Assembly: GCF_022811645.1 (NCBI RefSeq)
Contig: NZ_CP094535.1
Location: 112,476 to 176,475 of the forward strand
Length of the DNA: 64,000 bases
Reading direction: 5' to 3'
DNA from: Hymenobacter monticola
GTDB lineage: Bacteria; Bacteroidota; Bacteroidia; Cytophagales; Hymenobacteraceae
A model generated the notes under the pieces. That model was not told the origin of the DNA. It saw nothing but the letters and a program-made list of their open reading frames with translations, and made no database searches. Shown here in pieces: positions 1 through 64,000 of this stretch. Position 1 is the stretch's first letter, and each line of letters starts with the position of its first letter. The translations under genes were made by a program, and so were the position numbers.

Positions 1-177
1 AACCGCAACATCGACTTCAAGCTGCAAGTCACCAACTTCCTCGACCAGAAGGGCGTGAAAGGCAGCATCCTGGGCGCCGACCAGATTATCGATGCAACGC
101 CGTACGTGGGCCGCAAAATTGTCGCCAGCGCTATCCGCCCCCGCACCATTGAGCTAACCGCCAACTTCAAATTCTAA
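1..177 (+). CDS. C-terminal end of a TonB-dependent receptor-like outer-membrane protein (partial)
   Basis: Open from the first base to a TAA at 175-177, giving 58 residues with no start in the window. The sequence alternates polar and hydrophobic residues as beta-strands do, contains the turn-like stretch NFLDQKGVKG, and ends RPRTIELTANFKF. A terminal Phe preceded by an alternating strand is the usual outer-membrane barrel insertion signal, and this ending is typical of Bacteroidota TonB-dependent receptors. It sits just upstream of the polysaccharide-degradation genes, where a SusC-like importer would be expected. Its family is an inference from this tail alone; another barrel protein is possible. 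Confidence 0.6.
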   Translation, partial: NRNIDFKLQVTNFLDQKGVKGSILGADQIIDATPYVGRKIVASAIRPRTIELTANFKF

Positions 178-216
178 ATTTTCCTTTAACCCACCCTTTC
201 AATAATTCCTGGTATC

Positions 217-609
217 ATGAAAAAGTTAAATGTAATCCTCGCTGCTATGTTTGCCCTGCTGCTCTCGTTTGCGGCCCAGGCCCAGACCCCACCCGCCGAC
301 TATTTCACCGGCAAATGGAAAGTAGCCCTAGAGGGCACTCCTGGCGGCGACCAGACGATGTTCATCGAGCTTACCCGCAAAGACGGCAAGCTCACGGGCG
401 GGGCCTTCGACCCCAAAACCAACAAGCTGGGCATCACTTTCGACCGGGTGGAGGAAACCCCCAAGTCGGTGACGGTGTACTTCAAAGCCTCGGGCGTAGA
501 CGTGTTCATGAACCTGGACAAGCAGGACGACACCCACGCTACGGGCAGCATGATGGACATGTTTGACGCCAAAGCCGAGCGCGTGGCCACCGCCACGCCA
601 GTGAAGTAA
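217..609 (+). CDS. small secreted beta-rich protein of unknown function
   Basis: A 130-residue protein with a clear signal peptide: Lys-Lys at residues 2-3, a hydrophobic core near 7-20, and a likely cleavage site after AAQAQ. The mature part (FTGKWKVALEG, then alternating short strands with Gly/Asp turns) resembles small lipocalin-like or DUF2147-like beta-barrel proteins, but no family can be named. Met-rich patches (SMMDMF) lie near the C-terminus. It starts 39 bp after the receptor-like gene and is followed by a strong terminator at 622-676, so the two are probably the end of one transcript. Similar in size and style, though not clearly in sequence, to the DUF2147 protein at 55376-55789. 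Confidence 0.7.
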   Translation: MKKLNVILAAMFALLLSFAAQAQTPPADYFTGKWKVALEGTPGGDQTMFIELTRKDGKLTGGAFDPKTNKLGITFDRVEETPKSVTVYFKASGVDVFMNLDKQDDTHATGSMMDMFDAKAERVATATPVK

Positions 610-621
610 TTACCTAAATGC

Positions 622-676
622 AGTGGAGTACAGCGGGGGAAGCCGAGCTTCGCCCGTTGTGCTCCACTCTTTTTTT
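622..676 (+). terminator. rho-independent terminator
   Basis: An imperfect long hairpin whose outer stem pairs AGTGGAG with CTCCACT and whose inner stem pairs GAAGC with GCTTC around a CGA loop. It is followed by TCTTTTTTT. It lies directly after the small secreted protein and separates it from the GH43 gene. Confidence 0.8.
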
Positions 677-885
677 GCCGGCCTAGGTGCCTTAGGCCCT
701 TTTTGTCTGGTATAGCCCGCCGCGCGGCGGCTACCCACTAGCCTGCTGCCCCCTAAGCGGCGCGCCACCGGTCCCTTGCGGATACCGCGTGTTACCCCTC
801 CTGAATCTGGATTTGATGACGGGCCTGCTGGCGCGAAAGCGCACAGTGCCGGGCCGCGCCTTGCCCTCTTTTCTCCCGCCTCCCC

Positions 886-2640
886 ATGAAAAATACCCTT
901 TACGCCGGCACCCTCTGCCTGCTGCTGGGCCTGGGCGGCCCGGCCGCGCACGGCCAGGTAGCGCCCAAGCCCACCACCATTTGCAACCCCCTGAACCTGA
1001 GTTACCGGTACCAGCTCAAGAAGCCCTCGCGCCGCGAGGCGGCCGACCCCACGATGGTGGCCTACAAAGGCAAGTACTACCTGTTTGTCTCCAAATCGGG
1101 ATGCTACTGGTCGTCGAGCGACTTGCTGAACTGGAAGATGATTACCTCGCAGCAACTGCCCTTCGAGGACTACGCGCCCACGGTGGTGGTGATGCGCGAT
1201 TCGCTGTTTTTCATGGCCACCAACTGGGGGCGCAACAACAAGAGCATCTTCAAAACCGCCGACCCGGAATCGGGCAAGTGGCAGGTGGCGGTGCAGACCT
1301 TTCCGAAGAATCTCAGCGACCCCGACTTGTTTCTGGACGACAACGGCAAGCTCTACCTCTACGACGGCACGTCGAACGAAACGCCCATCGCGGGTACGGA
1401 GCTGAACAGCAAGACCCTCTTGCCGGTGGGCCAGTCCGTGGTCACCGTAAGCGGCCACCAGAACGTGGACGGCTGGGAGCGCCAGGGCGACTACAACGAG
1501 AAGGAGGAAGGCCCCTTCGTGGAAGGCGCCTGGATGACCAAGCACGCGGGCAAGTACTACTTCCAGTACGCGGCGCCCGGCACGCAGCACAAGAGCTACA
1601 ACGACGGGGTGTACATGGCCGAAACGCCCCTGGGGCCGTTTAAGCTGGCCGAGCACAACCCGTATTCCTATAAGCCCGAGGGCTTTATTACCGGGGCCGG
1701 GCACGGCAGTCTGTTTCAGGACAAGTACGGCAACTATTGGAAGGTGGCGACGATGGTGATTTCCGTCAAGCAGATGTTTGAGCGCCGCCTGGGGTTATTT
1801 CCGACCTTCTTCGATGCCGATGGCACGCTGCACACCTACACCGCCTTCGGCGACTTTCCGCACACCGTGCCGCAGCGCAAGCTCAGCGGCCCGGCCGACT
1901 ACCAGCCCACCGCGATGCTGCTCTCCTACCACAAGCCGGTGGAGGTGTCCTCGACGCTCGACAAACACCCCAAGGAAAACGTGACGGGCGAGGACATCCG
2001 CCGCTGGTGGAGCGCGGCCACCGGCAACAAGGGCGAGTTTGCGCTGGTCGATTTGCAAAGCCCCTGCACCGTGCGCGCCGTGCAGCTCAACTTCGCCGAC
2101 GAGGGCACCACCATTCTGGGCAGCGAAATTGGGCGGGCCGATTCCATCTACTACCAGTACCTGCTGGAGTACTCGACCGACAAGAAAACCTGGAAAACCC
2201 TGGCCGACAAGCGCACCAACAAGACCGACGTGCCCCACGACTACTTGGAGCTGGCTACGCCCGTTACGGCCCGCTACGTGCGCCTGACTAACTACCACGT
2301 GCCCGACGGCAAGTTTGCCCTCTCCGGCCTGCGCGTATTCGGCAAGGGCACCGGCAAGGCGCCGGCCCCCGTCGCGGCCTTCACCGCCACTCGCGATGCC
2401 GCCGACGCCCGCAACGTGACCCTGACGTGGCCCGCCGTACCCGGCGCCACGGGCTACAATATCCGGTTTGGCTCGAAGGCCGACAAGCAGTACCTGGACT
2501 ACCAGGTGCTAGGCGCTAACACGCTGACCATGCACAGCTTGAATAAGCTGCAAGACTACTATTTCACCATCGACGCCTTCAACGAGAACGGCATCACCAA
2601 GGGCACGAAAACCGTGAAGGCGGCCACTCCGGCCAAATAA
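886..2640 (+). CDS. family 43 glycoside hydrolase with discoidin-like and Fn3-like C-terminal domains
   Basis: A 584-residue secreted enzyme with signal peptide at residues 1-24 (cleavage near AAHGQ). The five-bladed propeller of GH43 spans about 35-330: the catalytic base is in AADPTM, the pKa-tuning Asp in LSDPDLF, and the general acid Glu in EEGPFVEGAW. GH43 enzymes are beta-xylosidases, arabinofuranosidases or arabinanases; which one cannot be decided by eye. Residues about 350-490 resemble a discoidin (F5/8 type C) carbohydrate-binding module (LVDLQSPCTVRAVQLNFADE), and about 495-580 an Fn3 domain. It is the first gene of a plus-strand run with xylAB and GH51, which favours an arabinoxylan substrate. 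Confidence 0.85.
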   Translation: MKNTLYAGTLCLLLGLGGPAAHGQVAPKPTTICNPLNLSYRYQLKKPSRREAADPTMVAYKGKYYLFVSKSGCYWSSSDLLNWKMITSQQLPFEDYAPTVVVMRDSLFFMATNWGRNNKSIFKTADPESGKWQVAVQTFPKNLSDPDLFLDDNGKLYLYDGTSNETPIAGTELNSKTLLPVGQSVVTVSGHQNVDGWERQGDYNEKEEGPFVEGAWMTKHAGKYYFQYAAPGTQHKSYNDGVYMAETPLGPFKLAEHNPYSYKPEGFITGAGHGSLFQDKYGNYWKVATMVISVKQMFERRLGLFPTFFDADGTLHTYTAFGDFPHTVPQRKLSGPADYQPTAMLLSYHKPVEVSSTLDKHPKENVTGEDIRRWWSAATGNKGEFALVDLQSPCTVRAVQLNFADEGTTILGSEIGRADSIYYQYLLEYSTDKKTWKTLADKRTNKTDVPHDYLELATPVTARYVRLTNYHVPDGKFALSGLRVFGKGTGKAPAPVAAFTATRDAADARNVTLTWPAVPGATGYNIRFGSKADKQYLDYQVLGANTLTMHSLNKLQDYYFTIDAFNENGITKGTKTVKAATPAK

Positions 2641-2700
2641 GCTGCCGGACGGCATACCTCCCTCCCGCTTTTAGAAGCGCAACTTATCAGCTTCCACTAC

Positions 2701-5076
2701 ATGAGACTTTCCGCATTTCGCCGCGCATTCGTGGGTCCTTTTCTGCTGGCCGCTTCGGTGGCGCAGGCCCAGAACCAGCCGCCGCAGCTGGGCACCGCCC
2801 CCATCCCCGAGGTCATCAAGGCAATGACGCTCGAAGAAAAAGCCAACTTGGTAGTGGGCAACGGCTTTTACCTGCCCGACCTGGCCAAGCTGATGCCGCA
2901 GATGCTGAAAAATCTGCGCCCCGAGCAAAGCAAAATCGTGGGTACGGCGGGTACCACCTACGCCCTGCCCAAGTTCAACATTGCCTCGCTGGCCGAGTCC
3001 GACGGACCCTCCGGTATCAACGTGTACTACCAGAGCGGGAGCCGCACGTTCTACGCTACAGCCTGGCCCAGCCCCGAACTCCAGGCCTGTAGCTGGGACA
3101 CGGCGCTGGTGCGCCAGGTGGGCCGGGCCTACGGGCACGAGGCCAAGGAGTACGGCCTGGATATCCCGCTGGCCCCGGCCCTGAATTTGCACCGCAGCCC
3201 GCTGGGCGGGCGCAACTTCGAGTATTATTCCGAGGACCCACTGGTGTCGGGCCGCATGGCGGCCGCGATGGTGCAGGGCCTGCAGAGCCAGGGAATCGGC
3301 AGCAGCATCAAGCACTTCGCGGCCAACAACCAGGAAACCAACCGCAACACGGTCAACACCATCGTGAGCGAGCGGGCGCTGCGCGAGCTGTACCTGCGCG
3401 GCTTCGAGATTGCCGTGAAGGAGGCCCAACCCTGGACGGTGATGTCGTCCTACAACAAGATTAACGGCACTTACACGTCCGAAAGCCGCGATTTGCTCAC
3501 CACCATTCTGCGTGACGAGTGGGGCTTCAAGGGTTTCGTGATGACCGACTGGTTTAGCGGCACCGACCCCGTGGCCCAGCAGCGGGCCGGCAACGACCTG
3601 CTCATGCCCGGCAAACCCGAGGAGACGCAGAAAATCATTGCCGCCGTGCAAAGCAAGGCCCTGCCCGAAAGCGTGCTCGACGAGAACGTGGCCCGCATTC
3701 TGCGCGTGATGCTGCAAGCCCCTTCGTTCAAGAAGTACGCCTACGCCGACCACACCGACCTTACGCAGAGCGCGCGGCTGGCCCGCGAGGCCGCCGCGCA
3801 GAGCATGGTGCTGCTCAAAAACAGCGCGGCCACCCTGCCCATTAGCAGCCGCAAGCAACTGGTATCGCTGTTTGGCAGCACCAGCTACGACCTGCTGGCC
3901 GGCGGCTCGGGCAGCGGCACCGTCAACGCTACCTATAAGGTGTCGCTGGCCGATGGCCTCACCCGCGCGGGCTATACGCTGGAGCAGAAAGTGCAGCAGG
4001 CCTACACCCAGTACGTGGGTCAGGAATTGCTCAAACGGCCTAAACAGACGTTTATGCAGCAGTTTGCCAAGCCTTATAAGCCCGTGGTGGAGTTGCCGCT
4101 CGACAGCGCGCTGCTCGTGCAGTCGGCCAAGACGGGCGGCGTGGCCGTTATATCCTTCGGCCGGGTGGCGGGCGAAGGCACTGACCGCAAGCCGGAGGAT
4201 TTTTACCTGACCGACGCGGAAAAAAGCCTGCTCAAGCGCGTGTCCACCGCCTTCCACGCCCAGGGCAAGAAGGTGGTCGTGGTGCTCAACGTAACCGGGG
4301 TGGTGGATGTGGCCCAGTGGCGCGACCAGGCCGATGCCATCGTGCTGGCCTGGCTGCCCGGCCAGGAGGGCGGCAACGCGCTGGCCGACGTGCTCAGCGG
4401 CCAGGTGAACCCTTCGGGCAAACTCGCCAGCACCTTCCCTATGCGCTACGCCGATGAGCCGACGGCCAAGAATTTCCCCGGCAAAACCCTGCCGGTTCCG
4501 GCCAGTGCGGCTAGTACGGGGGTGTTTACTTCGGCCGCCCCGCCGGCCGAGGTGACGTACGAAGAGGGCGTGTACGTGGGCTACCGCTACTACAACACAT
4601 TCGGCGTGAAACCGGCCTACGAGTTCGGCTACGGCTTGAGCTATACTACGTTTAGCTACGGTCCGCTCACGCTTAGCGCTCCCACTTTTAGCGGCCAGCT
4701 CACAGCTACGGTCACCATCACCAACACCGGGAAGGTTGCCGGCAAGGAAGTAGCCCAGCTCTACCTGGCGGCCCCCACAACTAAACTCGATAAGCCCAGC
4801 AGTGAGCTCAAGGGCTTTGCCAAAACCGGCCTGCTTCAACCCGGCCAGTCGCAGACGCTCACCTTCACCCTGCAACCCCACGACTTAGCCTCGTTCAACA
4901 CCAAAGCTTCGGCGTGGGTAGCCGACGCCGGCACCTACGCCGTGCGGGTGGGCGCCTCCTCGCTCGATGTCAAGGGCACGGCCTCGTTCAAGCTGGCCAA
5001 GGAGCTGGTGGTGGAGAAAACCCACAAGTCGCTGACGCCGCAGGTGGCCATCAAGGAGCTGCAATTCAAGAAATAA
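2701..5076 (+). CDS. family 3 glycoside hydrolase (beta-glucosidase/beta-xylosidase)
   Basis: A 791-residue periplasmic enzyme. The signal peptide covers residues 1-24 (SVAQAQ). The GH3 N-terminal barrel carries the substrate-binding KHFAANNQE motif and the nucleophile Asp283 in GFVMTDWFSG. The GH3 C-terminal alpha/beta sandwich contains LAWLPGQEGGNALADVLSG, and the final Fn3-like domain begins near the signature YEFGYGLSYTTFSY. Length and domain order are normal for BglX-like proteins. Located between GH43 and xylB, a beta-xylosidase role releasing free xylose is the likeliest reading, but glucoside activity cannot be excluded. Start ATG is immediately followed by the signal peptide. Confidence 0.9.
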   Translation: MRLSAFRRAFVGPFLLAASVAQAQNQPPQLGTAPIPEVIKAMTLEEKANLVVGNGFYLPDLAKLMPQMLKNLRPEQSKIVGTAGTTYALPKFNIASLAESDGPSGINVYYQSGSRTFYATAWPSPELQACSWDTALVRQVGRAYGHEAKEYGLDIPLAPALNLHRSPLGGRNFEYYSEDPLVSGRMAAAMVQGLQSQGIGSSIKHFAANNQETNRNTVNTIVSERALRELYLRGFEIAVKEAQPWTVMSSYNKINGTYTSESRDLLTTILRDEWGFKGFVMTDWFSGTDPVAQQRAGNDLLMPGKPEETQKIIAAVQSKALPESVLDENVARILRVMLQAPSFKKYAYADHTDLTQSARLAREAAAQSMVLLKNSAATLPISSRKQLVSLFGSTSYDLLAGGSGSGTVNATYKVSLADGLTRAGYTLEQKVQQAYTQYVGQELLKRPKQTFMQQFAKPYKPVVELPLDSALLVQSAKTGGVAVISFGRVAGEGTDRKPEDFYLTDAEKSLLKRVSTAFHAQGKKVVVVLNVTGVVDVAQWRDQADAIVLAWLPGQEGGNALADVLSGQVNPSGKLASTFPMRYADEPTAKNFPGKTLPVPASAASTGVFTSAAPPAEVTYEEGVYVGYRYYNTFGVKPAYEFGYGLSYTTFSYGPLTLSAPTFSGQLTATVTITNTGKVAGKEVAQLYLAAPTTKLDKPSSELKGFAKTGLLQPGQSQTLTFTLQPHDLASFNTKASAWVADAGTYAVRVGASSLDVKGTASFKLAKELVVEKTHKSLTPQVAIKELQFKK

Positions 5077-5102
5077 TCTGCCCACCGGGCCTCCGCTTAC
5101 CC

Positions 5103-6611
5103 ATGAACTATTTGCTTGGCTACGACCTCGGTAGCTCTTCCATCAAGGCGGCGCTGCTCGACAGCGCTACCGGCCGCTGCGTGGCCTCGGCCACGAGTCC
5201 GGCCGGGGGGCGCGAGCTGGGCATGGACGTGCCCCAGCCCGGCTGGGCCGAGCAGCACCCCGAGCGCTGGTGGCAGGAAGTGGTGGCGGCCACGCAGCTG
5301 CTGCGCCGCCACTTCCCCTTTGCGCCCGGCGAAGTCGCCGCCATCGGCATCACCTACCAGATGCACGGGCTGGTGCTGGTCGATAAGGAGGGGCAGGTGC
5401 TGCGCCCGGCCATCATCTGGTGCGACAGCCGGGCCGTGGACTTGGGCAACCAAGCGTTTAGCGACCTCGGCGAAGCGTACTGCCTGGAAAATTTTCTCAA
5501 CTCGCCGGGCAATTTCACGGCCAGCAAGCTGAAGTGGGTGCGCGAAAACGAGCCGCAGGTGTACGCCCGCATCCACAAGGCGCTGCTGCCCGGCGACTAC
5601 CTCGCCTACCGGCTCACGGGCGAGCTGCAAACCACCGTGTCGGGCTTGTCGGAGGGCGTGTTCTGGAACTTCAAGCGGCAGGCCGTGGCCCAGGAGCTGC
5701 TCGACTACTACAGCCTCGATGCCGCGCTGCTGCCTACGGTCGTGGACACGTTCGCGGTGCAGGGCCGGCTCCACGCCGAGGCCAGCCAGGCGCTGGGCCT
5801 GGCGGCGGGCACGCCCATCAGCTACCGCGCCGGCGACCAGCCCAACAACGCTTTCTCGCTCAATGTGTTGAACGCGGGCGAGGTGGCGGCCACGGCCGGC
5901 ACCAGCGGCGTCGTGTACGGCATCAACGAAACGCTAACGGCCGACCCGCGCTCGCGGGTCAACTCGTTCGTGCACGTCAACAGCACCCACGCGCAACCTA
6001 AGAACGGGGTGCTGCTGTGCCTCAACGGCACGGGCATCCTCAACAGCTGGCTGCGGCGGCTGGTGGGCGAGCTGCCCTACGACGAGCTGAACCAGCTGGC
6101 GGCGCAGGCCCCGGTGGGCGCGGCGGGCCTGCGGTTTCTGCCCTTCGGCAACGGGGCCGAGCGGGTGCTCGAAAACCGCCCATCGGCCGCCGGGCTGCAC
6201 GGGCTGCAATTCAACGTGCACGGGCGCGAGCACGTGATTCGCGCCGCGCAGGAGGGCATCGTGTACGCCCTCACCTACGGCCTGGACATCATGCGCGACA
6301 TGGGGGTGCGGGCGCAACGGGTGCGCGCCGGCCACGCCAACATGTTTCTGAGCCCGGTGTTCCGCGAGGCCTTCGTGAACGCGGGCAACCTGACGCTGGA
6401 ACTCTACGACACCGACGCCGCCCAGGGCGCGGCGCGCGCCGCGGGCCTGGGGGCCGGCATCTACGCCAGCGAGGCGGAGGCCTTTGCCGGCCTGCGCCTG
6501 CTGAGCGCTACCGAGCCGACGCCCGCCCTGCGCGAGCAGTACCAAGCCGCCTACGCCGACTGGCTAACCCTGCTGGCGCCCGAGACCCAGCCGGAACGGC
6601 GGCTGGCTTAA
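5103..6611 (+). CDS. xylB: xylulokinase
   Basis: A 502-residue FGGY-family kinase that phosphorylates D-xylulose to xylulose 5-phosphate in the cytoplasm. The N-terminus [20 protein letters not shown] is the phosphate-1 loop. [17 protein letters not shown] and [12 protein letters not shown] are typical of xylulokinases. The second actin-like lobe contains [19 protein letters not shown] and the glycine-rich [10 protein letters not shown]. The reading frame is open further upstream to 4914, but that stretch lies inside the GH3 gene, so the ATG at 5103, 26 bp after the GH3 stop, is the start. Followed 41 bp later by xylA, the usual partner. Confidence 0.95.
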
Positions 6612-6652
6612 CTTTTTTCTACCCCCCAACCATTACCGACTACCCTTCTTAC

Positions 6653-7969
6653 ATGGCAACCTCCGAGTATTTCAAAGGCATAAACAAGATTCAATTTGAA
6701 GGCCGCGAGTCGGACAACCCTCTTGCCTTCAAGTGGTACGATGCCGACCGCGTAATAGCCGGCAAAACCATGCGCGACCACCTGCGCTTTGCCACGGCCT
6801 ACTGGCACACCTTCGTGGGCACCGGCGGCGACCCCTTCGGCCCCGGCACCAAAACCTTTGCCTGGGACCAAAAGGGTGACATCATCGGCCGGGCCAAAGA
6901 CAAAGCTGACGCCGCATTCGAGTTTTTCACCAAGCTGGGCACGCCGTACTATTGCTTTCACGACATCGACCTCGTGGACGAGGGCGCGTCCTTGAGCGAG
7001 TACGAAAGCAACCTCGCCGCCATCGTGGACTACTGCAAGCAAAAGCAGCAGGAAACCGGCGTAAAGCTGCTCTGGGGCACGGCCAACGTCTTCTCGCACC
7101 CGCGCTACATGAACGGCGCCAGCACCAACCCCGACTTCGCGGTAGTGGCCCACGCGGGCACGCAGGTCAAGAATGCCATCGACGCCACCATTGCCCTGGG
7201 GGGCGAGAACTACGTGTTCTGGGGCGGTCGCGAGGGCTACATGACCCTGCTTAACACCAACATGAAGCGCGAGCTGGCCCACCTGGCGCAGTTCCTAACC
7301 ATGGCCCGCGACTATGCGCGTCGGCAGGGCTTTACGGGCAAGTTCTTCATCGAGCCCAAGCCGGCCGAGCCTACCAAGCACCAGTATGATTTCGACGCCG
7401 CCACCGTTATCGGCTTCCTCAAAGAGCACCATTTAGAACACGATTTCCAACTGAACCTCGAAGTGAACCACGCCACGCTGGCGGGCCACACCTTCCAGCA
7501 CGAGCTGCAAGTAGCTGCCGACGCTGGCATGCTGGGCAGCATGGACGCCAACCGCGGCGACTACCAGAACGGCTGGGACACCGACCAGTTCCCGAACAAT
7601 CTAAACGAGCTGACCGAGTCGATGCTCATTATCCTGGAGGCCGGCGGCATCACGCAGGGCGGCATCAACTTCGACGCCAAGACGCGCCGCAACTCGACCG
7701 ACTTGGAGGATATCTTCATCGCCCACATCGCGGGCATGGACACGTTTGCGCGGGCGCTGGTCGTGGCCGATAATATCCTGACCAAGTCGCCCTACAAGCA
7801 GTTCCGCCACGAGCGCTACGCCTCGTTTGACGCCGGCGCGGGCGCTGAGTACGAAAAGGGCGGTCTCACGCTGGAAGACCTGCGCCGCATTGCTCACGAA
7901 ACCGGCGAGCCTACGCCCCGCAGCGGCAAGCAGGAGTGGCTGGAAAGCATTATTAACCAGTATATCTAG
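6653..7969 (+). CDS. xylA: xylose isomerase
   Basis: A 438-residue class II xylose isomerase converting D-xylose to D-xylulose, cytoplasmic and divalent-metal dependent. Visible signatures are [13 protein letters not shown], the catalytic [13 protein letters not shown] with His103 and Asp106, [15 protein letters not shown] with metal-binding Glu, [37 protein letters not shown] and [17 protein letters not shown]. The frame is open back to 6017 inside xylB; that extension reads as a shadow, and the ATG at 6653 matches the usual N-terminus ([13 protein letters not shown]). Together with xylB it channels xylose released by the neighbouring hydrolases into the pentose phosphate pathway. Confidence 0.97.
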
Positions 7970-8002
7970 GCTGATTCAGCCAGGCTAAACTCCTTAATTC
8001 TC

Positions 8003-9955
8003 ATGAAGTACGCCCTCGCCTTTTTAGGAGCTTTCCTGCTGAGTACGAGTGCCTGGGCCAACGTGCGGCTGCCGGCGCTGGTGGGCGACAACATGGTGCT
8101 GCAACGCGACGCCAACATCAACCTCTGGGGCTGGGCCGACCCGGCCGAAAAAGTGACGGTGCAGTTTCAGGGGCGTCAGCTGAGCACCAGCGCGGGGGCC
8201 GATGGCAAGTGGAAGCTGGTGCTGCCGCCGGTGCCGGCGGGCGGACCTTACGACCTGGTAGTCGCGGGCAAAAACACCCTGACCCTGCACAACGTGCTGG
8301 TGGGCGAGGTATGGCTGGCCTCGGGGCAGTCCAATATGGAGTGGCCGCTCAACGGCATCAACAACGCCGGCACGGAAGTGGAAACGGCGGAGTTCCCGCA
8401 AATCCGGCTTTTCACTGCCAAGACGGCCGTCGCGCTGCAACCGCAGGCCCGGCTGAAGTCGCCGGGCTGGCAGGTGTGCACGCCGCAAACCGTGGCGGCG
8501 TTTTCGGCCGTGGCGTTTTTGTTCGGGCACGAGCTGCACCAGCGCTACAAGGTGCCGGTGGGTCTCATTCAGTCGGCCTGGGGGGGCACGCCCGTGCAGT
8601 CCTGGACCAGCGCTGAGGGGCTGAAGCCGTTTCCGGAGTTTTCGACCGCCCTCGCGCGCTTTTCGCAAACGGATTCCAGCGCCTTCGCGGCCTTTACCGC
8701 CCGCAAGGAGGCGTGGTACCAGCAGTTTGGCAAGGTAGACCGGGGCCACTCGCCGAATAGTCCCTCCTGGGCCAGCGCGGACGTCAACACCGCCAGCTGG
8801 CCCACGCTGGCTCAGCCAGTGCTCTGGTCAACCGTCAGCCAGCTAAAAGGCTTTACGGGCATTGTCTGGCTGCGCAAAACGCTAACCGTGCCCGCGGCCA
8901 GCGCCGGCAAGCCTCTGGAATTGAATTTAGGGCGCATTCTGGTCTCGGACTCGACCTTCTTCAATGGGCAGTTCGTGGGCCGTACCGTCGGGGCCGAAAA
9001 AGCCCGCCGCTACCAGGTGCCGGGCAATCTGGTGCAGGCTGGCGAGAATACCGTGGCGGTACGCGTGGTGGGCAACCTCTTCTTCGGGGGCGGCCTGGGG
9101 GGGGCGGCGGCAGACTTGTACGCCCAGGCCGGCCCGACCCGCCTCCCGCTGGCCGGGGAGTGGCGCTACCAAACCGGGCCTGACCTGACGACGATGCCCT
9201 ACGAGGCCGGCCTGTCTGAGGTCAATTCGCAGCTGCCCCAGTCGCCGGCTATCATCTACAACGCCATGATTGCCCCGCTCCTCCCCTACACCATGAAGGG
9301 CGTTATCTGGTACCAGGGCGAATCGAACGCCGACGACCGGGCGGAGGCCCTGCGCTATTACCAGTTGTTTCCGGCGCTGATAACTGATTGGCGGCGGCAG
9401 TGGGGCACCGACTTTCCGTTTCTGTTCGTGCAGTTGGCGGGCTACCAGCCCAACCCGCCCGCCCCGGCCGACGAGCCTTGGGCGCGCCTGCGGGAGGCGC
9501 AGGCCCGGGCGCTGGCGCTGCCCGCGACCGGCATGGCTACCGCCATCGACGTGGGAGAGGAAACTAACATCCACCCCAAAAACAAGCAGCCGGTGGCCCA
9601 CCGCCTGGCCCTGGCCGCCGAAAAGGTAGCCTACCGGGAAAACGTTGTGGCCTCCGGCCCCACCTTCAAAAGCCTGACGGTGGAGGGCACCAAGGTGCGG
9701 CTGCGCTTTGCCAACACCGGCACCGGCCTGCTGCCCACGGATAGCCAGCAGCTCACCCACTGCTTTGCCGTGGCCGGGGCCGACAAAAAGTTTGTGTGGG
9801 CCACGGCCGTGGTGCAGGGCAACGACATCGTGGTGTCGGCCCCTGGCGTGCCGCAGCCTATGGCCGTGCGCTACAACTGGGTGAACACGCCGCAGGGCAA
9901 CTTCTACAATAAGGAAAACCTGCCGGCCGTGCCCTTTCGCACCGATAACTGGTAA
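8003..9955 (+). CDS. SGNH-type sialate O-acetylesterase family carbohydrate esterase
   Basis: A 650-residue secreted esterase with a signal peptide (cleavage near SAWA). The catalytic Ser110 lies in ASGQSNMEWPL, the oxyanion-hole block in VIWYQGESNADD, and the Asp/His end of the triad in DVGEETNIHPKNKQPVAHR. A beta-sandwich domain resembling GH2-type jelly rolls (about 255-385, GFTGIVWLRKTLTVP...) is inserted between the two halves of the catalytic domain, as in other family members. Although named for sialate, Bacteroidota homologues in xylan loci remove acetyl groups from xylan or pectin. Adjacent to xylA and upstream of GH51, it probably de-acetylates the substrate so the glycosidases can act. 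Confidence 0.88.
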   Translation: MKYALAFLGAFLLSTSAWANVRLPALVGDNMVLQRDANINLWGWADPAEKVTVQFQGRQLSTSAGADGKWKLVLPPVPAGGPYDLVVAGKNTLTLHNVLVGEVWLASGQSNMEWPLNGINNAGTEVETAEFPQIRLFTAKTAVALQPQARLKSPGWQVCTPQTVAAFSAVAFLFGHELHQRYKVPVGLIQSAWGGTPVQSWTSAEGLKPFPEFSTALARFSQTDSSAFAAFTARKEAWYQQFGKVDRGHSPNSPSWASADVNTASWPTLAQPVLWSTVSQLKGFTGIVWLRKTLTVPAASAGKPLELNLGRILVSDSTFFNGQFVGRTVGAEKARRYQVPGNLVQAGENTVAVRVVGNLFFGGGLGGAAADLYAQAGPTRLPLAGEWRYQTGPDLTTMPYEAGLSEVNSQLPQSPAIIYNAMIAPLLPYTMKGVIWYQGESNADDRAEALRYYQLFPALITDWRRQWGTDFPFLFVQLAGYQPNPPAPADEPWARLREAQARALALPATGMATAIDVGEETNIHPKNKQPVAHRLALAAEKVAYRENVVASGPTFKSLTVEGTKVRLRFANTGTGLLPTDSQQLTHCFAVAGADKKFVWATAVVQGNDIVVSAPGVPQPMAVRYNWVNTPQGNFYNKENLPAVPFRTDNW

Positions 9956-9986
9956 GCTATTATTCTTCTATAAGAACTCATTGAAA

Positions 9987-10826
9987 ATGCGTAAAGTAAG
10001 CGTTATCACCGGCGGTGCCGGCGGCATGGGCCTGGCTACGGCCAAGCTTATGGGCCAGGACCACCAAGTCGTTATCTGCGACGTGAGCCAGGAGCGCCTG
10101 GATGCGGCCCAGGCCGAGCTGCGCGGCCTGGGCATTGCCTGCGAGGCCGTGGTGTGCGACATCACCAACCGGGAGTCGGTGGCCGAGCTGGTGCGGCGGG
10201 CGCAGCAACTGGGCACCGTGGCTTCGCTTATCCATACGGCCGGGGTAAGCCCGCAAATGGGTAAGCCCGAGCTGATTATGCGCATCAACGCCCTCGGAAC
10301 CATCCACGTCAGCGACGCCTGCTACGCTATCGCGCAGGAAGGCTTCTGCTTGGTCAACGTGGCATCGATGGCCGCCTACACCTTGCCGAACTTGTTCGTG
10401 CCGACGCGGGCCTACAAGCTGGCCGGCACCGACCAGGAGGCGTTTTTGCGCAAGGCGCTGTTCGTGGGCAATTTTCTGCCGCAGAAGCTACGTTCGGGTA
10501 TTGCCTACTCCATCAGCAAGAATTTCGTGGTGTGGTATTCCAAGCAGCAGGCGGCCCGCTTCGGGCAGAAGGGGGGGCGCGTCCTGTCAGTATCGCCGGG
10601 CAGCATCGACACGGCGATGGGGCGGCTGGAAATCAAGAGCGGGTCGGAGAAGATGCTGCAATTCGCGGCCCTCAAGCGCTTTGGCCGCCCCGAGGAGGTG
10701 GCCGAGGTGCTGGCCTTCTGCGCCAGCGACAAGGCCAGCTACCTCACCGGCATCGACATCCTCTGCGACGGCGGCGTCATTGCCGGCGTGACGCCGAAGG
10801 ACCTACGGTCGCTGTCGGTGGATTAG
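9987..10826 (+). CDS. SDR family oxidoreductase
   Basis: A 279-residue short-chain dehydrogenase/reductase. The N-terminal cofactor motif is VITGGAGGMGLA (TGxxxGxG), and the active site is YSISK (Tyr-x3-Lys) after the catalytic Ser in NVASMAAY. SPGSIDTAMG follows, then the C-terminal SYLTGIDILCDGGV. Residues about 130-175 form an insertion relative to minimal SDRs. The frame opens at a TTG (9981), but the ATG at 9987 directly precedes the first beta-strand and is the preferred start. No substrate can be inferred; sitting inside the sugar locus, a polyol or sugar-derived alcohol is possible. Confidence 0.85.
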   Translation: MRKVSVITGGAGGMGLATAKLMGQDHQVVICDVSQERLDAAQAELRGLGIACEAVVCDITNRESVAELVRRAQQLGTVASLIHTAGVSPQMGKPELIMRINALGTIHVSDACYAIAQEGFCLVNVASMAAYTLPNLFVPTRAYKLAGTDQEAFLRKALFVGNFLPQKLRSGIAYSISKNFVVWYSKQQAARFGQKGGRVLSVSPGSIDTAMGRLEIKSGSEKMLQFAALKRFGRPEEVAEVLAFCASDKASYLTGIDILCDGGVIAGVTPKDLRSLSVD

Positions 10827-10898
10827 GGGGCAGTTCTGGCGTCACGGGGCGCCTCACCCCCAAGGGCAAATTCTCAACCATCAGCAACTCCCACCCCG

Positions 10899-12947
10899 AT
10901 GAAAACCTCCTCTCCCCTGGCGGCCCTGGCGGCTGGCCTGGCCCTGCTGGGGCCGCTGGCCGCCGTGGCCCAGGCCCCGGCCACGCTCACCGTGCAGGTG
11001 GGCAAGCCGGGGGCAGCCGTTAACAAGACCATGTACGGGCTGTTTTTTGAAGACATCAACTTCGCGGCCGACGGCGGGCTGTACCCCGAGCTGGTGAAGA
11101 ATAAGTCGTTCGAAATCAGCCCCAACCTGCTGGGCTGGCGGGCGTTGCAGAGCGGCGACAACCTCGAAATCTATGCCGTGCGCACCGAGCAGCCGGTGAG
11201 CGCCAGCAGCCCGCACTACTTGCGCGTGGCGGCCCGCCCCGGCACGGGCGACGAGGCGGGCATCGAAAACGAGGGCTTCCGGGGCATGGGCATCCGGCAG
11301 GGGGCCGAGTATACGCTCTCGTTTTGGGCGCGGCGCGGGCCGGGCAGCGGCGCGCGCGGCCTCACGGCCAGCCTCACGGCAGGCAAAACTAAGACCCTGG
11401 CCCAGGCGCAGGTGACGGGCCTCACCGGGCAGTGGCAGAAATACGCGGTGGTGCTGCGCGCCACCGACACCGAGGCCAAGGCCAAGCTGAAGCTGGTGCT
11501 CGACGGCCCCGGCGCGGTGGACCTGGACGCGATTTCGCTGTTTCCGAAGGACACGTATAACAACCGCCCCAACGGCCTGCGCCCCGATTTGGTGCAGCTG
11601 CTCAAGGACTTGCAGCCGGGCTTTCTGCGCTTTCCGGGGGGCTGCATCGTGGAGGGGCGCACGCTGGCCGAGCGCTACCAGTGGAAGAAAACTATTGGCG
11701 ACGTGGACGGCCGCGAGCCGCTCATCAACCTCTGGAACATGGGGATTCGGCCCCGTGCCACGCCCGACTACTACCAGTCGTTCGGGCTGGGCTTTTTCGA
11801 GTATTTCCAATTGGCCGAGGACATCGGGGCCGAGCCGCTGCCGGTGCTGAACGTGGGCATGTCCTGCCAGTCTAACTCGGCCGAGCTGGCCCCCATCACC
11901 GGCACGAGCAGCGCCAGCGCGGCCCCCGCCAAAGGCCCGAACGCCGACGCGCCCCCTAGCTTCGGCACCGACGACCCATCGCTGGATGTGTTTATTCAGG
12001 ACGCGCTCGACCTGCTGGAATTTGCCAACGGCCCGGCCAGCAGCCCGTGGGGGGCCAGGCGCGTGGCGATGGGCCACCCCAAGCCCTTCAACCTCAAGTA
12101 TATCGGGGTTGGCAACGAGCAGTGGGGCCAGCAGTACTTGGAGCGCTACGAGCCGTTTGCCAAGGCCGTGAAGGCCAAGTACCCCGGCATCGCCATCGTG
12201 AGCAGCGCCGGCCCCCGGCCCGACGGCGACCTCTTCGACAAAGCCAGCAAGCGCCTCGGCGAGCTGAAGGCCGAGTACATCGACGAGCACTACTACGCCC
12301 TGCCCGAGTGGTTTCGGGAGCACGCCGACCGCTACGATAACTACCCGCGCACCGGCCCCAAAATCTTCGCCGGCGAGTACGCCGCCAACGGCCAGCACCC
12401 GTGGGACAACGCCCTCTCGGAGGCCGCCTTCATGACGGGCCTGGAGCGCAACGCCGACGTGGTGGGCATGGCCGCCTACGCCCCGCTTTTCGCCCACGTC
12501 AACGCCTGGCAGTGGACGCCCGACCTCATTTGGTTTGACAACCTGCGGGCTTTTGGCACGCCAAGCTACTACGTGCAGCAGCTTTTCAGCCTCAACAAAG
12601 GCACCCGCGTGCTGCCCGTGGCGCTGCCCGGCCAGGCCAAAAACGGCACCGACAACCTCTTTGCCAGCGCCGTGGCCGACGAGCCGGCCGGCGAGGTGGT
12701 AATCAAGCTCATCAACTACAGCGCCAGCCCGCGCCCGGTCAGCCTCGACCTGGCCGGGGCCAAAAAGCTCGGCAAAACCGGCCGCGCCCAAACGCTGGCC
12801 AGCGCCGACCTGCAAGCCCAAAACAGCCTCGACGAGCCCAGGAAAGTCGTGCCCCAGGCCTCAACCTTCTCACTCAGCGGCTCGAAGGTGAGCTACACCC
12901 TGGCCCCGTACTCCTTCACGGTGCTACGGGTGAAGGGCACGAAGTAA
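10899..12947 (+). CDS. alpha-L-arabinofuranosidase, GH51
   Basis: A 682-residue secreted enzyme that removes arabinofuranosyl side chains. The signal peptide ends near AVAQAPA. The family start GLFFEDINFAADGGLYPELV, LRFPGGCIVEG, the acid/base Glu407 in GVGNEQWG and the nucleophile Glu493 in IFAGEYAAN are all present. A carbohydrate-binding, CBM4/9-like sandwich appears to be inserted at about residues 80-200 (ENEGFRGMGIRQGAEYTLSFW). The C-terminal beta-sandwich ends SFTVLRVKG. Length is normal for bacterial GH51 enzymes carrying this insert. Neighbours supply xylosidase and rhamnosidase activities, so arabinoxylan or arabinan-decorated pectin is the likely target. Confidence 0.92.
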   Translation: MKTSSPLAALAAGLALLGPLAAVAQAPATLTVQVGKPGAAVNKTMYGLFFEDINFAADGGLYPELVKNKSFEISPNLLGWRALQSGDNLEIYAVRTEQPVSASSPHYLRVAARPGTGDEAGIENEGFRGMGIRQGAEYTLSFWARRGPGSGARGLTASLTAGKTKTLAQAQVTGLTGQWQKYAVVLRATDTEAKAKLKLVLDGPGAVDLDAISLFPKDTYNNRPNGLRPDLVQLLKDLQPGFLRFPGGCIVEGRTLAERYQWKKTIGDVDGREPLINLWNMGIRPRATPDYYQSFGLGFFEYFQLAEDIGAEPLPVLNVGMSCQSNSAELAPITGTSSASAAPAKGPNADAPPSFGTDDPSLDVFIQDALDLLEFANGPASSPWGARRVAMGHPKPFNLKYIGVGNEQWGQQYLERYEPFAKAVKAKYPGIAIVSSAGPRPDGDLFDKASKRLGELKAEYIDEHYYALPEWFREHADRYDNYPRTGPKIFAGEYAANGQHPWDNALSEAAFMTGLERNADVVGMAAYAPLFAHVNAWQWTPDLIWFDNLRAFGTPSYYVQQLFSLNKGTRVLPVALPGQAKNGTDNLFASAVADEPAGEVVIKLINYSASPRPVSLDLAGAKKLGKTGRAQTLASADLQAQNSLDEPRKVVPQASTFSLSGSKVSYTLAPYSFTVLRVKGTK

Positions 12948-12993
12948 TACGTATTTACTGCTGAGCACGCGCCCCCCAGCCCCTCCCAATATT

Positions 12994-15900
12994 ATGACGA
13001 AGCTACCCAAAACCCCCTGCGGCGTGGGGGTACTCGCCTGCCTGCTCGCCGCCGACGCGCTGGCCCAAACCACGCCCGCCCCCGCGCTGCCCGGCCTGTA
13101 CCGGGAGTTTCAAAACCCCGGCAACGCGGCCCGGCCCCGCGTGTGGTGGCACTGGATGAGCGGCAACATCGCGCCGGCCGGCATTCGCAAAGACCTGCTT
13201 TGGATGCAGCGCAGCGGCATCGGCGGCTTCCAGACCTTCGACGCCTCGCTGCCCACGCCGCTCATCGTGCCCAAGCGCGTCGAGTACATGTCGCCCGACT
13301 GGAAGGCCGCCTTCCGGCTGGCTACCCGGCTGGCCGACTCGCTCCAGCTGGAAATGGCCATTGCCGGCTCGCCGGGCTGGAGCGAGAGCGGCGGGCCGTG
13401 GGTGCCGCCCCAGGACGGCATGAAGAAGCTGGTGTGGCGCGAGGTGCGGGTGCCGGGCGGGCGGCCGTTTCGCGGGGCGCTGCCCCGGCCCTCCGCGGTG
13501 GAGGGCGCGTTTCAGAACCTAGGCATTATCAAGGGAGCCACCGGCGCGTTTGAGACGGAAACGCCGCCCACGCCCGAGTACTACGCCGACGTGGCCGTGG
13601 TGGCCTACCGCCTGCCCGCCGCCGACGTGGCCCCCGCCGCGCTGCGGCCCACTATCACGGCCAGCGGCGGCACCTTCACCCTGGCCCAGCTCACCGATGG
13701 CGACCTGGGCACCACCAGCCTGCTGCCGGCCGACCCCGCCAAGGGCACGGCCTGGATACAGTATGCCTACCCCAAGCCCCAGACCATCAAGGGCGTGACG
13801 GTGGTGGGCGGCGACATCCGGCCCTGGGCGGGCATCGTGCCGCCGGCCGAAGACCGCACCCTCGAAGCCAGCGACGACGGCCAGACGTTTCGGCTGGTCG
13901 CGGCGATTCCGGCGGGCGGCGTGGGCCAGCAAACCATCACCATCCCGGCCACCACGGCCCGCTACTTCCGGGTGACGTTCAAGAACCCGGCGGCCCCGGT
14001 CAACATCGGCGCGATACTCGGCACCGGGGGCGAGGCCCCCCCCGCGCCGGCCGGCACCGGCATCGCCGAGCTGGTGCTACACCCCGTCACGCGCATCAAC
14101 CACTTCGAGGAAAAGGCCGGCTTTGCCGCTACCTACGATATAGCCGCCTACCCCACCCCCGCTTCGGGCGACGTGGTGGCCCCGGCCGATATCGTGGACC
14201 TGACCGCTAAGCTCACGGCCGACGGCCAGCTGAGCTGGACCCCGCCCGCGGGCGAGTGGAAAATCGTGCGCTTTGGCTACTCGCTCACCGGCCACAAAAA
14301 CACTCCCGCCAACCCCGAAGCCACCGGCCTCGAAGTAGACAAGCTGGACGCCGACGCGGTGAAAAGGTACTTCACCACCTACCTCGACCAGTACAAAGAC
14401 GCCACCGGAGGCCTGATGGGCCGCCAGGGCCTGCGCTACGTCATTACCGACAGCTGGGAGGCCGGGCAGGGCAACTGGACGCCGCAGATGGCCGCCGAGT
14501 TTCGGCAGCGCCGGGGCTACAGCCTGGTGCCCTGGCTGCCCGTGCTCACCGGGCAGGTGGTGAAAAGCACCGAGGCCAGCGAGCAGTTTCTCTGGGACTG
14601 GCGCCAGACCATCGGGGAGCTGATTGCCGAAAAGCACTACGACCAGCTCACGACGCTGCTGGCCGCGCGCGGCATGGCGCGCTACTCCGAAAGCCACGAA
14701 AACGGGCGGGCGCTGCTGGCCGATGGCATGGACGTGAAGCGCACCGCCGCCGTGCCCATGGGCGCCATGTGGCTGCCGGGCGTGGCCAGCCCCCCCGCCA
14801 AGATGGCGCAGGCCGACATCCGGGAGTCGGCCTCGGTGGCGCACCTCTACGGCCAGAACCTGGTGGCGGCCGAGTCGCTCACGGCCCTGGGCCTGGCCGG
14901 CCGCGCCTGGTCGTATGCCCCCGAAGACCTGAAGCCCACCGCCGACCTGGAGCTGGCCAGCGGCCTCAACCGCTTCGTAATTCACACCTCCGTGCACCAG
15001 CCGGTCGATGATAAGATACCGGGCCTCAGCTTGTTCGTGGTGGGGCAGTGGTTCAATCGCCACGAAACCTGGGCCGAGCAGGCCAAGCCCTGGATGGACT
15101 ACCTGGCCCGCAGCAGCTACCTGCTGCAACAGGGCCGGGCGGTGGCCGACGTGGCCTACTACTACGGCGAGGGCAGCAACATCACCAGCCTCTTTGGCGA
15201 GCAGCTGCCCGCCGTGCCCGCGGGCTACGAGTACGATTTTGTGAACCCGCACGCGCTGCTCCACCTGCTGTCGGTGCAGGACGGCCAGCTCGTGACGCCA
15301 AGCGGGATGCGCTACCGGGTGCTGGCCCTCGACGACAACGCCCGCCAGATGTCGCTGCCCGTGCTGCGCAAAATTGCCCAGCTGGCGCAGGCCGGGGCCA
15401 CCATTTGCGGGGTGCAGCCCGAAAAAAGCCCGAGCCTGGCCGACGACCCGCAGGAGTTTCAGCGCCTCGTGCAAGCCGTGTGGGGCGCCGGCAACCCCCG
15501 CGTGAGCACCGGCCGGCCCCTGGCCGACGTGCTGAGCGGCCTGCAAGCCACCCCCGACTTCACCTACGCGCCCGCCAAAGGCGGGGCCGAGGTGCTGTAC
15601 GTGCACCGCCAAACCCCTGAGGCCGATATCTACTGGGTAAACAGCCGCAGCAATGAGGCCGCCCAGGTCGAGGCTTCGTTTCGGGTGGCGGGCAAGGTGC
15701 CGCAGCTCTGGCACCCCGACACGGGCCTGACGGAGCCCGCCGCCTACCGCACCGTGGCCGGCCGCACCGTGCTGACCTTGCGCCTGGTGCCCCACGAGGC
15801 CGTGTTTGTCGTGTTTGCCGCCCCGGCCGCCCAGCCGGTCCTGGCGCTGCCCGCCCGCACCGAGCAGGAGCTTGCCACCGTGGACGGCCCCTGGCAGGTG

Positions 15901-16356
15901 GCCTTCCAGCCCCGGCGCGGCGTGCCGACCAGCGCGTCATTTGCCCAGCTCGCCTCGTTTTCGGAAAACAGCGAGGCCGGCATCAAGTACTTTTCCGGCA
16001 CGGCTACCTATTCCAAAACCATCCGGGTGCCGGCCACTGCCCGCGCCAACAACGCGCAGGTATGGCTCGATTTGGGCGACGTGAAGAACCTGGCCGAAGT
16101 CATCGTCAACGGCAAGTCGCTGGGCATCGTCTGGAAAAAACCCTTCCGCGTGGACGTAACCAACGCCCTGAAAACCGGCGACAACGCCGTGCAGGTGAAG
16201 GTCACGAATCTGTGGGTCAACCGCCTGATTGGCGACGCCCAGCCCGGCGCCGCCCCTAAAATCACCTACACCACCGTGCCGTTCTTCAAGCCCACCGCCC
16301 GTCTCAAGCCCTCCGGCCTGCTCGGGCCGGTCAAGCTCATTTCTACGACCAACTAG
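12994..16356 (+). CDS. GH106 alpha-L-rhamnosidase-type glycoside hydrolase (first of two)
   Basis: A 1120-residue secreted protein (signal peptide to about residue 24, ADALAQ). The start of the mature region, RPRVWWHWMSGNIAPAGIRKDLLWMQRSGIGGFQTF, is the hallmark of the GH106 family, whose members cleave alpha-L-rhamnosyl linkages in pectin. LRYVITDSWEAGQGNWTPQM and ARYSESHENGRALLADGMDVKR probably hold the catalytic and calcium-binding acids. A discoidin-like module (about 215-330) is inserted, and a C-terminal GH2-type jelly roll (VKNLAEVIVNGKSLGIVWKKPF) closes the protein. Thirty bases separate it from the second GH106 gene. Activity on rhamnose is family knowledge, not shown by the sequence. 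Confidence 0.85.
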   Translation: MTKLPKTPCGVGVLACLLAADALAQTTPAPALPGLYREFQNPGNAARPRVWWHWMSGNIAPAGIRKDLLWMQRSGIGGFQTFDASLPTPLIVPKRVEYMSPDWKAAFRLATRLADSLQLEMAIAGSPGWSESGGPWVPPQDGMKKLVWREVRVPGGRPFRGALPRPSAVEGAFQNLGIIKGATGAFETETPPTPEYYADVAVVAYRLPAADVAPAALRPTITASGGTFTLAQLTDGDLGTTSLLPADPAKGTAWIQYAYPKPQTIKGVTVVGGDIRPWAGIVPPAEDRTLEASDDGQTFRLVAAIPAGGVGQQTITIPATTARYFRVTFKNPAAPVNIGAILGTGGEAPPAPAGTGIAELVLHPVTRINHFEEKAGFAATYDIAAYPTPASGDVVAPADIVDLTAKLTADGQLSWTPPAGEWKIVRFGYSLTGHKNTPANPEATGLEVDKLDADAVKRYFTTYLDQYKDATGGLMGRQGLRYVITDSWEAGQGNWTPQMAAEFRQRRGYSLVPWLPVLTGQVVKSTEASEQFLWDWRQTIGELIAEKHYDQLTTLLAARGMARYSESHENGRALLADGMDVKRTAAVPMGAMWLPGVASPPAKMAQADIRESASVAHLYGQNLVAAESLTALGLAGRAWSYAPEDLKPTADLELASGLNRFVIHTSVHQPVDDKIPGLSLFVVGQWFNRHETWAEQAKPWMDYLARSSYLLQQGRAVADVAYYYGEGSNITSLFGEQLPAVPAGYEYDFVNPHALLHLLSVQDGQLVTPSGMRYRVLALDDNARQMSLPVLRKIAQLAQAGATICGVQPEKSPSLADDPQEFQRLVQAVWGAGNPRVSTGRPLADVLSGLQATPDFTYAPAKGGAEVLYVHRQTPEADIYWVNSRSNEAAQVEASFRVAGKVPQLWHPDTGLTEPAAYRTVAGRTVLTLRLVPHEAVFVVFAAPAAQPVLALPARTEQELATVDGPWQVAFQPRRGVPTSASFAQLASFSENSEAGIKYFSGTATYSKTIRVPATARANNAQVWLDLGDVKNLAEVIVNGKSLGIVWKKPFRVDVTNALKTGDNAVQVKVTNLWVNRLIGDAQPGAAPKITYTTVPFFKPTARLKPSGLLGPVKLISTTN

Positions 16357-16386
16357 CTGGTAGCCCCTCGCTAACCACTTGCTACT

Positions 16387-19257
16387 ATGAAAAAGACCCC
16401 ATTGGTCCTGTTGCTAGCCCTGGCTACCGACGCGGTGGCCCAGCAGGCCCCTACGCCCGGCCAGCGCACCTGGCTCCAGCCCACCACGTTTTCGCTCGGC
16501 AGCTTTGGCAACCCGGCCGGCTCCTACGGCCCCCTTACGCGCTGGTGGTGGCCCGGCAACCTGGTCACCAAGACCGAGTTGCAGCGCGAGATAAACCTGT
16601 TTGCCGACTACGGCTTTGCCGGCGTGGAGGTGCAGGCCCTGCAACTGCCGACGCCCATGACCAGCGACGAGCGCCGGCAGCTGCAAACCGTGGACGGGCC
16701 GGAATACTACGAAAACCTGCGCGCCATGCTCGACGAGGCCCGCAAGCGCCACCTGGTAGTGGACCTGACCGACGGCAGCGGCTGGCCCCCCGGCGGCAGC
16801 TACCTCACCCCGGAAGACGGGTTTTTGTCGCTCGAATTTGCGGCCGTGACCGTGGCGGGCGGCCAGAAGGCCCGCGTGGCGCTGCCCCGCGTGCCCAACC
16901 CCACGCCCGTGCCCGCCCGCCTGCAAGCGGTGCTGGCCGCCAAAACGCGCCCCAAGGCGGCCGGCGACACCAGCCGGACGGTGCCCCTGGACGAGGCGTC
17001 GGTGCGGGTGCTCACGGCCGGCGTGCGCCACGATACCCTCACCTACGAACTGCCCGCCGGCTCCTGGCAGGTCATCGCCTTCTGGAGCATCCCGAGCAAC
17101 GAGCAGACCGCGATGGCGGCCACGCGCCAGCAGGGCCCGGTACTCGACCACCTCGACTCGGTGAAGGTGCGCAAAAACTACACCCACCTGTTTGGGGCGC
17201 GCACCGGGCTGGCGCCGTACTTCGGCAACCCCGTGCGGGCCATCTTCAACGACAGCTACGAGTTTAAGGCCAACCGCCACTACGCGCCCGATTTTCTGGC
17301 CTATTTCAAGGCTCACCGGGGCTACGACATCACGCCCTACCTGCCGGCCAACATGCAGAAGGGCTACAACTTCGTGGAGTTTATGCGGCCGAACGCCCAG
17401 CCCGACTTCACCTTCTCCGACCAGGACTGGCGCCTGCGCCACGACTACGACCTGACGGTGAGCGAGCTGCTGGGCGAGCACTTCTTCAACACCAGCCGCA
17501 CCTGGGCCGAAACCCGCGGCCTGCTGCACCGCACCCAGGGCTACGGCCTCAACATGGACATGATAGGCATGGCGGGCCTGGCTTCCATTCCGGAAACCGA
17601 GAGCATGCTCGGCCCCGAGGCCAACCTGAAGGTGATGACCTCCGGGGCGCTGCTCTACAACAAGCCGATTATGACGGCCGAGGCCGCCGTGTTCATGAAC
17701 CAGGCCTACACCACCACCCCGCAAACCGTGCGCCTGGCGGTCGATAAGCTGTTTGCGGCCGGCGTCAACCAGGTGGTGTACCACGGCGTGCCCTACCGCC
17801 GCACCAGCGAGCGCCTGGGCACGGAGGGGTGGTACCCGTTTTCGACCCCCGCGCTGAGCTTGATTAACTTTTCGTCGAACCTAGGGGAGGGCAACCGCTT
17901 CTGGCCCGACCAGCCGGAGGTGAACCAGTACGTGCGCCGGGTGCAGTACGCGCTGCGCGCCGGCAAGCCCCACGCCGACGTGCTGGTGTACTACCCCTTC
18001 CTCAACGTGGAGGACATGCCCGACAACCCCGAGGAGATTTTCACCCTCGGCACGCTCGGGCCGGCCACGCCCCCGCCCGTGCCGCCGGTGGCCCAGGCCG
18101 CCGCCCGCGCCAAGCAGGCCTGGGCCGCCCAGGTGTACCCCCTGCTCAACGAGCTGGAGCACCAGGGCCTCAGCTGGCAGTGGGTCAATGACGCCTCCCT
18201 GCAAGCGGCGACGCCGGGGCGCGATGGCCAGTTCGCGATTCGGGGCAACACCTTTCAGGCCCTGATTCTGGCCAACGCCGCCGTGCTGCCGCTGCCCACC
18301 GCCGAGCACCTCAAAGACCTCAGCCGCCAGGGCCTGCGCCTGCTGGCCACCGGCGAGCTGCCCACCCGCCAGCCCTCCTACCTGCGCTGGCAGGAAAACG
18401 ACCGCAAAACCGCCCAGGCCATCCAGGCCGCGCTGAAGGGCAAAAACAGCCGCTACCTCCGCCAGCCCGGCGAGTGGGCTACCTGGCTGCGGCAGCTCAC
18501 GCCCGCCGTGCGCTTCAGCGCCCCCTACCCCTTCACCCGGCAAACCCAGCGCGAGCTGCCCGACGGCAGCCGCGTGCAGTTTATCTGGAACAAGAGCGCG
18601 CAGTGGCAGAACATCACCCTGGCCCTAGGTTCGCAGTTCAAGCGCAGCTACTGGCTGAACGCCGACGCGGGCACCACCACTCCCAACGCGGGGCCTACGG
18701 TGTCGTACCAGCTGCCGCCCTACGGCTCGGTGCTGCTCTACGCCGCCACCACCCCCGCCGCCAGTGCCCCCGCCGCCCCGGCCGCCCCCGTGGTAAACCC
18801 CACCCGCCAGCTGCTGGCGCTGGAGCAGTGGCGCCTGAAAACCGACAGCGTGGAGCTGAAAAACACGCCGCTGTTTGACTGGAAAACCAACCCCCAGCTC
18901 CGCTATTCAGCCGCTGAGGGCGTGTACACCGCCTCGTTTGAGTGGCGCCCGCCCGCCGGCACGGCCCCCTACTTCCTCGACCTGGGGCAGGTAGCCTACA
19001 CGGCCGAGGTGTTCCTCAACGGCCAGCGGGTGGGCAAGCGCATCTACTCGCCCTACGTGCTCGATATCAGCCGCTTCCTGAAGCCGGGCGCCAACACGCT
19101 CACCGTGCGCGTGGCGCCGGGCCAGCTCAACGGCTACCTCAACCAGGCCCGGCACGGCGACCCGCGCTACAAGCAGTTCAAGGACCGCCAGGACCAAGTA
19201 ATGTCGGGCGGCCTGCTCGGGCCGGTGGTCATCCGGCCGGGCCGGGTAGCGGAGTAG
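16387..19257 (+). CDS. GH106 alpha-L-rhamnosidase-type glycoside hydrolase (second of two)
   Basis: A 956-residue secreted protein with a short signal peptide (TDAVAQQ). It shares the GH106 plan with its upstream neighbour but differs substantially: LTRWWWPGNLVTKTELQREINLFADYGFAGVEVQ at the front, FNDSYEFKANRHYAPDFLAYF and LLHRTQGYGLNMDMIGMAG in the barrel, a Pro/Ala-rich linker near residue 785, and a C-terminal jelly roll (YTAEVFLNGQRVGKRIYSPYVLDI). The divergence suggests different linkage or substrate preferences rather than a recent duplication. Followed 27 bp downstream by an esterase, completing the locus. Confidence 0.82.
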   Translation: MKKTPLVLLLALATDAVAQQAPTPGQRTWLQPTTFSLGSFGNPAGSYGPLTRWWWPGNLVTKTELQREINLFADYGFAGVEVQALQLPTPMTSDERRQLQTVDGPEYYENLRAMLDEARKRHLVVDLTDGSGWPPGGSYLTPEDGFLSLEFAAVTVAGGQKARVALPRVPNPTPVPARLQAVLAAKTRPKAAGDTSRTVPLDEASVRVLTAGVRHDTLTYELPAGSWQVIAFWSIPSNEQTAMAATRQQGPVLDHLDSVKVRKNYTHLFGARTGLAPYFGNPVRAIFNDSYEFKANRHYAPDFLAYFKAHRGYDITPYLPANMQKGYNFVEFMRPNAQPDFTFSDQDWRLRHDYDLTVSELLGEHFFNTSRTWAETRGLLHRTQGYGLNMDMIGMAGLASIPETESMLGPEANLKVMTSGALLYNKPIMTAEAAVFMNQAYTTTPQTVRLAVDKLFAAGVNQVVYHGVPYRRTSERLGTEGWYPFSTPALSLINFSSNLGEGNRFWPDQPEVNQYVRRVQYALRAGKPHADVLVYYPFLNVEDMPDNPEEIFTLGTLGPATPPPVPPVAQAAARAKQAWAAQVYPLLNELEHQGLSWQWVNDASLQAATPGRDGQFAIRGNTFQALILANAAVLPLPTAEHLKDLSRQGLRLLATGELPTRQPSYLRWQENDRKTAQAIQAALKGKNSRYLRQPGEWATWLRQLTPAVRFSAPYPFTRQTQRELPDGSRVQFIWNKSAQWQNITLALGSQFKRSYWLNADAGTTTPNAGPTVSYQLPPYGSVLLYAATTPAASAPAAPAAPVVNPTRQLLALEQWRLKTDSVELKNTPLFDWKTNPQLRYSAAEGVYTASFEWRPPAGTAPYFLDLGQVAYTAEVFLNGQRVGKRIYSPYVLDISRFLKPGANTLTVRVAPGQLNGYLNQARHGDPRYKQFKDRQDQVMSGGLLGPVVIRPGRVAE

Positions 19258-19284
19258 TTCAGCGGTTACCTCATCCCCTAGCCC

Positions 19285-20181
19285 ATGAAAACCCTTTTAC
19301 CCTTTTTGCTCTTGTTCGTCCTGCACGTAGCCAAGGCGCAGGAAGTGTTGCCGCTCTACGATAAGATTCCCAACAGCAAGCCGTACCGGACCCCGGAAAG
19401 GGTATCCGTGCGGGCGGGGCTGGTGTCCAGGGTGTCGGTGCCGACGCTGACCAAGTACCAGCCCGCCGTGCCCGGCCCGCAGCGGAGCGCCGTCATTATC
19501 TGCCCCGGCGGGGGCTATACCCTGCTCTCGGCCCGGCAGGAGGGCGAGGCGGTGGCCATGGCGCTCAGCAAGCTGGGCGTGGTGGCCTTCGTGCTGAAGT
19601 ACCGCCTGCCGAGCGACAGCACCATGCGCGACAAGAGCATCGGGCCGCTCCAGGATGCGCAGCGGGCGTTGCAGCTCGTGCGCGAGCGGGCCGCCGAGTG
19701 GCACATCGACCCCACCAAAGTGGGCCTGATGGGCTTTTCGGCCGGGGGGCACCTGGCCGCTACGGCCGCCACGCACTTCAACCAGGCGGTTATCGACAAC
19801 CCCAAGCGCACCTCGCTGCGGCCCGATTTTTCGGTGCTGCTCTACCCCGTCATCAGCTTCCGCGACAGCCTGACCCACCTCGGCAGCCGCGACCAGCTGC
19901 TGAGCAAAAACCCCGGCGCCAGCGCCATCCGCAGCTTCTCGAACGAACTGCTGGTGACGCCCCAAACGCCGCCCGCCTTCCTCATGCAGGCCGCAGACGA
20001 CAGCACCGTGCCCGTGGCCAACAGCCTGGTGTACTACCAGGCGCTGCTCAAGCAAGGCGTGTACAGCGAGCTGCTGCTCTACCCCCACGGCGGCCACGGC
20101 TTCGGCCTCAACAACCCCGCCACGCCCGACAAATGGCTGGACGCGCTCAAGAACTGGCTGACGGCCGGCAGCTTCCTGTAG
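19285..20181 (+). CDS. alpha/beta-hydrolase, probable acetyl-xylan or feruloyl esterase
   Basis: A 298-residue secreted hydrolase (signal peptide ending near VAKAQ). The oxyanion-hole region is CPGGGYTLLS, the nucleophile Ser is in MGFSAGGHLAA, the acid in ADDSTVPVANS and the His in HGGHGFGLN, all in the order expected for BD-FAE/Axe1-like esterases. Length is typical. As the last gene of the polysaccharide run it would remove ester groups from xylan or pectin. It is followed by an inverted repeat at 20193-20226 and then convergent hipA. Confidence 0.87.
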   Translation: MKTLLPFLLLFVLHVAKAQEVLPLYDKIPNSKPYRTPERVSVRAGLVSRVSVPTLTKYQPAVPGPQRSAVIICPGGGYTLLSARQEGEAVAMALSKLGVVAFVLKYRLPSDSTMRDKSIGPLQDAQRALQLVRERAAEWHIDPTKVGLMGFSAGGHLAATAATHFNQAVIDNPKRTSLRPDFSVLLYPVISFRDSLTHLGSRDQLLSKNPGASAIRSFSNELLVTPQTPPAFLMQAADDSTVPVANSLVYYQALLKQGVYSELLLYPHGGHGFGLNNPATPDKWLDALKNWLTAGSFL

Positions 20182-20192
20182 GCGCTTGCTCA

Positions 20193-20226
20193 CCGGCCCT
20201 AGCCCGGCAGCCGGGCTAGGGTCCGG
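20193..20226. terminator. GC-rich hairpin between convergent genes
   Basis: CCGG then CCTAGCCCGG pairs with CCGGGCTAGG then CCGG around a CAG loop, with one internal mismatch. It lies between the ends of the esterase gene and convergent hipA. There is no long T-run on either side, so termination is inferred from position and stem strength. Confidence 0.55.
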
Positions 20227-20257
20227 ACAAATCAGGAGACCAACTTTATTGCTTGCT

Positions 20258-21535
20258 TCACTCCGCAGCGGCAAACGCCCGGCTCATGCGCTGCTGCTCT
20301 TCCCGGCTCAGCTGGTGCGTTTCGGCCTCCTGCGGCCAGGTGCGCACTGCCGCCAGCACTTCGGTAAGTAGCGCGGTGGCCTGGGCCGGCTTCAGCCGGA
20401 AATGCGGTGCTACGCTACAAGCCAGTTCCAGGTCAAGCTCGTTGCTGGTTTCCGAGATATTGAGCCGGAGGCCGTGTCCGTAAGGGATGGGGTTCAAATC
20501 ATAAGCCGGGGCCAGCCGCCAGCCCTGGGGCGTGAGCAGAAAACCGTGGTTACGCAAGTGGTCGTCGGTGTTGGAAATGCAGATATTGAACACGATGCGT
20601 CGCCACAGCTCGGCCAGGTCGGGGCCTGTACTAGCTCCTTGGGTGATGAGCAATTCGGCCAGCTCCAGGTAGCTGGCTCCATCCTGGTAGCTGGTGCCGT
20701 CCTGGTAGCCGAGCAGCGTCATCGCCGAGGCAAAATGCAGCCGTTGTCCATCGGCAGACCGGTCAAATCGCCGGGATAAGTAGGTGTGGTGGCGACTATT
20801 GAATTGTTGGGCCCGACCGTCGGCCACGTGCATACCCGCTTTCACGGCCAGCCGATTCACCAGGGCCTCCCACGCCCCTACGTCATGCTCGTCGTGGCTA
20901 CTGGGAAATTTGGCTATCCACAGGGCGTTGTGCTGGTCTACCACGCTGGCCTTGGGCCGCGCGCCGCCCAGCGAGGAGCCGGGGGCTACCAGCAAGGCCA
21001 GCCACTTAAGATAGTCCGGGTCAGAAGCGGCATCGGTTCGCTCCAATTGCAAGCTGGCGTGCTCCAACTCGCGCAGGGAAGTCCAGGGCGGGGCCGCCAT
21101 TGCCCGGTTATCATTCAGAAAAGGCCCATCCGGCTGGGTTTTAAATCGCAGGCCGCCCATGCGGTGCCCGTCAAATACGCCTAGTAGATAGTCCGATTCC
21201 ATCAGGGTGCGCTCGGAGCGGGCTTCCTGCCGGGCCAGCGCTGCTTCGCGTCGGCGCATCAGCAGGCGGCCCCAGCGGTCCGGCGCAGAGTCCAAGAACA
21301 AGCCAAAGTTGCTTTGGTCGTCCTTGGCCAGGTACTGCGGACCGCTGTAGAGTTGCAGGTCGGGGTCCAGCAGCTGCGCGTAGGGCGAGGCCAGCCAATC
21401 GCGGGAATACTCGAAGGAGAATATTTCCTTGCCCCGCCCTGGAGTGGCTGATAGCGTGCCCATCCACTGTGGCTCGGCCATTCCCTGCCAGTGCGCATAG
21501 ACCAGCAATTGCGTGCGAACTGCATTTTTTGCCAT
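20258..21535 (-). CDS. hipA: HipA-type serine/threonine kinase toxin
   Basis: A 425-residue protein with the HipA architecture: an N-terminal subdomain, the ATP-binding SSLGGARPKASVVDQ loop, and the catalytic/metal motif NTDDHLRNHGFLLTPQGWRLAPAYDLNP, in which the first Asp is the phosphotransfer base and DLNP the metal-binding motif. Classical HipA phosphorylates glutamyl-tRNA synthetase and causes growth arrest. Its ATG at 21535 lies 6 bp after the stop codon of the upstream HipB-like gene, so the two are co-transcribed from the palindromic promoter region at 21866-21913. The pair appears complete; the phosphorylation target of this copy is not known. Confidence 0.9.
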   Translation of the reverse strand: MAKNAVRTQLLVYAHWQGMAEPQWMGTLSATPGRGKEIFSFEYSRDWLASPYAQLLDPDLQLYSGPQYLAKDDQSNFGLFLDSAPDRWGRLLMRRREAALARQEARSERTLMESDYLLGVFDGHRMGGLRFKTQPDGPFLNDNRAMAAPPWTSLRELEHASLQLERTDAASDPDYLKWLALLVAPGSSLGGARPKASVVDQHNALWIAKFPSSHDEHDVGAWEALVNRLAVKAGMHVADGRAQQFNSRHHTYLSRRFDRSADGQRLHFASAMTLLGYQDGTSYQDGASYLELAELLITQGASTGPDLAELWRRIVFNICISNTDDHLRNHGFLLTPQGWRLAPAYDLNPIPYGHGLRLNISETSNELDLELACSVAPHFRLKPAQATALLTEVLAAVRTWPQEAETHQLSREEQQRMSRAFAAAE

Positions 21536-21541
21536 GACTTG

Positions 21542-21862
21542 CTACGCTTCGTCGCGCTTAGGGGCCCGTTCTTTTACCAGCAGCCCGGCATCCTGTAGCT
21601 TGCGGCCGAGCACATCATCCTCTGCTAAATGAAGGATGGTTTTTTCCAGTCCAAGAGTAAGAAGAACCTGTAAGTAAGTCCCGATACTCACGCTAGGAGC
21701 ACCTTTCTCGATGGCCAGCAAGGTCGTTCGGCTAATATCGGCTCGCTCCGCAATCTGGGCGGCGCTCAGTTTGCGGCGTAGGCGGGCCAGCCGAATATTC
21801 TCGCCGACCTCAACCAAGAGTTGCTGCAAGCGCGGTAGTAGCGGTTTGGCTTCACGTGGCAT
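21542..21862 (-). CDS. hipB: HipB-like XRE-family antitoxin/repressor
   Basis: A 106-residue DNA-binding protein. The helix-turn-helix is clear: IRLARLRRKLSAAQIAERADISRTTLLAIEKGAPSVSIGTYLQVL. The frame is open upstream to 21943, but that extension reads through the operator palindrome; the ATG at 21862 is the sensible start. It precedes hipA by 6 bp. By analogy with HipB it should neutralise HipA and repress its own promoter by binding the palindrome just upstream of its start. Confidence 0.87.
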   Translation of the reverse strand: MPREAKPLLPRLQQLLVEVGENIRLARLRRKLSAAQIAERADISRTTLLAIEKGAPSVSIGTYLQVLLTLGLEKTILHLAEDDVLGRKLQDAGLLVKERAPKRDEA

Positions 21863-21865
21863 AAT

Positions 21866-21913
21866 GTTCAATACTTTGGACAAAAATAAGCATTTTTGCC
21901 CAAAGTATTGAAC
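21866..21913. promoter_or_regulatory. 48-bp palindromic operator of the hipBA operon
   Basis: GTTCAATACTTTGG (21866-21879) is repeated inverted at 21900-21913. Inside, CAAAAAT (21881-21887) pairs with ATTTTTG (21892-21898) around AAGC. Only one pair, the A/C at 21880/21899, is mismatched. It ends 3 bp from the hipB start codon. Autorepression by the XRE protein is the obvious inference. Confidence 0.75.
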
Positions 21914-22142
21914 ATGTATTGATGAATGACACGGTTGTTGCAAGCTATGACAGTATGCCTGCTACTTATATTTTTCCAGCTGTGGCAGATGAGAAAATTA
22001 TTCATAAAAGAAGCACTTCTCACACGTTGGCTTAAGCAGAGTGCTGTTTCACGCCCTCTCATTTCACCTACAACAATCCGGGATTTGGCTACGTGACGCT
22101 TTTTGGTGCAAGAGACCTTTGCCCCGAACAAAAAGCGAACCT

Positions 22143-22976
22143 ATGAGCACCACTAGAAAAGTTATCCTGGTAACCGGCGCGTCGGCCGGAATAGGCAAAG
22201 AATTCGTCAAGGTTTTACTGGCCGATGGCCATACCGTGTACGGGGCCGCCCGCCGAGTGGAGAATATGATGGATATCCAGCAGCTGGGAGCCAAGGTCTT
22301 ACCACTGGATGTGACCAACGACGAGTCGATGGTGCAGACCGTGCAGACGGTTTTGACGGAACAGGGTCGCATCGACGTGCTTATCAACAGCGCGGGCTTC
22401 GGACTGAATGCGGCCTTTGAGGACGTCTCGATGGCCGACGCGCGGTATCAGTTTGAGGTCAACGTTTTCGGCCTGGCGCGCCTCTCGCAGCTCGTGCTCC
22501 CGGCCATGCGGCAGCAGCAGGCAGGAAAGATTATCAACATTTCCTCCATTGCGGGGCGCATGCCGTCGCCCTTTGCGGCCTGGTACCATGCCTCTAAACA
22601 TGCGGTGGAGGCCATTAGCGACAGCATGCGCATAGAGCTGCAACCGTTCGGTATTCAGGTGGTCCTTATCGAGCCGGGTTCGGTTAAATCAGAATGGGGA
22701 GGCATTGCCATAGATAATGCGCTGAAGCATTCCGGCAACGGCCCGTACCAGGACATGGTGCGGGGGTACGTGGCCACCGTCCGGGACATGGACGCCAGGG
22801 CGTCGGAACCGGCGGTTATTGCCCGATTGGTGAAAAAAGCCATTGATTCGCGACGGCCCCGGATACGCTACGTGGGCGGCTTCATGGCCAAACCCTTGCT
22901 GCTGATTCATAAACTTTTGCCCGCCCGGCTGTTCGATGCCCTGTTAGCGAGTCAGATTAAGCCGAAGAAGCCCTAG
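22143..22976 (+). CDS. SDR family oxidoreductase
   Basis: A 277-residue classical SDR: VILVTGASAGIGKEF cofactor motif, NSAGFG, catalytic Ser in NISSIAG, and active-site YHASK. The C-terminus is basic and Leu-rich (PLLLIHKLLPARLFDALL), as in SDRs that act on membrane-associated substrates. The ATG at 22143 sits directly before the first strand; the open frame upstream to 22041 has no protein-like features. An AraC-type regulator begins 15 bp downstream on the same strand. SDR/AraC pairs are frequent in this group, and the regulator probably controls this gene. Substrate unknown. Confidence 0.87.
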   Translation: MSTTRKVILVTGASAGIGKEFVKVLLADGHTVYGAARRVENMMDIQQLGAKVLPLDVTNDESMVQTVQTVLTEQGRIDVLINSAGFGLNAAFEDVSMADARYQFEVNVFGLARLSQLVLPAMRQQQAGKIINISSIAGRMPSPFAAWYHASKHAVEAISDSMRIELQPFGIQVVLIEPGSVKSEWGGIAIDNALKHSGNGPYQDMVRGYVATVRDMDARASEPAVIARLVKKAIDSRRPRIRYVGGFMAKPLLLIHKLLPARLFDALLASQIKPKKP

Positions 22977-22991
22977 CCGTTTACGCCGCCC

Positions 22992-23903
22992 ATGAAGGCC
23001 ACTCCCCTCCCCATTCGCTCGCTCAGCGACTTGTTCCGGCTCCTGGACCTGGGCAAGCCCCAGCACCCGCTCATTGCGCTGCTGAAACACCAGGCGCTCC
23101 CGCCGCTGATGCTGGCCACCGAAACCAAATTCGTTTCGGACCTGTACGTCATCCTGCTGAAGAAGGAAGTCCGGTTCAAGCTGAAATACGGTCAGAATTA
23201 CTACGATTTTGACGACGGCCTCATGGCCTTTATGGCCCCTGGGCAGGTTATTTCGCTGGAAAATGAAGAGGGGAATCCGGTCGAGGGCTGGCTGTTGGCC
23301 TTCCACCCGGATTTCATTCAGCCCTATCCGCTGGGCAAGAAAATCAAGGAGCTGGGGTTTTTCTCCTACGCGGTGTACGAGGCCCTGCACCTGTCGGAAG
23401 CGGAGAAAGACATGCTGCGGGAGCTGATGGTCCAGATTGAGCGGGAGTACCTGTCGCCCATCGACCAGTTTAGTCAGGACGTGATAGTCTCCCAGCTTGA
23501 GCTGCTGCTGAACTATGCCAACCGCTTTTATAACCGGCAGTTTCTGACCCGCAAAAAAGTAAACCACGACTTGCTGACCCGGCTGGAAGCGGCGCTCGAA
23601 AGCTATTTCAGCAGCCCCCAGCTGCCGCAGCTGGGCCTGCCCAGCGTGCAGTACCTGGCGCAGCAGCTGCACGTGTCGCCCAACTATTTGAGCGACCTGC
23701 TCCGCACCCTGACCGGAAAGAACACGCAACAGTGCATCCACGAAAAGCTCATCGAAAAAGCGAAGGACCAATTGGCCACCACCACGCGCTCCATTAGCGA
23801 GGTGGCCTATGCGCTGGGCTTTGAGCATCCCCAGTCCTTCAGCAAGCTGTTCAAGACCAAAACCAACCTTTCTCCGCTGGAATTTCGGGCTTCCTTCAAC
23901 TGA
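22992..23903 (+). CDS. AraC family transcriptional regulator
   Basis: A 303-residue regulator. Residues about 1-180 form a cupin-like sensing domain (LMAFMAPGQVISLENEEG). Residues about 200-300 hold two helix-turn-helix units: PSVQYLAQQLHVSPNYLSDLLRTLTGKN and the second with RSISEVAYALGFEHPQSFSKLFKTKTNLSPLEFR, which is the AraC signature. It follows the SDR gene by 15 bp, implying co-transcription. The effector is unknown. Confidence 0.9.
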   Translation: MKATPLPIRSLSDLFRLLDLGKPQHPLIALLKHQALPPLMLATETKFVSDLYVILLKKEVRFKLKYGQNYYDFDDGLMAFMAPGQVISLENEEGNPVEGWLLAFHPDFIQPYPLGKKIKELGFFSYAVYEALHLSEAEKDMLRELMVQIEREYLSPIDQFSQDVIVSQLELLLNYANRFYNRQFLTRKKVNHDLLTRLEAALESYFSSPQLPQLGLPSVQYLAQQLHVSPNYLSDLLRTLTGKNTQQCIHEKLIEKAKDQLATTTRSISEVAYALGFEHPQSFSKLFKTKTNLSPLEFRASFN

Positions 23904-24209
23904 CCAAGGAAGGGACCGAAGTTACGCCGGCTGGAGCGTTGGCAGCTGCCTCTCGGCATATTAAGCCGCCCTTACCAGATGCCAGCTTCCCCGCTATTTA
24001 TGGCTTGGTCCAGCTATCCCCTGCCTGCTGCGAGCACATCAATCGACTGGATAAACACCTCGGCTCCAGTGGAGAGAGCCGACCTTTTCAGAACCAAATG
24101 GTTCGTGCTAGTTACCATCAAAACTCAACAAGCGAAATACCACGATTGGGTACACAGTGAATTTGACCACTACGCTGGACCTGCGTTAACCAACACTTGA
24201 TTCAAGCCG
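23904..24209. other. intergenic region without a supportable gene
   Basis: About 300 bp between the AraC gene and the convergent LytTR gene. Short open frames exist but have no recognisable sequence, no good start and no codon bias like the neighbours. No clear hairpin with a T-run was seen. Confidence 0.5.
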
Positions 24210-25010
24210 TTAGCTGCCCCCCACCCACCGGCGGAGCTCGGCTACCCGAAGCTTGGGCACGATGACCTCCTCGGCCGTAACGGGCTGCAGGTGCACCACC
24301 ATGCGGTTGCCATAGTACGGTTCCAGGGCGGTGACGCTGGCGCGGGCGAACAAGACCTGCCGATTGGCCCGAAAAAACTGCTGCGGGTCTACCTGCGTCT
24401 CCAATTCGTCGAGCGTGCTGTCGATGGCATATTGCTGCCCGGCCAGCGTGGTGAGGTGAACCGAGCCGTGCCGAATAACGAAGTGGGCCACCTCGCTGGT
24501 GGCGATGGGCAGCAGTTTGGTTTTGTGAGGCACCAGCCAGCTGGTCTTGTAGGTGGCTTTGCCGCTGAGCTGCTGCATGGTGCGCAGCAGTTCAGGCAAA
24601 TTGGGAATGGCCCCGACCAGGGGCGGGGCGGTACTGGCGTAGTGCCGTTTGAGGGCATCGAACTTCTGCAGGCCGCGCTCTAGATTATCGCGGGTGATGG
24701 GCTTGAGCAGGTAGTCGATGCCGTTGACCTGGAAGGCCTCCATGGCGTGCTCATCGTAGGCCGTGACGAAGATGACCGGGCAGGTGACTTCTACGCGCCG
24801 GAATATCTCAAAGCTGCTGCCGTCCGACAAGTGGATGTCCATGAATATCAGGTCGGGGGTAGGGTTTTCCTGCAGCCAGGTCACGGTATCGGCTACGAAT
24901 TCCAGATGGGCCACTACCTGCGCGTCGGGGCGCACTTCTTGCAGCAGGCGCTGGAGCGCCCGGGCCGGACGCAGCTCATCTTCGACTATCAGAATGTTCA
25001 ACACGGGCAA
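24210..25010 (-). CDS. LytTR-family response regulator
   Basis: A 266-residue two-component regulator. The receiver domain (residues 1-120) has the acidic pair in IVEDE, phospho-acceptor Asp58 in LIFMDIHLSDG, Thr in FVTAYDEHAMEAF and the Lys in YLLKPI. The C-terminal LytTR DNA-binding domain runs from about 165 (THKTKLLPIATSEVAHF in outline) to the end, with FFRANRQVLFARASVTALEPY. It starts 3 bp after the kinase stop codon, so kinase and regulator are translated from one message. Targets are not visible in the window. Confidence 0.92.
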   Translation of the reverse strand: MPVLNILIVEDELRPARALQRLLQEVRPDAQVVAHLEFVADTVTWLQENPTPDLIFMDIHLSDGSSFEIFRRVEVTCPVIFVTAYDEHAMEAFQVNGIDYLLKPITRDNLERGLQKFDALKRHYASTAPPLVGAIPNLPELLRTMQQLSGKATYKTSWLVPHKTKLLPIATSEVAHFVIRHGSVHLTTLAGQQYAIDSTLDELETQVDPQQFFRANRQVLFARASVTALEPYYGNRMVVHLQPVTAEEVIVPKLRVAELRRWVGGS

Positions 25011-25013
25011 CGG

Positions 25014-26114
25014 CTAAGCAGGTAAGGGAATGTATACGGAAAACTCGTCGTCGGTCTGCTCCACCAATAGGCTCTGCTGGTTGAGCATCCGCACGCGGTT
25101 GGTCAGATTGCTCAGGCCAATGCCGCTGCTGGGCTCGGGCACGAGGCGCGGAACGCGGGTATTGCGCACGCGCAGCGTGGCCGGGGCCACGAAATCGACG
25201 CGTACCAGCAGCGGCTGGCGGCGGCTCACGGTGTTGTGCTTCACGGCATTCTCCATGAGTAGCTGCAGGGCCAGCGGCGGCACCTGCCGGTCCAGTACCT
25301 CGGCCGGCAGGTCCATTTCCAGCTTAATGCCGTCCCCAAAGCGCATCTGGAGCAGGTAGAAATAAGACCGCAGAAAGCTGACCTCGTCGCGGAGCGGCAC
25401 GGCCATCTGCTCGCCGTAGCGGAGCAAATAGCGGTACACCTGGGCCATTTCTTCCACAAAGAGCGCGGCGGCGGCCGGCTCGTCGTAAATCAGCTCGCCC
25501 AGCGTGGAGAGTGAGTTAAACAAAAAATGGGGGCTCAGCTGCTGCTTGAGGCTCTCGTAGCGGGCTTGCAATTGCTCACGCTTCAACGATTCATTCTCGA
25601 TGGTCAGATAACGGCCACTTTCGACCAACTCAATGGCGAGCTGAAAGGACAATCCCACGGCCGTTAGAATCTGGGAGAGAATCACCCTTATGCGCAGCGA
25701 GGTGGTTTCCATATTTATTCCCAGAAAGCTGTCAACGTAGTTGCGGGCGACAATGTAGAGCGTGAACATGATGGCAATAATGACCGCGCGCAGGAGGCGG
25801 TCGACCCAAAGCGGCTGGTTGCTGAGCCAGCGCTGCACGGGGTTGTTAACGTAGCGCAGCAGATAGTTCACCCAGAATTGCACCTGGAAATACAGCACCG
25901 CATTGATGAACAGCAGCAGCAATTCCCAAATGGTGGTGTGCTGGCGCTGCACAGCCGCCGCTGGCAGTACCAGCAGGGCAAAGGCGACGGAGATGCCCAG
26001 GGTGATGCGCCGGTACGTTTGCCGCGAGAACATCACCGGGGCCTCGGCGCGGGCCGTGCCGGGCCGCGGGACGCTGGGCTGGCTGACGGCGGAAGACGGA
26101 AGTGACTGGTTCAT
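25014..26114 (-). CDS. LytS/YehU-type membrane sensor histidine kinase
   Basis: A 366-residue kinase with four predicted membrane helices between about residues 30 and 170 and no large extracytoplasmic domain. The His_kinase box is SLKQQLSPHFLFNSLSTLGEL with phospho-acceptor His196. The ATPase region shows the N-box LLMENAVKHNTVSR and the glycine box SSGIGLSNLTNRV. This is the classical partner of LytTR regulators, and the regulator gene follows directly. The signal sensed is unknown; short loops suggest membrane state or a small lipophilic ligand. Confidence 0.92.
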   Translation of the reverse strand: MNQSLPSSAVSQPSVPRPGTARAEAPVMFSRQTYRRITLGISVAFALLVLPAAAVQRQHTTIWELLLLFINAVLYFQVQFWVNYLLRYVNNPVQRWLSNQPLWVDRLLRAVIIAIMFTLYIVARNYVDSFLGINMETTSLRIRVILSQILTAVGLSFQLAIELVESGRYLTIENESLKREQLQARYESLKQQLSPHFLFNSLSTLGELIYDEPAAAALFVEEMAQVYRYLLRYGEQMAVPLRDEVSFLRSYFYLLQMRFGDGIKLEMDLPAEVLDRQVPPLALQLLMENAVKHNTVSRRQPLLVRVDFVAPATLRVRNTRVPRLVPEPSSGIGLSNLTNRVRMLNQQSLLVEQTDDEFSVYIPLPA

Positions 26115-26203
26115 GAGGGCAAGCTAGTGGGACAGCAGCAATCCTGCGATTGAAGACGAGGCTACCCGGCTAGTAACGGCGGGCTGGGCCCGACGTCCGG
26201 GTT

Positions 26204-26473
26204 CTAGGCCGAGGCGCGGCAGCCCACTACGTAGCGCACGAAATCGCCCACCGTGTAAAAGGGTACCTCGTCGGGCACCGTGAGGTGGAAATTACGCTCC
26301 AGCTCCAGGATGATGTCGACCACATCGACCGTGTCGAAGTGCAGGTCGCGGCTGAGGCTGGCCGAGCGCCGCAGCCGCGCGGTCTTGATGGCCTTGCGCT
26401 TGCTGATGATACACAATACTTGCTGCTCCAGGACTTTGGTGGGCGCGGGAGAATAAGAAACGTCGGCTAACAT
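26204..26473 (-). CDS. acyl-carrier-protein-like protein with Thr in place of the carrier Ser (copy 1)
   Basis: An 89-residue protein with the four-helix acyl-carrier fold visible in SLSRDLHFDTVDVVDIILELERNFHLTVPDEVPFYTVGDFVRYV. In canonical carriers the second helix begins D-S-L and the Ser carries phosphopantetheine; here the motif reads FDTVDVVDI, so Ser is Thr. Start ATG 26473 was chosen because the upstream frame has no protein features. It is the last gene after the RND pump, 107 bp downstream, so probably in the efflux operon. A second protein with the same substitution is at 37895-38182. It may be a non-carrying structural homologue, or Thr may be modified; the first seems likelier. 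Confidence 0.8.
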   Translation of the reverse strand: MLADVSYSPAPTKVLEQQVLCIISKRKAIKTARLRRSASLSRDLHFDTVDVVDIILELERNFHLTVPDEVPFYTVGDFVRYVVGCRASA

Positions 26474-26580
26474 ATTGCAAAAAAAGAGAAGGTTGACGTT
26501 GGAGTTGTAGCAAAAAAAAATGGCCGGGCAGCCGCCTGCGGAGTTCCCGCGGACAAGCCACCCGGCCAATTCTTGGCTGC

Positions 26581-29500
26581 TTACGCCAGCACAGCGGGCG
26601 TAGCGGCTTCGGCTTCTTCGTGGTCGGCGGCGTGTGCCTTCGGCTGCGGCTCGTTGTAGTGACGGCCGGAGATTTTGGCGCGCAGCTTCTCATTGAGCAG
26701 GTACATCACGGGCACCACCAGCAGCGTGACCAGCGTGGCGAAGGCCAGGCCGAAGATGATGGTCCAGGCCAGCGGGCCCCAGAACACCACCGACTCGCCG
26801 CCCAGGAAAATGTGCGGGTGGCCCGACTTGAAGAGCTCATAGAAGTCGATGTTCAGGCCCACGGCCAGCGGAATCAGGCCCAGAATGGCGGCCGTGGCCG
26901 TCAGGATGACCGGGTTGAGGCGGGTGCGGCCGGCCAGCACCAGGGCGTCGTGCAGGTTCATGCCCTGCGAGCGCAGCATGTCGGTGAATTCGACCAGCAG
27001 AATGCCGTTCTTCACCACGATGCCCGCCAGGGCAATCACCCCTACCCCAGTCATCACGATGCTGATGTTCATGCCCGTGATGGCCAGGCCCAGCATCACG
27101 CCGATGATGGAGAACAAAACTTCCGTCAGGATGATGACCGGCTTGCTCACCGAGTTGAACTGCGTGACGAGCACCAGGAAGATGAGGGCAATGGCACCCA
27201 GGGCAGCTACGCCCAGGAAGTTGCTGGTTTCGGCCTGGTCTTCCTGCGCCCCGCCCATTTTGATGGTGTAGCCGGGCGGCGTGGGGAAGCTCTTGAGCGC
27301 CTGCGTCACGTTGGCCACCACGTCGGGGCCAGTAAAGCCACCCAGCACGTTGGAGCTGATGGTGATGATGCGCTTGGTGTCCTTGCGCTTGATGCCGCCG
27401 TAGGTCGTGCCGTAGGTGATGTCGGCGATGGACGACATGGGCACCTGGCGCACGTTGCCGCTGGCATCGCGGAAGGTCAGGGGCGCATTCATGATGGCGT
27501 CGATGTTGTCGCGGTAGGGCTTGGCGTAGCGCACCTGGATGGGGTACTCATCATCCGGGGTCTTGAATTTGCTGGCCTCGTAGCCGTACACCGCCGTGCG
27601 CACTTCCTGCCCAATCTGGGCCGTGCTGATGCCTTCGCGGTTGGCGCGGGTGCGGTTGATGCCGACGCTGATTTCGGGGTTGCGGTCCTGCAGGTCGGAG
27701 CGCAGGTCTTCGATGCCGCCGATTTTGAGCGAATCGATGTAGCGCTCCACTTTCTTGCTCAGCGCGGCCAGCTTGGGATAGTCGTCGCCGCTGACCTCAA
27801 TGGCAATGGGCTTGCCCTGGGGCGGGCCGCTGGCCTCCTGGTCCACCGATACCTCGGCCCCCGGAATGCCCTTGACAGCCTCCCGAATCTGGTCCATGTA
27901 CAGACCAGTCGTTTTGCCTTTGCGCTCGGCCAGCTCCTTGAAGGCTACGGCTACCTTGCCCAAGTGCGACTGCGAGGTGCCGGCCGCCGAAGCTTCGGAA
28001 GGGTCGCCGGCGCCAATGGCGACGTTGGTAATCACCGATTCCACGTCGGGGTTGTCGCGGCCAATGACCTTGTACACGCGCTTTTCCAGCTCGCGGGTCA
28101 CCGAGTCGGTGACTTCCACGCGGGTGCCCACCGGCATGCGCAGGTAGGTATAGATGAAGTTGGGGTCGCCCGAGGGGAAGAAGTCCACCTTGGGCTTGCG
28201 GGCCACCACGGCCAGCAGGCTGCCCACCATCAGCACCACCAGGCTGAGCATGATGGCTACCTGCCGCCACACCGTGCCGCCTACCACAATTTCCACCAGG
28301 CGGGCGTAGCCGTTCTGGAAACGCGGCAGGATGCTGCGCTGGAAACCGGCAATCATGTAGACGAACACGTACTTGTCGAGGAAGCAGAAGACGATGATGG
28401 TCACCATCAGATTGCCCAGAAAAGTCGAGCCCGCCAGGTAGCCGGCCACGGCCACCAGCAGAATGCCACCCATCCCGAGCAGGAAATTGCGCGTGAGCTG
28501 CGGCTTTTCCACGCGGTCGAGGTGCTCTTCGCGGTTCATGAAGCTCACGGCAAACACCGGGTTCATGATGAAAGCCACGATGAGCGAGGCCCCCAGCGTG
28601 AGGATGAGCGTAACGGGCAAAAAGAACATGAACGAGCCCACGATGCCGGGCCAGAACAGCAGCGGCACGAACGGGGCCACCGTGGTGAGCGTGCCGGCCA
28701 GCACGGGGATGAACACCTCGCCGGCCGCATATTTGGCGGCCTGGGCCGTGGTCAAGTTGGGGTGCTCGTGCAGCAGGCGGTGGGTATTTTCAATCACCAC
28801 AATGGCGTCATCGACCACGATGCCCAGGGCCAGCAGGAAGGCAAAGAGCACAATCATGTTCAGCGAGAAGCCGAACATGGGCAGCATGATGAAGGCCAGG
28901 AACATGCTCAGCGGCACCGAGAGGCCCACAAACAGGGCGTTGGTGGTGCCCATGAAGAACATCAGAATCAGCGTCACCAGCAAAAAGCCGATGATGATGG
29001 TGTTAATCAGGTCGTTCAGGGTATTGCGGGTCTGGCTGGAAGCATCGCCGGTAATGGTGATTTTCAGGCCTTTGGGGGTGCTGGCTTCCGCGTCCTTTAC
29101 CAACTGGTGAATCTTGTCCGAGGCATCGAGCAGGTTTTCGCCCTGGCGCTTCACCACGTTCAGCGTCACCGAGGGCTGGCCTTCGAGGCTGGCGTAGCTC
29201 TCGCGGTCCTTGAAGCCGTCGGTCACGGTGGCAATGTCGCCGAGGCGCACCGAGGCCCCGCGCAGGTTTTTCACCTGAATGTTGGCGATGTCGTCGGCCT
29301 TCACGTACTGGCCGGCTACGCGCACGGCCCGCTTCTGGGTGCCCACGTCGATGGAGCCCCCCGAGATGGTGATGTTCTCGCGGGCGATGGCGCCCTCAAT
29401 GTCGGAGAAGCTCAGCTGCGAGGCTTGCAGCTTGTACAGGTCCAAGTCTACGTTCACCTGCTGCTCCAGCGCCCCCACGATGTCGACGCGGGTGATTTCG

Positions 29501-30024
29501 GGCAGGGCCTCAATCTTGTCCTGAAAGTCGTCGGCCAGCTTTTTGAGCTGCGAGGCCGGCAGGTTGCCGCTCAGGTTGACGTACATGATGGGCTGCTCCG
29601 AAATGTTCACCTCGTTCACCGTTGGGGCGCTGGGCAGGTCGTTGGGCAGCTCGGAGCTGGCCTTGTCCACGGCGTCCTTGATGAGCTGCTTGGCGTACTG
29701 CACATCCACACCCGAGTTGAACTCGATGTCCAGAATACAGTAGTCCTGGTTGGAGGTGGAGTTGATTTTTTTTACTCCGTTCACGCCCTTAATCTCCTTT
29801 TCGAGCTGGCGCGTCACCAGGTTCTCGATGTCGGAGGGCGAAGTGCCGGGGTACACCGTGGCCACGATGATGCGCGGAATCACGATGTCCGGGAATTTCT
29901 CCTTGCCCAGCTTGACGTAGGCAAAGATGCCGGCCACCGTCAGCAGCAGCGTGATGATGTAAATACTGGTTTTATTATTGATGGACCAGCTGGTGGGTCC
30001 AAATTCCTTCTCAAGGTCTTGCAT
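26581..30024 (-). CDS. RND efflux transporter permease (HAE1/AcrB family)
   Basis: A 1147-residue inner-membrane proton-driven pump with twelve predicted helices. The first helix is near residues 18-36, then a large periplasmic porter domain, the central helix block beginning near 330 (IIIGFLLVTLILMFFMG), and the repeated half in the second portion. FALLLALGIVVDDAIVVIENTHR is the TM4 proton-relay motif with paired Asp. VTGVGVIALAGIVVKNGILLVEF is the equivalent in the second half. The N-terminus and PGTSPSDIENLVTRQLEKEIKGV are typical. It works with the fusion lipoprotein and TolC-like channel encoded immediately upstream. The substrate is unknown. Confidence 0.95.
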   Translation of the reverse strand: MQDLEKEFGPTSWSINNKTSIYIITLLLTVAGIFAYVKLGKEKFPDIVIPRIIVATVYPGTSPSDIENLVTRQLEKEIKGVNGVKKINSTSNQDYCILDIEFNSGVDVQYAKQLIKDAVDKASSELPNDLPSAPTVNEVNISEQPIMYVNLSGNLPASQLKKLADDFQDKIEALPEITRVDIVGALEQQVNVDLDLYKLQASQLSFSDIEGAIARENITISGGSIDVGTQKRAVRVAGQYVKADDIANIQVKNLRGASVRLGDIATVTDGFKDRESYASLEGQPSVTLNVVKRQGENLLDASDKIHQLVKDAEASTPKGLKITITGDASSQTRNTLNDLINTIIIGFLLVTLILMFFMGTTNALFVGLSVPLSMFLAFIMLPMFGFSLNMIVLFAFLLALGIVVDDAIVVIENTHRLLHEHPNLTTAQAAKYAAGEVFIPVLAGTLTTVAPFVPLLFWPGIVGSFMFFLPVTLILTLGASLIVAFIMNPVFAVSFMNREEHLDRVEKPQLTRNFLLGMGGILLVAVAGYLAGSTFLGNLMVTIIVFCFLDKYVFVYMIAGFQRSILPRFQNGYARLVEIVVGGTVWRQVAIMLSLVVLMVGSLLAVVARKPKVDFFPSGDPNFIYTYLRMPVGTRVEVTDSVTRELEKRVYKVIGRDNPDVESVITNVAIGAGDPSEASAAGTSQSHLGKVAVAFKELAERKGKTTGLYMDQIREAVKGIPGAEVSVDQEASGPPQGKPIAIEVSGDDYPKLAALSKKVERYIDSLKIGGIEDLRSDLQDRNPEISVGINRTRANREGISTAQIGQEVRTAVYGYEASKFKTPDDEYPIQVRYAKPYRDNIDAIMNAPLTFRDASGNVRQVPMSSIADITYGTTYGGIKRKDTKRIITISSNVLGGFTGPDVVANVTQALKSFPTPPGYTIKMGGAQEDQAETSNFLGVAALGAIALIFLVLVTQFNSVSKPVIILTEVLFSIIGVMLGLAITGMNISIVMTGVGVIALAGIVVKNGILLVEFTDMLRSQGMNLHDALVLAGRTRLNPVILTATAAILGLIPLAVGLNIDFYELFKSGHPHIFLGGESVVFWGPLAWTIIFGLAFATLVTLLVVPVMYLLNEKLRAKISGRHYNEPQPKAHAADHEEAEAATPAVLA

Positions 30025-30072
30025 GACAATTGGCTGCTGGATGAGGGAGTAATCCGTGGCGAGGTGAGCCGG

Positions 30073-31209
30073 CTAACCGACTTTCACCACCTGGCCATCA
30101 TTCAAATTCTGGTACCCGGCCGAAATCACCTCATCCCCCGGCTTCAGGCCGCTGATGACTTCCTGCTGGCCGTTGTAGGCCTCGCCGGTTTTGATGACGC
30201 GCTTCTGCGCGACGGGCTTGCCCCCCTCGCGGGCCACCACCAGCACGTAGCTGTTCTGCTCGTCTTTCTGAATCAAATCCACGGGCAGCACGGTGGCGTT
30301 TGCCTTGCCGTAGTTCTGGATGCGCACGCTGGCCACCATGTTGGGCCGCAGGCGGGAGGCCTGGCCGGCGGGCAGGCGCAGCTCGGCGGTGAAGGTGCGG
30401 CTGGTGGCCGAAATGCTGCGGCTCACGGTGCGCACGGTGCTGGCAATTTCCTCGCCGCCCAGGTCGGGCAGCGTCACCAGGGCCTTGTCCCCGGCCTTGA
30501 TGCTGCCGGCGTAGGCTTCCGAGATGTCAACCAGGACTTTGCCGCCCTGCCCGCTGTTGAGTTGCACCACGGCCATGCCCGGCGACACCGTTTCGCCCAG
30601 CTTGGGCAGCACGTTATCCACGGTGCCGGCGTAGGGCGCCACCACGTTGTAGAGCGCTTTTTGCTGGTTGAGGCTGGCGAGGTTGCGCTGCAGGGCCTCG
30701 TAGTTGCTTTTGGCTTGCAAATACTGCACTTCGGTGCCGATTTGCTGCTTCCACAAGCTGGCTTGCTTGTCGTAGATGGTTTTGGTCAGGTCCAGGCGGG
30801 TGCGCAGCTCGGCAATGTTGGCATCGAGTACGCCGGCGTCTACCGTAGCCAGCACCTGGCCTTTGCTCACGTGGTCGCCGCGCTGCACCCGCACGCTGGT
30901 GAGCGTGCCGGCCGCCCGGGCGCCCACGGTCGCGTTCTGGTCAAAATCGACCCGGCCCTGCACTTCGAGGTAGCCGGCGAAGTCCTGCGGTGCCACCTTG
31001 ATGACCGAAACGGGCACGGCGGCGTTGGCGACGGCCTTCGGGTCGGCCGGGCCGGCCTTGGCTTCGAGGGCGGCAATTTTGGCCTGGGTGTCGGCCTGCG
31101 CGGCTTTGAGCTTGGCGAGTTCGGCCTGGGGGTCTTGGCTGCCGCCCCCGCACGAGGCGAGAAAGAGCGCGGCGGCCAGCAGGGAGTAACGAGCGGGGTT
31201 GGAATACAT
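30073..31209 (-). CDS. RND efflux periplasmic adaptor lipoprotein
   Basis: A 378-residue membrane fusion protein. The N-terminus carries a lipobox, [10 protein letters not shown], so Cys is lipidated. A short coiled coil ([24 protein letters not shown]) follows. The lipoyl-like half-motifs are [39 protein letters not shown] and [20 protein letters not shown], and a C-terminal beta-barrel ends with [18 protein letters not shown]. The frame begins at a TTG (31227), but ATG 31209 gives a proper signal peptide. It lies 26 bp after tolC and 48 bp before the pump gene. Confidence 0.93.
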
Positions 31210-31235
31210 GGGGATGTGAGGTTTCAAAACGGGGG

Positions 31236-32903
31236 TTATTTGGCCTGCTGGTACAGTTCGCCGGTGGCTTTGTCGCGGTCTACTTTGGCAACCAGGGCGT
31301 CGTAGAGGGCCCCGTAGTAGTTGGTCTGGGCCTCGCGCAGGTCGCGCTCGGCGGTGATGACTTCCACGTTAGAGCCCACGCCGGCCTGGAACTTGATGCG
31401 GGCCACACGGGCCACGTCGGCGGCCAGGGCCATGTTGCCCTGCTGGCTGTCGAGCACGTCGAGGGCGTTGATGAGGGTGGTGCGGCTCTGGGCGTCCTGC
31501 AGGTCGATGCTCTGCTTCAGCGTTTCCATGTTCTTTTCAATGGTCTGCTGCTGAATCCGGCCTTGCTGCACCTGGTACTTGCGCCGGAAGCCGTCGAAGA
31601 CCGGGATGTTCAGGGCCAAGCCCACGTTGCCGAAGCCGAACCAGTTCTGGTTAGGGTAGCCGTTGCTGTTGCGCGAGTCGGGGCCGCGGAAGCCAAACAG
31701 GTCGCTGGCGGTTTTGCCCGAGCCGCTCAGGCCATAAGCTGCCGTGAGGCGCAGGGTGGGGTAGGCCCCGGCGCGGCGGTTGGCCAGGTCGAGGCCGGCC
31801 AGCGCCTGCTGCGTTTCCAGGGTTGAAAACTCAATGCGGTTGTTGTAGTTGAAGGCCGCCTGGGCCTGGGAAGGCTGGCCGGTGTTGGTGGCCGTGGGCT
31901 GGTTGGCAAGGGGTGCCCCGGTAGCAGGGGCCGTGGGCGTAGGCAGCTGGCCCAGGCCGTCAACTCCGCCCCCGGAATTGAAATTGGCCGTTCCCAGGCT
32001 GCGGCGCAGGGCCCCGGCATCCAGCACGGCCGCGCCGAGCGAATCGGTGAGCTGCACCGCTTGCTGCTGCGGCAGGCCCATCTGAAACTTCAGCAGCGCC
32101 AGGCTCACCTCCGTCAGGCGCTGGGCTTTCTGCTGCTCCACCACCAAGTTGGTGCGCTGCACCCGCAGGCGGTCCACATCGAGCTTCTCGGCAAAACCGG
32201 CTTTAAACGTCTTATCGGTTTGGTAGAGGAGCGTATCCAGGCGCTGCACGTTGCGGGCCAGCAGCTTGAGCCGCGCCCGGGCCACCAGCGTGCTGTAATA
32301 GGCCTTGCTGACCTGCTCTGCCACTTCGATTTCGGCTTGCTGGGTTTGCTTCTTGGAGAGCTCCTCGTACACCTTGGCCGCTTTCAGGCCCACCAGGTAG
32401 GAGCCGTCGAACAGCATCTGCGACACCGAGGCCGAAGTGTTGCCGGCGTACTGCAGGCCAAAGGCAAAGGCCTGCGGCGGTACCGGCGTAGAAGGCAGCG
32501 CGACCGTGCCCAGGTTCACCGTCTGACCACCCTGGGCCGCCGCGATGTCGCTGGGCGTAAGGGTAGTGGCCGAGCCGCCGCCGCCCAGAGCTGAGAAATC
32601 GACCAAGCTTTTTTGCAGCTTGAAGTTGTCGGCTACGTTGGCGGCAATGTTCACCTGGGGCAGTCCCTGGCTCTTGGTTTCACCGACTTTGGCGTGGGCG
32701 GTTTGCTCGGCCAGCCGCGTAGCCAGCAGGCTGGGTTTGTTCTGCACGGCGTAGCGCACGGCCTGGGGCAGGCTCAGGGCCATGGGGCCGGAACTGGGCT
32801 GGACCGGCAGCTCTGGGCGCTTGGTTTGGGCCTGGGCCTGGGCCAGCGGGCCCGTCGCGAGGCTGCCGAGCAGCAGCGCCGTCATTACTCTGTTCACTTT
32901 CAT
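31236..32903 (-). CDS. TolC-family outer-membrane efflux protein
   Basis: A 555-residue outer-membrane channel with a signal peptide (cleavage near AQAQAQ). It shows the two tandem TolC repeats of long coiled helices: [42 protein letters not shown] in the first half and the final repeat ending [37 protein letters not shown] low-complexity Ala/Pro/Thr segment of about 40 residues ([17 protein letters not shown]) interrupts the middle, longer than usual. The ATG at 32903 is preferred over the GTG at 32945 because it begins a normal signal sequence. First structural gene after the regulator. Confidence 0.92.
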
Positions 32904-32951
32904 GAAGAAAACTTGCTTAACTAGTAGGCTGGGTTGAAGGAGCACGGGCGC

Positions 32952-33569
32952 TTAGCGCGCCATTTCCGGCTGGTGCCGATACTCGGCGAAAAGCTGCTGC
33001 CCGTGCGGGGTGGCGATGCCGAGCAGAAAATGCTCGTCGAGGGTTTGGTGGATGCGCGTGGTCGTGAACTGTTCCGGCGGGTACAGCTCGGGGTCGAAGA
33101 CCAGCTCGGCCTGCCCCAGGTGGAGACGGGCCAGCACGCCCACGTCCAGATTGGCCCGGAATACGCCCTCGGCGATGCCGCGCCGCAGGTTATGGATTAT
33201 CTGGGCCAGGATGAAGGTGTACTGGTGCTCGCGAAACAGGGCCCAGGTCACGGGGTGGAACTTGCGCAGGTCGTGGATAATACTGGGGTGCACCTCGCTG
33301 AACTGCGAATCGGCCCAGCGCGAGAGCAGCACCATCTTCTGCACGGCATTGGCGGCCCGCTCGCCGATGCGCACGCAGTCGCCCTGCACCTTGTGCAGGT
33401 GGCTGGTCATGGCGGCCTGCACGATTTCGTCCTTGTTGGCGAAAGCCTTGTAGAGCGTTTTCTTCGACATGGACAGCGCGGCCGCGATGTCGTCCATGCT
33501 CACGCCCTTGATGCCGTTGCGCAGAAACAAAACCTCCGCCTGCTGCAGGATTCGCGCTTTCACATCCAT
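32952..33569 (-). CDS. TetR/AcrR family regulator of the efflux operon
   Basis: A 205-residue repressor. The N-terminal HTH is textbook TetR: ILQQAEVLFLRNGIKGVSMDDIAAALSMSKKTLYKAFANKDEIV. The C-terminal domain has the TetR_C-like helices ending near YPPEQFTTTRIHQTLDEHFLLGI. Start at ATG 33569; the frame upstream to 33797 runs through the operator and is not protein-like. It is the promoter-proximal gene of the efflux operon, 48 bp before tolC, with a perfect palindrome 27 bp upstream of its start. It most likely represses the whole operon and is released by a pump substrate. Confidence 0.92.
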   Translation of the reverse strand: MDVKARILQQAEVLFLRNGIKGVSMDDIAAALSMSKKTLYKAFANKDEIVQAAMTSHLHKVQGDCVRIGERAANAVQKMVLLSRWADSQFSEVHPSIIHDLRKFHPVTWALFREHQYTFILAQIIHNLRRGIAEGVFRANLDVGVLARLHLGQAELVFDPELYPPEQFTTTRIHQTLDEHFLLGIATPHGQQLFAEYRHQPEMAR

Positions 33570-33596
33570 GGTTGCGGTGGTCAAAGCCACGCCGAT

Positions 33597-33616
33597 ACTT
33601 AAAACGTGTTTTAAGT
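33597..33616. promoter_or_regulatory. perfect 20-bp palindrome, probable TetR operator
   Basis: ACTTAAAAC, GT, GTTTTAAGT: nine-base arms with a two-base centre, 27 bp upstream of the tetR start. Size and position match autoregulatory TetR sites. Confidence 0.8.
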
Positions 33617-33746
33617 TTCCGAACGGCTTAACTGACTGGCGTTGAGTGGTCACTTGAGAAGCGACGGGCGGCGGGCTGAGGAAATGCCGCTCCGTGATTG
33701 CAGTGACAAAACAACGGGCCGCCCCACCGCGAGGCCAGCCAAATCG

Positions 33747-33761
33747 GGCGAACGTGCCAAA
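33747..33761 (+). repeat. dispersed intergenic motif GGCGAACGTGCCAAA, copy 1
   Basis: Identical in reverse complement to 33936-33950; also preceded and followed by partly shared bases (TCG on the 3' side of the motif in both). Confidence 0.6.
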
Positions 33762-33935
33762 GTCGGTTGTGAACAAACCAAGACGGGCCGTGGCCAAACC
33801 GCTCGTGGCCGCTGATTTAAGTCAATGCCCTGCGCCGGGGCCTTGCGGGCGCGGGCGCCAACAGCATATAGCGGCGGCGAGCTGACGATAAAGCCCAGCA
33901 GGCCAGGGCCTTTTTTGGGTATGCTCAACCGCGAT

Positions 33936-33950
33936 TTTGGCACGTTCGCC
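33936..33950 (-). repeat. dispersed intergenic motif GGCGAACGTGCCAAA, copy 2
   Basis: Reverse complement of copy 1, 15 of 15 bases identical, 174 bp away. Confidence 0.6.
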
Positions 33951-34121
33951 ACGATTTCCCTTGGTTCTTCGACCGGAGTACCGCTGGTTTGCAGCGCTTT
34001 CCCAGCGGCCGCCGGCTCCCGAGCTGGTCTGCCGGCCCGGCTTTTCCCGTGATGCCCGCCGGGCGGCTATCCGCGGCTGAAACTGGGTACTTCAACTCCT
34101 ACCCGTTTGCTAAATCAGGCG

Positions 34122-34535
34122 ATGCTCAACCCGACCGTTCCCACCAACCGGCTACAAACCGCGCTTCGCCTGTTGCTTGGCAGCCTCATGGTGCTGGCCG
34201 GGGTGGCGCACCTCACCTTTGCCCGCCCCGATTTTCAGGCGCAGGTGCCCACCTGGCTGCCGCTGAATCGTGATTTTGTGGTCCTCGCTTCGGGGCTCGT
34301 CGAGGTGGGGCTGGGCCTGGCCATGCTCTTCTGGCGGAGCCGCCGGGTGTACGTGGGCCTGGCGCTGGCCCTGTTCTACGTGTTGATTTTTCCGGGCAAT
34401 ATCTCGCAGTACGTCAACCACATCAACTCGCTCGGTATGAACAGCGACGGCGAGCGGTTCCAGCGTCTGTTCTTCCAGCCCGTGCTGATACTCTGGGCAC
34501 TGTGGAGCACCGGCTTCTGGCGGGCGTGGCGGTAG
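34122..34535 (+). CDS. DoxX-like membrane protein
   Basis: A 137-residue integral membrane protein with four hydrophobic helices. The first is LLLGSLMVLAGVAHL and the second DFVVLASGLVEVGLGLAMLFW. The pattern GxxHF/HLTFARPDFQAQVPTWLP resembles DoxX/YphA-type small membrane proteins. The frame opens at a TTG (34107); the ATG at 34122 is taken as start. Followed 61 bp later by an SDR gene. Function in this family is poorly defined (quinone-linked or redox roles are reported for some members). Confidence 0.8.
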   Translation: MLNPTVPTNRLQTALRLLLGSLMVLAGVAHLTFARPDFQAQVPTWLPLNRDFVVLASGLVEVGLGLAMLFWRSRRVYVGLALALFYVLIFPGNISQYVNHINSLGMNSDGERFQRLFFQPVLILWALWSTGFWRAWR

Positions 34536-34596
34536 CGCCCTGGTTTTTCTTTTTCACCCCACCCCTGGCAGTAGGGTACTACTGCCCCAACCCCTT

Positions 34597-35343
34597 ATGC
34601 AGTTGCAAGATAAAGTTGCCGTTATTACGGGCGGTGCCGATGGCATCGGCGCCGGCCTCACCCGGGCCTTCGTGCAGGAGGGCGCGAAAGTACTGTTCGT
34701 AGACGTGCAGGAAGACAAAGGCCTGGCCCTGGAAAAAGAGCTGGGCAGCGCGGCCAAATTCCTGAAGAAAGACCTGCGCAGCCCCGGCATGGAGCAGCGC
34801 ATTCAGGAGGCCGCCAGGGAGGCGTTCGGCGTTACGCTCGACGTGCTGGTGAACAACGCCCAGGCCTCGAAGCCGCAACTGCTGCTGGACGTGGACCAGC
34901 CGGCCCTGGACCTGGCCTTTGAAACCGGCCTGTGGGCTACCTGGAAGCTAATGCGGATTTTTTACAACCAACTGGCCGCCTCGAAGGGCTCCATCATCAA
35001 CTTCGCCTCGGGCGCGGGCATCCTGGGCATGCCCACCCAGGGCGTGTACGGCATGAACAAAGAAGCTATCCGGGGGCTGTCGCGCACGGCAGCCAATGAG
35101 TGGGGCCCGGTAGGCATCCGCGTGAACGTGGTGGCCCCGGCCGCCGCCACGGCGGGCTTTCAGTGGTGGCAGGAAACTTACCCCGACCAGGCCAAGGAGA
35201 TGATTTCTAAGGTGCCGCTGCAGCGCGTGGGCGACGTACTGACCGACGTGGCCCCCATTGTGGTGTTCCTGGCCAGCAGCGCCTCGCAGTACATGACCGG
35301 CCAGACGCTGATGGCCGACGGCGGCAGCATCCAGCTCCGCTAG
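34597..35343 (+). CDS. SDR family oxidoreductase
   Basis: A 248-residue classical SDR starting MQLQDKVAVITGGADGIGAGL (cofactor motif), with NNAQASKP in the NNAG position, SIINFASGAG, the YGMNK active site, and a C-terminal YMTGQTLMADGGSIQL, which is the usual SDR end. In the NNAG motif the Gly is Gln (NNAQ), an unusual but tolerated change. A clear terminator follows. The substrate is not evident. Confidence 0.88.
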   Translation: MQLQDKVAVITGGADGIGAGLTRAFVQEGAKVLFVDVQEDKGLALEKELGSAAKFLKKDLRSPGMEQRIQEAAREAFGVTLDVLVNNAQASKPQLLLDVDQPALDLAFETGLWATWKLMRIFYNQLAASKGSIINFASGAGILGMPTQGVYGMNKEAIRGLSRTAANEWGPVGIRVNVVAPAAATAGFQWWQETYPDQAKEMISKVPLQRVGDVLTDVAPIVVFLASSASQYMTGQTLMADGGSIQLR

Positions 35344-35387
35344 CTGGTGCCCGCCAACCGGCGTAGAGTCGGCGGGTGTTACCGTAG

Positions 35388-35432
35388 AAAGCAAGGTCGT
35401 CTCCAGTGCACTGGGGATGACCTTGCTTTTTA
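35388..35432 (+). terminator. rho-independent terminator
   Basis: AAAGCAAGGTC pairs with GACCTTGCTTT, and the inner CCAGT with ACTGG, ending in TTTTT. Directly downstream of the SDR gene. Confidence 0.85.
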
Positions 35433-35845
35433 GGGCTTTAGGGGGGCGGACAAGAAACGATGCGAAATGCCAGTAGGCTACGCTTCAACTTAGCGCGTGT
35501 GTGCGCCCTCAACCGCTTTAGCAGTGAGTGCAGCGAGAAATTACTTTAGCACACGGCCACGCTGGAGTAAGCGAATTGAATGTTTGGAATTTAGGACGGC
35601 ATCAAATACAACAGTTCCGATAACCAGCTTCTTTTATAACGTGGGCCGCAGACCATCAAAATCAGCGCCACTTGGAAAACTCATAATTGAACCAAAACCA
35701 CAAGCACCAGAGCTGCGGAATACCGGTCCACTGCTGACAAAGTTGTGGCTGTGATGAAAAAGGCTTGGGTCTGGAACGCTCAGTTGCTAAAAATTTGCCG
35801 CTGCGATAATAGTAACAGTGGAACCGGTGCATAATCATATCTCTT
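35433..35845. other. A+T-richer intergenic DNA at the edge of an atypical island
   Basis: About 410 bp between the SDR terminator and the convergent low-GC gene. One open frame of 85 codons (35497-35754, plus) lacks any recognisable motif and I do not call it. Base composition shifts from GC-rich to A+T-rich here, marking the start of the island that extends to about 36930. Confidence 0.5.
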
Positions 35846-36802
35846 TTAAGTAGTTAAGAGAACTTGCTTAATGTAATCCACTTCGGGCCGCAGCTTTTCT
35901 ATGGCCTCAGTAAGCATTCTATTACCTCTTTCAAGGCCTGTAATTGCATCCTCTGAAGAGTGTAAAATACGACCCATTAAAATATTATTCCTTCGACCAA
36001 TATTAAAAATGGCATCCACTCTGCTATCGTGCCTGAAGTCATCCAATAATTCTTTCATGAAGGGTCGTAGAAAGACAGCATGGTGCCAGGTAAGGCCGGT
36101 GGCACCTGGAATTCTCTCTACTAAATAGACATAGAAATAGCGCAACTCATCTAGATAAAGAGCCAGCGGGTCTATCCGAAGTGCTCCATTTTTTCTGGAT
36201 TGTTCAATTATATCAGAATTTATATTTCTAATTGCCTCTATATTTTCCCTGTATTCTTTTCCTATTTTGTGGTACAACTTGATATGCGATTTGTATGCTA
36301 ATCGATAATCAACCATGCTGAATTTGATGAAGTCAAGTTGCTTATATATTCTAGCTACGCGGGCACGGTTATCAGCAGTGTCTAATGCTTTCCGAATCAG
36401 TGAGAAAAAGATATCATCATTTCGAATGGAAAATAGCCGTTCTAATGTACCAGAGGCACGAATACTTAATGGATGGGGTGATGTAGGATTCCGCTTAATT
36501 TCTTTTGCTGTATCAACATAATCGTGGGTCTGCTTTTCAACATAGCCTATTAAATCGTCTAATAACCAAGTGAAATGGTTTAGATTTTTCTCGGCCAGTT
36601 TGTTCTGTCGGTCATGCTCTTCTTTAAAATTATTGAGTATACTCTGCTCATGGGTTCTTCGATTCTCTTCGGTCTGTCTCTTAAAGACAGATAATGAAGC
36701 CCATGCTCCAACCCCAGCTCCTGCTAGAGGAATGATGAAGTCCTTGAGCAGCGGATATAAATAGTCATGCGCAAATTCTTTGATTTGAGTCCAGCAGTTC
36801 AT
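35846..36802 (-). CDS. membrane-anchored helical protein of unknown function on low-GC DNA
   Basis: A 318-residue protein I do not recognise. One N-terminal hydrophobic helix (about residues 17-38, PLLKDFIIPLAGAGVGAWASLSVF) is followed by a charged, largely helical body with likely coiled-coil stretches at about 42-75 and 285-305. A plausible topology is a single anchor with the bulk in the cytoplasm. Its DNA is clearly richer in A+T than all neighbouring genes, with A/T-ending codons and many Asn, Ile and Lys residues, so it looks horizontally acquired. It stands alone between a terminator and an unrelated flavoprotein gene. A phage-defence or conflict role is only a guess from that profile. 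Confidence 0.75.
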   Translation of the reverse strand: MNCWTQIKEFAHDYLYPLLKDFIIPLAGAGVGAWASLSVFKRQTEENRRTHEQSILNNFKEEHDRQNKLAEKNLNHFTWLLDDLIGYVEKQTHDYVDTAKEIKRNPTSPHPLSIRASGTLERLFSIRNDDIFFSLIRKALDTADNRARVARIYKQLDFIKFSMVDYRLAYKSHIKLYHKIGKEYRENIEAIRNINSDIIEQSRKNGALRIDPLALYLDELRYFYVYLVERIPGATGLTWHHAVFLRPFMKELLDDFRHDSRVDAIFNIGRRNNILMGRILHSSEDAITGLERGNRMLTEAIEKLRPEVDYIKQVLLTT

Positions 36803-36934
36803 GAGGAGTAGAGTTGAGGGGGAAACTAACGAAAAGTAACTGATTCCCTGTTATCTCTCTTAGCCACGCCAGTGGCAAACCTTTGTTGATATTTGATACA
36901 TTAAATAGTATTCGCTATGAGCCTCGCCGCGTAC

Positions 36935-37642
36935 TTACTTCCAGAACGGCTTGGTTTTCAGCAAACCGGCCGGCCAGTGGTGCTCGTGTTGGAGCAACCG
37001 GTGCCCGGCTACGCAAGTTGCCTGTGGCCCACCCCAGTACACCAAGGCCTGCGGAGCTGCGAGCCGCAGGCCCTGGCCTTCGGCAGCCTTCAGGTATTGA
37101 GTGGCCGACAAGGTGTCGGCAACGACGAAGTGCAGGGGCAGGGAGCCATCGACATCCGCGAAGCAGTCATCGGCGTGGCGCGCGTGGACGACGCTGGCCA
37201 CGGGCACTTGCTTCGGCAAATGCCGGCGCAGCTCATAGAAGTGGGCCAAGCACGAGACATCGCCTAGCAGCGCGTAGGCCGGGGCTGTAGCATCGAGCAG
37301 AAATTTACCACCTGGCCCGTAAAAATGTACTACGTCGCCGGGTCGGCATTGGGCGGCCCACCGGGCACCCGGTCCGTCGGAAAACGTGCAGACCGCGAGC
37401 TCAAGCCGGCCGGCGGCCGCGTCGTAGCCCCAAATCGAGTAGGTTCGCTTGCGAAGGCTGGCCGCGTCGGTGCGGGCACCAAGGTCAAAGAAGACGTTGA
37501 GCGTTTGCCCGGGCACATAAGACCAGCCAACCAACGAGGCGCCGCTCAGGCTCACCCGGTAGGTGCAGGCCGCAATCTGCTGCACCCCTACGATGGTGGC
37601 CGTCTGCGTTACCTGGCGGGCCAAGGCGTTGAATAGCTTCAT
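36935..37642 (-). CDS. siderophore-interacting protein (FAD-binding ferric reductase)
   Basis: A 235-residue cytoplasmic flavoprotein. The N-terminal FAD-binding barrel includes YVPGQTLNVFFDLG and the RTYSIWGYDAAAGRLELAV signature; the C-terminal NAD(P)H-binding half has YALLGDVSCLAHFYELRRHLP and ALVYWGGPQATCVAGHRLLQ. The family reduces ferric siderophores to free iron. The open frame begins upstream at TTG 37711, but ATG 37642 fits the family. The last residues (GLLKTKPFWK) match the common C-terminal tail. It is downstream of the second ACP-like gene with a gap of about 250 bp, so co-transcription is uncertain. Confidence 0.85.
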   Translation of the reverse strand: MKLFNALARQVTQTATIVGVQQIAACTYRVSLSGASLVGWSYVPGQTLNVFFDLGARTDAASLRKRTYSIWGYDAAAGRLELAVCTFSDGPGARWAAQCRPGDVVHFYGPGGKFLLDATAPAYALLGDVSCLAHFYELRRHLPKQVPVASVVHARHADDCFADVDGSLPLHFVVADTLSATQYLKAAEGQGLRLAAPQALVYWGGPQATCVAGHRLLQHEHHWPAGLLKTKPFWK

Positions 37643-37894
37643 AAAAATCACCGGGGTTTCTTCCCCGATAGGACGCTTTGGACTGCCATTTACTGGATGG
37701 TAACGGGCCAAATATTCTCCTTGTCAGGAAAATCTGCTGTTGTCCAACGGGTTGGAGCGAGCGGGCCTATTAGCTCAACGCATCCGAATGAAGTGGAGCC
37801 CGGCTCTGCCCATCGCCTGCCGACGACCGGCCACCCCCGCGGGCAGCGCAGGCGGCCCTGGCGGCAGATGGCGCCACGAGCTGGCGCGGGCAGC
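37643..37894. other. intergenic region, nothing recognised
   Basis: About 250 bp between the ACP-like gene and the flavoprotein gene on the same strand. No supportable gene or hairpin. Confidence 0.4.
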
Positions 37895-38182
37895 TTAAGC
37901 GGCCATCTCGGGATGGTGTGCGGGCAAGTGACTGCCGATGTAACGCACGCAGTCGCCCACGGTGTGCAGGGGCACTTCGTCGGGGATACCTAACTGAAAG
38001 CAGCGCTCCAGCTCCAGAATGATGTCCACTAGGTCAACCGTATCAAAGCCCAATTCCTGGCTCAGGTCGGTGTTCAGGCGCAGCCGCCGGAGCCGGATGC
38101 CTTTGCGGGCGTGAATAATGTGGCGCACCTGCCGGGCAAGGGCAGCCTGGGTATCAGCGGGGCGAATAGGATGGGCAACCAT
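37895..38182 (-). CDS. acyl-carrier-protein-like protein with Thr in place of the carrier Ser (copy 2)
   Basis: A 95-residue relative of the protein at 26204-26473. The shared core is LSQELGFDTVDLVDIILELERCFQLGIPDEVPLHTVGDCVRYI; both have FDTVD where a working carrier has a D-S-L motif. An N-terminal extension (MVAHPIRPADTQ) and a His-rich tail (HLPAHHPEMAA) differ from copy 1. It starts 73 bp after the MlaE-type permease gene on the same strand. The conservation of Thr in two divergent copies argues for a family property rather than a single mutation. Confidence 0.8.
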   Translation of the reverse strand: MVAHPIRPADTQAALARQVRHIIHARKGIRLRRLRLNTDLSQELGFDTVDLVDIILELERCFQLGIPDEVPLHTVGDCVRYIGSHLPAHHPEMAA

Positions 38183-38255
38183 AGCAATTGAATAAAAGAG
38201 AGAGGAAAAATTGAGTGACGTAAACCACCAGCCCGGCCCGCGCCGGCGGCGCGCT

Positions 38256-39035
38256 TTACAGCAGCAGCCGCGCCAGCCCGAAATCAGCCAGCAGAATGGC
38301 AATAATGGACTGCGTGACGGCCGCCGTGCTGCTGGCCCCCACCGCCAGGGCGCCGCCCCGGGTAGAAAAGCCGCGGAAAGCCGAGATGGCCGCAATCAGA
38401 AAGGCAAATACCACGGCCTTGATGAGCGCAACGGCCATTTCATAGGGCACGAAATGGTAGCGCAGGCCCTCGATGTAATCGTGCGCCGAGAGCTGGCCCG
38501 AAACCGTGCCCGCCAGGTAGCCGCCCAGCAAGGCCAGCCCCAGGGCCAGGCTCACCAGGAGCGGAAACCCAACTACGGCCGCCAGAATGCGGGGGAGCAC
38601 CAGGTAGCTCGTGGGGTTGATGCTCATCATTTCCAGCGCGTCAATCTGCTCGGTGATGCGCATCGTGCCCAGGCTGCCGGCGATGTTGCTGCCAACTTTG
38701 CCAGCCAGCACGATGCTCGTGACGGTGGGGGCCAGCTCCAACAGGGTCATCTCCCGCACGATGAAGCCGATGGTGGACTTGGGAAGAAAGGGAATGTTCA
38801 GGTTGTAGCTTACCTGCAGGCAGGTGACGGCCCCGATAAAAAGGGCGACGAGGCCGACGATAAAGGCCGATTCGACGCCCATGAGCACGATTTCTTCCAG
38901 GGTGCGGTGCCAGAGCACGCGCACCCGTTCCGGCCGCACCACCATATTGCCCAGAAAAAGCAGAAAGTCCCGCAAGGTGCGCAACACAGGTAGGAAAAGA
39001 AGAAAAGAGAAACGGATGGAGGGGCGTTGCGGCAT
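38256..39035 (-). CDS. MlaE/YrbE-type ABC transporter permease
   Basis: A 259-residue inner-membrane protein with five to six hydrophobic helices. The family motif is clear: FIVREMTLLELAPTVTSIVLAGKVGSNIAGSLGTMRITEQIDALEMMSINPTSYLVLPRILA. MlaE permeases move phospholipids or other lipids between membranes together with an MlaF ATPase and an MCE-domain protein, neither of which is visible in this window. The frame begins at a TTG (39059); ATG 39035 is preferred. The ACP-like gene follows. Confidence 0.92.
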   Translation of the reverse strand: MPQRPSIRFSFLLFLPVLRTLRDFLLFLGNMVVRPERVRVLWHRTLEEIVLMGVESAFIVGLVALFIGAVTCLQVSYNLNIPFLPKSTIGFIVREMTLLELAPTVTSIVLAGKVGSNIAGSLGTMRITEQIDALEMMSINPTSYLVLPRILAAVVGFPLLVSLALGLALLGGYLAGTVSGQLSAHDYIEGLRYHFVPYEMAVALIKAVVFAFLIAAISAFRGFSTRGGALAVGASSTAAVTQSIIAILLADFGLARLLL

Positions 39036-39087
39036 CGGTCCAGCAGGTTTAGCGGCCAATTCAGCGCGCCGCGGCGACAGCCCCTGG

Positions 39088-39306
39088 CTAACCCGTCAAA
39101 AAGCCGATAAAAGGGGGCCACAGAACGGACAGGGCCGCCAGTAGCACCAGGGCAGCGAAACACAGCCCGCCCATCAAATCAGCCCCGGGGCTGCTGAGCG
39201 GGTGGCCGGCGCGGAATCGCTGGCCCGGCAGATAAGTCTTCTTGCGGATGCTTTCGGGCAACACGGGCTGACCACGTAAAAACAGTTGTTTGCGCGGGAC
39301 GGCCAA
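39088..39306 (-). CDS. possible small membrane protein
   Basis: A 72-codon frame starting at TTG 39306 and ending 52 bp before the MlaE-type start. The C-terminal 30 residues (GGLCFAALVLLAALSVLWPPFIGFL) would make one membrane helix. The N-terminal half is basic and Pro-rich. The lack of an ATG and of any recognisable family makes this a weak call; an ATG inside (at MGGL) would give only the helix. Confidence 0.35.
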   Translation of the reverse strand: MAVPRKQLFLRGQPVLPESIRKKTYLPGQRFRAGHPLSSPGADLMGGLCFAALVLLAALSVLWPPFIGFLTG

Positions 39307-39633
39307 CCGGCTGGCAGTCCTGCACTACAAAGGAAATTAGCCCGTAAGCCCCGGAATGAAACAACTTAGGCGAACGCGCCAAAACAGTGCCTGACTGTAC
39401 CATAGCCCGGGTTGAGTAATCGCCGTTAATGCTCGCAAGGGCCAGAGTCCGCGTTTAGCCGCTATTTAGGGCTTCCATAACAGCCGTTCGGTTCATCGCC
39501 CAACCGGGGCTGCCGCCTCGTCGGGCAGTCGGGCCGCGGCGGTTGACGCCCTGTTTTCGGACCGGGCTAGTTAAAGCTGCCTATCCGGCAGCCCTGGTTA
39601 GTTGTCTCATCTGCTTCAGAATAAACCACCGCG
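39307..39633. other. intergenic region with a near-copy of the dispersed motif
   Basis: About 330 bp between divergent genes, with no supportable gene. Contains GGCGAACGCGCCAAAA at 39369-39384, one base different from the motif pair at 33747/33936. Confidence 0.5.
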
Positions 39634-40764
39634 TTGAAAGCATTTCTTCCCCTCTACTACCGCTACTACCTGCGCTCGGTGCTGCTGCTCTGCCTGGCCT
39701 TCATGCTGGGGCTCACGCTGCTCATCTACCTGATTCGCGGCCAATTTAATCCGTTGAACACCACGCTGGTGCTGGCTGTGGGCGGCCCCGTGGGCCTGCT
39801 GGTGGGCGTGCTGGAAGTGTACGTGTTTCCGCGCCTGCTCACCAACCGGCCCCTGTGGCTCCGGATTCTGCTCACGACCAGCCTGCACTTGCTGGTTTTT
39901 GGCGTGCTGCTGTGGCTGGGCCAGCACCTGATTCAGACGCTGCGCAGCCTGGTGGCGCTGGATTTTCCGACGGCCCGCGCCCTCGACCACGAGCTGGTGC
40001 AGCTGGGGTTGCTGCCGTCGAAATCGCCCGACGCCCCGGATTCGTCGCTGACGCGGCTCCTGATTATCTACGGCTTGTTGTCGCTGGGGCTGACGACGCT
40101 TTACCAGGTGGGCCGCAAAATGGGCCTGCGCTCGTTATCGCGCGTGGTCCTGGGGCAGTACAACCAGCCGGAAGAGGAGAAGCGCATCTTCCTTTTTGCC
40201 GACATCAAGGACTCGACCGTACTGGCCGAGCAGCTGGGCAATACCCGCTACAGCGCCCTCATCCGGGACTTCTTTGGCGATGTCGGCCTACCCATTGCCG
40301 CTACCCAGGGCGAAGTGTACCAGTACGTGGGCGATGAAGTGGTGGTGACCTGGAAGTGGCCGGCGGGCTTGCAGCAGGGCAACTGCCTGCGCTGTTTTTT
40401 CGACATGCAGGCCGCCATCGACCGGCGCCGGCCCTACTACCTGCGGACGTACGGCGTGGTGCCCGCCTTCAAGGCCGGGGTGCACGGCGGACTGGTGGTG
40501 GCCACGCAGGTGGGCGACATCAAAACCGAACTTGTGTTTCACGGCGACGTGCTCAACACCACGGCCCGGATTCAGGCGCAGTGCAATGCCCTCGGGAGCA
40601 TCTTCCTCGTATCGAGCGCCATTCTGGAGGCGCTCCCGCCGGGGTTGCCGTACCAGTTGCGGCCGCTGGGTGCGTTCACCCTGCGGGGGAAGCAGCAGGC
40701 CGTGGAAATTGTTGATGTGCAGCAGCCCTCGCTGGAGGTGGCGCGTTCCGCTTCCAACAGCTAA
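39634..40764 (+). CDS. membrane class III adenylate/guanylate cyclase
   Basis: A 376-residue protein with four N-terminal membrane helices (about residues 13-32, 43-62, 72-92 and 133-150) and a C-terminal cyclase catalytic domain. The metal-binding Asp190 is in FLFADIKDSTVLAEQLGN, Asp234 in YQYVGDEVVVTW, and the transition-state Asn308/Arg312 in GDVLNTTARIQAQC, so the site looks complete. The product (cAMP or cGMP) is not decided by sight. No ATG is available near the N-terminus: the frame begins with TTG at 39634, giving MKAFLPLYYRYYLRSVLLLC, and the next Met is inside the first helix. TTG is therefore the likely start. Four-helix cyclases of this type are common in Bacteroidota. Confidence 0.88.
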   Translation: MKAFLPLYYRYYLRSVLLLCLAFMLGLTLLIYLIRGQFNPLNTTLVLAVGGPVGLLVGVLEVYVFPRLLTNRPLWLRILLTTSLHLLVFGVLLWLGQHLIQTLRSLVALDFPTARALDHELVQLGLLPSKSPDAPDSSLTRLLIIYGLLSLGLTTLYQVGRKMGLRSLSRVVLGQYNQPEEEKRIFLFADIKDSTVLAEQLGNTRYSALIRDFFGDVGLPIAATQGEVYQYVGDEVVVTWKWPAGLQQGNCLRCFFDMQAAIDRRRPYYLRTYGVVPAFKAGVHGGLVVATQVGDIKTELVFHGDVLNTTARIQAQCNALGSIFLVSSAILEALPPGLPYQLRPLGAFTLRGKQQAVEIVDVQQPSLEVARSASNS

Positions 40765-40803
40765 GCACCGCATCAGCGGATAAGTCCAGGCTGGGCTACC
40801 GGG

Positions 40804-40905
40804 TTATTGCTGCTCGGCAAAGCTTGGCGCCAGTACCGCCGGTGGCTTGCGGCTAGTCTTCACTGAGCAGTCTGAGCAACGCATCAGCAGCACTTCCGCA
40901 ATAAA
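40804..40905 (-). pseudogene. C-terminal part of a small gene split by the compound transposon
   Basis: Read on the minus strand from the transposon end, 33 codons are open (FIAEVLLMRCSDC...) and end at TAA (40804-40806). They are in the same frame as the open N-terminal piece at 54447-54623. Joining both through one copy of AATAAA gives a continuous 91-residue frame. The protein is unrecognised, and whether it was ever a true gene is uncertain; the frame continuity supports the insertion model. Confidence 0.5.
40900..40905. repeat. left copy of 6-bp direct repeat AATAAA flanking the compound transposon
   Basis: Abuts the left 38-bp terminal repeat (40906). The same hexamer abuts the right terminal repeat at 54447-54452. 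Tn3-family elements usually duplicate 5 bp, so 6 is slightly unusual. Confidence 0.65.
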
Positions 40906-40943
40906 GGGTGTTGTTAAACAAATAGGGCAAAACCTCCGACTCG
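40906..40943. repeat. 38-bp terminal inverted repeat, left end of miniature element
   Basis: Begins GGGTGTTGTTAAACAAATAG and ends CCTCCGACTCG. Differs from the intact element's right repeat by one base in the GGGCAAAA section. Confidence 0.85.
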
Positions 40944-40946
40944 GCC

Positions 40947-41140
40947 TTACGTCGGTTTACTTGACGACTGCCAAGTAGCAATCAGGTGCATGTCAAACGA
41001 GGCTTCGGCCAGCAGTGGCTGGTGGAGATGTCGCACTCGCTGTACAGGTTCAAGTGGTGGTAGGAAAGCACGGCAAAGGGCGAAATTGTGCCCAGCGTGG
41101 CAATTTGCTGCTCGGGCGGCGGCTAGGCCAGGTGCTAGGA
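40947..41140 (-). pseudogene. 3' remnant of Tn3-family transposase gene
   Basis: On the minus strand it encodes a degraded version of the C-terminus of the intact transposase: LLAEASFDMHLIATWQSSSKPT against LPAEAPFDMDLIAAWQPPSKPA. Several codons upstream are altered, including in-frame stops (TAG at about 41125). It stops abruptly at the deletion junction near 41140. Confidence 0.82.
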
Positions 41141-41286
41141 GCAAGCCCAAAGGCGGGGTGCAGCCGTTGATGTACGACGCCGACCGCGAGCACATTCCGC
41201 ACCGGCACGCGCTGAGTGTGCCGCTGGCCACCATTGTGGCAATGCACCTGAAGTACGGCAAGTACCTCTCGCTGAAAAACTACTAG

Positions 41287-42138
41287 AGCGTGTTAATGAC
41301 TAATTGAAGAAATTCGGGGATGAAAAAGCCCCATTCTGGTTATCCGAGCGATGTAAGCGACGAAGAGTGGGCGTTTGCCGCGCCCTATCTGACGTTGATG
41401 AATGAAGCGGCCCCGCAACGGGAACACCCGCTGCGGAGCTTGTTCAATGCCGTGCGTTATTTGGCCCGCACCGGGGTGCCGTGGCGTTACCTGCCGGGCG
41501 ATTTTCCGGCCTGGCCGGCGGTCTGCCAGCAGTTGCGGCACTGGCTGGACGCCCGCTGTTTCGAAACGATGGTCGACGAGTTGCGCCACCTGCTGCGCAC
41601 GGCCCAGGGCCGTCCGGCTGAGCCCTCGGCCGTCTTGCTCGGCAGCCACACGCTGCAAAGCACCCCAGAAAGTGGCCACCGAGCGGGCTATGACGGCGCC
41701 AAGCGGCGCAAGGGCAGCAAGGTGCACATCGCCGTGGACACGCTCGGGCACTTGCTGGCGGCGCTGGTCACGCCGGCCAACGAACAAGACCGTGCCCAGG
41801 TGGCGGCCCTGGCCGAAGAGGTACAGGCCATTACGGGGCAATCGGTCGCCCTGGCCTACGTCGACCAAGGCTACACGGGGCAGGAGCCCGCGCAGGCCGC
41901 AGCGGAGCAGGGCATTGCCCTGCACGTGGTGAAATTACCCGCCGCCAAGCGGGGCTTTGTGTTGCGGCCCAAGCGCTGGGTCGTGGAGCGCTCCTTCGCC
42001 TGGGCCGCGCGGTTCCGACGATTGGCCCGGGACTATGAACGCCTCACCACGACCTTGGAAGGCATGCACTACCTCTTCTTTGCCTGCTTAATGCTCGTCA
42101 AAGCAAATCGTAGTAACCTGCTAAGTCATTAACACGCT
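41287..42138 (+). mobile_element. IS5-family insertion sequence (IS427-like)
   Basis: About 852 bp with inverted ends AGCGTGTTAATGACT / AGTCATTAACACGCT, flanked by CTAG at 41283-41286 and 42139-42142. Because CTAG is palindromic the exact boundary is ambiguous by two bases, with TA as an alternative duplication. One transposase gene fills it. Inserted into the resolvase remnant of the miniature Tn3 element. Confidence 0.85.
41320..42132 (+). CDS. IS5-family transposase with first catalytic Asp changed to Gly
   Basis: A 270-residue DDE transposase. Residues 1-95 form the DUF4096-like N-terminal region (YPSDVSDEEWAFAAPYL, RTGVPWRYLPGDFPAW). The catalytic core retains YDGAKRRKGSKVHIAVDTLGH, Asp182 in AYVDQGYTG and Glu223 in RWVVERSFAWAARFRRLARDYE. 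The expected first catalytic Asp, normally in an I/L-D-S-R-T-L-Q-S motif, is Gly108 (LLGSHTLQS; codon GGC at 41641-41643, one transition from GAC). The protein is otherwise full length and in a single frame, so this copy is probably catalytically dead but recently mutated. Confidence 0.88.
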   Translation: MKKPHSGYPSDVSDEEWAFAAPYLTLMNEAAPQREHPLRSLFNAVRYLARTGVPWRYLPGDFPAWPAVCQQLRHWLDARCFETMVDELRHLLRTAQGRPAEPSAVLLGSHTLQSTPESGHRAGYDGAKRRKGSKVHIAVDTLGHLLAALVTPANEQDRAQVAALAEEVQAITGQSVALAYVDQGYTGQEPAQAAAEQGIALHVVKLPAAKRGFVLRPKRWVVERSFAWAARFRRLARDYERLTTTLEGMHYLFFACLMLVKANRSNLLSH

Positions 42139-42189
42139 CTAGGCTAAAATGCAGCGCCAGCCGAACCAGAACGCGTCTGCGTAAGGGGG

Positions 42190-42227
42190 CGAGTCGGAGG
42201 TTTTACCCTATTTATCTAACTGTGTCT
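42190..42227. repeat. right terminal repeat of miniature element (degraded)
   Basis: CGAGTCGGAGGTTTTACCCTATTT matches the intact element's right repeat exactly; the distal 14 bases (ATCTAACTGTGTCT) have diverged from GTTTAACAACACCC. The degraded end may no longer be a transposase substrate. Confidence 0.75.
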
Positions 42228-42651
42228 TTCGTTGAAAGGCAGCCGATTAGGGAACGAAGTCACCCTATAGCCGATTTTTTTTAGAAATAGATAAAAAAAT
42301 TTGCTTTATTCTCTTGTTATTCGTTTGTTTACAACAGCTTCTACCTATTAACAAGGTTTTCACCTTGCCTGGGGCCGTGGAACCCCTCCTTCACCCTTGC
42401 TGCAGCCTTGTGCTGTGCGCGTAATCGAAATACCTGATTCATCAGGGCAGTTTCAGTTCGCACTGGTGGCACCTGCCGGCATCCGGCCCAAGCCATATCT
42501 ACCCTTTATGCGTCCAGCAGGAGTCTTTCCTTAAGATTTCTCACCCTTTTTTCTGGTTCAAATAGGTGGCTACCTATCACCCGTCGCAGTAATGCGCTGG
42601 GAAGAGGCTTGCCTATATTCCTGATGCTTCTATTTCATAGTTCTCCGCGTT
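42228..42651. other. A+T-rich leader region upstream of the peptide cassette
   Basis: About 420 bp without a supportable gene. Poly-A/T tracts around 42272-42330 contrast with the GC-rich chromosome and probably contain the promoter for the VKOR-fusion gene. I do not see a convincing match to the Bacteroidota -33/-7 promoter consensus. Confidence 0.5.
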
Positions 42652-44277
42652 ATGAACCTGAATGTCTCTCAGAAAAACGCCTTGCACGGCCTCGAAATGT
42701 TGCTTCGCTTGAGCAAGGTGCCGGTTACCCGAGCCACGTTACAGGAAAAGCTGTGGGAGCACCCGGATTTCCCGAGTCTGACCTCCCTGAGCGACACGCT
42801 GGATGAATTGAAAGTAGATAATGTTGCCGCGCACCTGACCCTAGACCAGTTGCCTGAAATCCCGTTGCCGGCGCTGGTCTACCTCGGCAGCGAAGGCGGT
42901 TTCTTTGCTCCCGTGCGTGCCACGGCGGCTAATGCCGTAGAATGGTGGCACCACAAGCGAGGGTGGCAAACGGAAACCCTAGCCCGCTTCAATCAGCAGT
43001 GGAACGGCGTAGCGCTGCTAATTGAGCCTACGGAACGGTCGGGGGAGGCCAACTATGAACAAAGCCGAAAAAAACAGTTGATTGAAAGCCTGCGCCTGCC
43101 CTTCGTCGCGCTTAGCTTACTGGTTTGCTTGGGCGTGTGGATAAGTGGCTTCCAGGGTGTTCCGGCCGGGACATCGCTGTATTGCTTGCTATTACTGTTA
43201 AAACTGTCGGGCCTGTCGGTCAGCAGTCTGCTGGTTTGGTACAGCTTGGATGCGGATAATCCTTTCCTGCGCAGCATCTGCCAACTAAACGCCCGCACCA
43301 GTTGCAGCAATGTGTTGACTACCTCCGCAGCCAAGCTATTTGGCTGGCTCAGTTGGGCGGAAGTCGGGCTATTTTACTTCGGCGGCGGGCTACTGGCCCT
43401 GTTACTCTTTCAAAAAAACACGGCCGTCTTGTACCCGATACTATTCGGGCTGACCGTTGTGGCGCTACCCTATACGTTTTGGTCGGTTTATTATCAACAG
43501 TACCGCGCCCGGCAGTGGTGCGTGTTGTGCCTGACGGTACAGGGCCTACTGTGGTTAGAATTTGGGGCCCTGCTATATTTCCAGCGCCGCCTGTACTGGC
43601 CGGTGGACTTCGGTTTTACCGAAATAAGCCGCTTGCTCGCAGGCTTTCTGTTGCTGCCGGCTATGTGGGTCCTGCTGAAGCCCGTCTGTAGCCAAGCCCT
43701 GCGCACCGATGACTTGCAGCGCAGTCTACAAAAAATCAAGTTCGACCCCAACTACCTAGAATCATTAGGCCGGCGGGCGCAGCCACTACCGCACATTTTC
43801 ACGGGAATGCAAGTGCTCACGCTGGGAAATCCAGAAGCTTCCGATACCCTTACAGTCATCACCAATCCGACTTGTTCGCTGTGTTCACGGGCGCACCTAG
43901 AATTAGAAACGTTAATGACTGAACAGGAAGATTTGAAATGCCAGATTATCCTAGTGGCCACGAACCGACCCGGTGATGCAGGAACATTTGTGGCCCACCG
44001 GATTCTAAGTCAATCCATTGAGGGAGCGCTAACAGCCTTACACGATTGGTACACGACACCACGCGTGGAAAGCTGGCTTAAAATGATTCCACAAGGTGAA
44101 GCAACAGAAGAGGGAATGGCACAACTTGGCCTGCATCGGCAATGGTGCAAGTTAGCCGGGGTGAGTGCAACGCCCACTATATTTTTTAATGGGATTGAGA
44201 TTCCGCGATACTACACAATTTCGGAGTCCAAACAATTGCTAAAATTTCTTAAAGATAGAGTTGGCCAGCTCTCTTAA
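42652..44277 (+). CDS. VKOR-thioredoxin fusion with N-terminal degenerate C39 domain
   Basis: A 541-residue membrane protein with three parts. Residues 1-135 resemble the C39 peptidase fold (HPDFPSLTSLSDTLDELKVDN, then GFFAPV and WNGVALLIEP), but the catalytic Cys and His are absent, so it probably only binds the leader. Residues about 140-340 form a vitamin K epoxide reductase domain with five hydrophobic helices, loop cysteines Cys210 and Cys218, and redox pair Cys290-V-L-Cys293. Residues about 375-541 form a DsbA/thioredoxin-like domain with Cys408-S-L-Cys411 and cis-Pro in SATPTIFF. The set is what is needed to form and pass on disulfides. It lies about 200 bp upstream of a six-cysteine peptide gene, its likely client. 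Confidence 0.85.
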   Translation: MNLNVSQKNALHGLEMLLRLSKVPVTRATLQEKLWEHPDFPSLTSLSDTLDELKVDNVAAHLTLDQLPEIPLPALVYLGSEGGFFAPVRATAANAVEWWHHKRGWQTETLARFNQQWNGVALLIEPTERSGEANYEQSRKKQLIESLRLPFVALSLLVCLGVWISGFQGVPAGTSLYCLLLLLKLSGLSVSSLLVWYSLDADNPFLRSICQLNARTSCSNVLTTSAAKLFGWLSWAEVGLFYFGGGLLALLLFQKNTAVLYPILFGLTVVALPYTFWSVYYQQYRARQWCVLCLTVQGLLWLEFGALLYFQRRLYWPVDFGFTEISRLLAGFLLLPAMWVLLKPVCSQALRTDDLQRSLQKIKFDPNYLESLGRRAQPLPHIFTGMQVLTLGNPEASDTLTVITNPTCSLCSRAHLELETLMTEQEDLKCQIILVATNRPGDAGTFVAHRILSQSIEGALTALHDWYTTPRVESWLKMIPQGEATEEGMAQLGLHRQWCKLAGVSATPTIFFNGIEIPRYYTISESKQLLKFLKDRVGQLS

Positions 44278-44473
44278 TTCCCTTTCACCTTTTAAACAGT
44301 TTTCATTATGAGAAACTGCTTTTATTCCGATGCCTAGTAGGCGTTGTGGTGCTGGTTCGCAAAGTACTGATACCAAGCAGTACATTTCAAGCCAGCGTTT
44401 CGCTTTGCGAAAACAGCCTTATCGGCGTTTCCAATGCGCAGGAGTCAATTTCAAACCTTAATCAAACAACACA
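44278..44473. other. short intergenic region before the peptide gene
   Basis: About 195 bp. It contains an 8-codon frame from ATG 44308 (ending TAG), too short to support. Presumably it carries a promoter for the peptide gene. Confidence 0.4.
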
Positions 44474-44725
44474 ATGAAAACTTCCCTAAAAAGCTTTTGC
44501 AACGGCAGCAACATCAGTTTGCTCTCCAGAGAAGAACAGCGTCAAGTTAAAGGTGGTCTAATAATGTGTACTACAACTTACGCTGATGATTCAGGGTCCC
44601 ATTATATCTCCGGGTCCTGCGGCGGTAGCAGTGCTGCTCAGTGCCAGCAATATGCTGAGAGTTCTTATGGTGGTATGTGTGACTCAGACCCCTCTTGCAT
44701 TTATACTTCTACTACGTGTCGTTAG
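44474..44725 (+). CDS. double-glycine leader peptide with six-cysteine core (bacteriocin/natural-product precursor)
   Basis: An 83-residue precursor. Residues 1-28 form a leader ending LLSREEQRQVKGG, matching the Bacteroidota GG-leader pattern (Leu-Ser, acidic pair, Val-x-Gly-Gly). Cleavage after Gly28 would release a 55-residue core starting LIMCTTTYADD. The core has six Cys (32, 49, 57, 69, 75, 82), rich Ser/Gly/Tyr and almost no Lys, so three disulfides are likely; Cys9 lies in the leader. Neighbours supply a disulfide-forming VKOR fusion upstream and a C39 peptidase/exporter downstream, the enzyme that removes such leaders. The core is unlike any family I recognise; antibacterial or signalling roles are both open. 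Confidence 0.88.
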   Translation: MKTSLKSFCNGSNISLLSREEQRQVKGGLIMCTTTYADDSGSHYISGSCGGSSAAQCQQYAESSYGGMCDSDPSCIYTSTTCR

Positions 44726-44738
44726 TCCTAAAAGTATA

Positions 44739-44756
44739 GCACTACTTATGTAGTGC
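44739..44756 (+). other. small hairpin just after the peptide gene
   Basis: GCACTAC, TTAT, GTAGTGC: a perfect 7-bp stem 13 bp past the stop codon, with no T-run. May stabilise the peptide mRNA 3' end. Confidence 0.35.
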
Positions 44757-44877
44757 CACTTACTGTTGGTACTGACTGAACATAGCGGCATTGTACTTAG
44801 TAGAATGTTAATCCCTTGGCCGCCGATAAGTCGACCAATATTACATTTTATAAGGTTGCCAATGTGTCAATCCTTAT

Positions 44878-44927
44878 TAAGAAAACAATACTAGCATTGT
44901 GTTTAATGCTAGTATTGTTTTCTTAAT
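44878..44927. terminator. perfect 22-bp-stem bidirectional terminator
   Basis: TTAAGAAAACAATACTAGCATT and its exact complement around a GTGTTT loop, giving an A-rich left and T-rich right side. It separates the peptide gene from the thioredoxin and exporter genes, so precursor and machinery are probably transcribed separately. A second short inverted repeat (TGATAAA/TTTATCA, 44932-44950) follows. Confidence 0.85.
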
Positions 44928-45108
44928 TATTGATAAATAATAGTTTATCATTATTATACTTGTGTAAGTTACGTAATTAGCGCTACGCACCGCTTGTATT
45001 TCAGCTTAAGAAAAAATCTTTACTTAAAGAAACCTTTTTTTCAGCGCATGGGGGTGGGTAGTACGTGGCATAAGATATAACTGAAGATAATTCAAACTTC
45101 CCTTGCCC

Positions 45109-46245
45109 ATGAAGAATTACTTGATGGTTTTACTATTAATACCGAGCCTAGCTGCTGCGCAAACACCCATCCACTTCGTACTGAAGGGCCACATGGGTCC
45201 AAGTACTTACCGCGGCGCGCCTATCTACGTCTATCTGCGCAGCGGGAGAATGTTGGATTCTGCGCTAGTAGAGAAAGGGCGGTTCGAACTGAATGGCACC
45301 GTGGACGAACCCACTAAAGGATTTCTCTCTATGAAGCGGAATAGCGGGGATATGTCGGACTCCAAGGCGGTCTTTTACCTTGAACAAGGCACGCTCGTTT
45401 TCACCAGTCCCGATTCGCTCAAGCACGCGCACGTGGGCGGCACGCCGCTCACGGACGCCTGGCGGACGTTATGGACGGCAAAACAACCGATTGTTCAGCA
45501 GCTCAAGGTTCTGGAAAACGAGTCACGGGCCGCTACGCTGGCCCAGCAGCAGTCCCTGGCGTTCCAGCAAGGCCTGCGGGCCCGGCACGCGGCTACGGTG
45601 CGGGCAGGCGTCCGCTTAGATTCTGCGTTCGTCCGCGCGCACCCCACTTCGCCCATCAGCCTATATGTATTGAACAGCTTGAGCAAGGACTCCACGAATG
45701 CTGCGCTGGTGACGGCCCTGCTCCCGACCCTCTCGCCTGCGGCGTTTACCAGCCCCCGAGCCGAGGAAATTCGGACGACAATCCAGCAGAACGCGCGGGG
45801 CATTAAGTCCGAGACGGCGCTGAAGGTGGGGCAACTGGCCCCCAACTTCACCCAAGCCACACCCGATGGCCGGCCAGTATCGCTCGCGGATTACCGCGGC
45901 AAATACGTGCTGGTCGATTTCTGGGCCAGCTGGTGCGGGCCTTGCCGCCAGGAAAACCCGAACCTAACCAAAGCCTATCACAACTACAAAGACAAGAACT
46001 TCGACGTGCTCGGCGTATCGCTCGACGAGGCCAAGGACCGGGCCAAGTGGGTGAAGGCCGTTCAGGATGACCACCTGCCCTGGACGCAAGTGGCGGAGTT
46101 GAAAGGTTGGCAAAGCAAAGCGGCCACCGCATATTTCATCAAGGCCATTCCGCAGAATTTCTTGGTGGACCCCACGGGTAAAATTATCGCCATGAATTTG
46201 CGTGGTGAGGAGCTGCCGAGGGCACTGGCGCGCTTAATTAAGTAG
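45109..46245 (+). CDS. TlpA-like periplasmic thioredoxin (DUF4369/AhpC-TSA type)
   Basis: A 378-residue secreted thiol-disulfide protein. The signal peptide is MKNYLMVLLLIPSLAAAQ. Residues about 20-230 are a DUF4369-like N-terminal domain (FVLKGHMGPSTYRGAPIYVYLRSG); residues about 240-378 are a thioredoxin fold with KYVLVDFWASWCGPCRQENPNL, active Cys276 and Cys279, and cis-Pro in KAIPQNFLVDP. The frame begins at TTG 45103; ATG 45109 is preferred. Within the peptide cassette it may reduce or isomerise wrong disulfides in the six-cysteine product, or keep the exporter's peptidase Cys reduced. Similar proteins also occur alone in Bacteroidota, so its role here is inferred. Confidence 0.88.
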   Translation: MKNYLMVLLLIPSLAAAQTPIHFVLKGHMGPSTYRGAPIYVYLRSGRMLDSALVEKGRFELNGTVDEPTKGFLSMKRNSGDMSDSKAVFYLEQGTLVFTSPDSLKHAHVGGTPLTDAWRTLWTAKQPIVQQLKVLENESRAATLAQQQSLAFQQGLRARHAATVRAGVRLDSAFVRAHPTSPISLYVLNSLSKDSTNAALVTALLPTLSPAAFTSPRAEEIRTTIQQNARGIKSETALKVGQLAPNFTQATPDGRPVSLADYRGKYVLVDFWASWCGPCRQENPNLTKAYHNYKDKNFDVLGVSLDEAKDRAKWVKAVQDDHLPWTQVAELKGWQSKAATAYFIKAIPQNFLVDPTGKIIAMNLRGEELPRALARLIK

Positions 46246-46372
46246 ATACAAACCTCATGTAGGGTACAGTAAATTACTAGTGGTCTTGTTCTTATTGGCC
46301 GACAAAGTCCCGTCTAGTTAATATGAATGCTTCAGTCGAGCCTAAGGGATTGCACAAGTTAACCAGCATGCC

Positions 46373-48730
46373 ATGAGCAAATTCACGTACTATCAGCAGC
46401 TCGACATCATGGACTGCGGGCCTACTTGCTTGCGCATGGTTGCCAAGCATTATGGCCGGCACTTCACGGCGCAGTCGTTGCGGGAGCGGGCCCAGATTGG
46501 CAAAGATGGGGTGTCGCTGCTGGGCATTGCGGAGGCTGCTGAAGCTATTGGGTTTCGGTCACTGGGTGCGAAAGTGTCGTTTGAAAAGCTGGCCAAGGAA
46601 GCCCCGCTACCCTGCATTGTGCATTGGCAACAGAATCACTTCGTGGTGGTGTACGCGATTACCGGAGCGAGCAACAAGTGGTTAAACAATATCCGAGGCG
46701 GCTATAGAAGGTCCAGTGACACCGACATTCTCCGGTCTCAAGTACCCACCTTTGACTTCCCTGCCGGGGCCGAAGCTATTTTTTCAACCCGGCCAGCGCC
46801 AGAGGCCGTTAAAAGTCCGGGTACCGGCTCACGCCGAGGCACCGTTTACGTAGCCGACCCTGCCCGGGGCCTAGTTTCCTACACCGCCGAAGAGTTTTGC
46901 GAGGGATGGCTCTCCAACCGCACGGAAACGCAAAGTGAGGGCGTGGCGCTGCTTCTGGAGCCTACTCCTGCTTTTCACGAGCAAGACGACGAGCAAGCTG
47001 TCAGCTACAGTTTTGGGCGCGTGCTGGGCTACTTGGGGCAATACAAACAGTTACTGGTGCAACTGCTACTAGGCCTGGCCGTGGGAAGCGGGCTGCAACT
47101 GCTGGTACCCTTCCTGACGCAATCAGTCGTGGACATTGGCATTAACACCCAGAACGTGCCGTTTATCTACTTGGTCCTGGGTGCTCAATTGATGCTGATG
47201 GTTGGGCGGCTGATGATGGAATTCATTCAAAGCTGGCTCTTGCTACACATCAGCACCCGCGTTAACCTCAGCATCCTGTCTGATTTTCTAATCAAGTTGA
47301 TGCGCCTGCCGCTCTCGTTCTTCGATACCAAGCGTTTCGGCGATATTATGCAGCGCGTCGGCGACCACCACCGCATTGAGACATTCGTAACGGGGCAGGC
47401 AGTATCCCTGCCCTTCGCACTGGCGAACATATCGATATTGAGCGTGGTAATAGCTTTATACAGCTTACCAATTTTTGGCGTGTACGTTGTCTCTAACTTG
47501 CTGTATGCAGGTTGGATAATACTGTTTCTACGCCAACGCCGCAAGCTGGACACTAAGCGCTTCGACCTGTCGGCCCAGAGTCAGAGCGCCTTGGTGCAAC
47601 TTATTCAGGGGATGCAGGAAATTAAGCTGGCGGGCGCGGAGCGGCAAAGCCGCTGGGCGTGGGAACGGCTCCAGGCCCGCTTGTTCCGGTGGCAGATGAA
47701 GAGCCTGAGCCTAGGCCAGTACCAGCAAGTAGGCGCCTTTCTGATTAATGATGGCAAAAACATTCTGATTACGTTTCTGGCCGCGCAGGCCGTTATCAAT
47801 GGGCAGTTGACGCTGGGGGCCATGCTGGCCATGCAGCAGCTCATTGGCCAGCTCAATGGCCCCGTAAACCAATTAGTGGGGTTATCCCAAAGCTTGCAGG
47901 ATGCCAAAATAAGCCTGGAGCGACTTAACGAGATTCATACCCTCGCAGATGAAGAGCCAGCTGGACACCCTACTATTCAGAAACTGCCCGCTGGTGGTCT
48001 GGAAGTGCACCAACTCTCGTTTCGCTACCCCGGCGCTGGCAACGAACCGGTTCTGAGCGCGGTAGATTTACAAATTCCAGCAGGCAAGACAACAGCAATT
48101 GTGGGTATGAGCGGCAGTGGCAAGACTACCTTGCTCAAGCTACTGCTCAAGTTTTATGACCCCAGCCAGGGCGAAATTCGGCTGGGCGAGGCGGCGCTCC
48201 GTAATATTAGCCATGCTGCGTGGCGGGCACAGTGCGGGGTAGTAATGCAGGAAGGGTTCGTATTTTCCGATACCATTGCCCGCAACATCGCCGTGGGTGC
48301 TGAGCGCATCGATGCCCAAAAGCTCGAGCATGCCGTGCGAGTAGCCAACCTGCGCGAGTTTGTGGACGGGCTGCCGTTGGGGCTGCATACGAAAATTGGA
48401 ACTGAAGGAACCGGCATCAGCCAGGGCCAGAGACAGCGCATTCTCATTGCCCGGACCGTTTACAAAGACCCGCAATTCATTTTCTTCGACGAGGCAACCA
48501 ATGCGCTGGACGCCACCAACGAGGCTATTATCATGAAGAACCTAGACGAGTTCTTTCGCGGCCGAACCGTCATTATCGTTGCTCACCGGCTCAGCACGGT
48601 TTGTCACGCCGACCAGATTGTGGTGCTTGATAAAGGAACGTTGATTGAGGGCGGCACGCACGCCGAGTTGGTGGCCCAACGGGGCGCTTACTGGCAACTG
48701 GTGAAAAATCAACTTGAACTGGGCTCCTAA
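46373..48730 (+). CDS. C39-peptidase-containing ABC exporter (PCAT type)
   Basis: A 785-residue fused peptidase-permease-ATPase that cleaves double-glycine leaders and exports the core. The C39 domain (1-165) has catalytic Cys15 in MDCGPTCLRMVAKHYG, His89 in QQNHFVVVY and Asp in VADPARG, but a longer-than-usual stretch (about 100-145, NNIRGGYRRSSDTDILRS) separates His and Asp. Six membrane helices span about 215-490. The ATPase has Walker A GMSGSGKTTLLKLLL, signature ISQGQRQRI, Walker B FIFFDEATNALD and switch His in VAHRLS. It follows the thioredoxin by 127 bp and precedes the HlyD-type gene by 15-33 bp. Natural substrate: presumably the peptide at 44474. Confidence 0.94.
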   Translation: MSKFTYYQQLDIMDCGPTCLRMVAKHYGRHFTAQSLRERAQIGKDGVSLLGIAEAAEAIGFRSLGAKVSFEKLAKEAPLPCIVHWQQNHFVVVYAITGASNKWLNNIRGGYRRSSDTDILRSQVPTFDFPAGAEAIFSTRPAPEAVKSPGTGSRRGTVYVADPARGLVSYTAEEFCEGWLSNRTETQSEGVALLLEPTPAFHEQDDEQAVSYSFGRVLGYLGQYKQLLVQLLLGLAVGSGLQLLVPFLTQSVVDIGINTQNVPFIYLVLGAQLMLMVGRLMMEFIQSWLLLHISTRVNLSILSDFLIKLMRLPLSFFDTKRFGDIMQRVGDHHRIETFVTGQAVSLPFALANISILSVVIALYSLPIFGVYVVSNLLYAGWIILFLRQRRKLDTKRFDLSAQSQSALVQLIQGMQEIKLAGAERQSRWAWERLQARLFRWQMKSLSLGQYQQVGAFLINDGKNILITFLAAQAVINGQLTLGAMLAMQQLIGQLNGPVNQLVGLSQSLQDAKISLERLNEIHTLADEEPAGHPTIQKLPAGGLEVHQLSFRYPGAGNEPVLSAVDLQIPAGKTTAIVGMSGSGKTTLLKLLLKFYDPSQGEIRLGEAALRNISHAAWRAQCGVVMQEGFVFSDTIARNIAVGAERIDAQKLEHAVRVANLREFVDGLPLGLHTKIGTEGTGISQGQRQRILIARTVYKDPQFIFFDEATNALDATNEAIIMKNLDEFFRGRTVIIVAHRLSTVCHADQIVVLDKGTLIEGGTHAELVAQRGAYWQLVKNQLELGS

Positions 48731-48745
48731 AATCAGCCTAGCTCA

Positions 48746-50056
48746 ATGCTAGCACTATTTCTTATGAATCAGAGCACTACATTTGTTGAACTGCGGTCAG
48801 AAGAGGTGCAAGAGCTGCTAGCTCGCCCTCCGCGGTGGCTACTGCGCTGGGGAATCACCGTAGTATTTCTGATTCTGCTCTCGGTATTTGCTGGCGCCTG
48901 GGTTATTCATTACCCTGACCTAGTAAGAGCTTCCTTTAAGCTCACCACTGCCAACGCGCCAAAAGCGGTGCTGGCCCGCACTGACGGTAAAATTGTCCGT
49001 TTATTTGTGCAAGAAGGCCAACTGGTGCCACCTGGCGCCACACTGGCGTATTTGGAGAGCACTGCCCGCCACGACGAGGTAATACATTTGGCGCGGGAGT
49101 TAAAAGCAGCTTGGGCGGTCTGTCGGCGGGGCAATTTGGAAGGGTTACGGCAAATCAATCTGTCGGCTTATCATCAACTCGGCGAGTTGCAAAACGATTA
49201 TCAGACTTTTGAGCAGCGGCATATACAACTGCGCGCTTATCTAGCAGATGGTTTCTACAGCAAGAAGCGAAAGCTGTTGCAACTGGAGCTGATTGACTTA
49301 CAGACATTAGCGCAACAACAACGACAGCAACGAGTGCTACAGGCTCGGGATGCCACGCTGGCGCAAGAAGACTATGAGACGCAACGGCAACTGGCCGAGC
49401 AAAAGGTAATTCCTGAACTGGAATTTAAGCGCGAGGAAAGCAAGAATATCGCGCGACAACTGGCTTACCAGCAAACCGCTTCAGTCTTAGTTAATAATGT
49501 GACTGCCCAGCGCGCCAAACAGAAAGAAATACTGGAATTAGACAAACAGGTAGCGGAAGAACGCGACCAGTTTTTACAGGCGTTAAATACCTTGCAAAGT
49601 GCTGTCAACTCTTGGCAAGCCAGGTACGTGTTATCGGCTCCCGTAAGTGGCCGGGTATTCTTTCCCGGCATAATTCAGGAAAACCAAGTCGTCGCGACCA
49701 GCCAAGAGCTATTTTATGTTGCTCCGCCGAGTGCAACTTATATCGGAGAATTGCGAGTACCGCAGCAGAATGCGGGCAAGGTGCAGGTCGGGCAGGATGT
49801 GTTGGTAAAGTTTGCCGGCTTTCCCTATCAGGAATATGGTGCAATACGAGGCCAGATTACGGCCATTGCTAACATTTCGTTCAAGGACAGCATCTTTCTA
49901 GCGCGGGTGGCATTGCCAGCAGGCTTGAAAACCACTTATGGCAAGTCGCTGGCTTATAGAACTGGTATGACGGCCTCAGCAGATATTATCACCGCCGATA
50001 ATCGCTTGTTAGAAAAGCTATTTTATCAACTTCGTAAAGTAACCGAAGGGCAGTGA
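48746..50056 (+). CDS. HlyD-family secretion adaptor
   Basis: A 436-residue adaptor linking the ABC exporter to the outer membrane. One N-terminal membrane helix (about 34-56, WGITVVFLILLSVFAGAWVIHY) follows a cytoplasmic segment (ELRSEEVQELLARPPRW). Half lipoyl motifs (KIVRLFVQEGQLVPPGATLAYLES and ARYVLSAPVSGRVFF) flank a long coiled-coil hairpin of about 110-280, rich in Gln. The C-terminal barrel ends near IITADNRLLEKLFYQLRKV. An alternative start is ATG 48764 (MNQSTTFVELRSEE), which fits family members slightly better. No outer-membrane TolC is adjacent; the TolC at 31236 or another must serve. Confidence 0.88.
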   Translation: MLALFLMNQSTTFVELRSEEVQELLARPPRWLLRWGITVVFLILLSVFAGAWVIHYPDLVRASFKLTTANAPKAVLARTDGKIVRLFVQEGQLVPPGATLAYLESTARHDEVIHLARELKAAWAVCRRGNLEGLRQINLSAYHQLGELQNDYQTFEQRHIQLRAYLADGFYSKKRKLLQLELIDLQTLAQQQRQQRVLQARDATLAQEDYETQRQLAEQKVIPELEFKREESKNIARQLAYQQTASVLVNNVTAQRAKQKEILELDKQVAEERDQFLQALNTLQSAVNSWQARYVLSAPVSGRVFFPGIIQENQVVATSQELFYVAPPSATYIGELRVPQQNAGKVQVGQDVLVKFAGFPYQEYGAIRGQITAIANISFKDSIFLARVALPAGLKTTYGKSLAYRTGMTASADIITADNRLLEKLFYQLRKVTEGQ

Positions 50057-50074
50057 TGAGCTAAGTTGTGCAAC

Positions 50075-50367
50075 CTAGCTCACGGGATAAGCGTGGCGGG
50101 TAAAGAGCGTGAGCGCCTGGGGGTCGATGTTGTTCTCTTGGCAAATTTTGGCAGCCAGCGTTACCTGGCACTGTGCGAGGCCGGCGCCGTTTTCCGCCAA
50201 CTCGGTTGCGACGTCCCACCCCTGCTCAGGATGAACGACCAACTCGCAACGGGTCGGGGCCTGCTTCACGTCGTCGTATAGGTGGAATGGCAGTGCATGC
50301 GTGACGCCGGCCAGCGTAACTAAGTTTGTTCCCAGGAAAGGAAAGCAGATGGTAGGGAAAGGTAGAT
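50075..50367 (-). pseudogene. open frame of uncertain coding status at the cassette edge
   Basis: A minus-strand frame ending at TAG 50075-50077 that reads like protein (ALPFHLYDDVKQAPTRCELVVHPEQ, LAENGAGLAQCQVTLAAKICQENNI), but no ATG, GTG or TTG start was found near its beginning. It probably represents a decayed or 5'-disrupted gene. No family recognised. Confidence 0.4.
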
Positions 50368-50493
50368 TTAAGGGAGGCACACCAGCCAGCCCTGACGCAG
50401 AAAACGCTCGCGCAGCTCGTCGGCCGACGTGTCCTCCCCGATGAATTGCAGCCACTCGGCCACGGTGGTCAGGTCCGGGGCTTCGGCCAGAAA
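50368..50493 (-). pseudogene. C-terminal fragment of an unknown gene cut by the Tn3 element
   Basis: From the transposon boundary the minus strand reads FLAEAPDLTTVAEWLQFIGE...RERFLRQGWLVCLP and ends at TAA 50368-50370. The codon pattern is protein-like and GC-rich. The remainder of the gene is not found across the element (the right flank belongs to a different frame), consistent with rearrangement. Confidence 0.5.
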
Positions 50494-50531
50494 GGGTGTT
50501 GTTAAACAAATAGAGTAAAACCTCCGACTCG
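50494..50531. repeat. 38-bp terminal inverted repeat, left end of Tn3 element
   Basis: Starts GGGTGTTGTTAAACAAATAG; matches the right repeat except A for G at the position after TAG. Confidence 0.9.
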
Positions 50532-50536
50532 GCACG

Positions 50537-51175
50537 CTAGGCCGGTGCGTTCAGGCCCGGCTGGCGCTGCAGTTTGGCCAGGTAGTTTTTCAGGGAGAGG
50601 TACTTGCCGTACTTCAGGTGCACGTCCACGATGGTGGCCAGCGGCACGCCCAGCGCGTGCAGGTGCAGGATGCGTTCGCGGTCGGCGTCGTACATCGACG
50701 GCTGCACCACGCCCTTGGGTTTGCCCAGCACGATGCCCTGCTCGCGCCGCACCCGCAGCCCTTCCTTCGTGCGCTCGGACACGAAGTCCCGCTCCAGCTC
50801 GGCCAGCATGGCGAAAATGGTGAGCAGGATTTTGTGGGTCATGTCGCGGTGGTTCTGCGGGTCCAGGTCCAGGCCCTGCTTGACCAGAATCAGCCGGCAG
50901 CGCTTGTGGTGAATCAGCTCCTCAATCAGCGCCAGCACTTCGCGCAGCGAGCGACCCAGCCGCGAGAGCTCGGACACAATCACGGTGTCGCCGGCGGCGA
51001 CCTTGGCCAGTAGCTCGGGGAGGCGGCGCTGCCCGGCGGTCCGGCGCGAGGACATCTCGACCTCAATCCACTCGTCCAGGGTCCAGCGGTGCTCGACCAG
51101 GTAGCGGGCGATGAGGCTCTTTTGGCTCTCGGCCGATTGGGCGCTGGTCGAGACGCGGACGTAGCCAAAAATCAT
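50537..51175 (-). CDS. tnpR: serine resolvase/invertase of the Tn3 element
   Basis: A 212-residue site-specific recombinase. The catalytic Ser9 is in MIFGYVRVSTSAQSAES; SELSRLGRSLREVLALIEEL carries the conserved Arg/Ser-Arg; FAMLAELERDFVSERTKEGL is the long E-helix; the C-terminal HTH resembles LHLHALGVPLATIVDVHL. ATG 51175 was chosen because the upstream frame crosses the res region. It resolves cointegrates formed by the transposase. The same C-terminus occurs, damaged, in the miniature copy at 41141-42184. Confidence 0.93.
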   Translation of the reverse strand: MIFGYVRVSTSAQSAESQKSLIARYLVEHRWTLDEWIEVEMSSRRTAGQRRLPELLAKVAAGDTVIVSELSRLGRSLREVLALIEELIHHKRCRLILVKQGLDLDPQNHRDMTHKILLTIFAMLAELERDFVSERTKEGLRVRREQGIVLGKPKGVVQPSMYDADRERILHLHALGVPLATIVDVHLKYGKYLSLKNYLAKLQRQPGLNAPA

Positions 51176-51313
51176 GGGCAAAACGGGGTGGTTAGCGATA
51201 AGGTAAAAGGTCCTCGTAAAGGTACCGGTTTTCGATACCTTTACACGCACGTTAACCCTATCAAACGACGGTAGGGATAACGGTCGTTTACACCATCGCA
51301 TTTTGGGCACCTT
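51176..51313. promoter_or_regulatory. res-like region between divergent tnpR and tnpA
   Basis: 138 bp with two inverted repeats that could be resolvase subsites: GTAAAGGTA (51216-51224) with TACCTTTAC (51236-51244), and AAACGAC (51263-51269) with GTCGTTT (51283-51289). Divergent promoters must also lie here. Role inferred from position. Confidence 0.65.
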
Positions 51314-54300
51314 ATGGCCACGCACCTGCGGATTCACATGGGCAAGGAGCGTGAGCTATACGAGCAGCCCCCGCTGGTGCCGGCGACCGAGCAGGCGCGG
51401 GTATTTGCCGTGCCGGCATGGGCCGATGTTCACCTGGCCCGGATGCTGGCGCCGGCTAACCGCGTCGGGTTTCTGTTGCAACTGGGCTACTTCCAGATCA
51501 GCCAGCGCTTCTACGTGGCCACGCGCTACCACGCGGCCGATGTGGCCTTCGTGGCGCGGCAGTTGGGCGTGGCCCCGGCCGAGTTCGCGCCCGCCCGCTA
51601 CGCCGATGCCCGGTACTACGCCCATCAGCAGCTCTTGTGCGAGCAGTTGGGTATTGCGCGTTTCGACGCGGCCGCCACGGAGCGTTTGTACCAGGAGGCC
51701 GTGCGCCTGAGCAGCCAGCACCTCAAGCCGTCAACTGTCTTCGACTACCTGGTGCTGTTTCTGCACGAGCACCGGCTGGAGCTGCCCACCTACAACACGC
51801 TGGCCGACCTCATCACGCGGGCCCTGCTCGCGTTTGAGAAACGGCTGCTCCACCGCTTGCAGCAGCACCTGCAGCCCGGCGAGCAGCGCTTGCTGGACCG
51901 GCTGCTGGCCGCCGACGACCCCGACGCCCGCGAGGCGGATGCGGACCGCCGCTACCCGCTCACCTTTCTCAAGCGCATCCGCCAGGGCCTGCGGGCCGGG
52001 GAAATCCGCGAACGGGTCACCCATTTCGCCTCCCTGCGGCAGCTCTTTGAGCAGCTGCAGCCGCTCTGGCAGCGGTTGCGCCTCTCCGACCAGGCCATCA
52101 CCTACTACGCCGAGTACGTGCTGCGGGCCCAAGCCGCGCAACTCTACCGCCGCGATGAGCGGCGCTACCTCTACCTGCTCAGCTTCGTGGTGCACCAGTA
52201 CTACGAGCTGGGTGATGCCCTGGTCGATACGCTGCTGCAAACCATGACCAGCGCCGCCAATCAGTGCCGCGAGCAGGTCAAGGAGACGCTTTACCAGCAA
52301 CGCACCGCCACCCAGCAGCTGACCAGCCAGGTCACCGGCCGCGGCTACCGGCACCTGCAAGCCCTGACCCAGATTCGCGCCCTGGTCGACGCGCCCGACG
52401 TGCCGGCCGAGCAAAAGCTCCAGCGCATCGACGCGCTGCTGCAGCGCCACCAGGTCACGGCCGCGCAACTCAGCGAAGACCACCAGCAGCTGGAGCAATT
52501 GCGCCAGGCCACCGAGCAGCAGGCCGGAGAGGCGCTGTTTCACGAGGCGCTGGCCGCCGCCTCGTTGCGCCTGCAGACTAAGCTCGGGACCCTGGTCAAA
52601 GCGCTGGTCGTGGACGAAGCAACCACCCGCGCCGACCTGTGGCGGGCGGTGCAGTACTACCAGCAGCACGACGGGCACCTGGGCGCGCAGGTGCCGCTGG
52701 ACTTTCTCTCGCTCACGCAACGGGCCTACGTCCTCGATGCGCAGGGCCGGCTGCGCCCATCGCTCTACAAAGCGCTGCTGTTTCTGGAGATGGCCAAGGC
52801 CGTCAAGTCTGGCCAGCTCAACTTCACCTGCTGCTACCAGTACCGGGCCTTCGAGCACTACCTGCTGCCGGCCGCGCAGTGGGCCAAGCAGCGCGAAGCC
52901 CTGCTGGAACAGGCCGGGCTAAGTGCCTGGCGCGACTTTGCCGCGGTGCAAACCACGCTTCAGGCGCAGCTGCAGGCCCAGTTTACCGCCACGAACGCCC
53001 ACCTGAGCGGGGCCGACAACCCGCACGCGCACCGCACCCCGGCCGGGCGCTACCGTCTCACCACGCCCCGGTTGCCGGCCGAGCAGCCCCGCCTGCCCGC
53101 CCACCTGTTTCCCCGCCACCGGGTGGTGCCCTTGCGCGAGGTGCTCACCAGCGTGGCCCGGCTCACCCAATTTGACACGGCTTTTGGCTCGTTGCCCAGC
53201 AAGCACGCCCGCACGCCGCCACCCTTATCGCAGCTGCTGGCCGCTCTGGTCGGACTCGGCTGCAACTTGGGCCTGCGCCGCTTGGCCCAGGTTGCGCCGC
53301 AGGTGGACGAAGCGGCCCTGCAGCGCCTGGCCAGCACCCATTTCTCGCTCGACAACCTGCGCCAGGCCAACGAGCTGATTCTAAACTTTACGCGCCAGCT
53401 GCGCCTGCGCGAGACCTTTCGGCTCTCGCCCGATGTGCTGCATAGCAGCAGCGACGGGCAGAAATACGACCTGGCCGTGGACTCGCTCGGCGGCAGCGCT
53501 TCCTTCAAATACTTCGGCAACCGCCGCGGCCTGACGGCCTACTCCTACGTGGACGAAACGCTGCTTGTCTTCGACTCGACCGTGTTCAGCGCTGCCGACC
53601 GCGAGGCCACGCACCTGCTGGAAGGGCTGTTGCGCCACGCCGTGCGGCCCACCGACGTGCACAGCACGGACACGCACGGCTACACGGAAGTCATTTTCGC
53701 CGTGACCCGCATGCTGGGCATCGCCTACGAGCCGCGCATCCGCCAGCTCACCAACCAGCAGCTCTACAGCTGGGAGCCCGTGGCCGCCCACCGCCAGCTG
53801 GGGCAGACGCTGCTGCCCGACGCGCGCCTCGACCCCGAACGCATCGCCCGGCACTGGGACGAGGTCCTGCGCCTGGTCGTCACCCTGAAGCTGCGTCACA
53901 GCGAGGCCTCGCGTCTGTTCGGCCGCCTCAACTCCTACGCCCGCCAGCACCCGCTTTACCGGGCCCTGAAAGAGCTGGGCCGGCTGGTTAAAACCGAGTT
54001 TCTGCTGCGCTACGTAGACCAGGTCGAACTGCGCCAGCGCATCCAGAAGCAACTCAACAAGGGCGAAAGCGCCCACCGCCTGGCCCACGCCGTCTGGCAC
54101 GGGCGCAACCAGGAGTTTCACGCCGCCACCCGCTCCGAGCAGCTGGTGGCCGAGACCTGCAAGCGCCTACTGATGAACGCCATCATCTGCTGGAATTACC
54201 TGCACCTCTCCCAGCACCTGGCCCGGCTGCCGCCCGAGCAGCAGGCCGCCACCCTGGCCACGCTCTCGCCCTTCGCCGTGCTCTCCTACCGCCACCTGAA

Positions 54301-54403
54301 CCTGCACGGCGAGTACGACTTCTCCGACCACCCCCTGCCGGCCGAAGCCCCATTTGACATGGACTTGATTGCCGCCTGGCAGCCGCCGAGCAAACCCGCG
54401 TAA
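51314..54403 (+). CDS. tnpA: Tn3-family transposase
   Basis: A 1029-residue replicative transposase. The N-terminal region (residues 1-170) is the DUF4158-like DNA-binding part (YFQISQRFYVATRYHAADVAFVARQLG). The catalytic DDE domain occupies about 590-1000: SSDGQKYDLAVDSLGGSASFKYFGNRRGLTAYSYVDE contains the first Asp, STDTHGYTEVIFAVTRMLG the second, and HAVWHGRNQEFHAATRSEQ the Glu region. Length is normal. It ends 5 bp before the right terminal repeat. Appears intact. Confidence 0.95.
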   Translation: MATHLRIHMGKERELYEQPPLVPATEQARVFAVPAWADVHLARMLAPANRVGFLLQLGYFQISQRFYVATRYHAADVAFVARQLGVAPAEFAPARYADARYYAHQQLLCEQLGIARFDAAATERLYQEAVRLSSQHLKPSTVFDYLVLFLHEHRLELPTYNTLADLITRALLAFEKRLLHRLQQHLQPGEQRLLDRLLAADDPDAREADADRRYPLTFLKRIRQGLRAGEIRERVTHFASLRQLFEQLQPLWQRLRLSDQAITYYAEYVLRAQAAQLYRRDERRYLYLLSFVVHQYYELGDALVDTLLQTMTSAANQCREQVKETLYQQRTATQQLTSQVTGRGYRHLQALTQIRALVDAPDVPAEQKLQRIDALLQRHQVTAAQLSEDHQQLEQLRQATEQQAGEALFHEALAAASLRLQTKLGTLVKALVVDEATTRADLWRAVQYYQQHDGHLGAQVPLDFLSLTQRAYVLDAQGRLRPSLYKALLFLEMAKAVKSGQLNFTCCYQYRAFEHYLLPAAQWAKQREALLEQAGLSAWRDFAAVQTTLQAQLQAQFTATNAHLSGADNPHAHRTPAGRYRLTTPRLPAEQPRLPAHLFPRHRVVPLREVLTSVARLTQFDTAFGSLPSKHARTPPPLSQLLAALVGLGCNLGLRRLAQVAPQVDEAALQRLASTHFSLDNLRQANELILNFTRQLRLRETFRLSPDVLHSSSDGQKYDLAVDSLGGSASFKYFGNRRGLTAYSYVDETLLVFDSTVFSAADREATHLLEGLLRHAVRPTDVHSTDTHGYTEVIFAVTRMLGIAYEPRIRQLTNQQLYSWEPVAAHRQLGQTLLPDARLDPERIARHWDEVLRLVVTLKLRHSEASRLFGRLNSYARQHPLYRALKELGRLVKTEFLLRYVDQVELRQRIQKQLNKGESAHRLAHAVWHGRNQEFHAATRSEQLVAETCKRLLMNAIICWNYLHLSQHLARLPPEQQAATLATLSPFAVLSYRHLNLHGEYDFSDHPLPAEAPFDMDLIAAWQPPSKPA

Positions 54404-54408
54404 CCGGT

Positions 54409-54446
54409 CGAGTCGGAGGTTTTACCCTATTTGTTTAACAACACCC
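54409..54446. repeat. 38-bp terminal inverted repeat, right end of Tn3 element and of the compound element
   Basis: CGAGTCGGAGG to GTTTAACAACACCC, reverse complement of the left repeats at 50494 and 40906. Confidence 0.9.
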
Positions 54447-54452
54447 AATAAA
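54447..54452. repeat. right copy of 6-bp direct repeat AATAAA
   Basis: Abuts the right terminal repeat; identical to 40900-40905 at the other end of the 13.5-kb block. Confidence 0.65.
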
Positions 54453-54623
54453 GCAGCCGGCATATCCTTCCATTTCTAACAGGGTATCAATGGTGGCCAA
54501 TAGGACACATCCCAGTTCCTGCCACCAGCGCAGGGGCGGCAAAGCGGCGGACGCAAGGGGCCTGGGCGAACGAGGCCGACGCAAGGCGGGCCGGTGGCGC
54601 CCGGCACGGAGAGTGACTGGCAT
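54447..54623 (-). pseudogene. N-terminal part of a small gene split by the compound transposon
   Basis: From ATG 54623 the minus strand reads 59 codons: an Arg/Pro-rich start, then LRWWQELGCVLLATIDTLLE, ending CFI at the transposon boundary. The frame continues in 40804-40905 with AEVLLMRCSDC, giving 91 residues in total after removal of the element and one hexamer. No family recognised; it may have been a small metal-binding or membrane-associated protein (four Cys), but this is weak. Confidence 0.45.
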
Positions 54624-54668
54624 GCGAGGAAACGTTAATGCTAACCGTTGGCTGGATTGCGGCGGTAA

Positions 54669-55298
54669 CTACCGCGCCGGGGTGGCTTGCAAGCGCCGCA
54701 CTACCGCGATGCCCGCCGGCGAAACGACCCCCGCCAGCAGGTCTGCCAACAGAAGCAGCGGCTGCACCTCGGTTTCAAATCCCACGGTGCTCAAGCGCTG
54801 ATACCAGTGTTCCGCCTGAAGCTCGACATCCGCGTGGGCCTGGTAGAGGTCTTGCAGCACGCCCCAGAGCAGGTTGTTGCGCAGGTGTTCGAGCGGAAAG
54901 GCGGTGTGCTCCTGCCAGCGCTGCCAGGCCACGGGGAAGTGGGCCTCCAGCTGCTGAAAAAACGCGGCGTAGCTCGTCCGCAGTGCACTGCCCGCCCAGC
55001 CACAGAGCGCAAACAGCTCCTCTACCGCATTGCGACTGGATTCTTTGTGCCGGTGTAAGGCCTGGTATAGCAGGCCCGCCAGCGCATCCACCACGGCGCT
55101 CACCAGGAGTGCCTTGGCGGGGAACCACCGGTGCACAGTTTCGGGGGGTAGATAGAGGGAGTCCGCCAGGTCATCCAGCGAAACCGAGGTGAGGCCCTGC
55201 TGTAAGTACAGCGCCTGCGCCGCGGCAACAATGCGCGCCCGCTCATCGGTGGCCGATGGCTCCGCAAATCCGGACAGCGTATTCATAGTGGCGGGCAT
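54669..55298 (-). CDS. TetR/AcrR family transcriptional regulator
   Basis: A 209-residue repressor with HTH in about residues 18-64 (RIVAAAQALYLQQGLTSVSLDDLADSLYLPPETVHRWFPAKALLV) and an unrelated helical ligand domain. The HTH recognition helix (PPETVHRWF) departs from the usual S-K-x-T-L-Y-x-x-F pattern. An in-frame ATG at 55286 is an alternative start. The gene directly upstream on the same strand is a DUF2147 protein, 77 bp away. Ligand and targets are unknown. Confidence 0.85.
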   Translation of the reverse strand: MPATMNTLSGFAEPSATDERARIVAAAQALYLQQGLTSVSLDDLADSLYLPPETVHRWFPAKALLVSAVVDALAGLLYQALHRHKESSRNAVEELFALCGWAGSALRTSYAAFFQQLEAHFPVAWQRWQEHTAFPLEHLRNNLLWGVLQDLYQAHADVELQAEHWYQRLSTVGFETEVQPLLLLADLLAGVVSPAGIAVVRRLQATPAR

Positions 55299-55375
55299 AG
55301 TGAAAGAATAACGAGCTGATGCGCAGCCGGGAATCGGCTGCGCATGGCTGGCCCTGCGGCGGACCGGTGCTGGAA

Positions 55376-55789
55376 CTAATTGTTGCCCGCCTGGCGGGTC
55401 CAGGTTTCCTTGTGGGCCGTCATGCCCATGGCCTTCACGCGCATCTCCAGGGTTTTGGGCCCCGTCAGGCTCAGGGTCGTTTTGTAGTCCTTGCCCGATT
55501 TGGGGTCGAGCACCACGCCGCTCAGCTCATCACCATCGGGCTTCAGGTCCTTCAGCAGGTAGGTATTGAGCAGGGCTTTCTTCTTGGGGTCGCTGGCGGA
55601 CTTGCGGAAAGCCACGTAGCGGCCCACGTAGGCATTGCCCTGCCGGCTTATTTCAATGACCACGTCCTGGTCCTCCATGAGCCAGGAACCAACGAAGGAG
55701 GGGGCCGGCGGTACCGCAACGGCCGGCGCAGAAACGGCGGCCGGGGCAGCCGCTAAAAAAAAGCTGAGAAACCAAACGATAAGGGTCAT
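55376..55789 (-). CDS. DUF2147-family secreted protein
   Basis: A 137-residue protein with a signal peptide (hydrophobic to about residue 20, then AAPAAVSAPAVAVPPAP). The mature part begins FVGSWLMEDQDVVIEISRQGNAYVGRYV and continues LKDLKPDGDELSGVVLDPKSGKDYKTTLSLTGPKTLEMRV, which is the DUF2147 pattern of a small periplasmic beta-barrel. The function of the family is unknown. Start ATG 55789. An Ala/Pro/Val-rich linker of about 20 residues follows the signal peptide. Confidence 0.82.
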   Translation of the reverse strand: MTLIVWFLSFFLAAAPAAVSAPAVAVPPAPSFVGSWLMEDQDVVIEISRQGNAYVGRYVAFRKSASDPKKKALLNTYLLKDLKPDGDELSGVVLDPKSGKDYKTTLSLTGPKTLEMRVKAMGMTAHKETWTRQAGNN

Positions 55790-56029
55790 ACCGGGAAATA
55801 GTGAGGGGTGAAACCAGGCAGGCTCCCCGGCCGGGGACCTGTTCTGCTGGCAAAGGACTTAACCGGTGCCCCCAGCCGCCGACATAATCTGCGCGAACGT
55901 TCCGAATTCGCCATTGAACCCGCCATAACGGGCATTGAGCTTGTGGGACTGGTGCCAGCCAGTGGGGGCGGTACCAACCGGCCGGGCCCATCCCAGGCTT
56001 GGGACGCGGGCCGGCGGGGCCGGCGATGA

Positions 56030-56902
56030 GGCTGCCCCCTCGATACCGACGCCGACGGCGTAGCCGACTACCAGGACAAGTGCCCCGACGTGAAGGGCCT
56101 GACCGCCCTGCAAGGCTGCCCCGATGCCGACGCCGACGGCGTGGCCGACAACGACGACCGCTGCCCCAACACCCCGGCCGGCGTGCGCGTGGACGCCACC
56201 GGCTGCCCGCTCGATGCCGACGGCGACAAAGTGCCCGACTACCTTGACAAGTGCCCCAACACCCCGGCCGGCGTGCAAGTAGATGCCACCGGCTGCCCGC
56301 TCGACCGCGATGGCGACGGCGTGCCCGACTACCAGGACCGCTGCCCCGGCCGCCCCGGCCCCGCCAGCAACAAAGGGTGCCCCGAGATTAAGGTGGAGCA
56401 GAAGAAAATCCTCAACGAGGCCACCAAGTACATCAACTTCGACTACAACAAGTCGACCCTGAAGCCTTCCTCCTACCCGCGCCTCGACCAGATGGTGGCC
56501 ATTCTCAACGAGTACACCGATTACAGCCTCAGCATTGCCGGCCACACCGACAGCAAGGGCGACGACAACTACAACCTGAAGCTGAGCTACGAGCGCGCCG
56601 CCGCCCGGGCTTACATGCTCAGCAAAGGCATCCCCGCCGACCGCATCGAGGCCCGCGGCTACGGCGAAAGCAAGCCCATTGCCGACAACGCCACGGCCGC
56701 TGGCCAGGCCCTGAACCGCCGCGTTGATTTCGACGCCTACCTGACCGGTGAAGCCAACTCGGCCGAAGTGAAGTACGGCCCGGCGCCCACGGTAGCCCAA
56801 CTGCTGCAGCAGGCCAAAACCTCGCCGGCCAAAGCGACCCCGGCCAAGAAGGCCCCGGCCAAGGAAAAGCCGGCCGCTAAAAAAGCCCCGGTCCGGCGCT
56901 AA
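56030..56902 (+). pseudogene. OmpA-like protein with thrombospondin type 3 repeats, 5' end missing
   Basis: From 56030 the frame reads through four calcium-binding type 3 repeats (GCPLDTDADGVADYQDKCPDVKG, then D-x-D-x-D-G-V units at 56120, 56215 and 56300) into an OmpA peptidoglycan-binding domain (YINFDYNKSTLKPSSYPRLDQM, IAGHTDSKGDDNYNLKLSYERA, GYGESKPIADN, NRRVDFDAYL) and an Ala/Lys/Pro-rich tail. There is an in-frame TGA at 56027-56029 and no N-terminal barrel or signal peptide. The only internal start candidate is GTG 56090, inside a repeat. The gene therefore looks decapitated by a rearrangement at about 56029. Confidence 0.8.
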
Positions 56903-56929
56903 GCGCCAGCGCAATTACCAGCGCCTTTT

Positions 56930-56974
56930 AAGCCCCGCCTGCCCTGCCAACCCTGGCGCGCCGGTGGGGCTTTT
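56930..56974 (+). terminator. rho-independent terminator
   Basis: AAGCCCCGCC pairs with GGTGGGGCTT (one G-T), with a GC-rich loop, then TTTT. Just downstream of the OmpA-like gene. Confidence 0.7.
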
Positions 56975-57392
56975 GCGTTTCGCTCTTTCGGGGTGGTTGC
57001 CGGGCTACGCGCCGCACTAGGCGGACCTGCGGCGGCCACTTTCTGGCGCTTTGCCCCAGCGGGCCCGATGATTTCCCGCTTTAAAGCCGGAATGATTCGC
57101 TGCCCATAATGGCACGTTCAAAACCCTTCTGCGCCCATTCGCTCACTTTCTGCGTGCCGGACTGCGGGGCCCATGGTTGCTTTGTAAATCCCGACTCCGC
57201 GAACACATCCGGGCGGTGACGTTTGACGGGGCACGGGTCACTTGGTTACTCCCCGGCTGGACTGTTCCGCGCTCAAGGGCCGCCGAAGCATTTCGTGTTT
57301 GCTGTTTAACCAACGGCCAGACGGCGTCTTGTGGTGGACAAGCCCCTCCCCTGCCGGATGGCGGAACTCCTAATTACTTACCCAACTGCATT
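56975..57392. other. intergenic region, nothing certain
   Basis: About 420 bp. An open frame continues upstream of the 57393 gene to 57177, but it has no protein-like content. Contains TGGCACGTTC at 57110-57119, related to the dispersed motif at 33747/33936/39369. Confidence 0.45.
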
Positions 57393-58850
57393 GTGATTTT
57401 TCAAGCCCTGTTAACGTTGCCAGGTACCATCCGGGGGGTATTGCTGTTGCCCGCGCTCTGGCTGACTGCTCTCGGGGCGACGGCCCAAAGCCCGGCATCC
57501 ATCAGCCTGCCAGCGGGCATACCGCTCAAGCGCATTGGCTACGCCCCCTTGCCGGGAGTGGGCCGCCACCTGCTGCTGACCGTGGGCCAGCCCGGTGGGC
57601 ACCCCCGCTGCACCCCACTCCTGGTGCAGGTGTATGATTCCACCCTGCACCTGCTGGGCCAGCACTCCGCCCAGCTGCGCGGTAAATGCACCTTAATCGA
57701 AACCAACCCAATCAAGGGCCAGTACTCGGCCGCGTTTCAGTTTCGGCAGCACAACACCTGGGCTGACAGTACCTTTTTACTGGCCTTTGATGCCGGTGGG
57801 CGGCCAACGGGCGTGCTGGCCAGTCGGCAGCACATCACTGGCCGCAACCGGGCCACCCCGCTGAACCTGCCCACGGCCGACCTGCTGGTGAAAAGCGCCG
57901 GGAGCACCCGGCGCCAGTTCACCGTGCAGAGCCTGCGGCCCAGCCTGCAACCGTGCTGGGAGCAGTCGTTCGTCGCGCCAAGGGGGGCCGCCCGCCTCAA
58001 CGCCTATGCCGCCGACTCGACGCACCTCTGGCTGCTGCTGACCGAGCACGCCAACAGCCGCCGCAACAACCCGGTGGCCGTCTGCCTGGACCTGGCAACG
58101 GGCCGCCAGCTGAGCCGCACGCCGCTAACCACCGGCTCCGGCCTGCGGGAAGTTTCCACCTGCACCATCGGCCCGAACCATAGCCTTTCCATCGTGGGGC
58201 ATGCTTTCGCCGGCACCCGGCCCAAAAACTCGCGGATGGGCGAGCTGTTCCTGCTGCGGCTCCAGCCCGACGGCCGCGTGCTGACGGACCACCAGGTAGC
58301 CGTCGACCAGCTGCCGGCCCGGCATAAGGTGATATGGCGCCAGGTAGCCAACTCGCCCAACGGGGGCCTGCGGGTAATCGGCGAAACCTATACCCGGACT
58401 TCTTTTGGCGGGATGGTGGCATTTTACGCGGTAAGCTGGGCCGCCACCTTCACGTACGCCGCGCAGCAGGAAGTGACCCTGCGCCCGCGCGACTTGCTGC
58501 TGCTCGATTTCAACTCGGCAGGCCAGCTCCAGCAGCGTCAGCTGGTCGCCCTGCCTAAGGGCGGGTCCTTCTACAAGGGCCGCTACCTCGCGGCCCGGCG
58601 CCTGGCGCGGGAAGCCGCCGAACGCGGCCGGTTCCGCTACCGGGCCACGGCGCCGGGCAACGTAACCCTGCTGCGCACCAAGCAGGGTCTGCTGGCAGTG
58701 CGGGCCAACGGCCAGGCCGCCGTACCGCTTCGGGCACAGGCCGACCACTGCGTCCAGGACATCGTCGGCACCTCGGGCCACCAAGTGCTGGTAACGGAGT
58801 TCAACAAAAAGAAGAAGCAGTTCTCGCTTCTGCAGGTGCCTTTCAACTAG
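57393..58850 (+). CDS. secreted protein of unknown function
   Basis: A 485-residue protein I do not recognise. Start GTG 57393 was chosen because it gives a normal signal peptide (IFQALLTLPGTIRGVLLLPALWLTALGATAQ); the frame is open 216 bases further upstream without protein-like content. The mature part repeats short beta-strand blocks with polar turns (FLLAFDAGGRPTGVLASRQHI, LWLLLTEHANSRRNN, LFLLRLQPDGRVLTDHQVAV), suggesting a beta-propeller-like fold of about seven units. It ends KKKQFSLLQVPFN. Alone on its strand, with GPx following 138 bp later. Confidence 0.75.
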   Translation: MIFQALLTLPGTIRGVLLLPALWLTALGATAQSPASISLPAGIPLKRIGYAPLPGVGRHLLLTVGQPGGHPRCTPLLVQVYDSTLHLLGQHSAQLRGKCTLIETNPIKGQYSAAFQFRQHNTWADSTFLLAFDAGGRPTGVLASRQHITGRNRATPLNLPTADLLVKSAGSTRRQFTVQSLRPSLQPCWEQSFVAPRGAARLNAYAADSTHLWLLLTEHANSRRNNPVAVCLDLATGRQLSRTPLTTGSGLREVSTCTIGPNHSLSIVGHAFAGTRPKNSRMGELFLLRLQPDGRVLTDHQVAVDQLPARHKVIWRQVANSPNGGLRVIGETYTRTSFGGMVAFYAVSWAATFTYAAQQEVTLRPRDLLLLDFNSAGQLQQRQLVALPKGGSFYKGRYLAARRLAREAAERGRFRYRATAPGNVTLLRTKQGLLAVRANGQAAVPLRAQADHCVQDIVGTSGHQVLVTEFNKKKKQFSLLQVPFN

Positions 58851-58988
58851 GTAAGGGGACAACTTGGGCGCGGCCTCGCCCCTGTTGCACTGGCCCCGGT
58901 CACCTAGCCGACCGCCGTTGCTCTCCTGCTCCCAGCCCAACTGCCGCCAGCCAGGCTTCGTTAGCCCCTTGACTCACCATTGTTTAGT

Positions 58989-59591
58989 ATGGCTTCTTTT
59001 AAACAAAAAATCCTCCAGCTGCTCTACCCACTCATCATGCGCCTGTCGAAATCGGGCAGCAAGGGCAAAGTATTGAAAAAAACGGGGCAGGCACCCGCGC
59101 CGGTGTCTTTCTATGAGCTGGCCAGCCAGCTCAGCAATGGCCAGGAACTGCCGTTTGCCCAACTAAAAGGCAAGAAAGTGCTGCTGGTGAACACCGCTTC
59201 CAACTGCGGCTACACCAACCAGTATGCGGAGCTTCAGCAGCTAGCCGAGCGTTTCCCCGACCAGCTGCTGGTGCTGGGCTTTCCGGCCAACGACTTTGCC
59301 GAGCAGGAAAAGGACGACGACCACACCATCAGCCAGTTCTGCCAGGTCAATTTCGGCGTTTCGTTTCCGCTCATGAAGAAGAGCGTGGTCGTGAAGCAGG
59401 CCGCGCAAAACCCCGTGTATCAATGGCTCACCAATGCCCGCCAGAACGGCTGGAACGAGCAAGCCCCGGATTGGAATTTCTCAAAATACCTCATCAGCGA
59501 GGACGGGCAGCTAACCCACTACTTCGGCCCGGCCGTGTCGCCGCTGAGCGAAGACATAACTGCTGGCATCACTACGCAACGTCGCTACTGA
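58989..59591 (+). CDS. glutathione peroxidase-family thiol peroxidase
   Basis: A 200-residue peroxidase. Peroxidatic Cys73 lies in LVNTASNCGYTNQYAELQQL, in the place of selenocysteine in animal enzymes. LGFPANDFAEQE is the second family signature, with Gln substituting in the usual F-x-x-Q-E pattern (AEQEK), and WNFSKYLISEDGQL the third with the catalytic Trp-Asn. A leading basic/hydrophobic segment (KQKILQLLYPLIMRLSKSG) may be a membrane anchor. Bacterial homologues use thioredoxin rather than glutathione. ATG 58989 is preferred over TTG 58980. A strong terminator follows. Confidence 0.9.
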   Translation: MASFKQKILQLLYPLIMRLSKSGSKGKVLKKTGQAPAPVSFYELASQLSNGQELPFAQLKGKKVLLVNTASNCGYTNQYAELQQLAERFPDQLLVLGFPANDFAEQEKDDDHTISQFCQVNFGVSFPLMKKSVVVKQAAQNPVYQWLTNARQNGWNEQAPDWNFSKYLISEDGQLTHYFGPAVSPLSEDITAGITTQRRY

Positions 59592-59719
59592 AATCGCCCG
59601 GCTATTGACTAGCAGTGCGTAACTCCTACTTCTTAAACGCTGGCGAGCGGTGGAGGCGAAAGCATGCATTGGCGAATGCTTATGCAGGCGCCAGTGGCTG
59701 TTCTGGAGGCAACTGCCCG

Positions 59720-59756
59720 AAAGAAAAAGCCTGGCCCAGGGCCAGGCTTTTTCTTT
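59720..59756 (+). terminator. perfect 18-bp-stem rho-independent terminator
   Basis: AAAGAAAAAGCCTGGCCC, one A, then GGGCCAGGCTTTTTCTTT. Downstream of the glutathione peroxidase gene; the symmetric A/T tracts would work in both directions. Confidence 0.9.
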
Positions 59757-59873
59757 ACCAAGGAAATGTGATGTCCCGGTGGTATTTATACCCCTGCCCA
59801 CGGTTCACATCCATGTCAGAAAAACTACCAGGTGTCAAACCACTGTCCGTACCATTCCTGTAGTCAGCACTTT

Positions 59874-62123
59874 ATGCGGCTTCCCTACTTATTCATTGCC
59901 CTGTTGCTGGTTACCTGCCCCATGCTGATGCAGGCCCAGACGCCCGCCGCCCGGCCCCGAATAGGGCTTACGCTGGGCGGCGGCGGGGCGCGGGGGCTGG
60001 CCCACATCGGGCTGCTCAAGGCGCTGGACTCGGCCCAGGTGCGGGTCGATTACGTGTCGGGCACCAGCATGGGGGCCGTGGTGGGCGCGCTCTACGCCGA
60101 GGGCTACACCGGGGCCGAGATTGAGCGCATCGCGCAGGCCATCGACTGGAACGCGATGCTCAGCAACGCGACCCCGCTCGCGGCGCTCCCGCTGGCCGAG
60201 CGCGACGAGTCGGGCCGCTACATCGCCGAATTGCCGCTGACCAGGAAGGGCTTGCAGCTGCCGGGCGGGCTGCTGGAATCGCAGGAGCTGTGGCTGAAGC
60301 TGATCGAGCTGTACTTCCCGTTTTACCGCACCAAGAACTTCGACGACTTCGAACGCAAGTTTCGCTGCGTGGCCACCGACGTGGTGGCCGGCCAGCCGGT
60401 GGTGCTGCGGCAGGGCGAAATAGCCTCCGCCGTGCGCGCCAGCATGGCCATTCCGTCGGTTTTTTCGCCGGTCGAGTACCAGGGGCGCCGCCTGGTGGAC
60501 GGGGGCGTGGTGCGCAATTTTCCGGTGTCGGAGGCGCAGGCAATGGGCGCCACCTACGTCATTGGCAGCAGCGTATCGGGCGAGGCCAACACGCAGGCCA
60601 GCCTGCGCAACGCGCTGGACATTCTGCTGCAAATCGCATTTTTCAAGGACAACGACGATTTCAAGCAGCAAAAGGCCCGCTGCAACCTCTACGTCGACTA
60701 CCCGCTCGACGGCTTCGGGGTGGGTAGCTTCTCGTCGGGGCCCGCCATCATCGCCAGAGGCTTGGCAAGGGGCCGCGCCCTCTACCCGCGCCTGCGCGCC
60801 CTGCAGGACTCGCTCGATGCCAAGTATGGGCCGGTAGCGCCCCTGGCCCGCGCCCCGCGTGCCGACTCGGTGTACCTGACCGGGGTGGAGATGAAGGGCG
60901 TGGAGCCGCGCTACGTGCCGCGCCTGCTGCAACTGATGCGTTTCCAGGACCACCGCTATTACACGGCCCCGCAGCTGTCGGCGGCCATCCGGCAGGCTTT
61001 CAGCACCCGCTACTTCCGCCGCATCACCTACGTACTGCAGCCCACGGCCGGCACGGCCGATGCCGCCACCATTGTCTTCGAGGTAGACCCCGCGCCCCTC
61101 ACGCTCGTGGGGCTGGGCCTGCACTACAACACGGCCACGGGCATCGGCCTGATTGCCAGCATTTCCTCGAAGGACTTGCTGCTACCGGGCTCTACTTCAC
61201 AGTTGAAATTTAACCTCGGGGAAAACCCGCGTGCCCGGTTGGTGCACACGCAACTGCTATCGCACGACCTGAAGTGGAGCGGGCGCTTGTTTGTGCAGGG
61301 CGAGCAGGTGAGCATCACGACCTACGCCCCGGATTTTACCAAAGCCGGCCTCTACACGCAAGGCTTCGTCAACGCCGATGCGCGGGTAACCCGCAGTCTC
61401 GGGCTTAGCCGCGCCCTCGGCGTGGGCACCAGCTACGAGTACCTGGTTTACCACCCCGAAATTACCTCCCGCCTCCAGCCCGATGGCCGCATCAGGCAGG
61501 TGAACACCTACGCCTACTACGAGGCCAACACGCTCAATACGATGGTGTACCCCACGCGGGGCCGGCGCGTGTACGCCGAGGCAGGCTACGTGTACGCCCA
61601 GCGGCCCAGCGGGGCCGGCGTGAGCGACAGCACCGTGGTGCTGGGGATACACTTCCAATTCACCCCTTACACGCACACGCGCTTCTCGTTTGCGCAGTAC
61701 CTGCCCCTGACCAAAACCGCTACGCTGCTGCTGCAAGCCCAGGCCGGCCTCAATTTCAACTACAAGCAAGCCGTTTTCAATGATTTTGTGGTGGGGGGCC
61801 TCAACAGCGTGGTGCGCAACCAGGTCACTTTTGCGGGCGTGCCCGAAGCCGCCCTGCTGACGGGCAGCGCCGCCACGGCGCTGGTGGGCTACCAGTTTGC
61901 CCTCACCCCGAGCCTGTTTGCCACGGCCAAGGCCAACGTGCTCTACCACGATTTCATCACGGGCAACGTGCGCCTGCAAGCTGCCAAGGCTAACTACGGC
62001 GGCTCGCTCACCCTGGGCCTGAAGACAATTGTCGGCCCCATCGATGCCAGCATTATGTATTCGGACTTGTCAAAAAGCTTTCTCACCTACTTCAACATTG
62101 GCTTGCCGTTCGGGTACCGGTAG
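59874..62123 (+). CDS. patatin-like phospholipase with C-terminal outer-membrane barrel
   Basis: A 749-residue secreted/outer-membrane protein. The signal peptide (MRLPYLFIALLLVTCPMLMQAQ) precedes a patatin domain: oxyanion loop GGGGARGLAH, nucleophile Ser65 in GTSMGAVVGALYAEG, and Asp209 in LVDGGVVRNFP. A POTRA-like segment (about 335-410, VEMKGVEPRYVPRLLQLMRF) leads into a 16-strand-type BamA/surface-antigen barrel ending FNIGLPFGYR. This is the type Vd (PlpD/FplA-like) layout, except that it is signal-peptide-borne Bacteroidota type. It likely hydrolyses lipids at the envelope. ATG 59874 begins the signal peptide. Confidence 0.9.
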   Translation: MRLPYLFIALLLVTCPMLMQAQTPAARPRIGLTLGGGGARGLAHIGLLKALDSAQVRVDYVSGTSMGAVVGALYAEGYTGAEIERIAQAIDWNAMLSNATPLAALPLAERDESGRYIAELPLTRKGLQLPGGLLESQELWLKLIELYFPFYRTKNFDDFERKFRCVATDVVAGQPVVLRQGEIASAVRASMAIPSVFSPVEYQGRRLVDGGVVRNFPVSEAQAMGATYVIGSSVSGEANTQASLRNALDILLQIAFFKDNDDFKQQKARCNLYVDYPLDGFGVGSFSSGPAIIARGLARGRALYPRLRALQDSLDAKYGPVAPLARAPRADSVYLTGVEMKGVEPRYVPRLLQLMRFQDHRYYTAPQLSAAIRQAFSTRYFRRITYVLQPTAGTADAATIVFEVDPAPLTLVGLGLHYNTATGIGLIASISSKDLLLPGSTSQLKFNLGENPRARLVHTQLLSHDLKWSGRLFVQGEQVSITTYAPDFTKAGLYTQGFVNADARVTRSLGLSRALGVGTSYEYLVYHPEITSRLQPDGRIRQVNTYAYYEANTLNTMVYPTRGRRVYAEAGYVYAQRPSGAGVSDSTVVLGIHFQFTPYTHTRFSFAQYLPLTKTATLLLQAQAGLNFNYKQAVFNDFVVGGLNSVVRNQVTFAGVPEAALLTGSAATALVGYQFALTPSLFATAKANVLYHDFITGNVRLQAAKANYGGSLTLGLKTIVGPIDASIMYSDLSKSFLTYFNIGLPFGYR

Positions 62124-62191
62124 GGACCAAAAAGTGTTTCCCACCTGCTCCATGACGTGCCGCTAAGGATGGAGCCGTGTATACTTGCGCC

Positions 62192-63400
62192 ATGACTCAG
62201 TACTATTATCCGCCCGAAATTGCGGCGGCACTATCGGCCCGCTGGCCCGCGCAGGGCTTGCCGCTGCCGGCCCCGCCGCTGCTCACGCAGCTGGTGATGG
62301 TGGCCTACCAAGCCAGCCTGCTGCAGGAAGAGGGGCGCCCGGTGAGTTGCTACCTGCTCTATGCCTCGCCCGAAGAAGTAGCCACTTTTCCGGTCGCGCA
62401 GCAGCACCACCTGGTGTTTGCCCAGCCGCGCCCGTGCAACGAACAGGAACTGCGGCGCCTGAGTCCCACGGTGCAGCGCGGCAACAGCGCGCTGGCCGTC
62501 TACCACGCCGCGGATGATACCCTTCAGATTTGGGGAGTCGTTTTCCTGGGTGCCAGTGGTGACTACGTGCTGGCCAATGCCCTCGATACCGACCACCTGC
62601 AGCCCAGCGCCTTGCTGCTGCACGTGCGGGCCCCGGGAGCCCTAACTTTTTACTGCGGCCGCAACCGGGTGCTCACGCTGCTGCAAGGCCGCATCGAGGG
62701 CCACGGCTTTCTGCAGTTTCCGGCCGCCTGGGCCCAGGGGCATTTCAACGCGGGCGAGGACGAGCAAATCGAAGTCCCCGCCGAAGCCGTTGAGGTGATG
62801 CTCGGCGTCGGGATGCAGCTGCTGCGCCGCAGCATCGGCCGGGTGCGCAACGATGGCCACGGCGGCATGCTGGTGCTCGTGCCCAATGACGGAATCCCCG
62901 ACCTGCTAGGCCCCCAAGGCTTGCTGCGCCCCAAGTACCGCGTGGAGCCGGACACGCATCATTTTGTTTCCTTTTTGGAAGCCATCATCAAACGCCTGAC
63001 CGAGCTGAATACCGTGAGCTGGCGCTTCTACCAGCAATCCGCTGATGCGAAGCTGCGCACTTTAAGCCACCAGATGGATTGGTTCACCGAGCTGCTGGCC
63101 GACCTGATGGCCGTCGACGGCGCCCTGGTCATCAGCCAGCATTTCGACGTGATGGGCTTCGGCGTAGAGATTCACGCCCCCCTGGTAACGGCGGACCACG
63201 TCTTCCGCGCCCTCGACGTGGAAGCTCATTCCCTGCAAGCAGTGCCCATCGACAGCGGCGGCACCCGCCACCGCGCCGCCTACCGGCTATGCGCCGCCGA
63301 CGCCCGGTGCCTGGTGGTGGTGGTGTCTCAGGACGGGGCCATCAAGTTTGTGCGCCAGTTGGCGGGCAAAGTCGTTTTCTGGGACCAATTGGCGCTTTAA
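62192..63400 (+). CDS. DACNV-type sensor with diadenylate cyclase (DisA_N-like) domain
   Basis: A 402-residue cytoplasmic protein. The C-terminal ~110 residues form a DAC domain: Asp309-Gly-Ala in AVDGALVISQHFDVMGFGVEI and Arg359-His-Arg in DSGGTRHRAAYRLC, the two motifs that bind and cyclise ATP to c-di-AMP. The N-terminal ~290 residues match the layout of the DACNV sensor proposed for nucleotide-signalling systems, though I identify it from the combination rather than a clear motif. The start GTG 62177 gives six extra residues; ATG 62192 is preferred. No c-di-AMP phosphodiesterase or effector is adjacent; the upstream neighbour is the patatin-barrel protein. Confidence 0.85.
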   Translation: MTQYYYPPEIAAALSARWPAQGLPLPAPPLLTQLVMVAYQASLLQEEGRPVSCYLLYASPEEVATFPVAQQHHLVFAQPRPCNEQELRRLSPTVQRGNSALAVYHAADDTLQIWGVVFLGASGDYVLANALDTDHLQPSALLLHVRAPGALTFYCGRNRVLTLLQGRIEGHGFLQFPAAWAQGHFNAGEDEQIEVPAEAVEVMLGVGMQLLRRSIGRVRNDGHGGMLVLVPNDGIPDLLGPQGLLRPKYRVEPDTHHFVSFLEAIIKRLTELNTVSWRFYQQSADAKLRTLSHQMDWFTELLADLMAVDGALVISQHFDVMGFGVEIHAPLVTADHVFRALDVEAHSLQAVPIDSGGTRHRAAYRLCAADARCLVVVVSQDGAIKFVRQLAGKVVFWDQLAL

Positions 63401-64000
63401 ATCTCCGGTGCTTTGCGAGGGGCGCGGTTTGGTACCCGCGGAAGGCATTAGAGATTTCTGTGAATCAAATAATTGGGCGATACCGGGTATTGCGCACATA
63501 TATCAATTAGCCCACTATGTCGATTCAATCCCGTAGCTTAATTTCCTCTCGTTTGTCACTTAGTATAATCTGGCAAAAACGGAGTCTCTATTTACGGCAG
63601 GATAGTTCAAGTTGATTAGAAAAGAAGGCGCATATGATACTAGGAAACCTATCAATGTTAAGCTTTTCCGTTTTAGGCAGCGAAATTCGGGTCCATTTTA
63701 CTGGACCGTTTTAAGTTATGAAAGGTGCGCCTTGTTGAGCGCCTCTCTCCTACCCTACAATCCAGCTAACAAGCCCCTTATTGGCGGCTCAAAAAGTGGG
63801 CTCTGAAAGATTTCAGCCTCGCAATTTGTGAGCTATGGTTTCTGAGCCACGTGTCACAGAGCGGTTATACTCGCCTCAACTACCGAAAGCAATTATTTGC
63901 ATTACCAAATTCGACACTTAAACCGCACTTTCAACATGACCACGCCTGTTGATATAACCACTTGTATGATGGTATAGCAACGGTCCTAACTCGCAGTCGT
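63401..64000. other. terminal region without a supportable gene
   Basis: About 600 bp, A+T-richer towards the end. A 64-codon frame (63612-63806, plus) has no recognisable content and is not called. No tRNA or terminator was identified. Confidence 0.5.

What the first reader, a model, noticed from the sequence alone, without database searches (positions are those of the whole stretch)
42652..50056. Self-contained cassette for a disulfide-rich, double-glycine-leader secreted peptide
The order is VKOR-thioredoxin fusion, six-cysteine peptide with a GG leader (44474-44725), TlpA-like thioredoxin, C39-peptidase ABC exporter, HlyD adaptor. Seen directly: the leader end VKGG, six core cysteines, intact C39 Cys15/His89 in the exporter, and three redox CxxC pairs (290-293, 408-411 and 276-279). 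Known: C39 exporters cut GG leaders; VKOR and DsbA-like domains make disulfides. Inference: the peptide is oxidised to three disulfides and exported as a bacteriocin-like toxin or signal. The 55-residue core matches no class I recognise, so this may be an undescribed peptide family.
Basis: partly seen in the sequence, partly recalled or inferred. Interest (0 to 1): 0.87.

Follow-up and report, generated by a model that had tools for sequence, protein, structure and literature searches.

The report
Cassette making a secreted disulfide-rich peptide
A five-gene cassette, probably mobile, appears to make, cross-link with sulfur bridges and secrete a small peptide, using an oxidising enzyme that seems to carry its own docking domain for the peptide's tag and may work inside the cell rather than outside it.

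Summary
In detail: five genes at the stated places, a 28-residue VKGG leader, a 55-residue six-cysteine core, an exporter with C15/H89. The VKOR protein is a C39-like/VKOR/DsbA-like fusion; its N-terminal domain has the C39 fold without the catalytic cysteine. The fusion marks a recurrent system (24 of 395 genomes of the class). GG-leader peptides at VKOR+ loci have a median of 6 core cysteines (75 distinct cores) against 2 at VKOR- exporter loci (64 cores); 65 of 73 VKOR+ cores with two or more cysteines have an even number. Leaders are shared, cores are not. An extra helix before the VKOR bundle and a reversed positive-charge pattern (42 of 42 distinct fusions, 1 of 27 ordinary VKORs) predict that the VKOR active site, the thioredoxin domain and the dead C39 domain all face the cytosol. 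Proposed mechanism: the dead C39 domain docks the leader so that disulfides form before export. Oxidation, docking and export are inferred; killing or signalling is untested; the cassette's periplasmic TlpA fits this less well. Closest known: bacteroidetocins. My searches found no paper joining VKOR to GG-leader peptides.

The parts
42652..44277 (+). C39-like/VKOR/DsbA-like fusion (541 aa): dead C39-like domain 11-128, extra helix TM0 135-166, VKOR bundle with Cys 210, 218, 290, 293, Trx domain with Cys 408-411
   Evidence: Pfam; alignments; AlphaFold2 pLDDT 89.4, pTM 0.76; hhalign; Foldseek
44474..44725 (+). precursor peptide: 28-aa leader ending VKGG, 55-aa core with six cysteines (calculated reduced mass about 5723 Da, pI about 4.05)
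   Evidence: no Pfam/PDB match
44876..44927 (.). perfect 23-bp inverted repeat with 6-nt loop after the peptide gene, terminator-like
45103..46245 (+). DUF4369-TlpA-like protein with an N-terminal signal-like sequence (by eye) and WCGPC, probably periplasmic
   Evidence: Pfam; sequence
46373..48730 (+). C39-peptidase ABC exporter (PCAT type), Cys15 and His89 intact
   Evidence: Pfam; alignment A2
48746..50056 (+). HlyD-family adaptor
   Evidence: Pfam
40906..42220 (.). degenerate Tn3-type remnant (inverted repeats 40906-40946 and 42187-42220) holding an IS4/5-type transposase gene 41320-42132
50494..54446 (.). Tn3-family element: inverted repeats, resolvase 50537-51337 (-), Tn3 transposase 51314-54403 (+)

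Best explanation
The cassette makes a six-cysteine secreted peptide whose disulfides are installed by a dedicated quinone-linked oxidase. Proposed order: (1) the precursor's GG leader is bound in the cytosol by the catalytically dead C39-like domain of the VKOR fusion, which works as a substrate-docking domain; (2) the DsbA-like domain of the same protein oxidises core cysteine pairs and is re-oxidised by the VKOR bundle, which passes electrons to quinone; by its charge pattern the whole unit faces the cytosol; (3) the active C39 domain of the ABC exporter cuts after VKGG and the exporter with HlyD and a chromosomal TolC-type channel sends the core out; (4) the periplasmic TlpA-like protein corrects or reduces wrong bonds. 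The product is most likely an interbacterial toxin. Shown: genes, domains, loss of the C39 catalytic cysteine, association of the fusion with multi-cysteine cores, reversed charge pattern. Inferred: leader docking, compartment, electron flow, export, activity. My odds by step: oxidised and exported peptide 0.85; the fusion is its oxidase 0.8; C39-like domain docks the leader 0.7; active site cytosolic 0.6; toxin rather than signal 0.6.
For: No Cys at the aligned catalytic position in 32 of 41 rows that have residues there; 9 rows are gapped there. C39-leader contacts at -4, -7, -12 and substrate recruitment by the dead domain of HlyB: passages of PMC6363468; hydrophobic at -12 in 74, at -4 in 74, at -7 in 44 of 75 VKOR+ leaders. 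Cores: 75 distinct at VKOR+ loci, median 6 Cys; 64 at VKOR- exporter loci, median 2, 18 with none; per-locus p 9e-12; even in 65 of 73 and in 46 of 50 after clustering at 40%. Held-out named plasmids: 10 of 11 peptides even, 9 of 11 with six. Topology: TM0 in 42 of 43 rows, six helices in the model; K+R density higher on the active-site side in 43 of 43 fusion rows (42 distinct) against 1 of 27 ordinary VKORs. That positive charges decide VKOR insertion is discussed in PMC11208910 (passages). The genome has no DsbB hit and no other VKOR hit. TlpA at 12 of 17 VKOR+ and 1 of 60 VKOR- family loci.
Against: No expression or biochemical data. Charge counting is a prediction; on a stricter test (loop 3-4 against loops 2-3 plus 4-5) 32 of 42 fusion rows are inverted, 8 tie and 2 are opposite, and the window's own protein is one of the 2; with all loops the window has 14 K+R in 88 residues against 4 in 43. 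TM0 is the least confident part of the model (about 68-80 pLDDT). The linked TlpA protein looks periplasmic, which fits periplasmic folding as well or better. A reducing cytosol would work against the bonds. VKOR- cores are also mostly even when they have cysteines (29 of 42). 26 of 32 leader seeds came from VKOR+ loci and the first of them were picked with a two-cysteine filter, so the comparison is not fully blind. -7 in the window leader is Gln. Controls for topology are mostly from outside the class.
Confidence: 0.5

Rival explanations
1. Ordinary orientation: VKOR active site, Trx domain and C39-like domain are periplasmic; the peptide is oxidised in the periplasm during or after export, with TlpA as reductase or isomerase, and the C39-like domain binds the exporter or the core rather than the leader.
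For: All VKOR-type oxidases described as general bacterial systems in the passages I saw work in the periplasm; TlpA is linked to VKOR and looks periplasmic; window protein fails the stricter charge test.
Against: Charge pattern of 42 of 42 distinct fusions is opposite to 26 of 27 ordinary VKORs; it needs a 130-residue N-terminal domain without signal peptide to cross the membrane; GG leaders are removed on the cytosolic side by C39 exporters (established knowledge), so a periplasmic leader receptor would have nothing to bind.
Confidence: 0.3
2. The peptide is a secreted signal, not a toxin.
For: A sensor kinase and a LytTR regulator lie upstream of the VKOR gene on both Emticicia plasmids; no immunity gene is apparent in the window cassette.
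Against: No regulator among the five cassette genes or the seven neighbours scanned; up to 15 peptides with very different cores at one locus (L132, leader identity 60%, core 24%) looks like diversification against varied targets; bacteroidetocins also lack immunity genes (PMC6671954 passages).
Confidence: 0.25
3. The cysteines carry another modification (thioether, radical-SAM cross-link) and the VKOR fusion serves something else.
For: 16 of 65 VKOR+ peptides match TIGR04149 (a label for rSAM-modified peptides), one each matches microviridin and pinensin models; a LanC-family gene lies in the Parabacteroides locus.
Against: None of the 12 window genes scanned is a radical-SAM or Lan enzyme; TIGR04149 here is most simply leader similarity.
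Confidence: 0.07
4. Decayed or silent cassette carried by transposons.
For: Flanked by Tn3-type repeats and a degraded remnant.
Against: All five frames are open and the catalytic residues of the exporter and the six redox cysteines of the fusion are intact.
Confidence: 0.05

Closest known systems
Bacteroidetocins (Coyne et al. 2019, PMC6671954; passages seen)
   Same: Bacteroidota; GG leader cut by a C39-ABC exporter; cysteine-containing peptide; thiol oxidoreductase gene in the locus, needed there for full activity; no immunity gene found
   Different: Their leaders are 15-16 aa, mature peptides 35-50 aa with at least two (A and B: four) cysteines, and a separate five-TM protein of unknown function; here leader 28, core 55, six cysteines, and a C39-like/VKOR/Trx fusion. 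The paper's text has no occurrence of VKOR, and 'vitamin K' only in media. Whether its five-TM protein is VKOR-like was not tested.
C39-like domains (CLD) of type I exporters such as HlyB (PMC6363468 passages)
   Same: C39 fold without catalytic cysteine, in a secretion system
   Different: Here fused to a redox enzyme, not to an ABC exporter; the active C39 is on the exporter next door
VKOR-Trx fusions of bacteria (PDB 4nv5/4nv6 and ordinary VKORs of the phylum)
   Same: VKOR bundle with four cysteines plus Trx-like domain
   Different: Extra N-terminal C39-like domain, extra TM0 and opposite charge pattern
Inverted VKOR of Aeropyrum pernix (Hibender et al. 2017; only the title seen, in the reference list; paper not held; content recalled)
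   Same: a VKOR acting on the cytosolic side
   Different: general protein disulfides in a hyperthermophilic archaeon, no peptide leader or C39-like domain as far as I recall
NCBIfam leader_Chryseo NF047798, CCPGW NF047792, TIGR04149
   Same: match 21, 7 and 16 of 65 VKOR+ peptides
   Different: The window peptide reaches none of them (NF047798: 13.6 bits against a cut-off of 23.5)

Membership tests
C39-peptidase ABC exporter | C39 + TMD + NBD with catalytic Cys and His | tested here: met
GG-leader secreted peptide | leader of the L-S-x-x-E-[MLQ]-x-x-[VI]-x-G-G type beside a C39 exporter | tested here: met
   Leu at -12, Gln at -7, Val at -4
Bacteroidetocin | leader of 15-16 aa and mature peptide of 35-50 aa | tested here: not met
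   28 and 55 aa against the values in PMC6671954
Bacteroidetocin | thiol oxidoreductase and C39-ABC in the locus | tested here: met
Bacteroidetocin | five-TM protein | tested here: inconclusive
   no separate such gene in the five-gene cassette; the VKOR fusion has six predicted helices
Bacteroidetocin | sequence similarity to bacteroidetocins A-D | not tested
   their sequences were not on hand
Class IIa bacteriocin | YGNGVxC motif | tested here: not met
   absent from the core by inspection; motif as given in PMC6671954
NCBIfam leader_Chryseo NF047798 | score over curated cut-off 23.5 | tested here: not met
   13.6 bits
TIGR04149 rSAM-modified peptide | model match and radical-SAM partner | tested here: not met
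   no match for the window peptide; no radical-SAM among 12 window genes scanned
VKOR oxidase | PF07884 match and four redox cysteines | tested here: met
   55.7 bits, cut-off 27.5; C210, C218, C290, C293 in all 43 fusion rows
VKOR oxidase, usual orientation | positive charges on the loops opposite the active site | tested here: not met
   prediction only, and weak for the window protein
C39-like domain (CLD) | C39 fold, catalytic Cys lost | tested here: met
C39-like domain (CLD) | binds the substrate | not testable with these tools
   needs a binding assay

The most novel reading that the evidence does not exclude
Leader-guided disulfide formation in the cytosol: a pseudo-C39 domain fused to an inverted VKOR-Trx oxidase holds GG-leader precursors by the leader and builds two to four disulfides before export. 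This would be a new kind of peptide-maturation enzyme, serving a hypervariable peptide arsenal in Bacteroidota.
Probability: 0.4. Interest if true: 0.88.

Novelty: new variant of a known kind. Interest (0 to 1): 0.72.

Why it matters
If right, one gene (the C39-like/VKOR/Trx fusion) is a genome-mining handle for a large, hardly annotated set of disulfide-rich secreted peptides in Bacteroidota, and a redox enzyme that recognises a leader and works on the cytosolic side would change where and how peptide disulfides are thought to be made. It also offers a possible tool: leader-tagged peptides oxidised in a laboratory host. The topology is directly testable with reporter fusions.

Tried and rejected
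Peptide homologs: one BLAST-type search over 204 family genomes gave 15 matches besides the window's own, all weak (E 0.02-0.097); ten of those loci were screened for a GG leader with cysteines and none held a convincing precursor. Pairwise comparison of the window core with 74 VKOR+ cores, and again with eight cores from named plasmids added, gave only weak similarities; the best named one is on Emticicia pEMTOL02 (20 residues, pairwise E 7e-4), not enough to call a family. The genome-contig scan with the VKOR fusion returned one locus, Hymenobacter sp. IS2118. Considered and set aside: radical-SAM or lanthionine modification (no such gene in the window genes scanned). A first AlphaFold2 model with 16 rows was weak at TM0; a second with 41 rows was better. 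My first control set for VKOR topology missed minus-strand hits (15 controls); corrected to 27, with one exception (L154) and one unused locus (L163 failed the profile). The 43 fusion rows hold one duplicate (L146 = L130), so 42 distinct proteins. In the family exporter set 60 of the 61 remaining places were fetched (G072:C39 left out). VKOR+ loci without a counted peptide: 6 of 42; three of these (L035, L043, L050) do show one but failed the start or overlap rule; L044, L045 and L128 show none. L051 holds only an N-terminal fragment of the fusion and counts as VKOR+ but VKOR-. Window leader cysteine C9 unexplained. Outer Tn3 repeats have similar but not identical flanking 5-mers (ATAAA, AATAA), so a single composite insertion is not shown.
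Full report
The precursor has 28 leader residues ending VKGG and a 55-residue core with cysteines 32, 49, 57, 69, 75 and 82; a seventh cysteine, C9, is in the leader. Exporter C15 and H89 are intact.

Setting. The window is part of a 176,475-base contig of a 6.12-Mb, seven-contig genome, probably a plasmid (inference). The closest named relative of the VKOR fusion, 66% identical, is in Hymenobacter sp. IS2118, so the host is probably Hymenobacter (inference). G+C is 42-57% over the cassette and mostly 61-69% in the flanks, though 35-37 kb is also low. A degraded Tn3-type remnant (40906-42220) lies to the left and a Tn3 element with resolvase and transposase (50494-54446) to the right. Mobility is suggested, not shown.

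The fusion is a docking domain plus a disulfide generator. Profile comparison of 17 fusion N-termini with 12 exporter C39 domains gives probability 96.4, E 1.1e-9. None of the 32 rows (of 41) that have residues at the catalytic cysteine position holds a cysteine; nine rows are gapped there; three of 41 have a histidine near the catalytic histidine position. AlphaFold2 with 41 rows gives pLDDT 89.4, pTM 0.76. C210, C218, C290, C293, C408 and C411 are present in all 43 fusion rows. In the passages that I read of PMC6363468, C39 holds the leader through residues -4, -7 and -12, and the dead C39-like domain of HlyB recruits substrate. Among 75 leaders at VKOR+ loci -12 and -4 are hydrophobic in 74 each, -7 in 44.

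The fusion marks a system. It was found in 15 of 204 family genomes and, by profile, in 24 of 395 genomes of the class, 12 of 196 genera (both counts include the window's genome). Exporter control: the N-terminal 219 residues of the exporter were found in 60 of 204 family genomes, giving 60 fetched loci without a VKOR fusion. One leader profile (32 seeds, 26 from VKOR+ loci) was run over 103 loci: 4 of 16,169 shuffled small ORFs pass, 165 real ones do. VKOR+ loci (42, of which 36 gave a counted peptide) have 75 distinct cores with a median of 6 cysteines; VKOR- loci have 64 distinct cores with a median of 2, 18 with none (per-peptide p 8e-21, per-locus p 9e-12). Of VKOR+ cores with at least two cysteines 65 of 73 have an even number; 46 of 50 after clustering at 40%. 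VKOR- cores with at least two cysteines are also mostly even, 29 of 42. Four of the eight odd VKOR+ cores come from one locus, L131. Relatedness is not corrected for beyond the clustering. Leaders are shared while cores are not: 15 peptides at L132 have median leader identity 60% and core identity 24%. TlpA accompanies the fusion in 12 of 17 family loci against 1 of 60; that one, L052, is the exporter contig of the same IS2118 genome.

Named examples. tblastn of the fusion in 72,556 plasmid records found six records: two Emticicia oligotrophica plasmids, one Spirosoma oryzicola, two Parabacteroides distasonis, one Aureibacter tunicatorum. pEMTOL01 has the order VKOR, small ORFs, TlpA, C39-ABC, HlyD, TolC; pEMTOL02 a longer version with two VKOR genes. 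In the records examined for peptides 11 GG- or AG-leader peptides were seen (one further ORF had no leader and was dropped); they have 6, 6, 4, 6, 6, 6, 6, 6, 7, 6 and 6 core cysteines. Those that are annotated are called hypothetical protein, except one called bacteriocin; the Spirosoma one has no listed gene. The second Parabacteroides record was not examined for peptides.

Which side of the membrane. Ordinary bacterial VKORs face the periplasm. The fusions have one more hydrophobic helix before the VKOR bundle (42 of 43 rows; helix 135-166 in the model), so N-terminal domain, active site and Trx domain should be on one side. Counting K+R, loops on the active-site side are richer than the opposite loops in 43 of 43 fusion rows (42 distinct proteins; 26 of 26 clusters at 50% identity) but in only 1 of 27 ordinary VKORs of the phylum. 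Means, fusion against ordinary: Cys loop 3.4/1.4, loop 2-3 0.2/2.5, loop 3-4 1.9/0.3, loop 4-5 0.55/2.9, after TM5 5.1/1.2. A stricter test using only short loops is inverted in 32 of 42 rows, tied in 8 and opposite in 2, and the window's own protein is one of the two. PMC11208910 (passages) discusses that positive charges govern correct VKOR insertion. An archaeal VKOR acting in two compartments is known by title (reference list; paper not held).

Mechanism and doubts. The simplest reading that uses all parts is leader docking on the dead C39 domain, oxidation by the fused Trx/VKOR unit in the cytosol, then cleavage and export by the C39-ABC/HlyD pair. No DsbB hit and no second VKOR hit were found in the genome, so the cassette seems to bring its own oxidase. 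Against it: the linked TlpA looks periplasmic, cytosol is reducing, and topology is only predicted. The rival with everything in the periplasm keeps 0.3. Function of the product is open: diversification suggests a toxin; kinase/LytTR genes upstream on both Emticicia plasmids keep a signal possible.

Known or new. Closest are the bacteroidetocins (PMC6671954, passages), where a thiol oxidoreductase gene in the locus is needed for full activity; leader length, core size and the oxidase type differ. NCBIfam already names parts of the peptide set: leader_Chryseo (21 of 65 scanned peptides), TIGR04149 (16), CCPGW (7); the window peptide reaches none. Paper searches in the held open-access library: vitamin K epoxide reductase + double-glycine + bacteriocin, none; VKOR + C39 + bacteriocin, none; VKOR + Bacteroidetes + thioredoxin + fusion, none; vitamin K epoxide reductase + RiPP + precursor peptide, none; three of five related terms, one paper, PMC6363468; C39-like domain + leader peptide + disulfide, one review seen in the listing only. 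Subscription papers and preprints are mostly outside that library. I therefore file it as a new variant of a known kind, with a bolder reading open.

Noticed in passing
window 40906-54446: Four Tn3-type terminal repeats bracket the cassette: outer pair 40906-40946 / 54406-54446 is 95% complementary with near-matching flanking 5-mers, so the cassette might move as part of a 13.5-kb unit.
   Followed up: partly
window 44876-44927: Perfect 23-bp inverted repeat directly after the peptide gene, a strong terminator-like hairpin separating the peptide from the TlpA-exporter genes.
   Followed up: partly
L132: 15 distinct GG-leader cysteine-rich peptides within about 9 kb of one VKOR fusion and exporter.
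   Followed up: partly
L131: Four cysteine-rich peptides with odd counts (7, 7, 9, 7) and a different leader type near a VKOR fusion; half of all odd cases.
   Followed up: no
L170, L173 (Parabacteroides distasonis plasmids) and L169 (Spirosoma): Glycosyltransferase genes, and in L170 a LanC-family gene, lie between VKOR fusion and exporter; in L173 the C39-like part and the Trx part are separate genes next to a six-bladed beta-propeller gene.
   Followed up: no
L051:8372-8812: A stand-alone 146-aa C39-like domain similar to the fusion N-terminus, near a C39-ABC and HlyD but without VKOR.
   Followed up: no
L112:8259-8773 (-): Three near-identical GG-leader peptides without cysteine (DEEPLPEPYPSKGNGG core) beside a VKOR locus.
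   Followed up: no
L154: A short VKOR (163-aa frame) without C39-like domain shows the reversed charge pattern, the one exception among 27 ordinary VKORs.
   Followed up: no
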